A stretch of 49,503 nt of DNA from a bacterium (GTDB lineage Bacteria > Elusimicrobiota > Elusimicrobia > UBA1565 > UBA9628): NCBI GenBank assembly GCA_021806745.1, contig JAJZQS010000004.1:1-49503 (forward strand), written 5' to 3'. Below, one piece after another: positions 1 through 49,503 of the stretch (positions are counted from its first letter, which is position 1; every line of letters begins with the position of its first letter). The translations under genes and the position numbers were made by a program. The notes under the pieces were generated by a model. The model made no database searches and was not told the DNA's origin. It worked only from the letters and a program-made list of their open reading frames with translations.

Positions 1-354
1 ATCGCCATTCCGCAGTACTTCAAGGTCGTCGAGAAGGGCAAGGTCTCGGAAGCGCTGTCGACCCTGGACTCCATTCGCGGCGCCCAGGAGCGCTACCTGG
101 CCAAGTACGGAAATTACCTCGGCTCCGCCTGGACCACCCCCGGGTTCGACCTCCAGATCCCGCTCATGGTCAACTTCAACCCGCCCACCACGCCCACCAC
201 CGGCGCCGGCCCCAACTGGTCAACGACGGTGACGCGCAACTCCTCGCCGGCGCTCTACGGCGCCTACACGATCACCTACGCGGTGACCGCCGGTACGCCG
301 CCGACCATCACCTGCAGCCAGGCCAACTGCCAAGCCGACCTGATGCCGCAGTAA
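1..354 (+). CDS. Type IV pilin-like protein, 3' part (5' end outside window)
   Basis: The frame is open from base 1 to TAA at 352-354 and gives 117 residues. It begins IAIPQYFKVVEKGK, which matches the end of the hydrophobic N-terminal helix of type IV pilins (…ILAAIAIPQY) running into the alpha-1 helix. The prepilin cleavage site and first ~25 residues lie outside the window. The remainder is a Thr/Pro-rich globular part with a C-terminal pair of cysteines (CSQANC), typical of the disulfide loop in many pilins. Pilins are processed by prepilin peptidase and assembled into pili or pseudopili at the inner membrane. Whether this is a major or minor pilin cannot be told. A strong terminator follows 22 bases after the stop. 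Confidence 0.85.
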   Translation: MAIPQYFKVVEKGKVSEALSTLDSIRGAQERYLAKYGNYLGSAWTTPGFDLQIPLMVNFNPPTTPTTGAGPNWSTTVTRNSSPALYGAYTITYAVTAGTPPTITCSQANCQADLMPQ

Positions 355-375
355 GCGCGCCGCTCGCATCGCATC

Positions 376-409
376 GAAGGCCCCTTCCTCGGAAGGGGCC
401 TTCCTTTTT
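376..409 (+). terminator. Rho-independent terminator after the pilin gene
   Basis: A perfect 13-bp stem (376-388 with 391-403) with a 2-base loop is followed by C and five T residues (404-409). It sits just after the pilin stop, so it ends the pilin transcript before the next gene's promoter. Confidence 0.93.
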
Positions 410-429
410 CGGCGGCGCGATGCTAGTAT
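401..429 (+). promoter_or_regulatory. Extended -10 promoter of the saccharopine dehydrogenase-like gene
   Basis: TGC TAGTAT (421-429) is an extended -10 box. It ends 7 nt before the GTG at 437, which places the predicted transcript start at or next to the start codon. TTCCTT at 401-406 has the right 17-nt spacing for a weak -35 and overlaps the terminator T-tract. Confidence 0.6.
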
Positions 430-436
430 TCGGCCT

Positions 437-1627
437 GTGTCCCGCTACCTCGTGCTCGGCGCCGGCTTCCAGGGCCGCGCCTGCGCCTACGACCTGAGCC
501 GCAGCCCCGGCGTCACGCAAGTCGCCCTGGCCGACGCGTCCCCGCAGGCCCTGGCTTCGGCCGGCGCGTTTCTGCGCAAGGCGGCTCGCGGAGCGCGCGT
601 GCGCCTGTTGCGCCTGGACGCCGCGCGCCCCGCCGAAATCGAGCGCGCGGCGCGCGAAGTCGACGCGGTCGTGTCCTGCGTCCCCTACTTCCTGAACCTG
701 CCGCTGGCCGAGGCCGCCGTGCGCGCCGGGACGCACTTCGTCGATCTCGGCGGCAGCACCGACATCGTGCGCCGCGAATTGGCCCTGCACGCCCGCGCCA
801 AGCGCGCCGGAGTCTGCGTTCGCCCCGACAACGGTCTAGGGCCGGGCATGATCTCGACTTTGGCCGTGGCCGCGATGAACCGCCTTGACCGGACCGACGA
901 GGTGCGCATCTACGACGGCGGCCTGCCGCAAAATCCCGTGCCGCCGCTCAACTACATGCTGACCTTCTCCGAACACGGGCTCATCAACGAGTATGCCGGA
1001 ACCGCCGTGGCCCTCGTCGGCGGCCGCGTCGTGCGACGGCCCGCGCTCTCGGACCTGGAGACCGTCGAGGTTCCGCTCTTGGGACGCCTGGAGGCCGGAC
1101 ACGCGGCGGGCGGGCTGTCGACGCTGGCCGAGACCTACGCGGGCCGGGTGCGCACGATGTACAACAAGTTCTTGCGCTACCCCGGGCACATCCCGGCCAT
1201 GGAGGCGATGCGCGAGATGGGGTTTTTCGACGAAACGCCGCTCACGCTGCGCCCCGGCGTCAGGTTCGCGCCGCGGGAATTGGCGGCCAAGCTCTTTCGC
1301 CGCCACTTCGAGCGGCCCGGCGAGCGCGACCTCGTCGTCATCCAGGTCGTCGCGCGCGGAGTCAAGGACGGCGCCCCGGCCGAGGTGGTCTGCGACATGC
1401 TCGACCGCTACGACCCCAAGACCGCGATGACCGCGATGATGCGCACGACCGCGTTTCCCGCCTCGATCGTGGCCCAACTCGCGGCCGGCGGCCGGCTCGA
1501 GCCCGGCGCCTTCCCCGTGGAGACCGGAGTGCCGCCGGACCTGTTCCTGGCCGAGGCCGCCAAGCGCGGCTTCAAGCCGAAGTGGACGCTCCGGCGCCCG
1601 GCGCTCAAGCCCCGCGCGAAAGCCTAG
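437..1627 (+). CDS. Saccharopine dehydrogenase-like NAD(P)-dependent oxidoreductase
   Basis: A protein of 396 residues. The N-terminus (YLVLGAGFQGRACAYDL) is a Rossmann GxGxxG nucleotide-binding motif. It is followed by a DVVSC-like segment (VDAVVSCVPYF) and G(T)HFVDLGG, characteristic of the saccharopine dehydrogenase / lysine 6-dehydrogenase family. A C-terminal catalytic-like region includes DNGLGPGM. Members use NAD(P) to form or split amino-acid imine adducts, but the substrate cannot be read from sequence and no lysine genes are adjacent. GTG is chosen because the Rossmann fold begins at residue 3 and an extended -10 box lies 7 nt upstream. The 3' end overlaps the converging small membrane gene by 23 bases. 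Confidence 0.8.
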   Translation: MSRYLVLGAGFQGRACAYDLSRSPGVTQVALADASPQALASAGAFLRKAARGARVRLLRLDAARPAEIERAAREVDAVVSCVPYFLNLPLAEAAVRAGTHFVDLGGSTDIVRRELALHARAKRAGVCVRPDNGLGPGMISTLAVAAMNRLDRTDEVRIYDGGLPQNPVPPLNYMLTFSEHGLINEYAGTAVALVGGRVVRRPALSDLETVEVPLLGRLEAGHAAGGLSTLAETYAGRVRTMYNKFLRYPGHIPAMEAMREMGFFDETPLTLRPGVRFAPRELAAKLFRRHFERPGERDLVVIQVVARGVKDGAPAEVVCDMLDRYDPKTAMTAMMRTTAFPASIVAQLAAGGRLEPGAFPVETGVPPDLFLAEAAKRGFKPKWTLRRPALKPRAKA

Positions 1628-1943
1628 GCCGGCGCCGCAATCCCGACAGAGCCAGAATCGCGCCGCCGAGGATCGTCCCTCCGACGGCGAACGGCGCGCC
1701 CGCCGCGGCCGCGCCAAGCAAGGCCTTCCAGCGCGCGCGCTCGGGCGTGTCGCCGCCGTAGCGCAGCTGGACGCGCCGCACGACCGCGAAACAGGCGGCA
1801 AACGACGCCGCGCACGCCAGCGCCAAGGACACCGGGCCGAACTCCCAGCCCAGGCCGAAAAACAGCCAATCGATCCCGAGAATCGCGACGCCGCTGAGCG
1901 GATGGAAGAACTCTCGGCCGGGCGCGGCCGCCGGTTCGCTCAC
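1605..1943 (-). CDS. Small membrane protein of unknown function
   Basis: A protein of 112 residues starting with GTG at 1943, which overlaps the stop of the upstream gene as GTGA. This indicates translational coupling. After a short hydrophilic N-terminus there are two hydrophobic segments (around VAILGIDWLFFGLGWEFG and VSLALACAASFAACFAV), an arginine-rich loop (RRVQLRYGGD) and a third, C-terminal hydrophobic stretch rich in Gly/Ala. I do not recognise the family. It probably works with the membrane protein encoded just upstream. A longer open frame extends upstream to 2522, but that part is antisense-type composition and is not coding. Confidence 0.6.
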   Translation of the reverse strand: MSEPAAAPGREFFHPLSGVAILGIDWLFFGLGWEFGPVSLALACAASFAACFAVVRRVQLRYGGDTPERARWKALLGAAAAGAPFAVGGTILGGAILALSGLRRRPRLSRGA

Positions 1944-2686
1944 GGGCCGCCGTCGACGGACTTCTCGGCCGCCTTCTCCTGCGCGCGCGAGACGGCCTGG
2001 CGCAGTTGATCGTTTTCGGCCACCATCTTCTCCAGGGCCCGGCTCAGGTTGTCGAGCAGTGAATTGACGGTCAAGACGGTCTTTTTGAGCTCCGGGTCCA
2101 ACTTCTCGTCGATCTCGAGTCCCCAGCCGCCGTTGGCCAGCCGCTCCAGCGCCAGCCTCAACTCCAAGGTCTTCGCCCGTCGATCGCCCGCGCGCACGCG
2201 GTGGGCCATGACCGCGGTGAAGAAGGCCACGATGTAGAAAAACACGAAGCGCAGCAGGAGGTCCTCCAGCGGCACGCCCACGGCGGCCTTGCCCTCGAAC
2301 CAAAGAGCCGCGTAGGTGAGGCTTGAGACCGTGCCGATGAGAAAGCTCTGGCCGACCTGGGTCATGAGGCCCGACATGAACATGATCAGGAAATACATCA
2401 AGTACAGCTCGTTGTCCAATCCCTCGCTGGTGTAGACCAGCCCGGTCACGATGCCCACGTCCCAGAGATAGGCCAAGCCCTGCGCCAACGGAGTGTTGAG
2501 ACGGGCGTCGCGCAGACGCCACAAGAGCAGACTCGTGAAGAGGTAGAAGACCGCGGCGGCGTAGGGGCCCGGCCCCACGGGCGCCTGATGGTAGCCGCTG
2601 TAGGACAACATCAGCACCAGCGACGCGAACACCAGAACGCGAAACGCGAAAACGGCCGACTTATCGTCCAGGGAAAACGACTCCAT
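1940..2686 (-). CDS. Multipass membrane protein with C-terminal coiled coil (sensor-like, no output domain)
   Basis: A protein of 248 residues with about five or six hydrophobic segments in the first ~165 residues, arranged like the membrane sensor part of histidine kinases (MASE/7TM-like). A basic turn (HRVRAGDRRAKTLELRL) leads into a predicted coiled coil with phrases such as LTVNSLLDNLSRALEKM and ENDQLRQAVSRAQEK. No kinase, GGDEF or other output domain follows. The Asn-Ser-Leu-Leu-Asp-Asn-Leu stretch recalls a dimerisation helix, but no phospho-acceptor His is present there. It forms a two-gene unit with the overlapping small membrane protein. Function unknown; a truncated sensor or membrane scaffold is possible. 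Confidence 0.65.
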   Translation of the reverse strand: MESFSLDDKSAVFAFRVLVFASLVLMLSYSGYHQAPVGPGPYAAAVFYLFTSLLLWRLRDARLNTPLAQGLAYLWDVGIVTGLVYTSEGLDNELYLMYFLIMFMSGLMTQVGQSFLIGTVSSLTYAALWFEGKAAVGVPLEDLLLRFVFFYIVAFFTAVMAHRVRAGDRRAKTLELRLALERLANGGWGLEIDEKLDPELKKTVLTVNSLLDNLSRALEKMVAENDQLRQAVSRAQEKAAEKSVDGGP

Positions 2687-2786
2687 TTGAATCAGTGTGC
2701 CCCCCCCATCGACGCTTGTAAAGACCCATTCGTGAGAATTCAGAATGAATTAATCAGCCCGTTAGAATAATGATAATTTTGGGCGC

Positions 2787-2815
2787 TTCACGAGCGGGGC
2801 GCAATCTGTTAGACT
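2787..2815 (+). promoter_or_regulatory. Promoter of the cyclophilin lipoprotein gene
   Basis: TTCACG (2787-2792), a 17-nt spacer and TGT TAGACT (extended -10, hexamer 2810-2815) lie 6 nt before the ATG at 2822, a leaderless layout. The upstream 2700-2780 stretch is notably AT-rich for this window and could contain an UP element or the opposite promoter. Confidence 0.7.
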
Positions 2816-2821
2816 GCGCCC

Positions 2822-3562
2822 ATGCCCACGAAATCCTTCGCCGTGCTCTTTTGCGCCGCGCTGCTTGGCGCCGCCGCCTGCGACAAGAAATCTCCGGCCG
2901 CCTCCTCGTCCGCCCCGGTCCCAGCACCCGCCGCGCCGCCCCCGGCCGTGCCCATCCCCGCTCCGGCCGCGCCCGCGGCGGCGGCCTCCGCCTTGATGTC
3001 TCCCGAAAACGCGACCGCGAAGGCTCCCGACGTCTTCAAGGTCAAGCTCGTCACGACCCAGGGCGACATGGTCCTGGAAATCCACCGCGCCTGGGCGCCC
3101 AACGGCGCCGACCGCTTCTACAACCTGGTCAAGATCGGCTTCTTCGACGGTTGCGAGTTCTTCCGCGTGCTCGACGGCTTCATGGCCCAGGTCGGCATCC
3201 ACGGCGACCCCGCCGTCGCGGCGAAGTGGCAGAACGCGAACATTCCCGACGACCCGAATGTCCCGTCGGTGTCCAACACCCGCGGCATGGTCAGCTTCGC
3301 CACCGCGGGGCCGAACACGCGCACGACGCAGTTCTTCATCAACTTCGCCGACAACTCGACGCTGGACTCGCAGGGATTCACGCCCATCGGCAAGGTCGTG
3401 TCGGGAGATGCGGTGCTCGACAAACTCTACCGCGGCTACGGCGAGGGCGCGCCTCAAGGCAACGGCCCCGATCAGGGCCGCATCCAAGCCGAGGGCAACG
3501 CCTACCTGAAGTCTCAATTCCCCAAGCTCGACGCCATCGTCAGCGCGCGGCTGATGCCCTGA
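2822..3562 (+). CDS. Cyclophilin-type peptidyl-prolyl isomerase, lipoprotein
   Basis: A protein of 246 residues. A short basic N-terminus and hydrophobic stretch end in a lipobox, LGAAAC, so Cys20 should be lipidated after signal peptidase II cleavage. A Pro/Ala-rich linker (~25-58) is followed by a cyclophilin domain: TTQGDMVLEIHRAWAPNGADRF, FFRVLDGFMAQ (FHRV region, with FR in place of the usual HR), RGMVSFA and TTQFFINFADN. The protein should catalyse proline isomerisation during folding of exported proteins in the periplasm. Replacement of the usual FHR histidine by Phe occurs in some bacterial cyclophilins and may lower activity. A second, cytoplasmic-type cyclophilin is encoded at 11297-11803. 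Confidence 0.88.
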   Translation: MPTKSFAVLFCAALLGAAACDKKSPAASSSAPVPAPAAPPPAVPIPAPAAPAAAASALMSPENATAKAPDVFKVKLVTTQGDMVLEIHRAWAPNGADRFYNLVKIGFFDGCEFFRVLDGFMAQVGIHGDPAVAAKWQNANIPDDPNVPSVSNTRGMVSFATAGPNTRTTQFFINFADNSTLDSQGFTPIGKVVSGDAVLDKLYRGYGEGAPQGNGPDQGRIQAEGNAYLKSQFPKLDAIVSARLMP

Positions 3563-3575
3563 CGCCCCGCCCTCC

Positions 3576-3618
3576 GGGCGCCTAGGTCCAACGGCCCAGG
3601 CGCCCAGGGGGACTTTTT
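3576..3618 (+). terminator. Possible terminator after the cyclophilin gene
   Basis: An 8-bp GC-rich stem (3576-3583 with 3598-3605) with a 14-base loop is followed after 8 bases by five T residues (3614-3618). The gap between stem and T-tract makes it weaker than a canonical terminator, and the T-tract runs into the next gene's -10 box. Confidence 0.4.
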
Positions 3619-3626
3619 GCTAACAT
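3618..3626 (+). promoter_or_regulatory. Extended -10 box of the glucoamylase gene
   Basis: TGC TAACAT (3618-3626) ends 7 nt before the ATG at 3634. An upstream ATG at 3625 is made from the last bases of this -10 box and would lie before the transcript start. No convincing -35 was found. Confidence 0.5.
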
Positions 3627-3633
3627 GTCGGGG

Positions 3634-5190
3634 ATGCGACGCGCGTTCGCCGTCGTCACTTGGTCGGTTCTCGCGCTGAGCGCGCGCGCCGCCGTCCCGG
3701 CCTTCGTGCCCGCGCCTTCCTCCGTCTCGGACGGCGACGCGCTCTTCGACGGCCGCGCGCCGCTGGCCGCGGCGGGCCTCGACGCGGGGCAAGACTCCTC
3801 CGCCGGCCTCAACGCCTGGCTCGACATGGAGCGTCAAGTCGCCCTGCAGAAAATGGAGGCCAACATCTCGCCGCCGGGCGCCGCGCCCGGCGCCGTGGCC
3901 GCCTCGCCCTCCCACGCCGATCCGGATTACTGGTACAACTGGCGCAGAGACGCGGCGCTGACCATGGACGAGGTCGTCACGCTCTACAATCAGGCCGCAG
4001 ACCCCGCCCAACAGGCCGCCTACGGCAAGATGCTCGACGACTACGCCGCCTTCGTGCGCCGCGAGCAGACGGCCCAAACGCTCACGGGGCTCGGCGAGCC
4101 CAAGTTCAACATGGACGGCACGCCCTTCAACGGACCATGGGGCCGCCCGCAAGACGACGCTCCGGCCGAGGAAGCCAGCGCGCTCATCCACTACGCCGCC
4201 GCGCTGATCGCTCAGGGCCAGACGGCCAAGGCCAAAGCCCTCTACGGCGACTTCCAGACCGGCATCAAGGCCGACTTGGAGTATGTCTCGCACCATTGGC
4301 AGGAGACCAGCTTCGACGTGTGGGAGGAGGTCAAGGCTCACCATTTCGACACCGAGATGGCCCAGCGCACGGCGCTGCTGGAAGGCGCGTGGCTGGCCGA
4401 CCAGCTGGGCGATCCCGGGGCCGCGGCCTGGTACAGCGAGCAGGCCTCCGCGCTCAAGGACGCCATCCGCGCGCATTGGGATCCGCAAAACGGCTACATC
4501 GACTCCGCGCTCGACCAAGACGGCGGACTCAACTACAAGTCCAGCGACCTGGACTCGGCCGTGATCCTTGGCGCCATTCATCGCCGCAACCTCGACGCCC
4601 AGGCCGAGACCGGCGCCCAACTCCAATTCTTCGCCCCGGACGACCCGCGCGTGCTGGCCACCGCCGAGGCCCTCAAGTCCAAATTCCGCACCGAATACCC
4701 GATCAACGCCGCAGGTCCGGGCGTGGCCATCGGGCGCTACCCCGAGGACCAATATTTCGGCGGCAACCCCTGGCCTCTGCTGACCGCCGCCTACGCCCAA
4801 CTCGAGTACATGGCGGCGCTGGATTTCCTCCAGCAGGGCTCCATCCCCATCGAAGGCAAGGATTTGGCTTTCTTCCGCGATCTTCCCCTGTCTTCGGCCG
4901 ACAAGGCCGCGCTGTCGGCCGGGCAGACCGTCGCGGCCGGAGATCCGCTGTTCCTGCGCCTGATCACGGCGCTGTCCGATGACGGCGACCAGGAACTGGC
5001 CTGCATCCGCGCGCACGCCTACCCCGACGGCTCCCTTTCCGAGCAGATGGACCGCAACAGCGGCTACATGACTTCCGCCAACGATCTCACTTGGAACTAC
5101 GCCGCCATGCTGACCGCGCTTCAGGCCCGCGACGCGCTCGCCGCGGCACGAGGCGCCCTGCCGTTGGCCGCCGCCCGCACCCACCGCTGA
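3634..5190 (+). CDS. Secreted glucoamylase, glycoside hydrolase family 15 (fungal-type)
   Basis: A protein of 518 residues that should release glucose from the non-reducing ends of starch or glycogen. MRRAFAVVTWSVLALSARA is a clear Sec signal peptide. The catalytic domain follows the fungal glucoamylase pattern closely: VAASPSHADPDYWYNWRRDAAL, GLGEPKFNMDGTPF, GPWGRPQDDAPA, SFDVWEEV and DLTWNYAAMLTA. The first Glu of WEEV (about residue 231) matches the general acid (A. niger E179). The Glu of LSEQ (about residue 470) matches the general base (E400). There is no starch-binding domain. The start at 3634 is preferred over the ATG at 3625 because the latter overlaps the -10 box. Close similarity to eukaryotic enzymes raises the question of transfer. 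Confidence 0.9.
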   Translation: MRRAFAVVTWSVLALSARAAVPAFVPAPSSVSDGDALFDGRAPLAAAGLDAGQDSSAGLNAWLDMERQVALQKMEANISPPGAAPGAVAASPSHADPDYWYNWRRDAALTMDEVVTLYNQAADPAQQAAYGKMLDDYAAFVRREQTAQTLTGLGEPKFNMDGTPFNGPWGRPQDDAPAEEASALIHYAAALIAQGQTAKAKALYGDFQTGIKADLEYVSHHWQETSFDVWEEVKAHHFDTEMAQRTALLEGAWLADQLGDPGAAAWYSEQASALKDAIRAHWDPQNGYIDSALDQDGGLNYKSSDLDSAVILGAIHRRNLDAQAETGAQLQFFAPDDPRVLATAEALKSKFRTEYPINAAGPGVAIGRYPEDQYFGGNPWPLLTAAYAQLEYMAALDFLQQGSIPIEGKDLAFFRDLPLSSADKAALSAGQTVAAGDPLFLRLITALSDDGDQELACIRAHAYPDGSLSEQMDRNSGYMTSANDLTWNYAAMLTALQARDALAAARGALPLAAARTHR

Positions 5191-5232
5191 GCACCGCGCC
5201 TCTGGCACAAGCGTTGCCTTACTAAGGGGCGC

Positions 5233-8200
5233 ATGCCCGCCAACAAATCCATCCTGGACGGCAACGCGGCCGTCGCCGACGTGGCCTACCGCCTCAGCGA
5301 GGTGGTGTCGATTTTTCCGATCACGCCGTCGTCGGCCATGGGCGAGTGGGCCGACCAGTGGTCCGGCGAGGGACGCGCCAATCTCTGGGGCGACGTTCCG
5401 CTCGTCTGCGAGATGCAAAGCGAGGGGGGTGCGGCCGGCGCCGCGCACGGCGCGCTGCAGGCGGGCGCGCTGGCGACGACTTTCACCGCCTCGCAAGGCC
5501 TTCTGCTGATGATTCCGAACATGTACAAGATCGCCGGCGAACTGACCTCGGCGGTCTTCCATGTCGCCGCGCGCAGCGTCGCCGCGCACGCCCTGTCGAT
5601 CTTCGGCGACCACGGCGACGTGATGGCCGCGCGCCAGACCGGCTGGGCGATGCTGTGCTCGCACGACGTCCAGGAAGCGGCGGACATGGCCGCGATCGCG
5701 CACGCCGCGACGCTGGAAGCGCGCGTGCCCTTCGTGCATTTCTTCGACGGCTTTCGCACCAGCCACGAGATCGCCGACATCTCCCTGCCCGATGACGCCG
5801 TTTTGCGCGCGCTGCTGGGGCCGGACGCGGGCCGCGCGCACCGCGAACGGGCGCTGACGCCCGACCGGCCGGTCCTGCGCGGCACGGCGCAAAATCCCGA
5901 CGTCTTCTTTCAATCCCGGGAGGCGGCCAATCCCTACTATGACGCCGCGCCGGATGTCGTGCGGCGCGCGATGGCGCGCTATGCGAAGCTGACCGGCCGC
6001 GACTACGGCCTCTACGACTACCACGGGGCGCCGGACGCCGAGCGCGTGGTCGTGGTCATGGGCTCGGCCGCGCAGACCGTGGCCGCGACCGTCGACGCGC
6101 TCAACGCGCGCGGCGAGAAGGTCGGAGTGGTCAAGGTCCGACTCTACCGCCCCTTCGACGCCGCCGCTTTCGCCAAAGCTTTTCCCGCCGCGACGAAAGC
6201 GGTCGCCGTGCTCGACCGCACCAAGGAGCCGGGCTCGGTCGGCGAACCGCTGTTTCTCGATGCGCTGGGCGCGCTTGAACGCGCGCTGTCGGCCGGAACG
6301 GCGCCGTTCGCCTCTTTGCCGCGGCTGATCGGCGGACGCTACGGGCTGTCGTCCAAGGAATTCACGCCGGCGATGGCCAAGGCCGTCTTCGATGAACTCG
6401 CCGCGCCCAAGCCGCGCGCGCGTTTTTCCGTCGGCATCCGCGACGACGTCACCGGGCTGAGCCTGGACCATGACCCTTCTTTCTCCGCCGAAAACGGCGA
6501 CGCGTTCCGCGCGGTGTTCTTCGGCCTGGGCTCCGACGGCACGGTCGGCGCCAACAAAAATTCGATCCACATCATCGGCGAGGGCGCGGATCAGCATGTA
6601 CAGGCGTATTTCGTCTACGACTCCAAGAAGTCGGGGGCGATGACCGTGTCCCACCTGCGCTTTGGCCCCAAGCCGATCCGCGCGCCGTATCTCATCGAGC
6701 GCGCGGACTTCTTGGCCTGCCACCAGGACTCCTTTCTGGGGCGCTTCAAGATGCTGGAGCTCCTGGCGCCGGGGGGCGTGTTCCTGCTCAACACCTCCGT
6801 GCCCGCCGAGTCGGTCTGGGCGAGCCTGCCGCGCGCGGATCAAGAACTCATCCGCGCCAAGAAGCTGCGCGTGTTCGTCATCGACGCCTACGCGCTCGCG
6901 CGCGAGCAGAAGCTCGGCGGACGCATCAACACGGTGATGCAGACCTGCTTTTTTGCGATCTCGGGGGTGATCGCGCGCGACAAGGCGCTGGCCGCCGTGC
7001 GCGACTCCATCCGCAGAAGCTACGGGAAAAAATCCGAGGAGATCGTGCTGCGCAACCTCGCGGCCGTCGACGCGACGCTGTCGCGTCTGCGCGAGATCAA
7101 AATCGCGGGCGAGATCAACGGCGCCGCCGCCGCGCCCTCGGGCTTCGACGCGCACGCGCCCGAATTCGTCTCGCGAGTGCTCGGGCGCATCTACGCCGGC
7201 GACGGCGACGCGCTTCCGGTTTCGGCCCTGCCCGCCGACGGCACATTCCCCACCGGCACCGCGCGCTACGAAAAGCGCGCGCTGGCGCAAGATGTGCCGG
7301 TCTGGGATCCGGCCTGCTGCATCCAGTGCGGCAAATGCGCGCTGGTCTGCCCGCACGCCGCCATCCGCCAAAAGGCCGTGCCCGAGGAACTGCTGGCCGG
7401 CGCGCCCGCGGACTTGCCTTCGGCGCCGGCCAAGGACTTGGAGTGGAAGGGACACCGCTACCTCCTCCAGGTCTCGCCCGACGACTGCACCGGCTGCGGG
7501 CTGTGCGTGGACGCCTGTCCGGCGCGCAACAAGTCCGAGACGGGGCTCAAGGCCATCAACATGACGCCGATCGCCGCCGTGCGCGAGCGCGAGAGGCGGC
7601 GTTGGGCCCGCTTCGTCGAACTGCCGGAGACGGACCGCGCCCGCATAAAACCCTCGGCGATCCGTTCCCAGCAGTTCCAGCAGCCGCTGTTCGAGTTCTC
7701 CGGCGCCTGCGCCGGCTGCGGCGAGACCCCCTATTTGAAGCTGCTCAGCCAACTTTTCGGCGATCGGCTGCTCGTGGCCAACGCCACCGGCTGCTCGTCG
7801 ATCTACGGCGGAAACCTTCCCACCACGCCCTGGGCCAAGAATCCGGAAGGCCGCGGCCCGGCCTGGTCGAATTCACTGTTCGAGGACAACGCCGAGTTCG
7901 GCCTGGGCCTGCGCCTGGCGCTCGACCACGCCGAGCTGTCGGCGCGCGGCCTGCTGGAAGCGTTGGCCGACCGCCTTGACGCCGACTTGGCGCGCGAAAT
8001 TCTAGGCGCGCGCCAAGACGACGAGGCGGGAGTGCGCGAGCAGCGCGCCCGTCTGGAACGCTTGAAGCCCGCGCTCGCCGCGCTCGACGATCCGCGCGCG
8101 AGGCGCCTGGAGTCGAACCTTTCGGCGCTTTCGCGCAAGAGCGTGTGGATCGTCGGCGGCGACGGCTGGGCCTACGACATCGGCTACGGCGGCCTCGACC

Positions 8201-8802
8201 ACGTGCTGGCCTCCGGACGCAACGTCAAGGTGCTGGTGCTCGACACCGAGGTCTACTCGAACACCGGAGGCCAGAAGTCCAAGGCCACGCCGCGCGGCGC
8301 CGTCGCCAAGTTCAGCAACGCGGGCAACCCGTCGGCCAAGAAGGACTTGGGGCTCATGGCGATGTCCTACGGCGGCGTCTACGTCGCCTCCGTCGCCATG
8401 GGCGCGCGCGACGAGCACACGCTGCGCGCGTTCCTGGAAGCCGAGTCCTACGACGGCCCGGCGCTGATCATCGCCTACAGCCACTGCATCGCGCATGGAA
8501 TCGACATGGGCCTGGGGCTGCGCGCGCAGAAATCCGCGGTCGACACCGGGCGCTGGCTGCTCTACCGCTACGATCCGCGCCGCGCCGCGGCCGGCGAGCC
8601 CGCGCTGGCGCTCGACTCCAAGGCGCCGCAAAGCGCCGCGTTCGCCGCGCGCCTGGCCGACGAGGGGCGCTTCCAGATGCTCGCGCGCGCCCACCCCGCG
8701 CGCGCCAAGGAGCTCTTCGCGCGCGCGGCCGAGGACGCGCGCGCGCGCCGCGCGCTGTTCGAGTATTTGTCGGCGCGTCCGTCGGGGCCCAAGGAGGGCT
8801 AG
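5233..8802 (+). CDS. nifJ: Pyruvate:ferredoxin (flavodoxin) oxidoreductase
   Basis: A single-chain enzyme of 1189 residues, the usual length for this family. It oxidises pyruvate with CoA to acetyl-CoA and CO2 and reduces ferredoxin or flavodoxin in the cytoplasm. The domain order is N-terminal pyruvate-binding part (VSIFPITPSSAMGEWADQW), the GxGSDGTVGANKNSI region of the gamma-like domain (residues ~430-445), two [4Fe-4S] clusters (CIQCGKCALVCPH near 696-708; CTGCGLCVDACPA near 753-765) and a C-terminal TPP domain with GACAGCGETPY, WIVGGDGWAYDIGYGGLDH and TEVYSNTGGQ. A TACTAA box (5220-5225) lies 7 nt upstream of the ATG. The gene is followed 1 nt later by a dihydroorotate dehydrogenase-like partner. 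Confidence 0.97.
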   Translation: MPANKSILDGNAAVADVAYRLSEVVSIFPITPSSAMGEWADQWSGEGRANLWGDVPLVCEMQSEGGAAGAAHGALQAGALATTFTASQGLLLMIPNMYKIAGELTSAVFHVAARSVAAHALSIFGDHGDVMAARQTGWAMLCSHDVQEAADMAAIAHAATLEARVPFVHFFDGFRTSHEIADISLPDDAVLRALLGPDAGRAHRERALTPDRPVLRGTAQNPDVFFQSREAANPYYDAAPDVVRRAMARYAKLTGRDYGLYDYHGAPDAERVVVVMGSAAQTVAATVDALNARGEKVGVVKVRLYRPFDAAAFAKAFPAATKAVAVLDRTKEPGSVGEPLFLDALGALERALSAGTAPFASLPRLIGGRYGLSSKEFTPAMAKAVFDELAAPKPRARFSVGIRDDVTGLSLDHDPSFSAENGDAFRAVFFGLGSDGTVGANKNSIHIIGEGADQHVQAYFVYDSKKSGAMTVSHLRFGPKPIRAPYLIERADFLACHQDSFLGRFKMLELLAPGGVFLLNTSVPAESVWASLPRADQELIRAKKLRVFVIDAYALAREQKLGGRINTVMQTCFFAISGVIARDKALAAVRDSIRRSYGKKSEEIVLRNLAAVDATLSRLREIKIAGEINGAAAAPSGFDAHAPEFVSRVLGRIYAGDGDALPVSALPADGTFPTGTARYEKRALAQDVPVWDPACCIQCGKCALVCPHAAIRQKAVPEELLAGAPADLPSAPAKDLEWKGHRYLLQVSPDDCTGCGLCVDACPARNKSETGLKAINMTPIAAVRERERRRWARFVELPETDRARIKPSAIRSQQFQQPLFEFSGACAGCGETPYLKLLSQLFGDRLLVANATGCSSIYGGNLPTTPWAKNPEGRGPAWSNSLFEDNAEFGLGLRLALDHAELSARGLLEALADRLDADLAREILGARQDDEAGVREQRARLERLKPALAALDDPRARRLESNLSALSRKSVWIVGGDGWAYDIGYGGLDHVLASGRNVKVLVLDTEVYSNTGGQKSKATPRGAVAKFSNAGNPSAKKDLGLMAMSYGGVYVASVAMGARDEHTLRAFLEAESYDGPALIIAYSHCIAHGIDMGLGLRAQKSAVDTGRWLLYRYDPRRAAAGEPALALDSKAPQSAAFAARLADEGRFQMLARAHPARAKELFARAAEDARARRALFEYLSARPSGPKEG

Positions 8803-8803
8803 C

Positions 8804-9799
8804 GTGGACCTGAAATCACGATATTTGGGTCTTGAGCTGCGCACGCCGCTGGTCGCTTCGGCCAGTCCTCTGTCGGAGACCATCGACGGCGTCAAGCGTC
8901 TGGAGGACGCCGGCGCGTCGGCGATCGTGCTGAGCTCGCTTTTCGAGGAGCGCCTGCGCCGCGACCGCGAGACGATCCTGGAGCGCCTAAGCTCGCACAC
9001 CGACAGCTTCGCCGAGGCGCAAAGCTTCCTTCCCGCGCTGCCGGACTTTCATTGGGGTCCCGAGGCCTACCTCGAGCACATCCGCCGCGCCAAGCAGGCC
9101 GCGCGCGTGCCGATCATCGCCAGTCTCAACGGCGCGACGCTCGGCGGCTGGACCGCCTACGCGCGCGACATCCAATCCGCGGGAGCCGACGCGCTGGAAC
9201 TCAACATATACGCGATCGAGACCGATCCGGAAGTCTCCGGCGACGACGTCGAGCGCGCGCACGAGGACATTCTGCGCGCCGTGAAGACGGCGACGACCCT
9301 GCCGGTGGCCGTGAAGCTCTCGCCGTATGTCACGAGCCTCCCCCACCTCGCCCGGCGGCTGGTGCGCGCCGGCGCGCAGGGGCTGGTCTTGTTCAACCGC
9401 TTCTATCAGCCCGACTTCGACCTGGAGCGCATGGAGCCGCGCCCGCATCTTCTCTTGAGCACGCCGCAGGACCTTCGCCTGCCGCTGCACTGGACCGCGG
9501 TCCTGCGCGGGCGCGTCGACGCGTCGCTGGCCGCCGGCGGCGGCGTGCACTCGGGCGCGGACGCGCTCAAGCTCCTGCTCGCCGGCGCCGACGCGACGAT
9601 GCTGGCCTCGGCATTGCTGAAATACGGCGTCGAGCACTTGCGCGTCGTCGAGCGCGAGATGGTCCGCTGGCTCGAGGAAAAGGAATACGCGTCGGTCGAT
9701 CAACTGCGCGGCTCGATGAGCCAGTGGAAGTGCGCGGACCCCTCCGCGTTCGAGCGCGCGCAGTACATCCGCACGCTCGAGTCCTACGCCGCGCGCTGA
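8804..9799 (+). CDS. Dihydroorotate dehydrogenase-like flavoprotein
   Basis: A protein of 331 residues starting with GTG one base after the nifJ stop; a longer frame to 8495 is antisense-type noise inside nifJ. The TIM-barrel FMN family is recognised from DLKSRYLGLELRTPLVASASPLS, PIIASLNGATLGGW, LELNIYAIE, LPVAVKLSPY and the C-terminal phosphate-binding GGGVHSGADALKLLLAGADATMLASALL. Proteins of this subgroup commonly sit next to nifJ and are not proven pyrimidine enzymes. The context suggests a redox partner of pyruvate oxidation rather than orotate synthesis, but that is inference. Confidence 0.85.
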   Translation: MDLKSRYLGLELRTPLVASASPLSETIDGVKRLEDAGASAIVLSSLFEERLRRDRETILERLSSHTDSFAEAQSFLPALPDFHWGPEAYLEHIRRAKQAARVPIIASLNGATLGGWTAYARDIQSAGADALELNIYAIETDPEVSGDDVERAHEDILRAVKTATTLPVAVKLSPYVTSLPHLARRLVRAGAQGLVLFNRFYQPDFDLERMEPRPHLLLSTPQDLRLPLHWTAVLRGRVDASLAAGGGVHSGADALKLLLAGADATMLASALLKYGVEHLRVVEREMVRWLEEKEYASVDQLRGSMSQWKCADPSAFERAQYIRTLESYAAR

Positions 9800-9806
9800 G
9801 CGTCTC

Positions 9807-11300
9807 TCAGGCGCCGTGCTTGGCGCGCAGGTATTCCAGGTAGGGCCGGGACGAGATCGGACCGCCGCAGGCGCGCGCGACGACCTGCTCGGCGGCCAGG
9901 CGTCGGCCGTGGCGGTGGACTTTGTCCCGCAGCCAGCCGCGCAGCGGCGACGCGTCGCCGCGCGAGAGGCGCTCCGGGATTTCGGGGCGGTCTTTGAGCG
10001 CGGCCGCGTAGAGCTGGATCGAGATCATGTTGCCGATCAGATAGGTCGGGAAATATCCGAACAGTCCCGCCGACCAGTGAACATCCTGCAAGACGCCGCG
10101 CGCGTCGTCGGGCGGAGTCAGCCCCAGACGCTCGCGCATTCCCGCGTTCCATGCCTCGGGCAAATCCGCCGGGCGCAGGTCACCCGACAACAGCCGCCGC
10201 TCCAGGCCGTAGCGCAGCAGAACATGCTGTCCGTAGGTGAGCTCGTCGGCCTCCACGCGGATCAGCGACGGCCGCGCGCTGTTGACCGCGGCCAGCACGT
10301 CGTCAAGGCTCGCGCCCGCGGCACTCGGGAAGGCCTCGCGCAGGCGCGGCAAAAACGCGGTCCAGAACTCGCGGCCGCGGCCGATCGCGTTTTCCCACAG
10401 CCGGGACTGCGATTCGTGCAGCGACATCGTGCCGCCCGCGCACAGCGGCCCGTCGGCCAGCGCCGGATCGATGCCCTGCTCGTAGAGCCCGTGCCCGGCC
10501 TCGTGCAAGACGGTGAAGATGTTCGAGAAAGGATCGCGTTCGTCGTAGCGCGTGGTGATGCGCACATCGCCAAGCGCCGGCGCGGAAGTGAACGGGTGCG
10601 CGGACTCGTCGAGCAGCCCGCGCGAGAAGTCGAAGCCGATCAGGCGCGCGGCCGCCTCGCCAAGCCCGCGCTGGCGCTCGATCGCGAAAAACCCGGTCAA
10701 CGCCGGGTGCCGCTCCCGACGCGGCCGCGCGATCGCGCGGGCGGTGATTTCGGCAAGTCCAGGCTCGAGCTCAGCAAACAGCCGGTCGGCGTCGGCCGCA
10801 CGCATGCCGGGCTCGAACTCGGCGAGCCAGCCGTCGTAGGGGTCGCCGCCGTCGTCCAGGGCGCGGGCGGCCTCGCGCTTGAGCTCGAGCACGCACGAAA
10901 GCTCCGGCAAAAACATCGCGAAGTCCGAGCGCCGGCGAGCTTCCACCCAGACATCCTGCGCGCGCGCGGTCGCCCGCGAGGTCTCCTCGACGAGCGCCGC
11001 GGGCAGGCGCGCGCGGCGCGCGGTCTCGCGCTCGGCCCAGCGCCAGAGCGCGGCGGGCTCGGACTCGTCGCCCGGATCGGACAGGGCGGGCCCGAGCTCG
11101 TCGACGAGCCCCCTCGTCTCGGGCGCGCACAGGATTTCGTGGGCGGCGCGCGCCACCGCGCCGCACTGAAGCGCGCGCGAGGCGGCGCCGGGGCGAGGCA
11201 TGCGCGTCTCCATGTCCCAGTGCAGGACCTCGGCCGCCTTGGAAAGGGCGTGGAAACGCTCCAGGCGCTCGCGCAGGGCCGCGAGCGCGGCGGCGTTCAT
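9807..11300 (-). CDS. Carboxypeptidase Taq (M32 family metallocarboxypeptidase)
   Basis: A protein of 497 residues, the typical M32 length. The zinc motif HEAGH is at residues 266-270 (VLHEAGHGLYEQGI). Other family signatures are AEVLHWDMETRMP near the N-terminus, DVRITTRYDERDPFSNIFTVLHE, GGTMSLHESQSRLWENAIGR and the C-terminal WSAGLFGYFPTYLIGNMISIQLY. These cytoplasmic enzymes remove C-terminal amino acids with broad specificity. The ATG at 11300 overlaps the cyclophilin stop as ATGA, so the two genes form one operon. The gene ends 7 bases from the converging dihydroorotate dehydrogenase-like gene with no obvious terminator between them. Confidence 0.93.
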   Translation of the reverse strand: MNAAALAALRERLERFHALSKAAEVLHWDMETRMPRPGAASRALQCGAVARAAHEILCAPETRGLVDELGPALSDPGDESEPAALWRWAERETARRARLPAALVEETSRATARAQDVWVEARRRSDFAMFLPELSCVLELKREAARALDDGGDPYDGWLAEFEPGMRAADADRLFAELEPGLAEITARAIARPRRERHPALTGFFAIERQRGLGEAAARLIGFDFSRGLLDESAHPFTSAPALGDVRITTRYDERDPFSNIFTVLHEAGHGLYEQGIDPALADGPLCAGGTMSLHESQSRLWENAIGRGREFWTAFLPRLREAFPSAAGASLDDVLAAVNSARPSLIRVEADELTYGQHVLLRYGLERRLLSGDLRPADLPEAWNAGMRERLGLTPPDDARGVLQDVHWSAGLFGYFPTYLIGNMISIQLYAAALKDRPEIPERLSRGDASPLRGWLRDKVHRHGRRLAAEQVVARACGGPISSRPYLEYLRAKHGA

Positions 11301-11803
11301 GCGCCGCGCAAGGGCTGCGCCAGGCGCACGCGCTCCATCTTGATGGGCGAGCGCGGGCGATCGGCGCCGTCGCGGGGCGCGTCGCCGATCTTGACGACGA
11401 CCTCCAGGCCCTCGATGACCTGGCCGAAGATCGAGTGCAGGTCGTCGAGGTGCGGGGTCGGACCGTGGGTGATGAAGAACTGCGAGCCGCCGCTGTGGGG
11501 CGCCGCGGTCTTGGCCATGGAGACCACGCCGGCCTTGTCGTGGCGCAGCTTGGGATGGAACTCGTCTTTGATCGTGTAGCCGGGGCCGCCGCGGCCGGTG
11601 CCGGTGGGGTCTCCGGTCTGGATCATGAAGCCCGGGATCACGCGGTGAAAGACGATGCCGTCGTAGTAGCCCTTGGCGGCGAGCTTGAGGAAATTGTCGA
11701 CGGTGCCCGGCGCCTCGCGCGCGAACAACTCGATCACGACTGGACCCATGGTCGTCTCGATGACGACCACGGGATTGTCGGTGGGGTAGGGGCGGTCGGT
11801 CAT
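11297..11803 (-). CDS. Cyclophilin-type peptidyl-prolyl isomerase (cytoplasmic)
   Basis: A compact single-domain cyclophilin of 168 residues with no signal peptide. It shows the complete active-site pattern: VVIELFAREAPGTVDNFL, FHRVIPGFMIQTGDPTGTG, GVVSMAKT, SGGSQFFIT and LDDLHSIFGQVIEGLEVV. It should accelerate prolyl isomerisation in the cytoplasm. A TTG at 11815 would give a slightly longer protein. The ATG at 11803 is preferred because GGGAG lies 5 bases upstream, a proper ribosome site. It is the first gene of a two-gene unit with the M32 carboxypeptidase (ATGA overlap). Confidence 0.92.
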   Translation of the reverse strand: MTDRPYPTDNPVVVIETTMGPVVIELFAREAPGTVDNFLKLAAKGYYDGIVFHRVIPGFMIQTGDPTGTGRGGPGYTIKDEFHPKLRHDKAGVVSMAKTAAPHSGGSQFFITHGPTPHLDDLHSIFGQVIEGLEVVVKIGDAPRDGADRPRSPIKMERVRLAQPLRGA

Positions 11804-11862
11804 GGTGTCTCCCAATCGGCGGCGTGAACTTGGGCCATTTTAGGTTATTCTCGACCGCAAAT

Positions 11863-12138
11863 CTAAAGGCGGGCGAGAAACCGCTTGATCTCGTCGTGAG
11901 TACCGACCAGAAGAAACTCGATCTCGTCCCCGGCGCGCGCGAACAAGACCCGGTCCAGAAGGCCGGCGCGTATCTCCCAAAGGCGCGGCCGCAGTTCCTT
12001 AAGCCCGAGACCTTGGGACAGCGTCCCGCGCGCCAGCGCCGCATCGAAAGCGAGGATCGCCTCGTCTACTCGGGACCGGCGGTCCGGCGGCAATTTCCGA
12101 TACAGCCGCGCGAACGCGGCCGAACGCGAATACCTCAC
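11863..12138 (-). CDS. RelE/ParE-family toxin
   Basis: A protein of 91 residues with the RelE/ParE layout: basic N-terminal helices (YSRSAAFARLYRKLPPDRRSRVDEAI), a central LKELRPRLWEIRAGLLDRVLFA beta region and a C-terminal EIEFLLVGTHDEIKRFL. Such toxins cleave mRNA on the ribosome or poison gyrase. Which of these applies cannot be told, because the catalytic residues differ between subfamilies. The gene overlaps the antitoxin gene by 4 bases (ATGA), the usual arrangement of antitoxin first and toxin second. Confidence 0.82.
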   Translation of the reverse strand: MRYSRSAAFARLYRKLPPDRRSRVDEAILAFDAALARGTLSQGLGLKELRPRLWEIRAGLLDRVLFARAGDEIEFLLVGTHDEIKRFLARL

Positions 12139-12422
12139 GGCCGCGTCTTCAGGTCTCTCAGCAGCCCTTCCGCCGTCTTGAAGCCGCGCCGATTTTTCGC
12201 GCCGCGAAGCTTCTCGATCTTGCGCAGCTCCTCTTTGGTGAACTCCGGATCCACGAGAACGGACTCGACGCGCGCCAGGCGCACGACGCCGGCCTGCTCG
12301 TCGACGAGAAACCCGACCGACTCGCCCTTCAGGCCAACGCCGAGGGCGGCGCGGACCTCCTTGGGCAAAGTCAGCTGCCCCTTGGAACTGAGCGACGCCG
12401 TCAACAGTTTCGTCATCGTCAT
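12135..12422 (-). CDS. AbrB/MazE-type antitoxin
   Basis: A protein of about 95 residues. The N-terminal swapped-hairpin AbrB fold is visible in ASLSSKGQLTLPKEVRAALGV. The C-terminal tail (FTKEELRKIEKLRGAKNRRGFKTAEGLL) is charged and probably wraps the toxin. It should neutralise the downstream RelE-like protein and repress its own promoter. The start is ambiguous. TTG at 12434, ATG at 12422 and ATG at 12416 are all in frame. GGGA lies 6 bases upstream of the ATG at 12416, which would fit best with initiation there. A strong promoter and two inverted repeats lie just upstream. Confidence 0.82.
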   Translation of the reverse strand: MTMTKLLTASLSSKGQLTLPKEVRAALGVGLKGESVGFLVDEQAGVVRLARVESVLVDPEFTKEELRKIEKLRGAKNRRGFKTAEGLLRDLKTRP

Positions 12423-12426
12423 TCCC

Positions 12427-12441
12427 GGATTCAAGGAATCC
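12427..12441. promoter_or_regulatory. Inverted repeat, candidate antitoxin operator
   Basis: A perfect inverted repeat GGATTC-AAG-GAATCC lies between the predicted transcript start and the antitoxin start codon. A second, shorter repeat (CTTCC 12445-12449 with GGAAG 12459-12463) spans the -10 box. Both are well placed for autorepression by the AbrB-type antitoxin. Confidence 0.55.
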
Positions 12442-12449
12442 TTACTTCC

Positions 12450-12478
12450 AGGATAACAGGAAGCGCCTGAATTGTCAA
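12450..12478 (-). promoter_or_regulatory. Sigma70-type promoter of the toxin-antitoxin operon
   Basis: On the minus strand TTGACA (12478-12473), a 17-nt spacer and TGT TATCCT (hexamer 12455-12450) form a near-consensus promoter with an extended -10. The predicted leader is about 20-30 nt, so this mRNA is not leaderless. Confidence 0.88.
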
Positions 12479-12512
12479 GCTGGGGGCAAACTCGCCCGAA
12501 CGGCGCCGACCT

Positions 12513-13121
12513 TCAGCCTTTTTTAAAGCAGCGCCGGCAGCGCGCCTCGTATTTGTCGGCGGCGCCCACGTCGATGACTTTCTTTCCCGGCGACAGGCGC
12601 CGGGAGCGGTTGGCGGGGTTGCCGCAAATCGAGCAGATGGCCAGGTTCTTGGTCACGAACTCGGCCACTCCCATCAGCCGGCAGGTCACAGGGAAGGGCT
12701 CGCCGCGGAAGTCCTGGTCGAGGCCGGCCACGATCACGCGCCGGCCCTCGTCGGCCAGGCGTTCGCAGACCGAGACGATCTCGTCGTCGAAGAACTGGAC
12801 CTCGTCGACGCCGATCACCTGCGCGTCCGGCTCCACGCGCGAAAGGATGTCGCGCGCGCGCGCGACGGCGATCGACGGAGTCTTGGAGAGGTCGTGGCTG
12901 ACGATGTGGTCCTTGGCGTAGCGCACGTCGAGCGCGGAGTTGAAGACCTGGACTTTCTGGCGGGCGATCGCGGCCAGGCGCAGGCGGCGGATGAGCTCCT
13001 GGGTCTTGCCCGAAAACATCGAGCCGACGACGGCCTCGATCCAGCCGCCGCCGTGATGGCCCCAGGACACGGGCGCGGCCGGGCGGTGGCCGTTGCGCAC
13101 GACCTTGGCGCGGGGTCTCAT
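12513..13121 (-). CDS. tdk: Thymidine kinase (type II, zinc-ribbon)
   Basis: A protein of 202 residues that phosphorylates thymidine to dTMP for nucleotide salvage. The P-loop GSMFSGKT is at residues 33-40. It is followed by the lasso/DE region VIGVDEVQFFDDEIV, the GLDQDFRGEPF motif and four zinc-ribbon cysteines (CSICG … CRRC), all typical of type II thymidine kinases. About 26 residues precede the usual N-terminus. The ATG at 13121 is chosen because it overlaps the rmlB stop as ATGA; a longer frame to 13208 lies inside rmlB. The gene is third in an operon with two sugar-nucleotide enzymes. Confidence 0.93.
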   Translation of the reverse strand: MRPRAKVVRNGHRPAAPVSWGHHGGGWIEAVVGSMFSGKTQELIRRLRLAAIARQKVQVFNSALDVRYAKDHIVSHDLSKTPSIAVARARDILSRVEPDAQVIGVDEVQFFDDEIVSVCERLADEGRRVIVAGLDQDFRGEPFPVTCRLMGVAEFVTKNLAICSICGNPANRSRRLSPGKKVIDVGAADKYEARCRRCFKKG

Positions 13122-14116
13122 CGGCGGCGGTATTGCGCGCAGTAGTAGGACTTGTAGCCGCCCTCGACTTTCAGCGGACGCCACCAGCGCTCGTTGGCGC
13201 GATACCAATCGACGGTCTCGCGCAGGCCGCGCTCGAAGTCGTAGGCGTGCTTGAATCCCAGGCGCTTGAGCTTGCCGCAGTCGAGCGCGTAGCGGCGGTC
13301 GTGGCCCTTGCGGTCCTCCACCCTCTTCACGAGGCTCGCGGGCTTGCCCATCAGGCGCAACACGCGCGCGATGAGCTCGCGGTTCTCGCAGGTGAACGAG
13401 CCCCCGATGTTGTAGACCTCGCCGAGTTCGCCGCGGTCGAGCACGGTGAGGATCGCGCGGGCGTGGTCGACGGCGTGAAGCCAGTCGCGGACCTGGCGGC
13501 CGTCGCCGTACATCGGGAAGGGCTTGTCCTCCATGAAGTTGGTGATCATCAGAGGCAGGGCCTTCTCGGGATATTGATAGGGGCCGTAGTTGTTGGAGGC
13601 TCGGGTCGTGATCACCGGCGCTCGATGAGTGACGAAATAGGAACGCACGAGCAGGTCCGAGGCGGCCTTGGAGGCGGCGTAGGGGCTGTTGGGCTCAAGG
13701 AGATCGCCCTCCTTGGAGTAGCCTTTCGCGACGGAGCCGTAGACCTCGTCGGTGGACACATGGAGAAATCGGCGCACCTTCAGGCGCAGGGCCGCGTCGA
13801 GCAGAACCTGGGTGCCGATGACGTTGGTCTTCAAGAACGCCGAGGCGTCCAAAATGGAGCGGTCCACGTGGGTCTCGGCGGCGAAATGAACCACCAATTC
13901 GCAGCCGCGCATCGCCCGCTCGACGGCTTTGGCGTCGCAAATGTCGGCCTTGATCCAGCGATGGCGCGAGCGAGGCAGATCGGCGACGTTGGCGGGATTG
14001 CCGGCGTAGGTGCGCTTGTCGACATTGACGACGCTCCAGGAGGACTTGGCGGCAAGCGCATGGCGGATGAAGTTGGAGCCGATAAAGCCCAAGCCGCCGG
14101 TGACGAGAACTCTCAC
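13118..14116 (-). CDS. rfbB: dTDP-glucose 4,6-dehydratase
   Basis: A protein of 332 residues of the extended short-chain dehydrogenase family. It shows RVLVTGGLGFIGSNFIRHAL (NAD-binding GxxGxxG), VVHFAAETHVDRSI, the catalytic STDEVYG with the YAASK motif (SPYAASKAASDLLV), and ASNNYGPYQYPEKALPLMI. HVDRSI and STDEVYG are specific for the dTDP-glucose dehydratase group, which makes dTDP-4-keto-6-deoxyglucose for surface polysaccharides. No rmlA, rmlC or rmlD is in the window. The GTG start overlaps the epimerase stop as GTGA; the frame is open further upstream but the Rossmann fold begins here. Confidence 0.9.
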   Translation of the reverse strand: MRVLVTGGLGFIGSNFIRHALAAKSSWSVVNVDKRTYAGNPANVADLPRSRHRWIKADICDAKAVERAMRGCELVVHFAAETHVDRSILDASAFLKTNVIGTQVLLDAALRLKVRRFLHVSTDEVYGSVAKGYSKEGDLLEPNSPYAASKAASDLLVRSYFVTHRAPVITTRASNNYGPYQYPEKALPLMITNFMEDKPFPMYGDGRQVRDWLHAVDHARAILTVLDRGELGEVYNIGGSFTCENRELIARVLRLMGKPASLVKRVEDRKGHDRRYALDCGKLKRLGFKHAYDFERGLRETVDWYRANERWWRPLKVEGGYKSYYCAQYRRR

Positions 14117-15063
14117 TGGCGCCCCGCGACGAACCACGCCCAGGTCTCGCGCATGCCGGTCTCGAAGTCCTTGACGGGCTTGTAGCCCAGGCGCGCGCGG
14201 ATCTTGCGGTTGTCGGCCCAGGTCTTGCGCACGTCGCCGGCGCGGCGCGGGTGGTGGCGGCGCGGCAGGCGGCGGCCGACGACGCCCTCCAGCACGCGGA
14301 TCATGTCAAGCAGGGAGCGGGTCTCGTCGTTGGCCACGTTGAAGGCCTCGCCGCTGGCTTTGGCGGCCGGGGCGGTCGCGGCGAGCAGGTTGGCCTGGAC
14401 GACGTTGTCGACATGGGTGAAATCGCGCGACTGCTTGCCGTCCCAGTGGACGTCGAGCGCCGCGCCGGCCAGGGCCTGCTCCATGAACTTGGGCACGACG
14501 GCCGAATACAGGGATTCCGGGTCCTGGCGCGGGCCAAACACGTTGAAGTAGCGCAAGGCCACGGCCTCCAGGCCGAAGGACTTGGCGTAGACGAGCGCGT
14601 AGTGCTCGCCGGCCAGTTTGCTGACGGCGTAGGGCGACAGCGGCTGGGGGCGCAGTTCCTCGTGCTGCGGGAAGACCTTTCCGCCGCCGTAGACGGAGCT
14701 CGACGAGGCGTAGACGAAGCGTCGAACTCCGGCGCGCCGCGCCGCGTCGAGCATGTTCAAGGTCCCGGTGGCGTTGGCGTGGTGCGAGGGCAGGGGCCGG
14801 TCCATGGACTTGGGCACCGAGCGGATGGCGGCCTGGTGCAGAACATATGTCGCCCCCGCGCAGGCCTTGGCACAGTCGGCGGGGCGGGTGATGTCGCCGC
14901 GCACGAACTCGAATTTCCCGCTCACGGCCGAGAGCTTCTTGAGGCTGCCGGTGGAGAGGTTGTCGAGCACGCGCACGCGCTCGCCGCGCCGCGCCAGATT
15001 CTCGACGATGTGCGAGCCGATGAAGCCCGCGCCGCCCGTGATCAGCCAAAGTGATTTCGCCAT
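14113..15063 (-). CDS. NAD-dependent sugar-nucleotide epimerase (UDP-GlcNAc/UDP-glucose 4-epimerase type)
   Basis: A protein of 316 residues. SLWLITGGAGFIGSHIVENLA is the NAD-binding motif. VLHQAAIRSVPKSMDRPL resembles the WbpP/Gne group of 4-epimerases. YASSSSVYG and SPYAVSKLAGEHY give the catalytic Ser/Tyr/Lys, and ALRYFNVFGPRQDP and SRDFTHVDNVVQA complete the family pattern. It interconverts gluco- and galacto-configured UDP-sugars for surface polysaccharide. The exact sugar is not decided. ATG at 15063 is chosen rather than 15072 because the latter is formed by the -10 box (TGC TAAGAT) plus G. First gene of an operon with rfbB and tdk. Confidence 0.87.
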   Translation of the reverse strand: MAKSLWLITGGAGFIGSHIVENLARRGERVRVLDNLSTGSLKKLSAVSGKFEFVRGDITRPADCAKACAGATYVLHQAAIRSVPKSMDRPLPSHHANATGTLNMLDAARRAGVRRFVYASSSSVYGGGKVFPQHEELRPQPLSPYAVSKLAGEHYALVYAKSFGLEAVALRYFNVFGPRQDPESLYSAVVPKFMEQALAGAALDVHWDGKQSRDFTHVDNVVQANLLAATAPAAKASGEAFNVANDETRSLLDMIRVLEGVVGRRLPRRHHPRRAGDVRKTWADNRKIRARLGYKPVKDFETGMRETWAWFVAGRQ

Positions 15064-15070
15064 GGCCGCC

Positions 15071-15079
15071 ATCTTAGCA
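15071..15079 (-). promoter_or_regulatory. Extended -10 box of the epimerase-rfbB-tdk operon
   Basis: On the minus strand TGC TAAGAT (hexamer 15076-15071) ends 7 nt before the ATG at 15063. No good -35 is seen, so the TGN extension may substitute for it. Confidence 0.55.
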
Positions 15080-15386
15080 TTTCAGTTTTCGTGGGGCGGC
15101 TTCAGGCGATCTTGTGGGAGAAAATCGGCTTTGCGGCGTCGGACGGGCGTCTGTCTGGGCTGCGATCCACCTTTGAACCTGCGGGTCACGCGGATCGTGA
15201 GAGAATGTCCACGGCGCAACATCGCTTTGAACTGCTCGTGAGGATCCTGCCGGCTTCCGGCCTTGCGCAGAGTTTCCGCAGTATTCAAATAAAGGAGCCC
15301 TCGTGCATTCGGGATATCGCGACCGAACTCGTCCTCGGGAACTCCGTTTAAACAAAAATCGGGACAGGCAACCCGCGACCGCCGAC
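15077..15386. other. Gene-poor stretch of lower GC
   Basis: About 310 bases without a convincing gene. Base composition and third-codon positions are clearly less GC-rich than in flanking genes. Short frames exist on both strands. One minus-strand frame (15082-15420) has a CPDFC motif and basic C-terminal part, but no start signal or known family. A plus-strand GTG at 15303 has AAAGGAG upstream but encodes only ~48 residues of low credibility. A weak CGGG/CCCG hairpin followed by five T on the minus strand (about 15372-15350) may end the outer-membrane protein transcript. Confidence 0.5.
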
Positions 15387-16142
15387 TCAAGACCTCGGGC
15401 CGCCGAAGCGTATGGAGCATTTCAGCGCCAAGGACAACCCGTCCCCTGACGAGACCACATAAGGAACCGACTCGGTGTAGGGCGTGCCGCTACGGACCGG
15501 GTAGCCGTGCGGCGAAAGGCGCCAGTAACCGGCCTCCAAGCCCAGTTGGCCTCCGTCGGCGTATGCGTACTCGATGCCGGCGCGGCCGGTCCAGGCCATG
15601 GTCATCGAGTCGCCGATCGCGATAGGCAGCGCCGGACTCCCGTTGTAGACCCAGTAGTAGCCTGGCTGTTCCATGTCGTTTATTTCCATGTGCGTGTGGG
15701 CGACACCGAAGCCGCCGATCGCGTACGGACGCCAGCCGAGTTTTCTGGGACGCAGCCTCAAAACCAGCATCCCGATCTGGGAGTCGCCGTTGACTTTCGT
15801 GGTCGTGTTCAGCGGCGCGCCGGTAATGACGTTGTAAGAAGAAGCGGTGTGCACGATGTCGTGCTGGCCGCGCATGATGTATGCGCCCTCGAGTCCCAGC
15901 GCCGCCCAAGGAAGGACATCATGAAAGTAGTCCAAGGTGAACAGGTAGCCGGTCTCGCCAAAAGTCTGGCTCTTGTCTCCGGCGGCGACGCCGAAGCGCG
16001 CCGTGGGCTGAAAAGCGCCAACGGAAGCGTCGATGTCCTGGTTTCCGAACGACCGCGCCCATTGCCCCGAGGCCCCGCCGCTCTGAGCCCGCGCTCCCGA
16101 AGCCGCGACGGCCAGAGAGGCCGCAATCAATAAAAATTTCAT
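15387..16142 (-). CDS. Outer-membrane beta-barrel protein (OmpA/OmpW-like fold)
   Basis: A protein of 251 residues with the Sec signal peptide MKFLLIAASLAVAASGARAQ. The mature part consists of alternating amphipathic strands (TGYLFTLDYFHDVLPWAALGLEGAYI, QIGMLVLRLRP, RPYAIGGFGVAHTHMEI, AWTGRAGIEYAYA, LGLEAGYWRLS) ending in SLALKCSIRF. This pattern fits a small 8-stranded outer-membrane barrel. No peptidoglycan-binding OmpA domain is present. Function beyond a barrel cannot be assigned. Codon composition is less GC-rich than in neighbours, which may indicate transfer or surface-protein divergence. The gene has its own near-consensus promoter. Confidence 0.75.
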   Translation of the reverse strand: MKFLLIAASLAVAASGARAQSGGASGQWARSFGNQDIDASVGAFQPTARFGVAAGDKSQTFGETGYLFTLDYFHDVLPWAALGLEGAYIMRGQHDIVHTASSYNVITGAPLNTTTKVNGDSQIGMLVLRLRPRKLGWRPYAIGGFGVAHTHMEINDMEQPGYYWVYNGSPALPIAIGDSMTMAWTGRAGIEYAYADGGQLGLEAGYWRLSPHGYPVRSGTPYTESVPYVVSSGDGLSLALKCSIRFGGPRS

Positions 16143-16148
16143 GTCTAA

Positions 16149-16177
16149 TGAATATCAGCCGGTCGTCCTCCTGTCAA
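16149..16177 (-). promoter_or_regulatory. Promoter of the outer-membrane protein gene
   Basis: On the minus strand TTGACA (16177-16172), a 17-nt spacer and TGA TATTCA (hexamer 16154-16149) end 6 nt before the ATG at 16142. This near-consensus -35 and extended -10 predict a leaderless transcript. Confidence 0.8.
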
Positions 16178-16279
16178 GGCCGTTTCGATGGCGCAGCGGC
16201 GCTCGGCGATGAGGCTGGGGCGGGCACGGCCGCACCGCTGGCCGATCGTGGGTGAACGCTTCCAGAAGCGCCGCCGCGC

Positions 16280-17692
16280 TCACCCCAGCGCGAACATCCA
16301 GATGTAGGCCTGAGCCGCGGCGAGGGCGGCCGCCAGCGCCCAGGCCGCGACCGCACCCAAGCGGCGGTCGACGCGCGCCGCCGCGCGCAATCCCAGGATC
16401 AACCACACACACGCGGCGGGCAGCAAAAACAGCGCGTACTTGGCCTTGATCCCCCACGGATCCTGGCCGATCAGCCACCAGCCGTAGGCCGCCGCCGTGG
16501 CCAGCGTCCAAGCCCACAGTGGGCGCGTCGCGCGCCGCCGCGCCGTCGCAACCATCCCCAACAGAATCAGCGCTTCGGGCACGAAGCCCAGCCGCAAGAC
16601 CAGTTCCAGAATCGGTCTGAAGACGCGCTTGCGTGGATAGGCCGCCTCGCGCGGCGTCTCGGCCGGCGTGAGGATCACCGGCGTCAACTCCGAGCCCTGC
16701 GCGTAGCCTTGCGGCAGGACCCACGGCTGATGCTCGGGCCTGGAGAAAAAAACCATGTCCGTCCAGAGCTGCGCGTGCAGAGACGACCAGACCTCGCGCG
16801 CCACCGGATAATCGATCGTCGCACGATGAGCCGGATCGCCGTAGAGGGAGACGACCGGCTCCACGCTCAAATGCCTGAAATCATAACGCGAAAGGCGCTG
16901 CCCGAAATTCCCCCTCGCGTAGGGATTTCTCAACAGCGGCGGACTCAAGAACGGCTTGCCGTACCGGCTCAGATTACCCGCGTAGTGCCAGCCGCAGACG
17001 GCCAGAGCCGCGGCCAATGCCAGCAACAGGTCGCGCGCCCGGCGCGGTCCGCGGGCGATCGACGGCAATTCCTCGCACGCCAACGCGGGAAGGGCGACGA
17101 GCCCCGAGTACTTGGTCAGCGCCGCCAGGCCGGCCAAAATCCCCAGCCCCGCCGCGCCCGACGCCGTCTTCGCGCCCGGGTGCAGTCGCCGCCGCAGGAG
17201 CAGGTAGAAAAAGGCCGACATCAACGCCGTCAAAAGCCCGTCGGCTTCCGCCGCGTAGGAGCCCATGAACAGGCACGGCAAAAACGCGGCGAACGCCAGC
17301 GCCAGCGCGCGTTCCAGCGCCGACGGCCGCAGCAGACGGACCGAACGATCGCAAAAATAAACCGTCAGCCCGGCCAACAGCATCGACGCCCACGCCAGCA
17401 GAGCCAGCCCCCCGGAAGCACGCCCGCCGTCCAGCCGCCGCCCCAGCGCGTAGAGCGGCGCGCCCGAGACGAAATACAGCGGCGGCGGATAGCACTCCCA
17501 GCAGTCGCTCGGGCGCGGAAGGCGGCCCTGCGCGCAGACCGTGACCACGCCCTCATGGTAGAGGTCCCAGGCGTAGCCGAACGGACGCGGCGCGCGCAGC
17601 CCCAGCGCCAAGCGCGGCGCGACGGCCAGCGCCAACACCAAGCCGAACGCGACTGGCCACGCAAGGCCGCGGCTTTCCGGCGAGCACACCAT
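16280..17692 (-). CDS. GT-C type membrane glycosyltransferase (ArnT/PMT family 39-like)
   Basis: A protein of 470 residues with roughly ten or more hydrophobic segments. The first periplasmic loop has WDLYHEGVVT followed by YPPPLYF, comparable to the D/E-containing loop of dolichyl- or undecaprenyl-phosphate-sugar mannosyltransferases. Later features are FMGSYAAEADGLLTALMSAFFYLLLRR and AGLAALTKYSGLVALP (the LxKyt-like motif of family 39). A ~100-residue soluble loop (residues ~235-345) precedes the last membrane segments. It probably moves a sugar from a lipid carrier to a periplasmic acceptor. ATG at 17692 follows TAAGAT by 6 nt. The 137 bases between this gene's stop and the outer-membrane gene hold that gene's promoter. 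Confidence 0.72.
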   Translation of the reverse strand: MVCSPESRGLAWPVAFGLVLALAVAPRLALGLRAPRPFGYAWDLYHEGVVTVCAQGRLPRPSDCWECYPPPLYFVSGAPLYALGRRLDGGRASGGLALLAWASMLLAGLTVYFCDRSVRLLRPSALERALALAFAAFLPCLFMGSYAAEADGLLTALMSAFFYLLLRRRLHPGAKTASGAAGLGILAGLAALTKYSGLVALPALACEELPSIARGPRRARDLLLALAAALAVCGWHYAGNLSRYGKPFLSPPLLRNPYARGNFGQRLSRYDFRHLSVEPVVSLYGDPAHRATIDYPVAREVWSSLHAQLWTDMVFFSRPEHQPWVLPQGYAQGSELTPVILTPAETPREAAYPRKRVFRPILELVLRLGFVPEALILLGMVATARRRATRPLWAWTLATAAAYGWWLIGQDPWGIKAKYALFLLPAACVWLILGLRAAARVDRRLGAVAAWALAAALAAAQAYIWMFALG

Positions 17693-17698
17693 GCGGAC

Positions 17699-17704
17699 AT
17701 CTTA
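17699..17704 (-). promoter_or_regulatory. -10 box of the glycosyltransferase gene
   Basis: TAAGAT on the minus strand ends 6 nt before the ATG at 17692, the same hexamer and spacing class as the epimerase operon. No clear -35. Confidence 0.45.
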
Positions 17705-17739
17705 GCCAATCGCCCGCGATGGCGGCCCGCCCCGGCAGG

Positions 17740-17748
17740 TGATATACT
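17740..17748 (+). promoter_or_regulatory. Extended -10 box of the rluA-type gene
   Basis: TGA TATACT (hexamer 17743-17748) ends 5 nt before the ATG at 17754. The longest frame would start with a GTG at 17739 that overlaps this box. Confidence 0.5.
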
Positions 17749-17753
17749 GGCGC

Positions 17754-18710
17754 ATGGCCGACGCGCGCGTTATCGAGGACGGTTGGGTGGAAGTTCCCCT
17801 GCGCGTTCTGCCCGAGCACCACGGCCTGCGCCTGGACGCCTACCTGGCGCGCCGCCTGCGCCGTCAGTCCCGCACCGGCGTACAGCGCCTGATCGACGAC
17901 GGCCGCGTTCTGCGCAACGCCGGCGGCGTCAAAGCCTCATGCCGCGTCGCGCAAGGCGAGACCGTACTCGTGCGCTACCCGAAGACCGAGGAGCCCCCCG
18001 CCGCCCACGAGACACTGCCCATCGTCTTCCAAGACGAGAGCTTGGTGGTCATCGACAAGCCCGCGGGAGTGCTCAGCCACCCCACCGACAAGGTCCTGCA
18101 CAACACCGTGACCACCGTGCTCGCGCGCCAGTTGGGCCGGCCGGTGTTCCTGGCCCATCGCCTGGACCGCGAGACCAGCGGCCTGATGGCCGTGACGCTG
18201 GACTCCTCGTCGGCGCGCGCTCTCTTCGAACAGTTCTCGGCCCGCGGCGTGAGCAAGGAATACCTCGCCGTCGTGCGCGGACGCGTCGCGTGGGAACGAG
18301 AACTCGTCGACGCGCCCCTGGCCTACGAGGGCGGCGAAATCAAGGTCCGCCAGGCCGTGAACGCCGAGATCGGCGCGAACGCGGTGACCGAGTTCCGCCG
18401 ATTGGCCTGCGACGGCGAGCGCACGCTCGTCGCGGCCAAACCCCGCACCGGCCGACTGCACCAGATTCGCGCGCACTTGGCTCATCTCGGCCACCCGGTG
18501 CTCGGCGACAAGCTCTACCAAGATGACGGCGCCGCCTACATGAAGGCGGTGCGCCGCGAACTGCGCCCCGCGGACCTGGTCGCGCTCGGCGCCGAACGCC
18601 AGCTTCTGCACGCGTGGCGCCTGTCCCTGCGCCACCCGCGCACCGGCGCGGCGCTGAGCTTCCAGGCGCCGCCGCCCGCGGATTTCCCGCTGCGGCCGGA
18701 GGCCGCGTGA
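17754..18710 (+). CDS. RluA-family pseudouridine synthase
   Basis: A protein of 318 residues. The N-terminal S4-like RNA-binding domain (GLRLDAYLARRLRRQSRTGVQRLIDDGRVLRN) precedes the RluA catalytic domain. VVIDKPAGVLSHPTD, LAHRLDRETSGLM (catalytic Asp in HRLDR), GRLHQIRAHLAHLGHPVLGD and a C-terminal LHAWRLSLRHPRTG are all family signatures. It should isomerise specific uridines in rRNA or tRNA to pseudouridine. The exact target (RluC/RluD/TruC type) is not resolved. ATG at 17754 is preferred over the GTG at 17739 because of the -10 box. The stop overlaps the DUF155 gene's GTG as GTGA. Confidence 0.92.
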   Translation: MADARVIEDGWVEVPLRVLPEHHGLRLDAYLARRLRRQSRTGVQRLIDDGRVLRNAGGVKASCRVAQGETVLVRYPKTEEPPAAHETLPIVFQDESLVVIDKPAGVLSHPTDKVLHNTVTTVLARQLGRPVFLAHRLDRETSGLMAVTLDSSSARALFEQFSARGVSKEYLAVVRGRVAWERELVDAPLAYEGGEIKVRQAVNAEIGANAVTEFRRLACDGERTLVAAKPRTGRLHQIRAHLAHLGHPVLGDKLYQDDGAAYMKAVRRELRPADLVALGAERQLLHAWRLSLRHPRTGAALSFQAPPPADFPLRPEAA

Positions 18711-19813
18711 GCGCCTACGATCCGCTCGTCAAGGACGGCGTCGCCTACGCGCTGTTCGCCTACGACATCGGCCTGTCGATCGCGCTCGACGCCGCCGAGA
18801 AACGAGTCAAGACCATGACCGAGCGCACGCCGATCAAGCACCAGCGCCGCGCGCCCAAGTATTTCGACTTCCAGCCCATCCCCCTGCGCGTAACGCAAGT
18901 CTCGACTCCGCACAAGGTCGGAGCGTTCACGACCACGCCGGCCGTGGAGAGCGTGCTCTACGACTTCGGCGCGGTGTGCGTGACCTACCAGATCCCGCTG
19001 TCGGGGCCGTTTTCCGGCCTGCGCGCGCTCTCCGAGTCGCTCTACGACAACGAAGTCCTGCTGGCCGACAGCCGTCGGCTCGTGGAGGAGCTGCTGGCCG
19101 GCGTGGCGCCCGCGGTGACGCGCCCGCAGATCTCGGGCTTCTACGAGGACTACGTGATCTTCCAGGTCCGCGAGCTCGACGCGCCCGACGCGCGTCGGCG
19201 CCTGGCCGCCGAGAACCCGCTGCTCGTCGCCCAAGTCCTGCGCGCCGACGCCGACCTCAGCTCCGAGCAGGAGATACGCGACGCGTTCGACTGCGAGGTC
19301 TCCTACGGCGCCGACGACGCGACGCTGGTGGACTGGGCCTCGGCGCTGGTCTTCGCGAAGGCCGCCGAGGACACGCGCGCGGTGCTGGAGTTCGGGCAGG
19401 TGCAGCTCCTGGAACTGCGCCACCTCGACCACCAGCTCGACGCCGCGCTCGACCGCTGCTACGAGGCGCTGACGCGCTCGAGCAGGCGCCGGCTGATCGC
19501 GCTCGCGCCCAAAAGCGACGACATGCGAGAGATCGGCCAGCTTCAAGTCGAGAGCGCGATCCTCTTCGAAGGCGTCAACAACGCCATCAAGCTGCTGGGC
19601 GACCAATACCTCGCGCGCCTCTACGAGCAGGTGGCCAAGCGCTATCACCTGGGCGCCTGGGACGACAACATCCTGCGCAAGCTGCGCACGCTGGAGAGCA
19701 TCTACGCCAAGCTTGAGGACGCCAACTCCTCGGCGCGCCTGGAGTTTTTGGAGTGGATCGTCATCGTCTTGATCGCGCTGGAGCTGGTCGTGCCGTTTCT
19801 GGTCAAGCGCTGA
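18707..19813 (+). CDS. RMND1/DUF155 family protein
   Basis: A protein of 368 residues. The family is suggested by VLYDFGAVCVTYQIPL (the conserved YDFG.VV segment), the central ESAILFEGVNNAIKLLGDQYLARLYEQVAKRYHL and the C-terminal SARLEFLEWIVIVLIALELVVPFL, a single membrane anchor after a helical repeat. Homologues include human RMND1, which supports mitochondrial translation, and yeast Sif2/Sif3-like proteins; the bacterial role is unknown. GTG at 18707 overlaps the rluA stop, so it is translationally coupled to an RNA-modification enzyme. That fits a ribosome-related role but does not prove it. Confidence 0.75.
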   Translation: MSAYDPLVKDGVAYALFAYDIGLSIALDAAEKRVKTMTERTPIKHQRRAPKYFDFQPIPLRVTQVSTPHKVGAFTTTPAVESVLYDFGAVCVTYQIPLSGPFSGLRALSESLYDNEVLLADSRRLVEELLAGVAPAVTRPQISGFYEDYVIFQVRELDAPDARRRLAAENPLLVAQVLRADADLSSEQEIRDAFDCEVSYGADDATLVDWASALVFAKAAEDTRAVLEFGQVQLLELRHLDHQLDAALDRCYEALTRSSRRRLIALAPKSDDMREIGQLQVESAILFEGVNNAIKLLGDQYLARLYEQVAKRYHLGAWDDNILRKLRTLESIYAKLEDANSSARLEFLEWIVIVLIALELVVPFLVKR

Positions 19814-19828
19814 ATACGCGCGAAGCGC

Positions 19829-19834
19829 TATAAT
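19829..19834 (+). promoter_or_regulatory. -10 box of the HAD hydrolase gene
   Basis: A perfect TATAAT at 19829-19834 ends 6 nt before the ATG at 19841. It lies in the 27-nt gap after the DUF155 gene. No -35 was recognised. Confidence 0.55.
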
Positions 19835-19840
19835 CGTCGG

Positions 19841-20473
19841 ATGCCGGCAAGCTCTCCCGTTTCCGCCCCGAAGCAAGTCGTTCGCGCCGCGTTCTTCGAC
19901 GTGGGCAACGTGCTGCTGCGCTTCTCGTCGCGGCGAGTGCTGGCCAAGATCGCGTGCGCGGTCAAGCGCCACCCGATCAAGCTCGCCCGCTATCTGGCCT
20001 CCGACGTCGGCGAGCGCATCGAGCGCGGCGAGATCGGCGGCGAGGCTCTTTACGAGATTTTCCGTCGCCAACTCGGCTACCGAGGCAGCTTCGCGCAGTT
20101 CCGGGAGCTGTGGTGCGACCACTTCACCCTCGACCGCGGCTCGCACGCGCTGATGAAGGCCGCCGCCGAGCGCGTGCCGACCTACCTGCTCTCCAACACC
20201 AACGCGCTGCACTTCGACCACATCCGCAAACGCTATGCGTTTCCGCACCAAGTGCGCGGCGCCGTGCTGTCCCACGAAGTCGGCCTGCGCAAGCCCGACC
20301 CGGAGATATACCGCCGCGCGCTCGCGCTGTCGGGCACGCGCGCCGGCGAGACCGTGTTCATCGACGACCTCAAGCCCAACGTGGACGCCGCGCGCGATCT
20401 CGGCATGATCGCCATCCGCTATCGGGGCGCCGAGGACTTGCGCCGCCGCTTCCAGGACCTGGGCCTGGCGTAA
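19841..20473 (+). CDS. HAD-superfamily hydrolase (subfamily IA, YihX-like)
   Basis: A protein of 210 residues. Motif I is FFDVGNVLL (nucleophile Asp in DxGN, as in YihX and haloacid dehalogenase-like phosphatases). Motif II is YLLSNTNALH (Ser/Thr), motif III the Lys of GLRKPDPEIYRRAL, and motif IV VFIDDLKPNVDAARDLGM. The helical cap lies between motifs I and II. The DxGN form and SNTN motif resemble sugar-phosphate phosphatases such as YihX, but the substrate is unknown. It is followed 7 bases later by the YdjM-like gene. Confidence 0.88.
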   Translation: MPASSPVSAPKQVVRAAFFDVGNVLLRFSSRRVLAKIACAVKRHPIKLARYLASDVGERIERGEIGGEALYEIFRRQLGYRGSFAQFRELWCDHFTLDRGSHALMKAAAERVPTYLLSNTNALHFDHIRKRYAFPHQVRGAVLSHEVGLRKPDPEIYRRALALSGTRAGETVFIDDLKPNVDAARDLGMIAIRYRGAEDLRRRFQDLGLA

Positions 20474-20480
20474 GGGCGTG

Positions 20481-20990
20481 ATGTTTCCCCTCGGCCATCT
20501 CGGCATCGGCCTGCAGACCGCCAAGCCCTTCGATCGCGGACTGCCGCGCGCGCCGCTGCTGCTGGGCACGCTGCTTCCCGACCTCATCGACAAACCGCTC
20601 TACTACGGCCTGTCCTGGTACACCGGCCGCCACGGCGCGGCGCTGGGGCTGATCTCGGGCACGCGCACCTTCGGTCACACGATCTTGTTCACGCTGGCGA
20701 TCGCCGCCGCCGCGCGCCTGCGGCGCTCCCGCGCGCTCGCGGCCCTGGCCTTGGGCTGCGCGACGCACTTGGCGCTCGACATGCTGACCGATCTCGTGAT
20801 CCGCGCGCCGGGGTTCTCGGCGCGGGCGTTTTTCTGGCCGCTGCTCGGCGCGCGCTTCCCGATCTACACCTACCGAGGCTGGCACGACCACCTCCTGCAC
20901 GTGCGCGAGCCCTTCCTTCTGGCCTCGGAGATCGTCGGCGCGACGATTTTGCTCGTCGAGTGGCGTCGGCGCGCGCCGGTTCGGCCTTAA
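20481..20990 (+). CDS. YdjM-type membrane-bound metal-dependent hydrolase family protein
   Basis: A protein of 169 residues with four hydrophobic segments. MFPLGHLGIG near the N-terminus, LLGTLLPDLIDKPLYYG, HTILFTLAI and CATHLALDMLTDL place His/Asp residues as in the LexA-regulated YdjM (PF04307-like) membrane family, thought to be metal-dependent hydrolases. A final segment RGWHDHLLHVREPFLLASEIVGATILLVEW ends the protein. GTG at 20478 is an alternative start. Biochemical function is not established for the family. The 3' end overlaps the converging EamA gene by 4 bases. Confidence 0.7.
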   Translation: MFPLGHLGIGLQTAKPFDRGLPRAPLLLGTLLPDLIDKPLYYGLSWYTGRHGAALGLISGTRTFGHTILFTLAIAAAARLRRSRALAALALGCATHLALDMLTDLVIRAPGFSARAFFWPLLGARFPIYTYRGWHDHLLHVREPFLLASEIVGATILLVEWRRRAPVRP

Positions 20991-21865
20991 GTCGGGAGAA
21001 TTTCCTTTTGGCGCCCGCGCTTGGGCGCGAGCTTGGCCAACTCTCCGGCCATCATCGCCGCCACGATCAACGCGCCGCCGGCCGCGCGTCCCGGGGAAAA
21101 CGGCTCGCCGCCCAAAGTCCACGCGAACAACGCCGCGAACACCGGCTCCAGAGAGAAGATCAGACTGACCTTCACCGGCGCGACGGACTTCTGCGCCTTC
21201 ATCTGCAGGAAAAACGCAGACAGCGTCGGCACGCCGGCCAAGAATGCGATCGTCGCGCCCGCGCGAGGGGAGACCGAAAACGAGCGCCTCGACGCCGCCG
21301 CGTACGCGGCGGCCAGGACCCCGGTCATCCAGAACTGGTGGAACGCGAGCACGATCACGTCCGCGTCGGCGCGCACGAAGCGGTCGGTGGCGAGCAGATG
21401 CGCGGCGTAGGTCGCCGCGGCGATGAGGGTGATCGCGTCGCCGAAGTTCGCGCGGCGCACGCCGCCGGTCAGCAGCCACAGCCCGGCCAGCGCCAGCGCC
21501 GAAGACGCCCATTGCGCTCTCGTCGGCGGGCGGCGCAGGAAAATCAGCAGAAACGCCGGCACGAAGATGACGAAAAGCCCCGTGATGAAGCCGGAGTTGG
21601 AGGCGGTCGTGTACTTGAGGCCGATCGTCTGCGAGACATAGAGCAGAAACAGCAAGACGGCGAGCAGCGCGCTTTCTTTCAAATGCCGCGCGCGCGCGCG
21701 GCGCGCCAGCGCGAACGGCGCCAACAGAAGCGCCGACAGCAGGAAACGGTCGGCGACCATGGCCACCGCGTCCACGCCGGCGAGCGCGTCCTTGACCAGG
21801 AAGAAGGTCGCGCCCCAGACGGCGGCGCAGTAGACCAGCCCCAGCTCAGCCCAGGACGGCGTCAC
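20987..21865 (-). CDS. EamA/DMT-superfamily transporter
   Basis: A protein of 292 residues with ten predicted membrane helices in two repeats of five. Typical EamA phrases are LVYCAAVWGATFFLVKDAL, RFLLSALLLAPFAL, TTASNSGFITGLFVIFVPAFLLIFLRR, ALALAGLWLLTGG and the second-repeat SLIFSLEPVFAALFAWTLGGEPFSPGRAAGGALIV. The family exports amino acids, purines or other small metabolites; the substrate is unknown. The GTG start lies inside the 3' end of the folD-like gene (20-base overlap), so the two are co-transcribed. Confidence 0.88.
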   Translation of the reverse strand: MTPSWAELGLVYCAAVWGATFFLVKDALAGVDAVAMVADRFLLSALLLAPFALARRARARHLKESALLAVLLFLLYVSQTIGLKYTTASNSGFITGLFVIFVPAFLLIFLRRPPTRAQWASSALALAGLWLLTGGVRRANFGDAITLIAAATYAAHLLATDRFVRADADVIVLAFHQFWMTGVLAAAYAAASRRSFSVSPRAGATIAFLAGVPTLSAFFLQMKAQKSVAPVKVSLIFSLEPVFAALFAWTLGGEPFSPGRAAGGALIVAAMMAGELAKLAPKRGRQKEILPT

Positions 21866-22733
21866 GGGGTCGCGCGGGGCGGCGCAGCGGCGCGTTCTTG
21901 GCGCAATAGACGAGATTGACGAAGGTCATCGCGCGCGTCAACGCCCCCAGCCGGTTGTCTGGCGCGGTGGCGTAGGCCGCGCGCGCGGCGACCGCGGCGT
22001 GATCGGCATTGCCCTGGAAGGACACGTCGACGAAGGCCGCGCCGGGCTTAAGCCAGTTCGCGTCCAGCCGAAAGGAGGGATCGGGCACCGCGGTCACGAC
22101 GACGTCGGCGCGACGCACGCACTCCTCCAGAACGGCTCGCGGGGTCTTGTCGTAGCACTTGACCACGGTGGCGCCCAGGTTCTCGAGCATCAGGCCCAAG
22201 GGCTTTCCCACGCGCATCGAGTTGTTGATGATCGTCACGAACGCGCCTTCCAGCCGGATGTCGGGGTAAGCCTGAAGAAGCTTCACCGCGGCCTTGGCCG
22301 TGGCCGGAACCACGCACTTGATCGCGCGGGCCTCGTCGAGAAAGCGCTTGTATTTGATCAGGTAGCCGAGATTGGTCGAATGAAGTCCCTCCACGTCCTT
22401 GAGCGGCGAAACCAAGTCCATCACATCCTCGTCGCGCAGCCCGCAGCCGAGCGGGTAGAACAGCATGAGGCCGGTGGTCCCGCGGTCCGCGTTGAGACGG
22501 CGCACCGACGACAGGAGCTCCCGCTCGTCGGCGGCCTCGACGCCGTCGGCGACGACGCCCAGGCGCGCCGCGTCCTTGGCGATCAGGTCCCGGTATTGGC
22601 GAGACGCCGGGTGAAGATCGGGCCGCAGCAGCAGCGTGGCCAACCGCGGCTTGCGCCGCATCACGGCGATCTCGCGCGCGGCCCAAGCCAGGTAGCGCGC
22701 CGCGACCGCGCGGCAATCGAGGATGACGGCCAT
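21846..22733 (-). CDS. FolD-family methylenetetrahydrofolate dehydrogenase, apparently without cyclohydrolase site (MTD1-like)
   Basis: A protein of 295 residues with a complete FolD fold: HPASRQYRDLIAKDAARLGV, GLMLFYPLG, SPLKDVEGLHSTNLGYL, VVPATAKAAVKLL and the dinucleotide region VTIINNSMRVGKPLGLMLENLGATVV. Aligned by eye to E. coli FolD, the catalytic Lys54 is Ile (Y-R-D-L-I), Gln98 is Phe (LFYPL instead of VQLPL) and Asp121 is Glu (KDVEG). These are the residues needed for cyclohydrolase. The pattern with KDVEGL and INxSxxVGxPL resembles yeast Mtd1, a monofunctional NAD-dependent dehydrogenase. Predicted reaction: 5,10-methylene-THF to 5,10-methenyl-THF. It shares a promoter region with divergent tlyA. 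Confidence 0.82.
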   Translation of the reverse strand: MAVILDCRAVAARYLAWAAREIAVMRRKPRLATLLLRPDLHPASRQYRDLIAKDAARLGVVADGVEAADERELLSSVRRLNADRGTTGLMLFYPLGCGLRDEDVMDLVSPLKDVEGLHSTNLGYLIKYKRFLDEARAIKCVVPATAKAAVKLLQAYPDIRLEGAFVTIINNSMRVGKPLGLMLENLGATVVKCYDKTPRAVLEECVRRADVVVTAVPDPSFRLDANWLKPGAAFVDVSFQGNADHAAVAARAAYATAPDNRLGALTRAMTFVNLVYCAKNAPLRRPARPRDAVLG

Positions 22734-22737
22734 GGTT

Positions 22738-22744
22738 TATACTA
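22738..22744. promoter_or_regulatory. Shared symmetrical -10 element between divergent genes
   Basis: TATACTA contains TATACT on the plus strand (22738-22743), 5 nt before the tlyA ATG at 22749. It also contains TAGTAT on the minus strand (22744-22739), 5 nt before the folD-like ATG at 22733. The two start codons are separated by only 15 bases, so both transcripts would begin at or near their start codons from one melted region. Confidence 0.6.
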
Positions 22745-22748
22745 TCAC

Positions 22749-23495
22749 ATGCCTTCGCGCGAGCGCTTGGACTCGGCCCTGGTCGCGCGCGGACTTTTCG
22801 AAACGCGCGCCAAGGCCCAGGCCGCGGTGATGGCCGGGCTCGTGCTCGTCGATGGGCGTCCGGCGGCGAAGGCCGGCCAAGCCGTGGCCGAGGACGCCGC
22901 GCTGACTCTGAAGTCCGATCCCTGTCCTTTCGTCTCGCGCGGCGGACTCAAGCTGAAGGCCGCGCTCGACGCGTTCGCGCTCGACGCGCGCGGCGTCGTG
23001 GCCCTCGACGTCGGCGCATCGACCGGCGGCTTCACGGACTGCCTGCTGCAGGCGGGCGCCGCGCGCGTCTACGCCGTGGACGTGGGCACGGCTCAACTGC
23101 ACCCGCGCCTGCGCGCCGACGCGCGCGTGGTCTGGCGCGAAAACACCCACGCCCGGCTGCTGCGTCCGGAATGGTTCAAGCCTCGTCCGACTCTGGCCGT
23201 GGCCGACGTCTCATTCATCTCGCTGGCGCAAGTCCTGCCGTTCATCGCGGCCTGCCTGGAGCCTGCGGCCGACCTCGTGGTGCTCGTCAAGCCGCAATTC
23301 GAGGTCGGCCCCAAGCTCGCTCCCAAGGGAGTGGTCCGCGACCCCGCGGTCCGGCTGGCCGCGGTCGAGAAGATCGTCTCCGCCGCCGCGGCGCTGGGGC
23401 TGGCGGAGATCGGCCGAATCGAATCGCCCATCAAGGGTCCGAAGGGAAACGCGGAGTTCCTGCTGCGGCTTAAGTGCCGCGATGTGTTAGGATGA
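22749..23495 (+). CDS. tlyA: TlyA-family rRNA 2'-O-methyltransferase (hemolysin A family)
   Basis: A protein of 248 residues. The N-terminal S4 domain (RERLDSALVARGLFETRAKAQAAVMAGLVLVDGRP) is followed by SRGGLKLKAALDAF and an FtsJ/RrmJ-type SAM-binding domain (VALDVGASTGGFTDCLLQAGAARVYAVDVG), then VADVSFISL and LVVLVKPQFEVG, the K-D-K-E-type catalytic positions. Characterised TlyA proteins 2'-O-methylate cytidines in 16S and/or 23S rRNA. A longer upstream frame to 21999 is antisense to the folD-like gene and is not coding; the ATG at 22749 fits the S4 domain and the promoter. Confidence 0.93.
   Translation: MPSRERLDSALVARGLFETRAKAQAAVMAGLVLVDGRPAAKAGQAVAEDAALTLKSDPCPFVSRGGLKLKAALDAFALDARGVVALDVGASTGGFTDCLLQAGAARVYAVDVGTAQLHPRLRADARVVWRENTHARLLRPEWFKPRPTLAVADVSFISLAQVLPFIAACLEPAADLVVLVKPQFEVGPKLAPKGVVRDPAVRLAAVEKIVSAAAALGLAEIGRIESPIKGPKGNAEFLLRLKCRDVLG
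23485..23493 (+). promoter_or_regulatory. Extended -10 box of the receiver/zinc-ribbon gene
   Basis: TGT TAGGAT (hexamer 23488-23493) lies over the tlyA stop codon and ends 7 nt before the GTG at 23501. An ATG at 23492 is created by the box plus G and would precede the predicted transcript start. Confidence 0.5.
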
Positions 23496-23500
23496 CTGCC

Positions 23501-24067
23501 GTGAGCCGACCGCTGAAGGTGCTCGTGGCCGACGACGACGCGACCAGCCGCGCCGTGCTGCGTGCGGCGCTGGCCCGCCTCGACTACGACACCGTCGAGG
23601 CCGCCAGCGGCGAGGCGGCCTGGAAGACGGCGCTGAGCGAGGGGTGCCGAATCGTCGTCAGCGACTGGGTGATGCCCGACATCGACGGCCTGGAGCTGTG
23701 CCGCCGCTTGCGCGAAGACCCCAAGCGTCCCTACACCTACTTCATCCTTCTCTCCGGAGAGCGCCTCGGGCATCCGAACCACGCCAAAGCGATGGAGGAA
23801 GGGGTCGACGACTTCCTGAGCAAACCCGTGGACGTGGACGCGCTGCGCATGCGCCTGCGCGTGGGCGAGCGCATCGTGCGCCTCAACGAGCGCGTGCGCA
23901 CGCTGGAGGGCATCCTGCCGGTCTGCGCGTACTGCCGGCGCATCCGCAACGAACGAAACTCCTATCAGAGCCTGGAGGAGTTCGTCAGCGACCGCACTCC
24001 GGCCCGTTTCTCGCACGGCATCTGCCCGGACTGCGCCGCCAAGCACTTCCCCGAACTCTCCCCCTGA
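23501..24067 (+). CDS. Response regulator with C-terminal four-cysteine domain
   Basis: A protein of 188 residues. The receiver domain spans ~1-120: VLVADDDATSRAVL (acidic pocket), phospho-acceptor Asp55 in VVSDWVMPDIDG, LLSGE (Thr/Ser switch) and the Lys of DDFLSKPVD. A helix (VRTLEGILP) links to a ~45-residue C-terminal module with CAYC at 142-145 and CPDC at 175-178 around RNERNSYQSLEEF and FSHGICP. This module is known from the C-termini of many sensor kinases and regulators and probably binds zinc; its role is not established. No partner kinase lies nearby. GTG at 23501 is chosen from the promoter; ATG at 23492 is the alternative. Confidence 0.85.
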   Translation: MSRPLKVLVADDDATSRAVLRAALARLDYDTVEAASGEAAWKTALSEGCRIVVSDWVMPDIDGLELCRRLREDPKRPYTYFILLSGERLGHPNHAKAMEEGVDDFLSKPVDVDALRMRLRVGERIVRLNERVRTLEGILPVCAYCRRIRNERNSYQSLEEFVSDRTPARFSHGICPDCAAKHFPELSP

Positions 24068-24080
24068 CCGCGCCTCGGTA

Positions 24081-24109
24081 TTGTCGCCGCGCGCCTTTTC
24101 GTTTATACT
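24081..24109 (+). promoter_or_regulatory. Promoter of the GYF/receiver gene
   Basis: TTGTCG (24081-24086), a 17-nt spacer and TATACT (24104-24109) end 9 nt before the ATG at 24119. The predicted leader is at most about two bases. Confidence 0.7.
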
Positions 24110-24118
24110 TCGTCCCAG

Positions 24119-24907
24119 ATGCCGTATTACTTGTTCGACGGAAAACAAGCGATCGGCCCGTTCGAGCCCGCTGACTTGGTCAAGCGGCCGGGCTTCGGTG
24201 CCGCGACGCTGGTGTTTCCCCACGGCGCCACCACCGCCGACGCCTGGAAGGCCGCAGGAACCTTCCCGGACATCGCGCGGGCGCTGACGCCCGCCGCGCC
24301 GGCCATCCCCCCGCCGCCGACCATAGCGCCGCCGCCGCCTCTGGCCGCGGCCGCGCCGCCCTCGGCCGCGATCACCCTGCAGATGCCGGCGCGCAAAGCT
24401 CCCGCGCCGGAGCCCTCCGCGCCTGCGACCGTCGCGCCCGCGGCGTCCGAGCCTCCCCAAGTCCCGCAGGCGCAGGCCAAGCCCGCCCCGTCGGAAAAGC
24501 TCGTACTGGTCGTCGATGACGACGAGAACGTGCGCAGTTTCATCGAGATGAGCGCCACGATGGAGGGCTTCCAGGTCGTGACCGCCGTCAACGGCATCGA
24601 CGCGACCGCCAAGCTCGCCCAGCGTTCGGCGGACCTCATCATCACCGACTTGATGATGCCGGGACAAGGCGGCTACGAGTTCCTGCGCAGCCTCCAGGGA
24701 GAAGGCGTGGGCCGCGTGCCGATTTTCGTCGTGACCGGAAGCGCGCTGGACTCCTCGACCGTGGCGATGATCAAGCAGGAAGCCAACGTCGTCGAATTCG
24801 TCTCCAAGCCCATCAACATCGTCAAGTTCATCGGCGACCTACACAAGCACCTGGGCACCGCCCGTCCTTCTCCGCGCGCCGGCGAAAAGCGCGCCGGTTC
24901 CTGGTAG
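24119..24907 (+). CDS. GYF-like domain - Pro/Ala linker - receiver domain protein
   Basis: A protein of 262 residues. Residues 1-56 (YYLFDGKQAIGPFEPADLV … AWKAAGTFPDI) look like a GYF_2 peptide-binding domain (the YYxxxGxxxGPF pattern). A ~70-residue Pro/Ala-rich linker follows. From residue 127 there is a CheY receiver: LVLVVDDDENVRSFIE, phospho-acceptor Asp177 in IITDLMMPGQGG, FVVTGS (switch Thr) and Lys in VSKPINIVKF. There is no output domain, so phosphorylation may control binding through the GYF part. It is encoded close to another receiver protein but has its own promoter, and no kinase is nearby. Confidence 0.8.
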   Translation: MPYYLFDGKQAIGPFEPADLVKRPGFGAATLVFPHGATTADAWKAAGTFPDIARALTPAAPAIPPPPTIAPPPPLAAAAPPSAAITLQMPARKAPAPEPSAPATVAPAASEPPQVPQAQAKPAPSEKLVLVVDDDENVRSFIEMSATMEGFQVVTAVNGIDATAKLAQRSADLIITDLMMPGQGGYEFLRSLQGEGVGRVPIFVVTGSALDSSTVAMIKQEANVVEFVSKPINIVKFIGDLHKHLGTARPSPRAGEKRAGSW

Positions 24908-24956
24908 CGAAACAACCGCGCAACGGCCCGGACACAAGTCTTTAACGACCGTCGGC

Positions 24957-24962
24957 TACGCT
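24957..24962 (+). promoter_or_regulatory. -10 box of the coiled-coil membrane protein gene
   Basis: TACGCT ends 6 nt before the ATG at 24969. A GTG at 24963, in frame, would sit immediately after the box and before the predicted transcript start. No clear -35. Confidence 0.4.
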
Positions 24963-24968
24963 GTGGGC

Positions 24969-25625
24969 ATGGACGAGGAAAGCCCCAAAGCCGCACGCAC
25001 CGCCGAATTGCGGCGCGCAGTCAACGCGACGCGAGCGCGCCTGGAGCAGCAGCGCCTCGCGGCCGCGGCTCTGCGCGATGAACTCGCCGTCCTTCGCCGC
25101 CTCGCCCGCGAGCGCGCCGCGTCCGCCCCTCGAACTCCACGGGCACGGCGCGCGGGCGCGCGGGCGCGACACGCCGCGGCCGTCGCGGCGCTCGCGCTCG
25201 CGGCGGTGATCGTCGGCCGCTTTCCCGCGCCGCCGGCCGTCGCCAAGGCCCCGCCCGCGCCCGCCGTCCGCGTCCGCCCGCCAGCGCTCCCGCGGCCGGG
25301 GCCGGAGCCTGCGCTCGCCGCGCCGGCGGGCGAGCCGCGCTCCGACGACGGCGGCGACGACGCGGCGCGCGCTCTCTTGTTGGCCCAGCGCTGGCGGGCG
25401 CCCGACGGCCTATCGCTCGACGAGCGCTTCGGCGATCCCTCCGATCCCCCCGGGGCCCCGAAGACCTGGCGGACCGAACGCGTCGGAGAGCGGCGCTACG
25501 CGGTCATCCGACGCGAACCCTCGGGCGCCGAAGACGAGATCGTCGTCGACCTCGAACTCGGGCGCGTCCAGCCCGCCGGCCGCACGCGGCGGCGCCTGTC
25601 GGGCTACCTGCTCAGCCGCCGCTGA
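24969..25625 (+). CDS. Single-pass membrane protein with N-terminal coiled coil, unknown function
   Basis: A protein of 218 residues that I do not recognise. Residues ~5-45 form a charged helix with coiled-coil character (ATRARLEQQRLAAAALRDELAVLRRL). An Arg-rich stretch leads to one hydrophobic segment (AAAVAALALAAVIVGRF, ~68-84), giving a predicted N-in orientation. A Pro/Ala linker follows, then a ~80-residue C-terminal domain (LDERFGDPSDPPG, ERRYAVIRREPSGAEDEIVVDLELG) that may lie in the periplasm. The gene converges with nadA, leaving 9 bases between stops. Confidence 0.6.
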   Translation: MDEESPKAARTAELRRAVNATRARLEQQRLAAAALRDELAVLRRLARERAASAPRTPRARRAGARARHAAAVAALALAAVIVGRFPAPPAVAKAPPAPAVRVRPPALPRPGPEPALAAPAGEPRSDDGGDDAARALLLAQRWRAPDGLSLDERFGDPSDPPGAPKTWRTERVGERRYAVIRREPSGAEDEIVVDLELGRVQPAGRTRRRLSGYLLSRR

Positions 25626-25634
25626 CGCGCCGGC

Positions 25635-26696
25635 TCACGCGGCGCCGGCGTCCTCGGCCAACTCGAACATCCTCTCGATGGGCCGGCGCGCGCGCTCGCG
25701 CAGGAAGGCCGGCACCTCCACGCGCTGAGACGCGGCCGGGCGCTCCAGCGCGCGCAGCACGCGCGATAAATCGGTCGCCTTCATGTGCGGGCACAGACGG
25801 CACATCGGCACGAAGGCCTTGTCCGGGAAGCGCGTACGCGCGAGGTCTCCCAGGCCGCACTCGGTGATCAGCATGTAGGACGGCGCCCGGTGCTCGTCGA
25901 CGAACTTCATCATGTCGCCGGTGCCTCCGACGAAGTCGACGACCGAGGTCAGCCCGGGCGAGCACTCGAAATGCGCGAGTATCTTCACGCCCGGATACAT
26001 CTTGCGGTAGAACTCCACCGACGCGGCGTCGAAATTGTCGTGCACCAGGCAAGAGCCGTCCCAGACGATCAACTCCTTGCCCGGCGCCTTGCCCAGTTCG
26101 CGCGCAAGGTTGAGGCCCATCATCCGGTCGGGGACGAAGATCACCGTCTCGTTTTTCTCGTAGAGCTTGCGCAAGATCTTGGGCGCGTTGGCCGAGGTCA
26201 CGATCACGTCGGACTCCGCCTTCACCGCGGCCGAGGTGTTGATGTAGGTGGCCACGGGCGCGCCTGGATGGCGGCGCTTGAGTTCGCGCACTTGCGCGGC
26301 GGAAATCGACTCCGACAGCGAACAGCCGGCCTCGGGCGCGGGCAGCAAGACCTCCTTTTCCGGGCTGAGGACCTTGGCCGTCTCGGCCATGAAGCGCACG
26401 CCGCAGAAGATCACGCGCTCGGCGCGGGACTGCGCGCACAGCTTGGCCAGCTTGTAGGAGTCGGCGACGAAGTCCGCGACGCCGATGAGGACCTCGGCGC
26501 GCTGGTAGACGTGCGCCGGGATCACGGCGCGCGTCTCTTTTTTCAAAACATTGATCTTCCAGGTCAGGCGCGCGGCGCGCTCGACCTCCTCATCGCGCCA
26601 GCCGAGGCCCGCCAGGCCCCGGTCGGACAGGCGCTGCGCCTCCTGCTCGGTTTGAGACGGCGAGGGTTCGGGGGCACGAGCTTCTTTTACCGCCAT
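25635..26696 (-). CDS. nadA: Quinolinate synthase A
   Basis: A protein of 353 residues that condenses iminoaspartate with dihydroxyacetone phosphate to quinolinate, the precursor of NAD, using a [4Fe-4S] cluster. Recognised from INVLKKETRAVIPAHVYQ, QSRAERVIFCGVRFMAETAKVLSPEKEVLLPAPEAGCSLSESI, ATYINTSAAVKAESDVIVTSANA, VWDGSCLVHDNF, AHFECSP and CRLCPHMK, which include the cluster cysteines. Start ATG at 26696 lies inside the 3' end of the GDPD gene (10-base overlap); longer upstream frame is not coding. It is the last gene of the suf operon, which makes sense for an iron-sulfur enzyme. nadB and nadC are not in the window. Confidence 0.95.
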   Translation of the reverse strand: MAVKEARAPEPSPSQTEQEAQRLSDRGLAGLGWRDEEVERAARLTWKINVLKKETRAVIPAHVYQRAEVLIGVADFVADSYKLAKLCAQSRAERVIFCGVRFMAETAKVLSPEKEVLLPAPEAGCSLSESISAAQVRELKRRHPGAPVATYINTSAAVKAESDVIVTSANAPKILRKLYEKNETVIFVPDRMMGLNLARELGKAPGKELIVWDGSCLVHDNFDAASVEFYRKMYPGVKILAHFECSPGLTSVVDFVGGTGDMMKFVDEHRAPSYMLITECGLGDLARTRFPDKAFVPMCRLCPHMKATDLSRVLRALERPAASQRVEVPAFLRERARRPIERMFELAEDAGAA

Positions 26697-27400
26697 AGAT
26701 CGAGCTCCGGATAGTTGCTGAAGATGCCGTCGACGCCCGACCGGGCCAGCCGGTCGCGGTCCATCGGCGTGTTGACTGTGTAGACCAGGGTCTTGAAGCC
26801 GCGCTCGCGCGCGGCGCGCAGAAGACGCGCCGAGGCCTGGCGCAGACTCAGGTTCAGGCTCTCGGCCGAAAGCTCGCTCATCTCCCGCCACGCCGTCGCC
26901 GCGCGAGTCAGGCCGAGCAGGTAACCGATGCGGACATTCGAATCGAGCTCGCGCACGGAAAACAGGGCCCGGTGGTCGAAGCTCGATACGATCACGCGCC
27001 GTCCGGAGGCCTCGCCGCGCAGGAAGTCGACGACCGCGCGCTCGATGCCCGGATACACGCGCGAGCCGTGCTTGAGTTCCACGTGCATCTCGACCGAGGG
27101 CGGAACCGCGTCGAACACGTCCGCCAGGCGCGGCAGGCGCTCCCCGGAAAATTTCGGGTCGAACCAGGAGCCGACGTCGATCCGGTCGGCCTCGCCTTTC
27201 CAACGCAGGCGGCGCAACGCGCGGCGATCCCCGCCGCAGCGGCGAAGGTCGTCGTCGTGCGCGACGACGAGCTCGCCGTCGAGCGTCCGGTGGACGTCGA
27301 ACTCCACGGCCCGCGCCCCCATCTCCACGGCGCGACGAAACGAGGCGAGGGTGTTTTCCGGCGCGTGACCGCTGGCCCCGCGGTGCGCGATCACGAGCAT
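26687..27400 (-). CDS. Glycerophosphodiester phosphodiesterase family protein
   Basis: A protein of 237 residues with the GDPD TIM-barrel pattern: VIAHRGASGHAPENTLASF (catalytic His-Arg), GARAVEFDVHRTLDGELVVAHDD (metal-binding Glu/Asp and second His), MHVELKHG and the C-terminal VYTVNTPMDRDRLARSGVDGIFSNYP. No signal peptide, so it should act in the cytoplasm on glycerophosphodiesters from phospholipid turnover. It overlaps both neighbours by 10 bases (PHP gene upstream, nadA downstream), showing tight operon packing. Confidence 0.92.
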   Translation of the reverse strand: MLVIAHRGASGHAPENTLASFRRAVEMGARAVEFDVHRTLDGELVVAHDDDLRRCGGDRRALRRLRWKGEADRIDVGSWFDPKFSGERLPRLADVFDAVPPSVEMHVELKHGSRVYPGIERAVVDFLRGEASGRRVIVSSFDHRALFSVRELDSNVRIGYLLGLTRAATAWREMSELSAESLNLSLRQASARLLRAARERGFKTLVYTVNTPMDRDRLARSGVDGIFSNYPELDLWR

Positions 27401-28233
27401 CGTCGCTCCAAAGCCTCCTCGATCGCCGCCCGGCCGACTTCATCGTAATCGACGCCGAGCGCGTGTTCGCGCCCGGTACCCGGTCCGTGATAGTCCGAAC
27501 CGCCCAGAGCCAGCAGGCCGCGCGACTGCGCCCAGTCGCCGTAGGCGCGCATTTGCGACGGCGTGTGCCCGGCGTAGCGGACCTCGACGGCCTGCAGTCC
27601 GAGGCGATGGAGCTCGTCAAGCTCCGCTTGCTTGCCGGCGGTCTGCGGGTGCGCCAGACAGGCGATGCCTCCGGCATCGCGAATCAGCGCGACGGCCTCG
27701 GCCGGACTCGGCCCCATCGACTCGACGAAGCCCGGCTTGCCGCTGATCAGAAAGCGCTCAAAAGCCTCCTTGCGGCTTGCGACGACGCCGAGGCGGCGCA
27801 GCGCGTCGGCCACGTGAGGCCTGCCGACCGTCTCGTGCGCGGCGGCCCGCACGTCCTCGTAGGAAATCGAATGACCAAGCGCGCGGAGCTTATCGACCAT
27901 GAGCCGCGCACGCACCGAGCGGCGCTCCCGGAACTCGCTCAGCCGTCGCTCGAAACCCGGCGAAGCCGGATCGAAGCCGTAGCCGAGTACGTGCACGCGG
28001 TCGGCGGCCCCCGCGCCCGCGCAGTTGATCTCGATGCCCAGGCGCGCGCGCAGGCCGACCGCGGCCGCGGCCGCGAAAAGCTCCGGGCCGCCGGAGACGC
28101 TGTCGTGATCGGTCAAAACCAGCAGAGACACCCCGCGCGCGGCCGCGCGCGTGACCAATTCGGCCGGCGTCAAAGTACCGTCGGAGTAGACGGAATGACA
28201 GTGAAGCTCGACGCGTCCGGCGAGGGCGGTCAA
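27391..28233 (-). CDS. PHP-domain phosphoesterase (nucleoside bisphosphate phosphatase / RNase AM-like)
   Basis: A protein of 280 residues. PHP metal motifs: VELHCHSVYSDGTLTPAEL, VLTDHDSVSG, LGIEINC, AHPQT and GGSDYHGP. The layout matches the YciV/RNase AM group that removes nucleotides from 3',5'-bisphosphates or RNA 5' ends. The start is TTG at 28233, overlapping the nfu stop as TTGA. Because the first metal motif begins at residue ~9, no later start is possible, so this rare codon is well supported. Stop overlaps the GDPD start. Confidence 0.87.
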   Translation of the reverse strand: MTALAGRVELHCHSVYSDGTLTPAELVTRAAARGVSLLVLTDHDSVSGGPELFAAAAAVGLRARLGIEINCAGAGAADRVHVLGYGFDPASPGFERRLSEFRERRSVRARLMVDKLRALGHSISYEDVRAAAHETVGRPHVADALRRLGVVASRKEAFERFLISGKPGFVESMGPSPAEAVALIRDAGGIACLAHPQTAGKQAELDELHRLGLQAVEVRYAGHTPSQMRAYGDWAQSRGLLALGGSDYHGPGTGREHALGVDYDEVGRAAIEEALERRCS

Positions 28234-28460
28234 ACGGCGACCACTTCCTTGATCTCCGGGATTTCCTGGCGCAGCATACGCTCGACACCGCCCTTGAGCG
28301 TGGCCGTCGAACTCGGGCAGGTGCCGCAGGCCCCCGACAGAGACACCTTGACCACGCCGCTGCTCTCGTCGACGGCGACGAGGGAAATGTCTCCACCGTC
28401 GGACTGGATGTAGGGACGGATCTTGTCGAGGACCTTCTCGACGCGCTCTCTGGTGTTCAT
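28230..28460 (-). CDS. NifU C-terminal domain protein (Nfu-type Fe-S carrier)
   Basis: A protein of 76 residues consisting only of the NifU C-terminal (Nfu) domain: VEKVLDKIRPYIQSDGGDISLVAVD and the cluster-binding Cys pair in GACGTCPSSTATLKGGVERML. It should receive and deliver [4Fe-4S] clusters to target enzymes. ATG at 28460 overlaps the Rrf2 stop as ATGA, and its stop overlaps the PHP start. Confidence 0.93.
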   Translation of the reverse strand: MNTRERVEKVLDKIRPYIQSDGGDISLVAVDESSGVVKVSLSGACGTCPSSTATLKGGVERMLRQEIPEIKEVVAV

Positions 28461-28936
28461 TTCTTTCTCCCGGCCGCGGCGTTCATCGCCTCCAGCCATC
28501 GCGGCGCGGCGCCGCACGATCCCGCACTGCCGTCCAGGATCGACGCCAGCGTCACGCTCTCCAAATAACGAGTGACCGCCTCGCCCAGGCCCCGCCAGAC
28601 CGGCGAGATCGAGCACGCGTCCTGGTGGCGGCAATTCTTTTCCCCCGAATCATACTTCTCGCAGACGTCCTCGAAAACGTCGCCGTCGACCGCACGCACG
28701 ACCTCGGACAGCGTGATGCGCTCCGGCGGACGCGACAGCGCGTAGCCGCCCGCGCTGCCGCGGCGGCTCTCGACGAGCCCGGCGCGGCGCAGCTTCAACA
28801 GGATTTGGCTGACGTAGTCGGCCGGGACGTTGTCGGATTCGGCCAGACGTTCGGCGGCGACGGGCTCGCCGCCGTGAGCGCGGGCGAGCGCCGTCATCAG
28901 GCGCGTCGCGTATTCGATGGAGCTGGTGATTCGCAT
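28457..28936 (-). CDS. Rrf2-family transcriptional regulator (IscR/SufR-like)
   Basis: A protein of 159 residues. The N-terminal winged helix (SSIEYATRLMTALARAHGG, VPADYVSQILLKLRRAGLVESRRGSAGGYALSRPPERITLSEVVRAVDG) is typical of Rrf2. Three cysteines in the loop (C-x9-C-x5-C around CEKYDSGEKNCRHQDACS) could hold an iron-sulfur cluster, as in IscR (where spacing is C-x5-C-x5-C). It probably senses cluster supply and controls the suf promoter at 34376-34404, although it sits seventh in the operon rather than first. Confidence 0.9.
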   Translation of the reverse strand: MRITSSIEYATRLMTALARAHGGEPVAAERLAESDNVPADYVSQILLKLRRAGLVESRRGSAGGYALSRPPERITLSEVVRAVDGDVFEDVCEKYDSGEKNCRHQDACSISPVWRGLGEAVTRYLESVTLASILDGSAGSCGAAPRWLEAMNAAAGRKK

Positions 28937-28942
28937 GCCGCC

Positions 28943-29278
28943 TCAGTACAGCCCGAGCTGTTCCTTGGCCTCCTCGGTGGCCATCGTACGGGGATCCCAA
29001 GACGGCGCGAAGACCAGGTCCACGTCCACATCCTTGACCCCAGGAATGCCCGCCAGCGCGGTGTGCGCGGACGCCAGCAGCATGGGTCCGTAAGGGCAGG
29101 CCGGAGAGGTCAGGCTCATCTTGATCTTGACCGACAGGCCTTTGTCTCCGGAGGAAATTTCGGCGCCGTAAATCAGGCCGAGGTCCACGACGCTCATGCG
29201 GATTTCCGGATCGATGACCGGCTGAAGCGCCGCCCCGATCTGGCGGAAAGTCAATCGCGGAGAGGTCGCCGTGGCCAT
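28943..29278 (-). CDS. sufT: SufT / MIP18-family (DUF59) Fe-S assembly factor
   Basis: A protein of 111 residues: LQPVIDPEIRMSVVDLGLIYG is the DUF59 signature. VKIKMSLTSPACPYGPMLLASAHTALAGIPGVKDVDVDLVFAPSWDP carries the conserved reactive Cys and the P-x-W-x-P end. SufT-type proteins assist maturation of Fe-S proteins. ATG at 29278 lies 1 base after the sufU stop; an ATG at 29293 lies inside sufU and is less likely. Confidence 0.9.
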   Translation of the reverse strand: MATATSPRLTFRQIGAALQPVIDPEIRMSVVDLGLIYGAEISSGDKGLSVKIKMSLTSPACPYGPMLLASAHTALAGIPGVKDVDVDLVFAPSWDPRTMATEEAKEQLGLY

Positions 29279-29279
29279 C

Positions 29280-29735
29280 TCAGCGCTCCGCACCCGCGGC
29301 CGCGCTCAGGCCTTGAGCGACGGTGTTCCAGGCCAACGTCGCGCACTTCACGCGCAGCGGGAATTTCCGCACGCCTTCGAGCGCCGACAGCGCCTCCAGC
29401 TCCGGGGGCAGCGAGGAAACCGGCGCGTTTTCGAGCATCATCGCCTTGAACGCCTTGACCAGTTCGCGGACCCGCTCCTCGCTTTTTCCCTCCAACGCCT
29501 CGCCCATCATCGCGGCCGAGGCCTGGCTGATCACGCATCCGTGTCCGGCGTAGCGCAGGATGGCGAGCCCGCCGCCCTCGCGCCGCGCGGTGATCTCGAT
29601 CTCGTCGCCGCAGACGGGGTTGATCCCGTGCGCGCGCACGTCGGCCGGCTCCAAGCGCCCCTTGCGCGTCGTCGATCGAAAATAATCGAGCAGCACCTCG
29701 CGGTAGAGGTCCTGCAGTTCCGCGTCTCCTTCCAT
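29280..29735 (-). CDS. sufU: SufU-type Fe-S assembly protein
   Basis: A protein of 151 residues: LQDLYREVLLDYFRSTTRKGRL at the N-terminus, Cys ligands in NPVCGDEIEI, YAGHGCVISQASAAMM and LRVKCATLAWNTV, plus the ~20-residue insertion between the second and third Cys (SLPPELEALSALEGV region) that separates SufU from IscU. SufU accepts persulfide sulfur from SufS, in many organisms through a zinc site. It starts 2 bases after the sufS stop. Confidence 0.94.
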   Translation of the reverse strand: MEGDAELQDLYREVLLDYFRSTTRKGRLEPADVRAHGINPVCGDEIEITARREGGGLAILRYAGHGCVISQASAAMMGEALEGKSEERVRELVKAFKAMMLENAPVSSLPPELEALSALEGVRKFPLRVKCATLAWNTVAQGLSAAAGAER

Positions 29736-29737
29736 GG

Positions 29738-30991
29738 TCAGCGCACCCCCGCTTTGGTCGCGATCTTGAAGAAATCGAGAGTCCGGCGCAGCGCGCGCCC
29801 CAGCGCGTCGACGTCGGACTCATCGTTGTAGACGTAGAAGCTCGCGCGCGCGGTGCCGCCGCACTGGAGTTTGCTCATCAACGGCTGGCAGCAGTGGTGG
29901 CCGACGCGCACGGCCACGCCCTCCAGGTCGAAGGTCGTGCCGACGTCGTGCGGGTGCAGGCCCGCGATGTTGAACGACACCACCCCCGAGCGCCGCGCCG
30001 GCTCGCGGGGCCCGAGCACGCGCACGGCGGGCTCGGCTTCCAGCATCGCGACCGCCCGCGCGGCCAGCGCCTCCTCGTGCGCGCGCACCGCGTCCAAGCC
30101 CAGCGCCGAAAGGTAGTCGAGCGCCGGTCCGAAGGCGACCGCGTCGGCGATGTTGGGCGTGCCCGCCTCGAATTTATACGGCAGTTCGTTCCAGGTCGCG
30201 CCGTCGAGCGTCACGCGCGAGATCATGTCTCCGCCGCCCAAGAACGGGTCCATCGCGTCGAGTATCTCCGCGCGCGCCCACAGCACGCCGATGCCGGTGG
30301 GGCCCAGCATCTTGTGCGCGGAAAACGCCACGAAGTCCGCGCCCCACGACGAAACGTCCAGGGCGCGGTGCGGAGCCCATTGGCAGGCGTCGACGAGCAC
30401 ATTCGCGCCGACGGCCTTGGCCGCACCGATCATGTCCGCGACCGGGTTGACGGTGCCCAGGGCGTTGGACACCGCGGTGAAGGCGACGAGCTTGGTCTTC
30501 GGTCCCAGCGTTGCGCGGAACTTGCCCATGTCGAGGGTGCCGTCGGGCTCCACCGGCGCGAAGCGCAGCGACACGCCGCGTTCGCGCGCGAGCATCTGCC
30601 AGGGGACCATGTTCGAATGGTGTTCCATCTCGGTCAGCGCGATCTCGTCTCCGGCTTTCAGGAACTTGCGGCCCCAAGCGTGCGCGACGAGATTGATCGA
30701 CTCGGTGGCATTGCGCGTGAAGATCACGGTCTCGGGTCTCGCCGCACCGATGAACGCCGCGGTCTTGCGCCGCGACGCCTCGACCATGTTCGTGGCTTCT
30801 TCCGACAGCGTGTGGACGCCGCGGTGGACGTTGGCGTTGTGGCGCTCGTAGAAATCGACGAGCGCGTCGATGACCGCGCGCGGCTTCTGGGTCGTGGCCG
30901 CGTTGTCGAGATAGACCAGCGGACGCCCGCGCACCAGGCGGCGCAGGATCGGGAAGTCCTCGCGCACTCGGGCCGCGTTCAACGCCGTCAC
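29738..30991 (-). CDS. sufS: Cysteine desulfurase SufS
   Basis: A PLP enzyme of 417 residues that takes sulfur from cysteine. LVYLDNAATTQKPRAVIDAL, NVHRGVHTLSEEAT, FTRNATESINLVA, EMEHHSNMVPWQ, the PLP lysine in FSAHKMLGPTGIGVL, and the persulfide cysteine in VRVGHHCCQPLM followed by ARASFYVYN define class II (SufS) desulfurases. The GTG at 30991 overlaps the sufD stop as GTGA. Confidence 0.97.
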   Translation of the reverse strand: MTALNAARVREDFPILRRLVRGRPLVYLDNAATTQKPRAVIDALVDFYERHNANVHRGVHTLSEEATNMVEASRRKTAAFIGAARPETVIFTRNATESINLVAHAWGRKFLKAGDEIALTEMEHHSNMVPWQMLARERGVSLRFAPVEPDGTLDMGKFRATLGPKTKLVAFTAVSNALGTVNPVADMIGAAKAVGANVLVDACQWAPHRALDVSSWGADFVAFSAHKMLGPTGIGVLWARAEILDAMDPFLGGGDMISRVTLDGATWNELPYKFEAGTPNIADAVAFGPALDYLSALGLDAVRAHEEALAARAVAMLEAEPAVRVLGPREPARRSGVVSFNIAGLHPHDVGTTFDLEGVAVRVGHHCCQPLMSKLQCGGTARASFYVYNDESDVDALGRALRRTLDFFKIATKAGVR

Positions 30992-32169
30992 GCGCGCGCC
31001 TCCCGCCCCTCGGGCATGCGCTCGCGCAGCGCCGCAGACAGAGCCTCGCGCAGCGACTCCTGGCCCACGCGCTCGATCATCTCGGCGCCAAACGCGTAGA
31101 CGAGCATGCGCCGCGCCTCGGCCTCGTCGACGCCGCGCGAGCGCAGGTAGAACAGCGACTCGGCCGACAGCCGCCCGATGGCGCCGCCGTGGCGGCAGGA
31201 CACGTCGTCGGCGAATATCCTGAACTCCGGGTCGGAGTGGACCCGCGCGGTCTCGCTGAGAATCAGGTTGCGGTTGTAGACCTGCGCGTCGGTCTTCTGC
31301 GCCCCGGGATGAACATGGATGAGCCCCTCGAAGACGAAACGAGAGGACTCGTCGAGTACGGCCTTGTGCAGGTGGCGCGTGCGCCCGCCGACGGCCGAGT
31401 GCTCGACGACCGCGTGCGCGTCGGCGACCTCGCCCGCGCGCAGCAGGCTCAGGCCGCCGAGCCCAAGTTGCGCTCCCTCCCCGGACAGCCGCGCGTGCAG
31501 GTCCTCGCGCGCGAACGCCCCGCCGAGCTGAAATAGAAAAGACTCGCAGCGCGCCCGCGCGCCGAGTTCGGCGTCGAGAGCGTAGGTGGTCCGACCCTGT
31601 GCCGCGTCGTGCAGGACCCTGTAGTGGACGAGTTCCGCGTCCTCATCAAGATCCGCGCGCGCGAACACATTCTTCCATGAGGGCGCCTCTCCGAAGGACA
31701 CGAACTCCTCGATCACTTCGGCGCGCGCGCCGCGTTCCAGGCGGATCATCACCCGCGCGTGGGAGATCTGCGCGCGGTCGGCCGCGTCGGCGACGTGGAC
31801 GATGTGGATCGGACGGTCGGCTCGGACTTTCGCCGCGACGGTGACGACGACGCCGTCACGCGCGCAGGCAAACGCCTGGTCGCCCAACCCGGCCGCCGCG
31901 GCCGGAGCGCCCCCGCGCGCCCCCCCTTCGCCGCGCCACGACTCCACGCGAATTCCCGCGGGCAGGTCCAACAGCGCGTGCGCGCTCTCCCAGCGGCCGT
32001 TGACGAGCGCGACGCGATGAAATCCCACCGGGCACAGAACGCGTCCTGCCAGCGGCGTCAGCGCGGCCGGGGGTGCCGCGGGCGCGAAGCGCGGGCGCGT
32101 GAGCGCGTCTTGCGGCGTGAAACGCCAGCCGGGACTGCGGGCGTCGGGCAGCACGGCGGACTCGCTCAT
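30988..32169 (-). CDS. sufD: Fe-S cluster assembly protein SufD
   Basis: A protein of 393 residues, SufB/SufD family. The C-terminal half is conserved ([91 protein letters not shown] in outline). The conserved His in CRHG, important in the SufB-SufD interface, is present. The N-terminal part is divergent and Ala-rich, as usual. It forms the SufBC2D scaffold. Overlaps sufC by 4 bases (ATGA). Confidence 0.95.
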
Positions 32170-32917
32170 GCGGGCTGCCCCGCATCGATCCAGCCGTAGC
32201 CTTTCTTTTCCAGCTCCAGGGCCAGTTCCTTCCCCCCGGACTTGACGATGCGGCCTCCGGAGAGCACATGCACGAAGTCGGGCACGATGTAGTCGAGCAG
32301 GCGCTGATAGTGCGTGACCACGATGAACGCGCGCTCGGGGGAGCGCATCCTGTTGACGCCGGAGGCCACGATCTTGAGCGCGTCGATGTCGAGCCCCGAG
32401 TCGGTCTCGTCGAGGATCGCGAGCCTGGGTTCGAGCACGGCGAGCTGGAGGATCTCGTTGCGCTTCTTTTCGCCGCCCGAGAAGCCCTCGTTGACCGAGC
32501 GGCTCAGAAACGCCGGGTCCATCTCGACGGCCCGCGCCTTCTCCTTGATCAGTTTCAAGAACGGGCCGGCGTCAAGCTCCGGCTCGCCGCGATGCTTGGC
32601 GCGCGCGTTGTAGGCCGCCTTCAGGAAGTACTTGTTGGACACGCCCGGAATCTCGACCGGATACTGAAAGGCCAAAAAAACACCCTCTCGCGCGCGGATT
32701 TCCGGCGCCATCGCGAGAAGATCCTTGCCCATGTAGTCGACGCGGCCCTCGACGATCTCGTAGCCGGGACGCCCGGAAAGAATGTAGGACAGCGTACTCT
32801 TGCCCGAGCCGTTGGGTCCCATGATCGCGTGAACCTCCCCGGCCTTGACCTTCAGGGACAGGCCCTTGAGTATGGGCTTGTCGCCGACTTTCGCGTGCAG
32901 GTTTTCGATGTTCAACA

Positions 32918-32918
<1 letters not shown>
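32166..32918 (-). CDS. sufC: Fe-S assembly ATPase SufC
   Basis: A protein of 250 residues, ABC-type ATPase. Walker A is GPNGSGKST, the Q-loop region [19 protein letters not shown] is characteristic of SufC, the signature is [32 protein letters not shown] in outline with Walker B LAILDE, and the H-loop is [12 protein letters not shown]. It powers the SufBCD scaffold. The start codon shares bases with the sufB stop (TGATG). Confidence 0.97.
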
Positions 32919-34357
<1,439 letters not shown>

Positions 34358-34375
34358 CGTGTGAAGTCCTGAGGC

Positions 34376-34404
34376 AGTGTACCATTCCCGACGGTTTTAG
34401 TCAA
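34376..34404 (-). promoter_or_regulatory. Promoter of the suf operon
   Basis: On the minus strand TTGACT (34404-34399), a 17-nt spacer and TGG TACACT (hexamer 34381-34376) make a strong sigma70 promoter with extended -10. The start codon at 34357 is 18 nt beyond the -10, leaving a short leader with an AGGA ribosome site. An Rrf2 operator probably overlaps here, but no clear consensus is visible. Confidence 0.85.
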
Positions 34405-34417
34405 GAATGGCGCACCC

Positions 34418-34446
34418 TTGCCCTGCCGAGCGGACCATGTTACCAT
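34418..34446 (+). promoter_or_regulatory. Promoter of the zinc-ribbon membrane protein gene
   Basis: TTGCCC (34418-34423), a 17-nt spacer and TGT TACCAT (hexamer 34441-34446) end 6 nt before the GTG at 34453. The divergent suf promoter starts only ~13 bases upstream, so the two promoters are back to back. Confidence 0.7.
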
Positions 34447-34452
34447 GTGCCC

Positions 34453-35361
34453 GTGGACGAGACGACTCCGTGCCCCGGCTGCCGGACGCCGTTGAAACTT
34501 TCCGACACCGGATGCCCCATCTGTTTGCGCGGTCGGAGTCCCCAGGAAATCACTCGCGGCTACACCCGGGCGCGGGCCCTGGCGGCCGAACGAAAACGAC
34601 GGCCCTGGAAAATCTTGGCCCTCGTCGCCGCTTCGGTCGCGCTCGCGGCGGGGCTGAAGCGCTACGGTGGCACGATCTCCTCAGGGGTCGATTCCCTATC
34701 GCGGCGGGCCTCCAGGTTCTACCACGACAACTCCGACCCCACGGCTCTCGCCTCCGCGCCAACGGCATCCGCCTTTCAGAACCAGAGCGCGCCCGCAGCC
34801 GCTTCCTCGCTTGCGCCGCCTCCACCCGCCGCGCCGCTTGTCACCGCGCCCGCCGCGCCCGCCGCGCCAGCCGCGCCCGCCGCGCCCGCCGCGCCGCCTG
34901 TCGCCGCCGCGTCGGCACCGCGCGGTCCGAAAATCGACGCACCTGAACCAGCCCTGCCCGCCCCCCAAGAAAATTCCTGGGTTCTGCATGGACGGGTCTA
35001 CGACCTATCGTCTCGTAGCCCTCTGCCCAACGCCCGCCTGCAGATTATGCGCGGGGACGCCGTCATGCAGGTCGTCGACGCGAATGGCGACGGCTGGTAC
35101 TCGGTCCAATTGCCCCGCGTCAGCACCGATGGCGACGGCTACGCCTTGGAAGCAAGCTTCCCTGGTTACGCACGCGCGGCGCAATATGAGCGCGACATCC
35201 CCTACGCGCGCCTACCCGCCTCGCAGCGCCGGCGGCTGATCCAATCGGCGCGCGACGGCGACCTTCATCCCTCGCTGCTGGCCGACTCGCCCGGCGACCC
35301 GGGACTGCGCCGCGACGTATTCCTCTCGCCGCAGACCGACGCCTCCCCCGCGCATTTTTAG
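34453..35361 (+). CDS. Zinc-ribbon, single-pass membrane protein with carboxypeptidase-regulatory-like C-terminus
   Basis: A protein of 302 residues. The N-terminus has a four-Cys zinc ribbon (CPGCRTPLKLSDTGCPIC). A basic segment precedes one membrane helix (ILALVAASVALAAGL, ~50-65), so the ribbon is cytoplasmic. The outer part has an Ala-Pro repeat linker (~100-150), then a beta-rich domain (WVLHGRVYDLSSRSPLPNARLQIMRGD … VDANGDGWYSVQLP … LEASFPGY) that resembles carboxypeptidase regulatory-like folds. Function unknown. GTG at 34453 is chosen from the promoter; GTG at 34447 is two codons upstream. It lies 28 bases upstream of the M16 peptidase gene. Confidence 0.7.
   Translation: MDETTPCPGCRTPLKLSDTGCPICLRGRSPQEITRGYTRARALAAERKRRPWKILALVAASVALAAGLKRYGGTISSGVDSLSRRASRFYHDNSDPTALASAPTASAFQNQSAPAAASSLAPPPPAAPLVTAPAAPAAPAAPAAPAAPPVAAASAPRGPKIDAPEPALPAPQENSWVLHGRVYDLSSRSPLPNARLQIMRGDAVMQVVDANGDGWYSVQLPRVSTDGDGYALEASFPGYARAAQYERDIPYARLPASQRRRLIQSARDGDLHPSLLADSPGDPGLRRDVFLSPQTDASPAHF
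34846..34890 (+). repeat. Five tandem 9-bp units encoding Ala-Pro-Ala linker
   Basis: Five consecutive copies of the 9-mer GCGCCCGCC, the third with one change (C to A), encode the Ala-Ala-Pro linker of the zinc-ribbon membrane protein. Such tracts change length easily by slippage. Confidence 0.85.
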
Positions 35362-35364
35362 TAT
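35359..35364 (+). promoter_or_regulatory. Possible -10 box of the M16 peptidase gene
   Basis: TAGTAT straddles the stop of the upstream gene. Transcription would start near 35371, leaving a ~19-nt leader that contains GGAG 8 bases before the ATG. No -35 is evident, so this promoter is tentative. Confidence 0.35.
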
Positions 35365-35389
35365 CGTCTGCCGGCTTCGGAGAAAACCC

Positions 35390-38293
<2,904 letters not shown>

Positions 38294-38294
38294 G

Positions 38295-39056
38295 CTAGCG
38301 CGAAGGCGCTGCGGCCGGCACCGCCGCCTGCGCCGCGGCCTGGGCGGCTTGGTAGGCCACCGCGTCCGCTTGGTCGATTGCCGCGCCGACGGAGGCCTTC
38401 TGATCCGCCGGGACATCGGCCGCCTGCACCTGCTGCTGGACGGCGCCGAGCTGCTGGATCGCCCCGGCGATCGGATCGGCCCTCTCTCCAAGGGAGCCGA
38501 AATTGTAGACGGGGCCTGCGCCGCGCTCCATCATTTGGGAGCGGTCGCTGGAGCCGTAATGGACGATCGCCGCGACGCTGGAAGTCGCCGCGACCCGAGC
38601 CGGAAGCTTTGCCGGAAGCACCCCCGCCACCGGTCTGCGCGTGGGCGCCGCCGCGGCCGAGGCGACCGCAGACGACGCCGCGGAGCCTGCATCGGCCCCG
38701 GGTCCGCCGACGATGGGTCCAAGGCCGATCGCCTCCTTCGGAGCGCGCGGCTTCAAGCGCGCCCGGGCCGCCGCGACCGACGCCGCGGAAGGCGCGGCGG
38801 GAGCGGAGGCGGCCACCCCTCCATCGCGGAACTCCTCGGCCAGCAAAGGGGCGGGCGAAGATTGCGCGCCCGCGGCGGGCGCGCGGTGAAGCGCGACCGG
38901 CTGCGGCTCGGCCATGGGCCTGGCAAAGGCGATGTGCCCAGGCGCGCCGGCCGTCGCGACCGCGCGCGCGGACATCCAGTACGCGCCCGCGCCCACCACC
39001 ACCCCGAAGCCGAGAAGGCCCGACGCCGCCGCTTTCGCTCCGAATCCGGAACCCAT
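38295..39056 (-). CDS. Ala/Pro-rich membrane-anchored protein, unknown function
   Basis: A protein of 253 residues with a single N-terminal hydrophobic segment (AAASGLLGFGVVVGAGAYWM) that could be an uncleaved anchor. The rest is low-complexity, rich in Ala, Pro and Gly, with two more ordered parts (VAAIVHYGSSDRSQMMERGAGPVYNFGS and a Gln/Ala helix near the C-terminus). I do not recognise the family. ATG at 39056 is chosen over GTG at 39062 because GGGGG lies 5 bases upstream of the ATG. Confidence 0.6.
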   Translation of the reverse strand: MGSGFGAKAAASGLLGFGVVVGAGAYWMSARAVATAGAPGHIAFARPMAEPQPVALHRAPAAGAQSSPAPLLAEEFRDGGVAASAPAAPSAASVAAARARLKPRAPKEAIGLGPIVGGPGADAGSAASSAVASAAAAPTRRPVAGVLPAKLPARVAATSSVAAIVHYGSSDRSQMMERGAGPVYNFGSLGERADPIAGAIQQLGAVQQQVQAADVPADQKASVGAAIDQADAVAYQAAQAAAQAAVPAAAPSR

Positions 39057-39079
39057 AGGCACCCCCGAACGCCTAACGC

Positions 39080-39085
39080 AGTATA
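39080..39085 (-). promoter_or_regulatory. -10 box of the Ala-rich membrane protein gene
   Basis: TATACT on the minus strand ends 23 nt before the ATG at 39056. The short leader contains a G-rich ribosome site, so this is one of the leadered genes. No -35 is clear. Confidence 0.45.
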
Positions 39086-39126
39086 CCGTCGGCGCCGCGG
39101 CGCCGCCAGACCTTTTTGCCGATTTT

Positions 39127-40182
39127 TTACCGAGGCGCCGCCTGGGAGGACCACTCCCGCGACAGAGCGCGCAACCATTCGTCTTCCGGGAATATCTTCA
39201 AGGCCCCGTCCAAACGCCGGGCCGCCTCCTCGCGCCTCCCCAACGCGATCAAAGCGCGCAGGCCGTTGGCATGGAAGGCGCGCTCTCCGGGGTATTTCGC
39301 GGCGCCAAGACCGCACAACTGAGCGCACTCCTCGTATCTCTTCGTGCGCCCGTAGACCACCGACAGGCCCAGCCACGCGAAGTTTTCCCGACCACGCGCC
39401 AGCGCCCAATCGCACAGCGCCTCCGCCTCCCCGTACATCCGAAACTCGATTTGCGCGGCGAGCATCCGCTCAGGGAATCGGTCCGAGCCGTCCGATCCCA
39501 GAATCCGCAGGCGGCGCAGGATCTGCAGGAAATGGCGGCACGGCGTCCACGCCCACCCCTCGCCCAGCGGCAGGCGCACCAGGCGCCGCGCGTCCTCGGC
39601 GCGGATGCGGCCGGCCTCGGGCATGAACATCAACCGCGGCTCATCCTCGCCCGGCCAGCCCTTCAGGCGGCCGAACGAAAGTCGCACGCCCGCGGGAATG
39701 GTCAACTTCTCCACGGGCAGTTCGTAAAGCTCGGGCGCCTCGTCGGGCAGCCGACCTTCGGACAGGGCGAAGACCTCCGTCCACGACAGGTCCGTCGACA
39801 CACGCGCGTCCAGGTGCAGGCGGATGCCCGCGAAGCGGCGCACGCCGCGCAACAGGCCGAACACCTGCCCCGGCGCGTGCCCCATCCAAAGAAACTCCTT
39901 GTCCCGCGGCGCGCGCAGACCCCGCGCGGCCACGAAGTCCCGCACCCGATCGCGCGCCGGGAAAACGGGCACCCAGACGCCGCCGAGTTCCGCGTCGCGG
40001 TCGGCCCAGACCGGAAACGACGCCTGCGCGTGCGCGACCTTGCGCACCTCGCCCTGGGGCAGAGGATCGTCGACGGTCAGCAGGTAGGTCTCCGAACGCA
40101 GCAACTCCCGGAACAGCGCCGCGCGCGAGGCTCGCGGCGCGCGCGAGGCGGACTCGATGAGGCGTTCTAGGTTCTCGACCAT
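39127..40182 (-). CDS. SseB N-terminal-like and TPR-like protein
   Basis: A cytoplasmic protein of 351 residues. The first ~130 residues (LERLIESASRAPRASRAALFRELLRSETYLLT … VWVPVFPARDRVRDFVAA) resemble the SseB N-terminal domain. A middle section (VEKLTIPAGVRLSFGRLKGWPGEDEPRL) could be the SseB C-terminal-like part. The C-terminal ~100 residues contain TPR-like helix pairs (AEALCDWALARGRENFAWLGLSVVYGRTKRYEECAQLC, ERAFHANGLRALIALGRREEAARRLDGALKIFP). Function unknown; SseB itself is linked to serine sensitivity and type III secretion naming only. It has its own promoter. Confidence 0.65.
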   Translation of the reverse strand: MVENLERLIESASRAPRASRAALFRELLRSETYLLTVDDPLPQGEVRKVAHAQASFPVWADRDAELGGVWVPVFPARDRVRDFVAARGLRAPRDKEFLWMGHAPGQVFGLLRGVRRFAGIRLHLDARVSTDLSWTEVFALSEGRLPDEAPELYELPVEKLTIPAGVRLSFGRLKGWPGEDEPRLMFMPEAGRIRAEDARRLVRLPLGEGWAWTPCRHFLQILRRLRILGSDGSDRFPERMLAAQIEFRMYGEAEALCDWALARGRENFAWLGLSVVYGRTKRYEECAQLCGLGAAKYPGERAFHANGLRALIALGRREEAARRLDGALKIFPEDEWLRALSREWSSQAAPR

Positions 40183-40188
40183 GAGTCC

Positions 40189-40217
40189 AGCTTAGCCCCG
40201 ACCGCCGACAGCGTCAA
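40189..40217 (-). promoter_or_regulatory. Promoter of the SseB/TPR gene
   Basis: On the minus strand TTGACG (40217-40212), a 17-nt spacer and TAAGCT (40194-40189) end 6 nt before the ATG at 40182, a leaderless layout with a good -35. Confidence 0.7.
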
Positions 40218-40233
40218 GGCCCAGCCGGCGGCG

Positions 40234-41514
40234 TCAGCGCGCGGGGGCTCGGCTGCTGTCGCGCGTCTGCCCGCGGCCGCGCACGACGAACTTCTCGCAG
40301 GTCAGGCCCTCCAGCCCCACGGGGCCGCGCGCGTGCAACTTCTGCGTGCTGATGCCCATCTCCGCGCCGAGACCGAACTCACCGCCGTCGGTAAAGCGCG
40401 TCGACGCGTTCCAGTAGACCGCTCCGGCATCGACCTCGCGCAGAAAGCGCTCGGCCGCGCGGCGATCTCGGGTCACGATCGCTTCGGCCAGGCCCGAGCC
40501 GTGGCGGGCGATGTGGTCGATCGCCTCGTCAAGCGAATCGACGACCTTGATCGAAAGGATTTTGTCCAGATACTCGGCGTCCCAATCCGCCTCGCAGGCG
40601 GCCGACATCATGCCCGGCGCCGCCGCTCGCGAGCGCGGGCAGCCGCGCAACAGCACGCCCGCCGCGCGCAGGCGGCGGCTCAGCCGCGGCAGAAGCGCTC
40701 CCGCCGCGCTCCGGTGCACGAGAAGGGTCTCCATCGCGTTGCACACGCCGGGCCTCTCGGCCTTCGCGTTGAAGGCGATCTCCTCGGCCATCGCCGGGTC
40801 CGCGGCGCGGTCCGCGTACACATGGCAGAGCCCCTTGTCGTGGGCCAGCACCGGAATCAGCGACAGGCGTCTGACCGCGCGCGTGAGCTGCGGTCCGCCG
40901 CGCGGAACGACCAGGTCGATGTCGCCGTCCAGACGCAGCAGGCGGCGCACCTCGGCGCGATCGGTCGAATCGATGAAGCCGACCGCGCCCTCGGGCAGCC
41001 CCGCCGCGCGCAGGCCGGCGCGCAGGGCTCGCGCGATCAAGGCGTTGGTGCGTACCGCCTCGCGTCCGCCGCGAAGGATCGCGGCGTTGCCGGACTTAAG
41101 GCATAATCCCGCGGCGTCGGCGGTCACGCCGGGGCGGGATTCATAGATCACCGCGATCACACCCAGCGGCACCCTCATCTTGGAGATGACCAGGCCGTTG
41201 GGGCGGCGCGCGAACTCCCGCACCGCGCCCACCGGATCCGGGAGCCGCGACACGCGCTCAAGCCCCAGCGCCACGGCCTCCAGCCGCCGCGCGTCGAGCG
41301 TCAGGCGGTCGAGGAAGGCCGCCGTCTCGCCCCGCGCCCGCGCGGCGGCGACCTCCTCCCCATTGGCCGACAGCACCGCCGCCGCCGAGCGACGCAAGGC
41401 GGCCGCCATCTCGCGCAGGGCGCGGTTTTTGACCGACGTCGGGGCGCGAGACAATGTCCGGGAGGCCGCCCGGGCCGCGCGCGCCAGTGCCTCGACTTTC
41501 GATGATGTCTTCAT
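40234..41514 (-). CDS. proA: Gamma-glutamyl phosphate reductase
   Basis: A protein of 426 residues that reduces gamma-glutamyl phosphate to glutamate semialdehyde in proline synthesis. Family features: KNRALREMAAALR, VPLGVIAVIYESRPGVTADAAGLCLKSGNAAILRGG, DLVVPRGGPQL, VLAHDKGLCHVY, and the catalytic Cys in AERPGVCNAMETLLVH, followed by VDAGAVYWNASTRFTDGGEFGLGAEMGISTQKLHARGPVGLEGLT in outline. The ATG overlaps the proB stop as ATGA. A longer upstream frame is antisense-type and not used. Confidence 0.97.
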   Translation of the reverse strand: MKTSSKVEALARAARAASRTLSRAPTSVKNRALREMAAALRRSAAAVLSANGEEVAAARARGETAAFLDRLTLDARRLEAVALGLERVSRLPDPVGAVREFARRPNGLVISKMRVPLGVIAVIYESRPGVTADAAGLCLKSGNAAILRGGREAVRTNALIARALRAGLRAAGLPEGAVGFIDSTDRAEVRRLLRLDGDIDLVVPRGGPQLTRAVRRLSLIPVLAHDKGLCHVYADRAADPAMAEEIAFNAKAERPGVCNAMETLLVHRSAAGALLPRLSRRLRAAGVLLRGCPRSRAAAPGMMSAACEADWDAEYLDKILSIKVVDSLDEAIDHIARHGSGLAEAIVTRDRRAAERFLREVDAGAVYWNASTRFTDGGEFGLGAEMGISTQKLHARGPVGLEGLTCEKFVVRGRGQTRDSSRAPAR

Positions 41515-42605
41515 CTCGGCAAGATCGCCAAATGATCGCGGTGCACGACCTCGGGCCCGGCCGCACGCCCGAGAACACGCGGAATTTGAGCGCTGTGCAG
41601 CCCCGCGATGAGCTCCAGCTCCCGGGCCGCGTAGTTGACGCGCCCGCGCGCGAACTCGACGCCGCCCTCCACGAGGCTGACCGTCTCGCCCGCCTCGAAG
41701 CGCCCCGCCACGGCCCGCACGCCGGAGGCCAGCAGGCTCTTGCCTGCGCCGACCAAGGCCGCGCGCGCGCCGGCATCCACCAAGACGCGCCCGCGCGGCT
41801 GCGCCGCGAACGCCAACCATTGACGGCGCTGCGCCTGCCGCCGCGGCGCGGGCTCGAAAAGGGTGCCCACCGGACGGCCGGCCAGCGCGTCGGACAGCGC
41901 CCCGGGACGCGCTCCCGAAGCCACGACCGTCGCGACGCCGGAAGCCGCCGCCTGACGCGCGGCGCGGACCTTCGAGGCCATCCCGCCGCTGCCCCACGGT
42001 CCCGCGCCCTCGACGCGCGCGGGCAGTTCGCCGACGCGCACGCGGGCGACCAGCCGCGCGTCGGGGCGCGCGCGGGGGTCGTCGGTGTAGAGCCCCGCCT
42101 GATCGGTCAACAAAACCAGAAGCCGCGCGTCCACCAGTCCTGCGACCAGCGCCGCCAGTCCGTCGTTGTCGCCGAAGCGTATCTCCTCGACGGCGACGGT
42201 GTCGTTTTCGTTGACGATCGGCAGCGCGCCAAGACGCAGCAGCGTCAGCAAAGTCGCGCGCGCGTTCAGATAGCGCGCCCGGTCGCGCAAGTCCTCGCGC
42301 GTGAGCAGGACTTGGGCCGCCGCGATCGCGTGCGGCGCGAACGCCTCCTCCCACGCGCGCATCAGCCGGCTTTGTCCCACCGCGGCCGCGGCCTGCTTGT
42401 GCGCGGTGCTCGGCCGAAGCGGGAGCTTGAGCCGCCGCCGGCCCGCCAGGATCGCTCCCGACGACACCAGAACCACGGGATGGCCGTCGGCGCGCGCGCG
42501 CGCGATCTCCTCGGCCAGCCGCGACATCGTCGCCGCGTCCAACTCGCCGTCCGCGCCCGCCAGCGCCCCGGAACCGACCTTGACGACCGCTCGCGCGCCG
42601 CTCAT
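41511..42605 (-). CDS. proB: Glutamate 5-kinase
   Basis: A protein of 364 residues with the amino-acid kinase domain (VVKVGSGALAG, VVLVSSGAILAGRRRL, LPIVNENDTVAVEEIRFGDNDGLAALVAGLVDARLLVLLTDQAGLYTDDPR in outline, GSGGMASKVRAARQAAASG) followed by a C-terminal PUA domain (RGRVLVDAGARAALVGAGKSLLASGVRAVAGRFEAGETV in outline). It phosphorylates glutamate, the first and usually proline-inhibited step. ATG at 42605 is set by the kinase fold and the promoter; the frame is open further upstream only by chance. Confidence 0.97.
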   Translation of the reverse strand: MSGARAVVKVGSGALAGADGELDAATMSRLAEEIARARADGHPVVLVSSGAILAGRRRLKLPLRPSTAHKQAAAAVGQSRLMRAWEEAFAPHAIAAAQVLLTREDLRDRARYLNARATLLTLLRLGALPIVNENDTVAVEEIRFGDNDGLAALVAGLVDARLLVLLTDQAGLYTDDPRARPDARLVARVRVGELPARVEGAGPWGSGGMASKVRAARQAAASGVATVVASGARPGALSDALAGRPVGTLFEPAPRRQAQRRQWLAFAAQPRGRVLVDAGARAALVGAGKSLLASGVRAVAGRFEAGETVSLVEGGVEFARGRVNYAARELELIAGLHSAQIPRVLGRAAGPEVVHRDHLAILPR

Positions 42606-42613
42606 CGCGCGCC

Positions 42614-42643
42614 AGCGTAACAGCCCGCGGCCGCGCGCGTCAA
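42614..42643 (-). promoter_or_regulatory. Promoter of the proB-proA operon
   Basis: On the minus strand TTGACG (42643-42638), an 18-nt spacer and TGT TACGCT (hexamer 42619-42614) end 8 nt before the proB ATG. The -35 overlaps the stop of the preceding gene. Confidence 0.7.
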
Positions 42644-43446
42644 GGCGCCGCGGCCGCGCCCGCCGCCGCGGCCTTGACGGCCGCAAGCGCGGCAGCGGCC
42701 TGGGGATTTCCCGCCGCCGCCGCGGCCGTGGCGGGATCGACGACCAGACCGAGGAGGGCGGGATTGGCCGCGGCGATCTGCGCGGCGGCCGCGGGTTCGG
42801 CGGCGAGGCCGCGGATCGACGGGCACGAAGTCAATCGGCGGGCGAACTCAGTGTCGGCCGCCGCGCCGAGAAACCCCGCCGCGACGGACGGCGACGACAG
42901 GTAGGAACGCGCCATCGATATCTCCTCGGACACTCCGCCCGGACTCGCGCCGTCCATCAAATAGTTCTTGAGCTCCTCGGCGCTGGAACAGTTGCGCCGG
43001 ACGAGGTCCCTGGAAAAGTACGCGTCGACCAAAGTCTTGTTGTTGAGCAGAAGACGCAGCGCCGCCGGGTGCCGCGCCGCGGCCGCCAGTAGCCGCGACA
43101 ACGGGCCCTTTTTTTCCCCCAAGCCGCGCCATCCGGCGTCGTCCGCGGGCGCTCCCAGGCGCGCCAATTCATCCGTGCCGCGCGGGGGCGACGTCTCGGA
43201 GGCCTCGCCTGCGGCCGGCGCCGCACCGGCCGCGTCGCCGATCAGGGGCGTCGGCGACGACCGGCGCGAGTCGAACAGGCTCGGATTCTGATTGATCTCG
43301 CCGTCCGCCGCGACCTGGCCCGAGTCGAAGGCCGCGGAGGGAACTTGCACTTCGTCAGGGCGAGACACCCAAAGCCATGCGACGACCACCGCGCCCGCCG
43401 CGGCGCCCAGCAGGAAGCCGAGCTTGACGCCCTCCGGATCGTCCAC
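42640..43446 (-). CDS. Membrane-anchored Ala-rich protein downstream of PBP1A, unknown function
   Basis: A protein of 268 residues with a single N-terminal membrane segment (LGFLLGAAAGAVVVAWLWV). A low-complexity linker leads to a helical domain (~115-230): LSRLLAAAARHPAALRLLLNNKTLVDAYFSRDLVRRNCSSAEELKNYLMDG in outline, EEISMARSYLSSPSVAAGFLGAAADTEFARRLTSCPSIRGL. Two cysteines (in RRNCSS and TSCPS) might pair in the periplasm. The last ~40 residues are almost only Ala/Gly/Pro. The GTG lies 3 bases after the PBP stop, so it is co-expressed with it and may assist wall synthesis; that is inference. Confidence 0.65.
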   Translation of the reverse strand: MDDPEGVKLGFLLGAAAGAVVVAWLWVSRPDEVQVPSAAFDSGQVAADGEINQNPSLFDSRRSSPTPLIGDAAGAAPAAGEASETSPPRGTDELARLGAPADDAGWRGLGEKKGPLSRLLAAAARHPAALRLLLNNKTLVDAYFSRDLVRRNCSSAEELKNYLMDGASPGGVSEEISMARSYLSSPSVAAGFLGAAADTEFARRLTSCPSIRGLAAEPAAAAQIAAANPALLGLVVDPATAAAAAGNPQAAAALAAVKAAAAGAAAAP

Positions 43447-43449
43447 GAG

Positions 43450-45774
43450 CTACTCCAGCCCGTCCGGTTCGCCGTCCTTGTCGGAGGGTTCGCCCTTGAG
43501 CAGTTCCTCATCGGAAGGCAACGGCGGCGGCGCGTCCGTCGCGGGCACGGCGCTGGAGACGACGACGCCGGGCGGCGGCGCGGGTGCGACGGCCGCGACA
43601 GTGGAGATCGACGCGGGCCCCGAGGGTTGCGCCGGGGCCGAAGGTCCGACCGCGGGCAGGGCCGCGAGCTGCGGCTCCAGGGGCAGGTCGTGGTCGATCG
43701 TGCAGTACTTGGGCACGGTCCCGTCCAAAAACGCCTCCAGGATGCGGTTGCGCCTGGGGCAGCGCGGCCCGAAGCGCAGGCCCGTCTTGGAATCGATGGC
43801 CGCGAACTTGATTCCGGGCGGGACCGGAAAATCGCGTTTGGGCAGGTCCTTGAGCACGTCGGCCATGATGTCGGTCCACCACGGCACCACGGTGGAGCCG
43901 CCGGTCCAGTCCTTGCGCCCCAGGGAGGAGAAATCGTCGTAGCCCATCCACGCCCCGGCGACGAGGTCGGGCGTGTAGCCGATGAACCACAGGTCGCGGT
44001 TGTCGTTGGAGGTTCCGGTCTTTCCCGCCAGGGGCCGGCCCAGACGCCGCGCGTAGCGACCGGTCCCGTTTTGCACCACGCCTTTCATCAGGTTGGCCAC
44101 CAGATAGGCGAGTTGAGGGCTCATCGCCTCGCGCTCGGATGGAGCGTGGGACTCGAGCACACGGCCGCTGGCGTCTTCGACGCGCTCGATCGTGTACGGC
44201 GCCACCGCGACGCCGCCGTTGGCGAAGGTCGCGAAGGCGTCCGTCATCTCCAGAGGCGTGACCACCGACGCGCCCAGGCCCAGCGCCGGCGCGGGCTCCA
44301 GCGGCGAGACGATGCCGGCGCGGTGGGCCAGCGCCGCCACGGTCGGCGGGCCCACCTGGGTGATCAAGTTGATCGAGGCGATGTTGCGCGACTCCTCCAG
44401 CGCCTTGCGCAAGGTGATGCGGCCCAGGAATTTCCCCTCGAAGTCGTTGGGCACCCAGATCTTGAAGTCGGGCGAGGCCGCGAAGGGCTGGGTGGCCAGC
44501 GCGATCGAGTATTGGTCGGTGGCGCCCTCGAGCAGTCGCCAATCGCGGCCGTCGAAGTAGTAGGCCAGCGGCGAGTCCTCGACGAGGCTGGCCGGCGTGA
44601 GGCCCGAGTTCAGCGCCGCGGCCCAAACGAAAGGCTTGAAGGTGGAGCCCGGCTGGCGGCGCGCCTGAGTCACGCGGTTGAACTTGGAGTCGCGCCCGCC
44701 GATCATCGCGCGCACGGCTCCGGTCTTGACGTCCATCAGAACGAACGCGCCCTGGATCTTGGCCACGGGCCCGGTCGAAAAATCGATCGTCTCCCCCGCC
44801 GCCGTCGCGTCCTTGATCTTCTTGTCGAGATCGGACTGCGCCTGAGCGTCGAAGGCCGACAGCGCCTTCTCCATCTTGGCCTCGGCGTCGCGCTCCAGGT
44901 CCAGATCCAGCGTCGTGTAGACCTTGAGGCCTCCCCGCCACACCGCGGAGCTGCCGTACTTGCGCTCCAGACGCTGGCGCACGTGCTCGACGAAATACGG
45001 CGCCTGCGTGGACAGGCCCTGCGGGCGCGCGGCCGGCAGTGGCTCGGCGTCGGCCGCGTCGCGCTGGGCCGGGGTGATGAACCCCGCGTCGACCATGCGC
45101 TGGAGCACGACCGCGCGGCGGCGGCGGGCGTTCTCGGGATTGACGAACGGCGAATTGGCGTGCGGGGCGCGGATGAGGCCGGCCAGCATCGCGCAATCGC
45201 CTAGGGTCAGGTCCGAGATGTCCTTGCCGAAATAGTTGCGCGCCGCGGACTGCGCGCCGTAGGCTCCCTCGCCGAAATAGACCTGGTTCAAGTAGAACTG
45301 AAGTATCTCGGATTTGGAGAAATTCCGCTCGATCTGCAAAGCCAGCAGGACCTCGCGGATCTTGCGCGAGAACTTCTTTTCCGGCTTCAGGAATATCTGC
45401 TTGGCCAGCTGCTGGGTGATCGTCGATGCGCCCTGGACCACGCGCCGCGCCAGGAGGTCGCGCAACGCGGAGCGGATCATGCCTTTGGGAGAGATGCCCC
45501 AGTGGTGGTAAAAGTTGTCGTCTTCGACCGCGATGACGGCGTTCTGGAGATCGGCGGGGATCTTCGACAGAGGCAGCAACGCGCGACGCTCGATGGAAAA
45601 CTCGGCGATCTCCTGACCTTTGATGTCGTAGACGCGCGTGGTCAGCGGCGGCGAATAATCCTCCAGCGCCTGCAGCGGCGGCAGGCCGATCAGCAGTTGG
45701 CGCAAGGACCAGGCGCCGCCGCCGATCGCGGCGAACGCGAACGCGACCAGCAGGTAGAATCGAGACCGCGACAC
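43450..45774 (-). CDS. Class A penicillin-binding protein (PBP1A type)
   Basis: A bifunctional murein synthase of 774 residues. There is an N-terminal membrane anchor (FYLLVAFAFAAIGGGAWSL). The glycosyltransferase domain has AVIAVEDDNFYHHWGISPKGMIRSAL (catalytic Glu), GASTITQQLAKQIFL and the KIREVLLALQIERNFSKSEILQFYLNQVYFGEGAYG region in outline. The transpeptidase domain has the nucleophile Ser in PGSTFKPFVW, SRNIASINL (SxN) and GKTGTSNDNRDLWFIGYTP (KTGT). It ends in a Pro/Ala-rich tail. The protein polymerises and cross-links peptidoglycan in the periplasm. GTG follows TAGAAT by 6 nt. Confidence 0.95.
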   Translation of the reverse strand: MSRSRFYLLVAFAFAAIGGGAWSLRQLLIGLPPLQALEDYSPPLTTRVYDIKGQEIAEFSIERRALLPLSKIPADLQNAVIAVEDDNFYHHWGISPKGMIRSALRDLLARRVVQGASTITQQLAKQIFLKPEKKFSRKIREVLLALQIERNFSKSEILQFYLNQVYFGEGAYGAQSAARNYFGKDISDLTLGDCAMLAGLIRAPHANSPFVNPENARRRRAVVLQRMVDAGFITPAQRDAADAEPLPAARPQGLSTQAPYFVEHVRQRLERKYGSSAVWRGGLKVYTTLDLDLERDAEAKMEKALSAFDAQAQSDLDKKIKDATAAGETIDFSTGPVAKIQGAFVLMDVKTGAVRAMIGGRDSKFNRVTQARRQPGSTFKPFVWAAALNSGLTPASLVEDSPLAYYFDGRDWRLLEGATDQYSIALATQPFAASPDFKIWVPNDFEGKFLGRITLRKALEESRNIASINLITQVGPPTVAALAHRAGIVSPLEPAPALGLGASVVTPLEMTDAFATFANGGVAVAPYTIERVEDASGRVLESHAPSEREAMSPQLAYLVANLMKGVVQNGTGRYARRLGRPLAGKTGTSNDNRDLWFIGYTPDLVAGAWMGYDDFSSLGRKDWTGGSTVVPWWTDIMADVLKDLPKRDFPVPPGIKFAAIDSKTGLRFGPRCPRRNRILEAFLDGTVPKYCTIDHDLPLEPQLAALPAVGPSAPAQPSGPASISTVAAVAPAPPPGVVVSSAVPATDAPPPLPSDEELLKGEPSDKDGEPDGLE

Positions 45775-45780
45775 CGGCGG

Positions 45781-45789
45781 ATTCTATCA
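45781..45789 (-). promoter_or_regulatory. Extended -10 box of the PBP gene
   Basis: On the minus strand TGA TAGAAT (hexamer 45786-45781) ends 6 nt before the GTG at 45774. No -35 is seen. Confidence 0.55.
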
Positions 45790-45817
45790 TTTCGCCGGGA
45801 AACGGCCCGCGCCGCCT

Positions 45818-46645
45818 TCAACCGGTCCTGAAATCGCCCCAGAGCGTCTGCACGGCCGCAAGTCCGACCAGGACTGCGGTTTCGGCGCGCAGCACGCGAC
45901 CGCCGAGGTTCCACGTTTGGGCGCGCTCCTTCAGCGCCAGGCGCTCGGCGTCCGAGAATCCCCCCTCGGGGCCGACGATGAGCGCGACGCGTCGCATCCC
46001 TGCCGGCACCGACGGCGCGCTTGCCGCCGCATCGTCAAGAACCAGGCGAGCGTCGGCGGCCGTGAAGTCCGCGCCGGCCAGGAAGTCCGCCAGGCGCGCG
46101 GGCGGCCGAATTTCGGGCAGCGACGAGCGGCGGCACTGCTTGGCCGCGCGCCGAACCTGGCCGGGCCACGCGTGAGCCTTCTCGTGCGCGAGGCCGGAGA
46201 GAGGAACCGAGCGTTCCGTGAGCAGCGGCACCAAGCGCGCGACGCCAAGCTCCACGGCCTTTTGCGCGACGAGCAACATCCTCTGGCGCGCAAGCACCGC
46301 GCAGGCCAAAGTGATCTCGAGTTCCGACTCGGGCGGGCGCGCGCAGCGCTCGTAGGGCACGGCCACGCCTCCGCCGGGACCGAGTTCGCGCACGCTGGCG
46401 CGGTAGTAGACGCCCGCCGCGTCGCGCACCGTACAGGCCTCCTTCGCGTTGACCTCGCGCAGGATCAAGCGGCGGGCGAAGTCCGCGTCGAAGCGGAATT
46501 CCACGCCCAGGGCAAGCGACCCGAATTCAAGCGGCGGATCTCCGGCGCAGTCCGGCCGGCCGTCCACGCGCTCGGATGGGGGCCGCCTGGGGCCCGGGCG
46601 CGGCGGCCCGGGGCGATAAGGCTGGAACGAGAATTTGCGCGGCAT
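45818..46645 (-). CDS. rsmE: 16S rRNA (uracil-1498-N3)-methyltransferase RsmE
   Basis: A protein of 275 residues of the SPOUT class. Signatures are LACAVLARQRMLLVAQKAVELGVARLVPLLTERS, VRRAAKQCRRSSLPEIRPPARL and the knot VALIVGPEGGFSDAERLALKERAQTWNLGGRVLRAETAVLVGLAAVQTLWGD in outline. An unusual Pro/Arg-rich N-terminal extension (RPGPPRPGPRRPPSER, ~10-30) precedes the PUA-like domain. The ATG at 46645 lies 4 bases after the kinase stop, so it is expressed with the kinase. A longer frame to 46900 is not used. Confidence 0.92.
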   Translation of the reverse strand: MPRKFSFQPYRPGPPRPGPRRPPSERVDGRPDCAGDPPLEFGSLALGVEFRFDADFARRLILREVNAKEACTVRDAAGVYYRASVRELGPGGGVAVPYERCARPPESELEITLACAVLARQRMLLVAQKAVELGVARLVPLLTERSVPLSGLAHEKAHAWPGQVRRAAKQCRRSSLPEIRPPARLADFLAGADFTAADARLVLDDAAASAPSVPAGMRRVALIVGPEGGFSDAERLALKERAQTWNLGGRVLRAETAVLVGLAAVQTLWGDFRTG

Positions 46646-46649
46646 CCGC

Positions 46650-49184
46650 TCAGGCCCGCGCCGCAGACGCCAGCGCGGCGTCCAGCGCGGCCGCGAACTC
46701 GCGCGGCGAGCGGCAGCGCTTGAGAGGATCGGGTTCGAAAGCGCGCGCGAAGGCCTGGTCGACCGCCGCGGGCAGGCCGGGCACGCGTCGGGAGGCGGGC
46801 TCGTAGGCCTTATTGAGCTTGTTAAGCGACATGCCCATGCCCACGCCCGTAAACGGCAGTTCTCCGCACAGCATCTCATAGGCGCAGACGGCCAGCGCAT
46901 ACACGTCGGACTCGCGCCGGACCTGGCCCTGCTCCTGCTCCGGCGCCATGTAGGGCGGCGTGCCCACGACGGTGTTGGTCATCGACGCGCGCGTCAGCGC
47001 GTCCTTGGCCGCGCGCGCGATTCCGAAATCCATGACCTTGACGACTCCGGAGGCGTCGAGCATCACGTTGGAGGGCTTCATGTCGCGGTGGATGACGCCG
47101 CGGCCGTGCGCGAACTCCAGGGCCTCGGCGCACGCGCGCGTCACCGCGGCGGCGTCGCGCGGCTCCAGGCGTCCGCGCTCGTAGACGAGTTCGTGGACGG
47201 TCTTGCCGTCGACATACTCGAAGACCAAGTAGACGTCGGGCCCCTCCTCGGCGATCGCGTATATGTCGACGATGTTGGGATGGTGTAGAGCGGCCACGGT
47301 CTTGGCCTCGGCGATGAAGCGCTCGCGTTCGCGCGGGTCGGCGCGAAGTTCATCGCGCATTTTCTTGACGGCCACGCGCCGTCCCAGGGAGCGGTCGGTG
47401 CCTTCGAAAACCCGCCCCATCCCGCCCGAGCCGATCTCGCGCGAAAGTTCGTACTGGCCGCGGATGAGCCCAGCGGCCGGACCATCCTCGGGCTGCACCG
47501 GCATCGAACCGACGCGCGGCCCCGTGCGGGTCAGGCGCGAGAGCGCCTCCACGGCCCGTCGTCGAGCCGGCGCCAGAACCGTGGTCAGAAGAACGACGGC
47601 CAGCAGCGCCCCACCCGCGGCGGCGGCGCCGGCCACGCCGACGAAGCGCCGGGCGCGCGAGGGCGCGCCCGCCGTGGCCGCCGCGCCCGCCTCGCCGCGA
47701 ATGAGAAACATCACGTCGGAATCGGCGGGCTTGACCAAGGTCCCGGCGCGGGCGCGGGCCGCGACGTCCGCGTAGTACGGATCGAAGGCGGCCGCCTGCT
47801 CCAAGTCCGACGCCATTTGTTCGGAATTGCCGAGCAGCCCGTAGGCCTGGCCGCGGATGGCGAACGCGTCCGCGTTCCTTCCGTCGAGTTCGAGCATCTC
47901 GTTGGCGGTGGCGATGGCGCCGTTGTAGTCCTTCAAACGCAGTTGCGCCAGCGCCTTGGCCTTGAGCAACGCGAGATTTTTCGGGTCGCGCGCCAGCCCC
48001 GCCTGCGCGTCGGCCAGCGCCTCCTTCCACTGCCCGCGGCGCGCCTCGATTTGCGCCCGCAGTCCCAGCAAGGCCGAGTTGCCGGGGTCGGCGCGCAATC
48101 CCTTGGCGATCTCAAGCAACGCCGCCGACGCATCGCCCAGCCCCAGCGCCGCGCGCGCTCGGCTTGCGGCCTCGTCCGCGGCGAGCTTCGCCGCGCCGGA
48201 ATTGGCCAGCGCGTTCATCGAGGCGATCTCGGACGCACCGCCGTTGGCCGAGCCGTGGAAGCCCGCGCCCGCGGCCGGGCCGGACGCGTCGCCTCCCGCC
48301 GCGCCGTCGACGCGGTCGGCGGCGAAATGCAGCAGCGCCTGCGCGTCGGCGTCCTGAGCGTTGAGCTTGAGCGCCGCCTGGGCGTCGGCGGTCGCCGCCG
48401 AGAAATTGTTCATCTTGTATTCCACGTCCCCGCGCAAGTCCAGCGCGCTGACGCCGCCGCCCTGCTGGACGGCCAGGTTCGCCTCCGCCAGGGCTGCGGA
48501 TAAATCGCCGTTTTGCAGATCGATCGATCCCGCGTCCTCGTGGGACGACGGATCGGAGTTGGTCGCCGCGCCGTTGTAGCCCGGGGGCACGCTCCAGCCG
48601 TCGCCGCCGCCGTGGTCGGGAGGCGCTGGCAACGCGCCGAGCACGGATTTCAACGCGATCCAGTCGATGGCTTTGGGCGGCGGGTTCTGCAGTTGTGGAA
48701 TTTCTTCTCGACGCAAGTCCCAGAACGTCACATTCTTCGGGAAATGGTCCTCCGTCGCGCCCAAATCGGACCTAACGCCGGCGACGTAGGCCTGCAAATA
48801 GTTTTTGATCTCCTGTCTTTTTTCCTCTCGCCCTCCGTTGCCGTCGAGAACCATCTGGATGTTTGAAAACGCGCCGAACGACGTTTGCAAGACCTTGTTC
48901 ATCTGAGCCACATCATCGCTCGAATACCAGCCGTTTTCCGGTGGATGCTCCCGAATGAACTCCAGCATGCCTCTCTCGGTATCGGGAACCAATCCCGCGA
49001 ACCGGCCCTGGAAATGGTAGTGATTGTTCGCGTTCGAAAAGATGACGTTCAACTGCCTGGTCAGATCGTCCACTTGGACCGGGCCGTTGCGGACCTGATA
49101 ATTTTGGATGCCCCCCCAAGCGACATCCGCCGCCCCGAACAAGACGCAAAAAACGACAGGCGCCATCTTCCGCGAAAGCCGCAT
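46650..49184 (-). CDS. TPR-containing membrane Ser/Thr protein kinase with C-terminal kinase domain
   Basis: A protein of 844 residues. An N-terminal signal-like segment (APVVFCVLFGAADVAWGG) is followed by ~240 residues of unknown fold and then TPR-like repeats (~260-480; e.g. AAADEAASRARAALGLGDASAALLEIAKGL-type pairs, ALADAQAGLARDPKNLALLKAKALAQL in outline). A membrane helix (~512-535, AGGALLAVVLLTTVLAP) precedes a Hanks-type kinase (~575-844). The kinase has IGSGGMGRVFEGTD, VAVKKM (ATP Lys), VIHRDMKPSNVML, VMDFGIARA and GTPPYMAPEQEQGQ. All catalytic residues are present. Predicted layout is periplasmic TPR sensor and cytoplasmic kinase. ATG at 49184 fits the promoter; ATG at 49212 lies inside it. 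Confidence 0.85.
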   Translation of the reverse strand: MRLSRKMAPVVFCVLFGAADVAWGGIQNYQVRNGPVQVDDLTRQLNVIFSNANNHYHFQGRFAGLVPDTERGMLEFIREHPPENGWYSSDDVAQMNKVLQTSFGAFSNIQMVLDGNGGREEKRQEIKNYLQAYVAGVRSDLGATEDHFPKNVTFWDLRREEIPQLQNPPPKAIDWIALKSVLGALPAPPDHGGGDGWSVPPGYNGAATNSDPSSHEDAGSIDLQNGDLSAALAEANLAVQQGGGVSALDLRGDVEYKMNNFSAATADAQAALKLNAQDADAQALLHFAADRVDGAAGGDASGPAAGAGFHGSANGGASEIASMNALANSGAAKLAADEAASRARAALGLGDASAALLEIAKGLRADPGNSALLGLRAQIEARRGQWKEALADAQAGLARDPKNLALLKAKALAQLRLKDYNGAIATANEMLELDGRNADAFAIRGQAYGLLGNSEQMASDLEQAAAFDPYYADVAARARAGTLVKPADSDVMFLIRGEAGAAATAGAPSRARRFVGVAGAAAAGGALLAVVLLTTVLAPARRRAVEALSRLTRTGPRVGSMPVQPEDGPAAGLIRGQYELSREIGSGGMGRVFEGTDRSLGRRVAVKKMRDELRADPRERERFIAEAKTVAALHHPNIVDIYAIAEEGPDVYLVFEYVDGKTVHELVYERGRLEPRDAAAVTRACAEALEFAHGRGVIHRDMKPSNVMLDASGVVKVMDFGIARAAKDALTRASMTNTVVGTPPYMAPEQEQGQVRRESDVYALAVCAYEMLCGELPFTGVGMGMSLNKLNKAYEPASRRVPGLPAAVDQAFARAFEPDPLKRCRSPREFAAALDAALASAARA

Positions 49185-49191
49185 ATGCCGT

Positions 49192-49220
49192 AGTGTAAGC
49201 GCGTCCTTCATCCTTGTCAA
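49192..49220 (-). promoter_or_regulatory. Consensus promoter of the TPR-kinase gene
   Basis: On the minus strand TTGACA (49220-49215), a 17-nt spacer and TACACT (49197-49192) end 7 nt before the ATG at 49184. It lies in the gap after the neighbouring kinase gene and overlaps the in-frame ATG at 49212, which therefore is unlikely to be used. Confidence 0.88.
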
Positions 49221-49257
49221 CGCCGAGTCCGGAGATTTACCGCTCTTTATTCCGGCG

Positions 49258-49503
49258 TCACGCCGCGCGCGCGGACGCCAGCGCCGACACCGCGTCTGAG
49301 AGCTCCGCGGCGCTGTGGTAGCGGCGATCGGGATCGGGCGAAAGGGCGCGCGCGAACACCTCGTCAAGGCCCGCGGGCAAGGACGGCACGCGGTCGCGGA
49401 TGGGGGCGTGGCGGCCGTTGAGCTTTTCCAGGAGCATCGCTCCGCCCATGCCCGAAAAGGGCAGGCGGCCGCAAAGCATCTCGTAGAGGCACACGCCCAG
49501 CGC
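49258..49503 (-). CDS. Ser/Thr protein kinase, C-terminal end (5' part outside window)
   Basis: Eighty-one residues of the C-terminal lobe of a Hanks-type kinase: LGVCLYEMLCGRLPFSGMGGAMLLEKLNGRHAPIRD in outline, then LPAGLDEVFARALSPDPDRRYHSAAELSDAVSALASARAA. The same segments occur in the next gene (AVCAYEMLCGELPFTGVGMGMSLNKLNK; AFARAFEPDPLKRCRSPREFAAALDAALASAARA in outline), so the two genes are tandem paralogues. The catalytic loop lies outside the window, so activity cannot be judged. Confidence 0.85.
   Translation of the reverse strand, partial: ALGVCLYEMLCGRLPFSGMGGAMLLEKLNGRHAPIRDRVPSLPAGLDEVFARALSPDPDRRYHSAAELSDAVSALASARAA

Follow-up and report, generated by a model that had tools for sequence, protein, structure and literature searches.

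A FolD-family gene of Elusimicrobiota that probably encodes a monofunctional methylene-THF dehydrogenase of the yeast Mtd1 type

Introduction

Yeast Mtd1 (PDB 1EDZ, 1EE9) is a monofunctional NAD-dependent 5,10-methylene-THF dehydrogenase. The conserved-domain entry cd01079 covers monofunctional dehydrogenases of yeast and of certain bacteria, and a bacterial member would therefore not be unprecedented. Some bacteria, for example Clostridium perfringens (a title cited in PMC7219735), possess a dehydrogenase and a separate FchA cyclohydrolase. In bifunctional FolD, represented here by the E. coli enzyme (PDB 1B0A) and the DC domain of human MTHFD1 (PDB 1A4I), the active site contains a Lys/Gln/Asp triad, Lys54, Gln98 and Asp121 in E. 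coli. The catalytic lysine is held in position by the glutamine, and the pterin head group by the aspartate (PMC3338484, PMC3368264). The E. coli K54N mutant keeps ~19% of the dehydrogenase activity with undetectable cyclohydrolase, and Q98H keeps about 8% of the dehydrogenase and an estimated 1% of the cyclohydrolase (PMC5688156).

Here we analyse a FolD-family gene from an Elusimicrobiota MAG. The stretch of DNA studied, called the window, has 49,503 nucleotides and forms contig 9 in an assembly of 2.78 Mb (183 contigs, ~94% complete). An earlier note on positions 21846-22733, which did not state the strand, had proposed an enzyme with all three cyclohydrolase residues replaced.

Results

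The gene and its neighbours

The interval is occupied by one intact ORF on the minus strand, flanked as follows.

22733..21846, minus strand: gene for the putative Mtd1-like methylene-THF dehydrogenase, 295 aa, ATG at 22733, stop ending at 21846
20987..21865, minus strand: EamA-family transporter gene (Pfam PF00892), which shares 20 bases with the dehydrogenase gene
22749..23495, plus strand: divergent TlyA-like rRNA methyltransferase gene, named from sequence resemblance

The window protein scored above the curated cut-offs of both Pfam domains, with 54.1 bits for PF00763 (cut-off 32.8) and 85.2 bits for PF02882 (cut-off 27), and its AlphaFold2 model, with a mean pLDDT of 86 and the lowest confidence at residues 119-132 and in the last eight, has the FolD fold, with a TM of about 0.8 to FolD structures. 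These domains and this fold place the protein in the THF dehydrogenase/cyclohydrolase superfamily. With none of the NCBIfam FolD models listed did it come near the cut-off, the best giving 126.3 bits where 401 are required, and 1EDZ (Mtd1) did not appear in the 50 best structural matches to the predicted fold.

The EamA gene is a probable co-transcribed neighbour of the dehydrogenase gene. The start codons of the dehydrogenase and tlyA-like genes are 15 bases apart (22733-22749), and consequently at least one promoter would have to sit inside the opposite gene; the spacing is similarly tight in several genus relatives. The EamA/TlyA neighbourhood is kept within the genus only, other families carrying unrelated neighbours, and a comparison of genus relatives with other families yielded no metabolic clue from the gene neighbourhood.

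Two catalytic residues of the cyclohydrolase are replaced throughout the family

The window gene and 31 relatives (32 members) were aligned with E. coli FolD and yeast Mtd1, using reference sequences 100% identical to PDB 1B0A and 1EDZ, respectively. The positions of interest are these.

22593..22595, minus strand: Tyr47 codon, equivalent to E. coli FolD Tyr50, kept in 32/32 members
22581..22583, minus strand: Ile51 codon, replacing the catalytic Lys54 of E. coli FolD; I/M/V in 32/32 members
22458..22460, minus strand: Phe92 codon, replacing E. coli FolD Gln98; F/L/M in 32/32 members
22389..22391, minus strand: Glu115 codon, at E. coli FolD Asp121 (the pterin carboxylate) and within the KDVEGL motif; E in 32/32 members and in yeast Mtd1
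21945..21956, minus strand: NRLG segment replacing the FolD PGGVGP loop, with N and R invariant in 32/32

The alignment with E. coli FolD is gap-free across ASRQYRDLIAKD, TGLMLFYPLG and PLKDVEGLH. The three replacements that the earlier note had read from a manual alignment, Lys54 to Ile, Gln98 to Phe and Asp121 to Glu, hold both here and across the 32 members, and the window protein (Ile51, Phe92, Glu115) does not have the residues of a bifunctional FolD. A realigned triad could be ruled out, since the region is gap-free in all members and no adjacent residue restores it. Mean column identity was 71% in the 30-member family alignment, and pairwise dN/dS between the window gene and six genus relatives was 0.13-0.26; this residue state is therefore conserved and selected, and the gene is under strong purifying selection. 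The same dN/dS values, together with the presence of the changes in every member, rule out a sequencing accident as their source, and dN/dS and conservation likewise rule out a pseudogene.

Since isoleucine and phenylalanine occupy the lysine and glutamine positions, and given what K54N and Q98H do to E. coli FolD, loss of the cyclohydrolase is predicted; the mutant data (PMC5688156) thus lend support to the same prediction in the earlier note. The description of all three positions as cyclohydrolase residues stands for Lys54 and Gln98 and needs amending for Asp121, which is mainly pterin-binding and not cyclohydrolase-specific (PMC3338484, PMC3368264). Its change to glutamate more plausibly reflects an adjustment of substrate binding. 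Similarly, the scaffold is intact only in part. The window protein shares with bifunctional FolD the fold, both Pfam domains, Tyr50 and about 30% identity, but it has DNRLG for the PGGVGP loop, NNS for the GRS cofactor motif and a shorter hairpin.

Residues predicted to favour NAD

Two residues of the human enzyme, Arg173 and Ser197, contact the 2'-phosphate of NADP. The corresponding segments of the window gene are as follows.

22194..22226, minus strand: dinucleotide-binding segment NNSMRVGKPLG (FolD: GRSxxVGxP), with Asn171 in place of the Arg contacting the NADP 2'-phosphate
22149..22151, minus strand: Asp195 codon at the human Ser197 position (2'-phosphate contact), a predicted NAD determinant

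Asparagine stands at the Arg173 position in 32/32 members and aspartate at the Ser197 position in 29/32. Because both 2'-phosphate contacts are replaced, the bacterial protein is probably NAD- rather than NADP-dependent, which agrees with the NAD use predicted earlier. Yeast Mtd1 retains the arginine that is asparagine in the bacterial family, so the residues behind a preference for NAD would differ in part between the two. Ser197 and its MTHFD2 counterpart, Arg233, are discussed in PMC9173628.

Likeness to Mtd1 and the question of ancestry

At the triad positions Mtd1 has Thr/Tyr/Glu and the window protein Ile/Phe/Glu, compared with Lys/Gln/Asp in FolD; all 32 members lack the lysine and the glutamine and carry Glu at the pterin position. 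Mtd1 and the window protein have in common the KDVEGL and INxSxxVGxPL patterns and an RFLDE/RYLDK loop, and neither has a PGGVGP loop. The segment before helix 3 is 16 residues long in the family and in Mtd1, versus 15 or 17-19 in FolDs, and a 19-residue loop after Asn127 is also common to the two. A one-residue insertion (VPDPSFRL / VPSENYKF) is present in 32/32 members and in Mtd1 and in 0/66 FolDs. The GK-VGDV hairpin is shortened to 8 residues in the family and 11 in Mtd1, and it has at least 15 in all but one FolD. The family thus has indels in common with Mtd1 and not with FolD, and the match to Mtd1 first noted for the two sequence patterns extends to the residue pattern, to segment lengths and to an insertion absent from 66 FolDs. 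Mtd1 differs from the window protein in having extra insertions in its dinucleotide domain.

Overall identity does not favour Mtd1, the window protein being 27% identical to Mtd1 and 30% to E. coli FolD. Profile searches are in line with the likeness to Mtd1: the family profile gave Mtd1 121 bits, inside its range of 87-135 for other PDB FolDs, whereas a profile of the co-resident FolDs scored other FolDs at 221-312 bits and Mtd1 last, far behind at 93.5. In the maximum-likelihood tree the family was joined to Mtd1 (93/97), a union of a long branch with a very long one (3.0 changes per column on the terminal branch to Mtd1). FolDs of the order stayed with other Elusimicrobiota FolDs (88/85). 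On these sequence comparisons, shared ancestry of the bacterial family and Mtd1 is favoured but unproven. The family might instead be a lineage-specific duplicate of an Elusimicrobiota FolD that converged on Mtd1-like features and has the same function. This is an unlikely alternative that nevertheless carries some weight: trees constrained to unite the family with the co-resident FolDs (AU p=0.23) or with all Elusimicrobiota FolDs (AU p=0.13) were not rejected, Glu121 also occurs in the co-resident FolDs, and a longer loop after residue 127 is present in Elusimicrobiota FolDs too. It is opposed by both groupings of the unconstrained tree, by the one-residue insertion, which is found only in the family and Mtd1, and by the hairpin, which is equally short only there and in one FolD.

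Distribution of the gene

The gene was found in 32/47 genomes of the same order (the window's own included) and in 0/11 more distant genomes, 58 in total. Across the phylum it was present in 29/295 genomes, two of these in another family of the class, and the profile scores in the 295 genomes formed two groups, members at 432-536 bits and other FolDs at most 148. The survey beyond Elusimicrobiota consisted of one genome-contig scan and one plasmid scan. In the former, the members with more than 50% identity over a long match were all Elusimicrobiota or untitled MAGs, the remainder being FolD-like at 28-33% or short partial matches; in the latter, the matches listed were FolD-like sequences at 31-33%.

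A second, altered FolD in the same genomes

The genome of the window protein encodes another FolD.

Contig 30, 2758-3183, minus strand; L001, 1489-2346, minus strand: second FolD, whose gene overlaps the terminal part of an ORF for an apparent ketopantoate reductase

This protein keeps Lys54 and has Glu98 and Glu121, so that neither FolD-family protein of the genome has the classical triad. Its GRS and HSR/HSK residues are those found in NADP-dependent enzymes. In a set of 48 FolDs from families that have the Mtd1-like gene, Lys54 was found in 39, Gln98 in none (Glu in 28, Asp in 12, others in 8) and Asp121 in 3. Outside these families, eight of nine FolDs of the class were canonical. In FolDs of related families, position 98 is Glu or Asp and sometimes hydrophobic, and position 121 is mostly Glu. 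The FolDs of two genomes of one family (f13) have Lys/Glu/Asp and may be intermediate. Three genomes (G002, G005 and G017, 91-100% complete by estimate) contain the Mtd1-like gene and no other FolD that could be found even with a specific profile; a fourth, G012, was not counted, its FolD fragment ending 3 bases from the end of a contig.

As a separate observation, in six FolDs of Pseudomonas and Salinicola (L054-L059, about 4980-5880, plus strand) the second strand of the dinucleotide domain is followed by HSRS, HSHS or HSKS, where E. coli and P. aeruginosa FolD have HRFT. These six are ~50% identical to E. coli FolD and may form a distinct FolD group.

The rest of the one-carbon pathway

The earlier note had expected another cyclohydrolase in the genome. 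A second FolD does exist, but with Glu98 and Glu121, and neither a stand-alone FchA nor formate-THF ligase was found in this genome; across the 58 genomes, the search for the ligase gave one sub-threshold match of 54 residues only. As in bacteria with a dehydrogenase and FchA, the two steps would lie on separate proteins, but unlike in those bacteria the only FchA-related domain (FTCD_C) is the end of a full-length FTCD, whose gene is close to an apparent imidazolonepropionase gene. With the NCBIfam FchA model, whose cut-off is 275, this cyclodeaminase domain reached 100 bits. FTCD_C was present in 49/58 genomes, and FTCD is also common in relatives without the Mtd1-like gene. 5-Formyl-THF cycloligase (PF01812) was not found in the genome, though it has a full-length FTCD.

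The genome encodes consumers of 10-formyl-THF, namely PurN, PurH and a second formyltransferase. A 729-residue ORF (L163, contig 183, roughly 1100-3290, plus strand) consists of a PurN formyltransferase fused to PurH (MGS and AICARFT domains). In a second PurH-like protein (L162, contig 162, roughly 1000-2530, plus strand), VKL stands at the AICAR transformylase Lys-His motif, which is FKH in the fused copy, and this second protein may be catalytically altered.

Without formate-THF ligase, carbon must arrive via methenyl-THF, either from methylene-THF oxidation or from histidine. This leaves the altered FolD, the FTCD cyclodeaminase domain and spontaneous hydrolysis as candidates for the cyclohydrolase step, the last having been proposed for carolacton-resistant E. 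coli mutants (PMC5688156). The Mtd1-like enzyme could also work mainly in the reductive direction, converting methenyl-THF, for example from FTCD and histidine breakdown, to methylene-THF with NADH and not feeding purine synthesis. The position of the FTCD gene, the frequency of FTCD_C among relatives and the failure to find the ligase fit such a role. We consider it doubtful, and somewhat more so than a lineage-specific duplication, since PurN, PurH and the second formyltransferase need 10-formyl-THF whose carbon has to pass through methenyl-THF, and since FTCD is frequent in relatives that do not have the Mtd1-like gene as well.

Discussion

We propose that the gene product is a 5,10-methylene-THF dehydrogenase of the yeast Mtd1 type, monofunctional and probably NAD-dependent, a reading to which we give a probability of about 0.74 and for which we infer activity, cofactor and direction from the sequence. 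Folate would be held in the usual FolD cleft, with Tyr47 stacking and Glu115 replacing the pterin-binding aspartate, and hydride would be exchanged between methylene-THF/methenyl-THF and NAD. The enzyme would not be expected to take methenyl-THF on to 10-formyl-THF, as Ile and Phe stand in place of the lysine and glutamine that this hydrolysis requires. The second FolD would interconvert methylene-THF and methenyl-THF with NADP, and the Mtd1-like enzyme would probably act beside it, as Mtd1 acts beside an NADP-dependent trifunctional enzyme in yeast. Hydrolysis of methenyl-THF might then be carried out by the altered FolD or by the FTCD domain, or proceed spontaneously.

More tentatively, a large group of Elusimicrobiota may have no FolD-family protein with an intact triad. 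The work would be divided between a Mtd1-like dehydrogenase of the NAD type and an altered FolD of the NADP type (Lys54, Glu/Asp98, Glu121), 10-formyl-THF would come from another cyclohydrolase (such as the FTCD domain) or from spontaneous hydrolysis, and in a few genomes the Mtd1-like protein would perhaps be the sole FolD-family enzyme. We put this forward as a possible but, on balance, unlikely picture.

Two further readings have much less in their favour. With 27-30% identity to characterised enzymes and the PGGVGP loop of FolD lost, the protein might be a pseudoenzyme or act on a different pterin or other substrate; this is very unlikely, as there is almost no variation at Tyr50, at the pterin carboxylate position or in the nucleotide-binding segment, the active dehydrogenase Mtd1 likewise has no PGGVGP loop, and purifying selection is strong. 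Least probable is that the protein is still bifunctional through a rearranged active site, as its conservation and the three near-complete genomes with no other FolD might suggest, since all 32 members are without a lysine or general base at position 54, position 98 is hydrophobic and K54N abolishes detectable cyclohydrolase in E. coli FolD (PMC5688156).

Routine superfamily annotation is likely to label the Mtd1-like protein a bifunctional FolD and so to credit the organism with a cyclohydrolase that this protein probably does not provide. If our reading is correct, a conserved bacterial family joins a kind of enzyme best known from yeast and provides bacterial sequences with which the loss of cyclohydrolysis and the change of cofactor in Mtd1 can be traced. 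It would also lead one to ask how bacteria with neither formate-THF ligase nor a standard FolD make 10-formyl-THF for purines. The co-resident FolD, changed at two of the same positions, is of greater interest than the Mtd1-like protein by itself.
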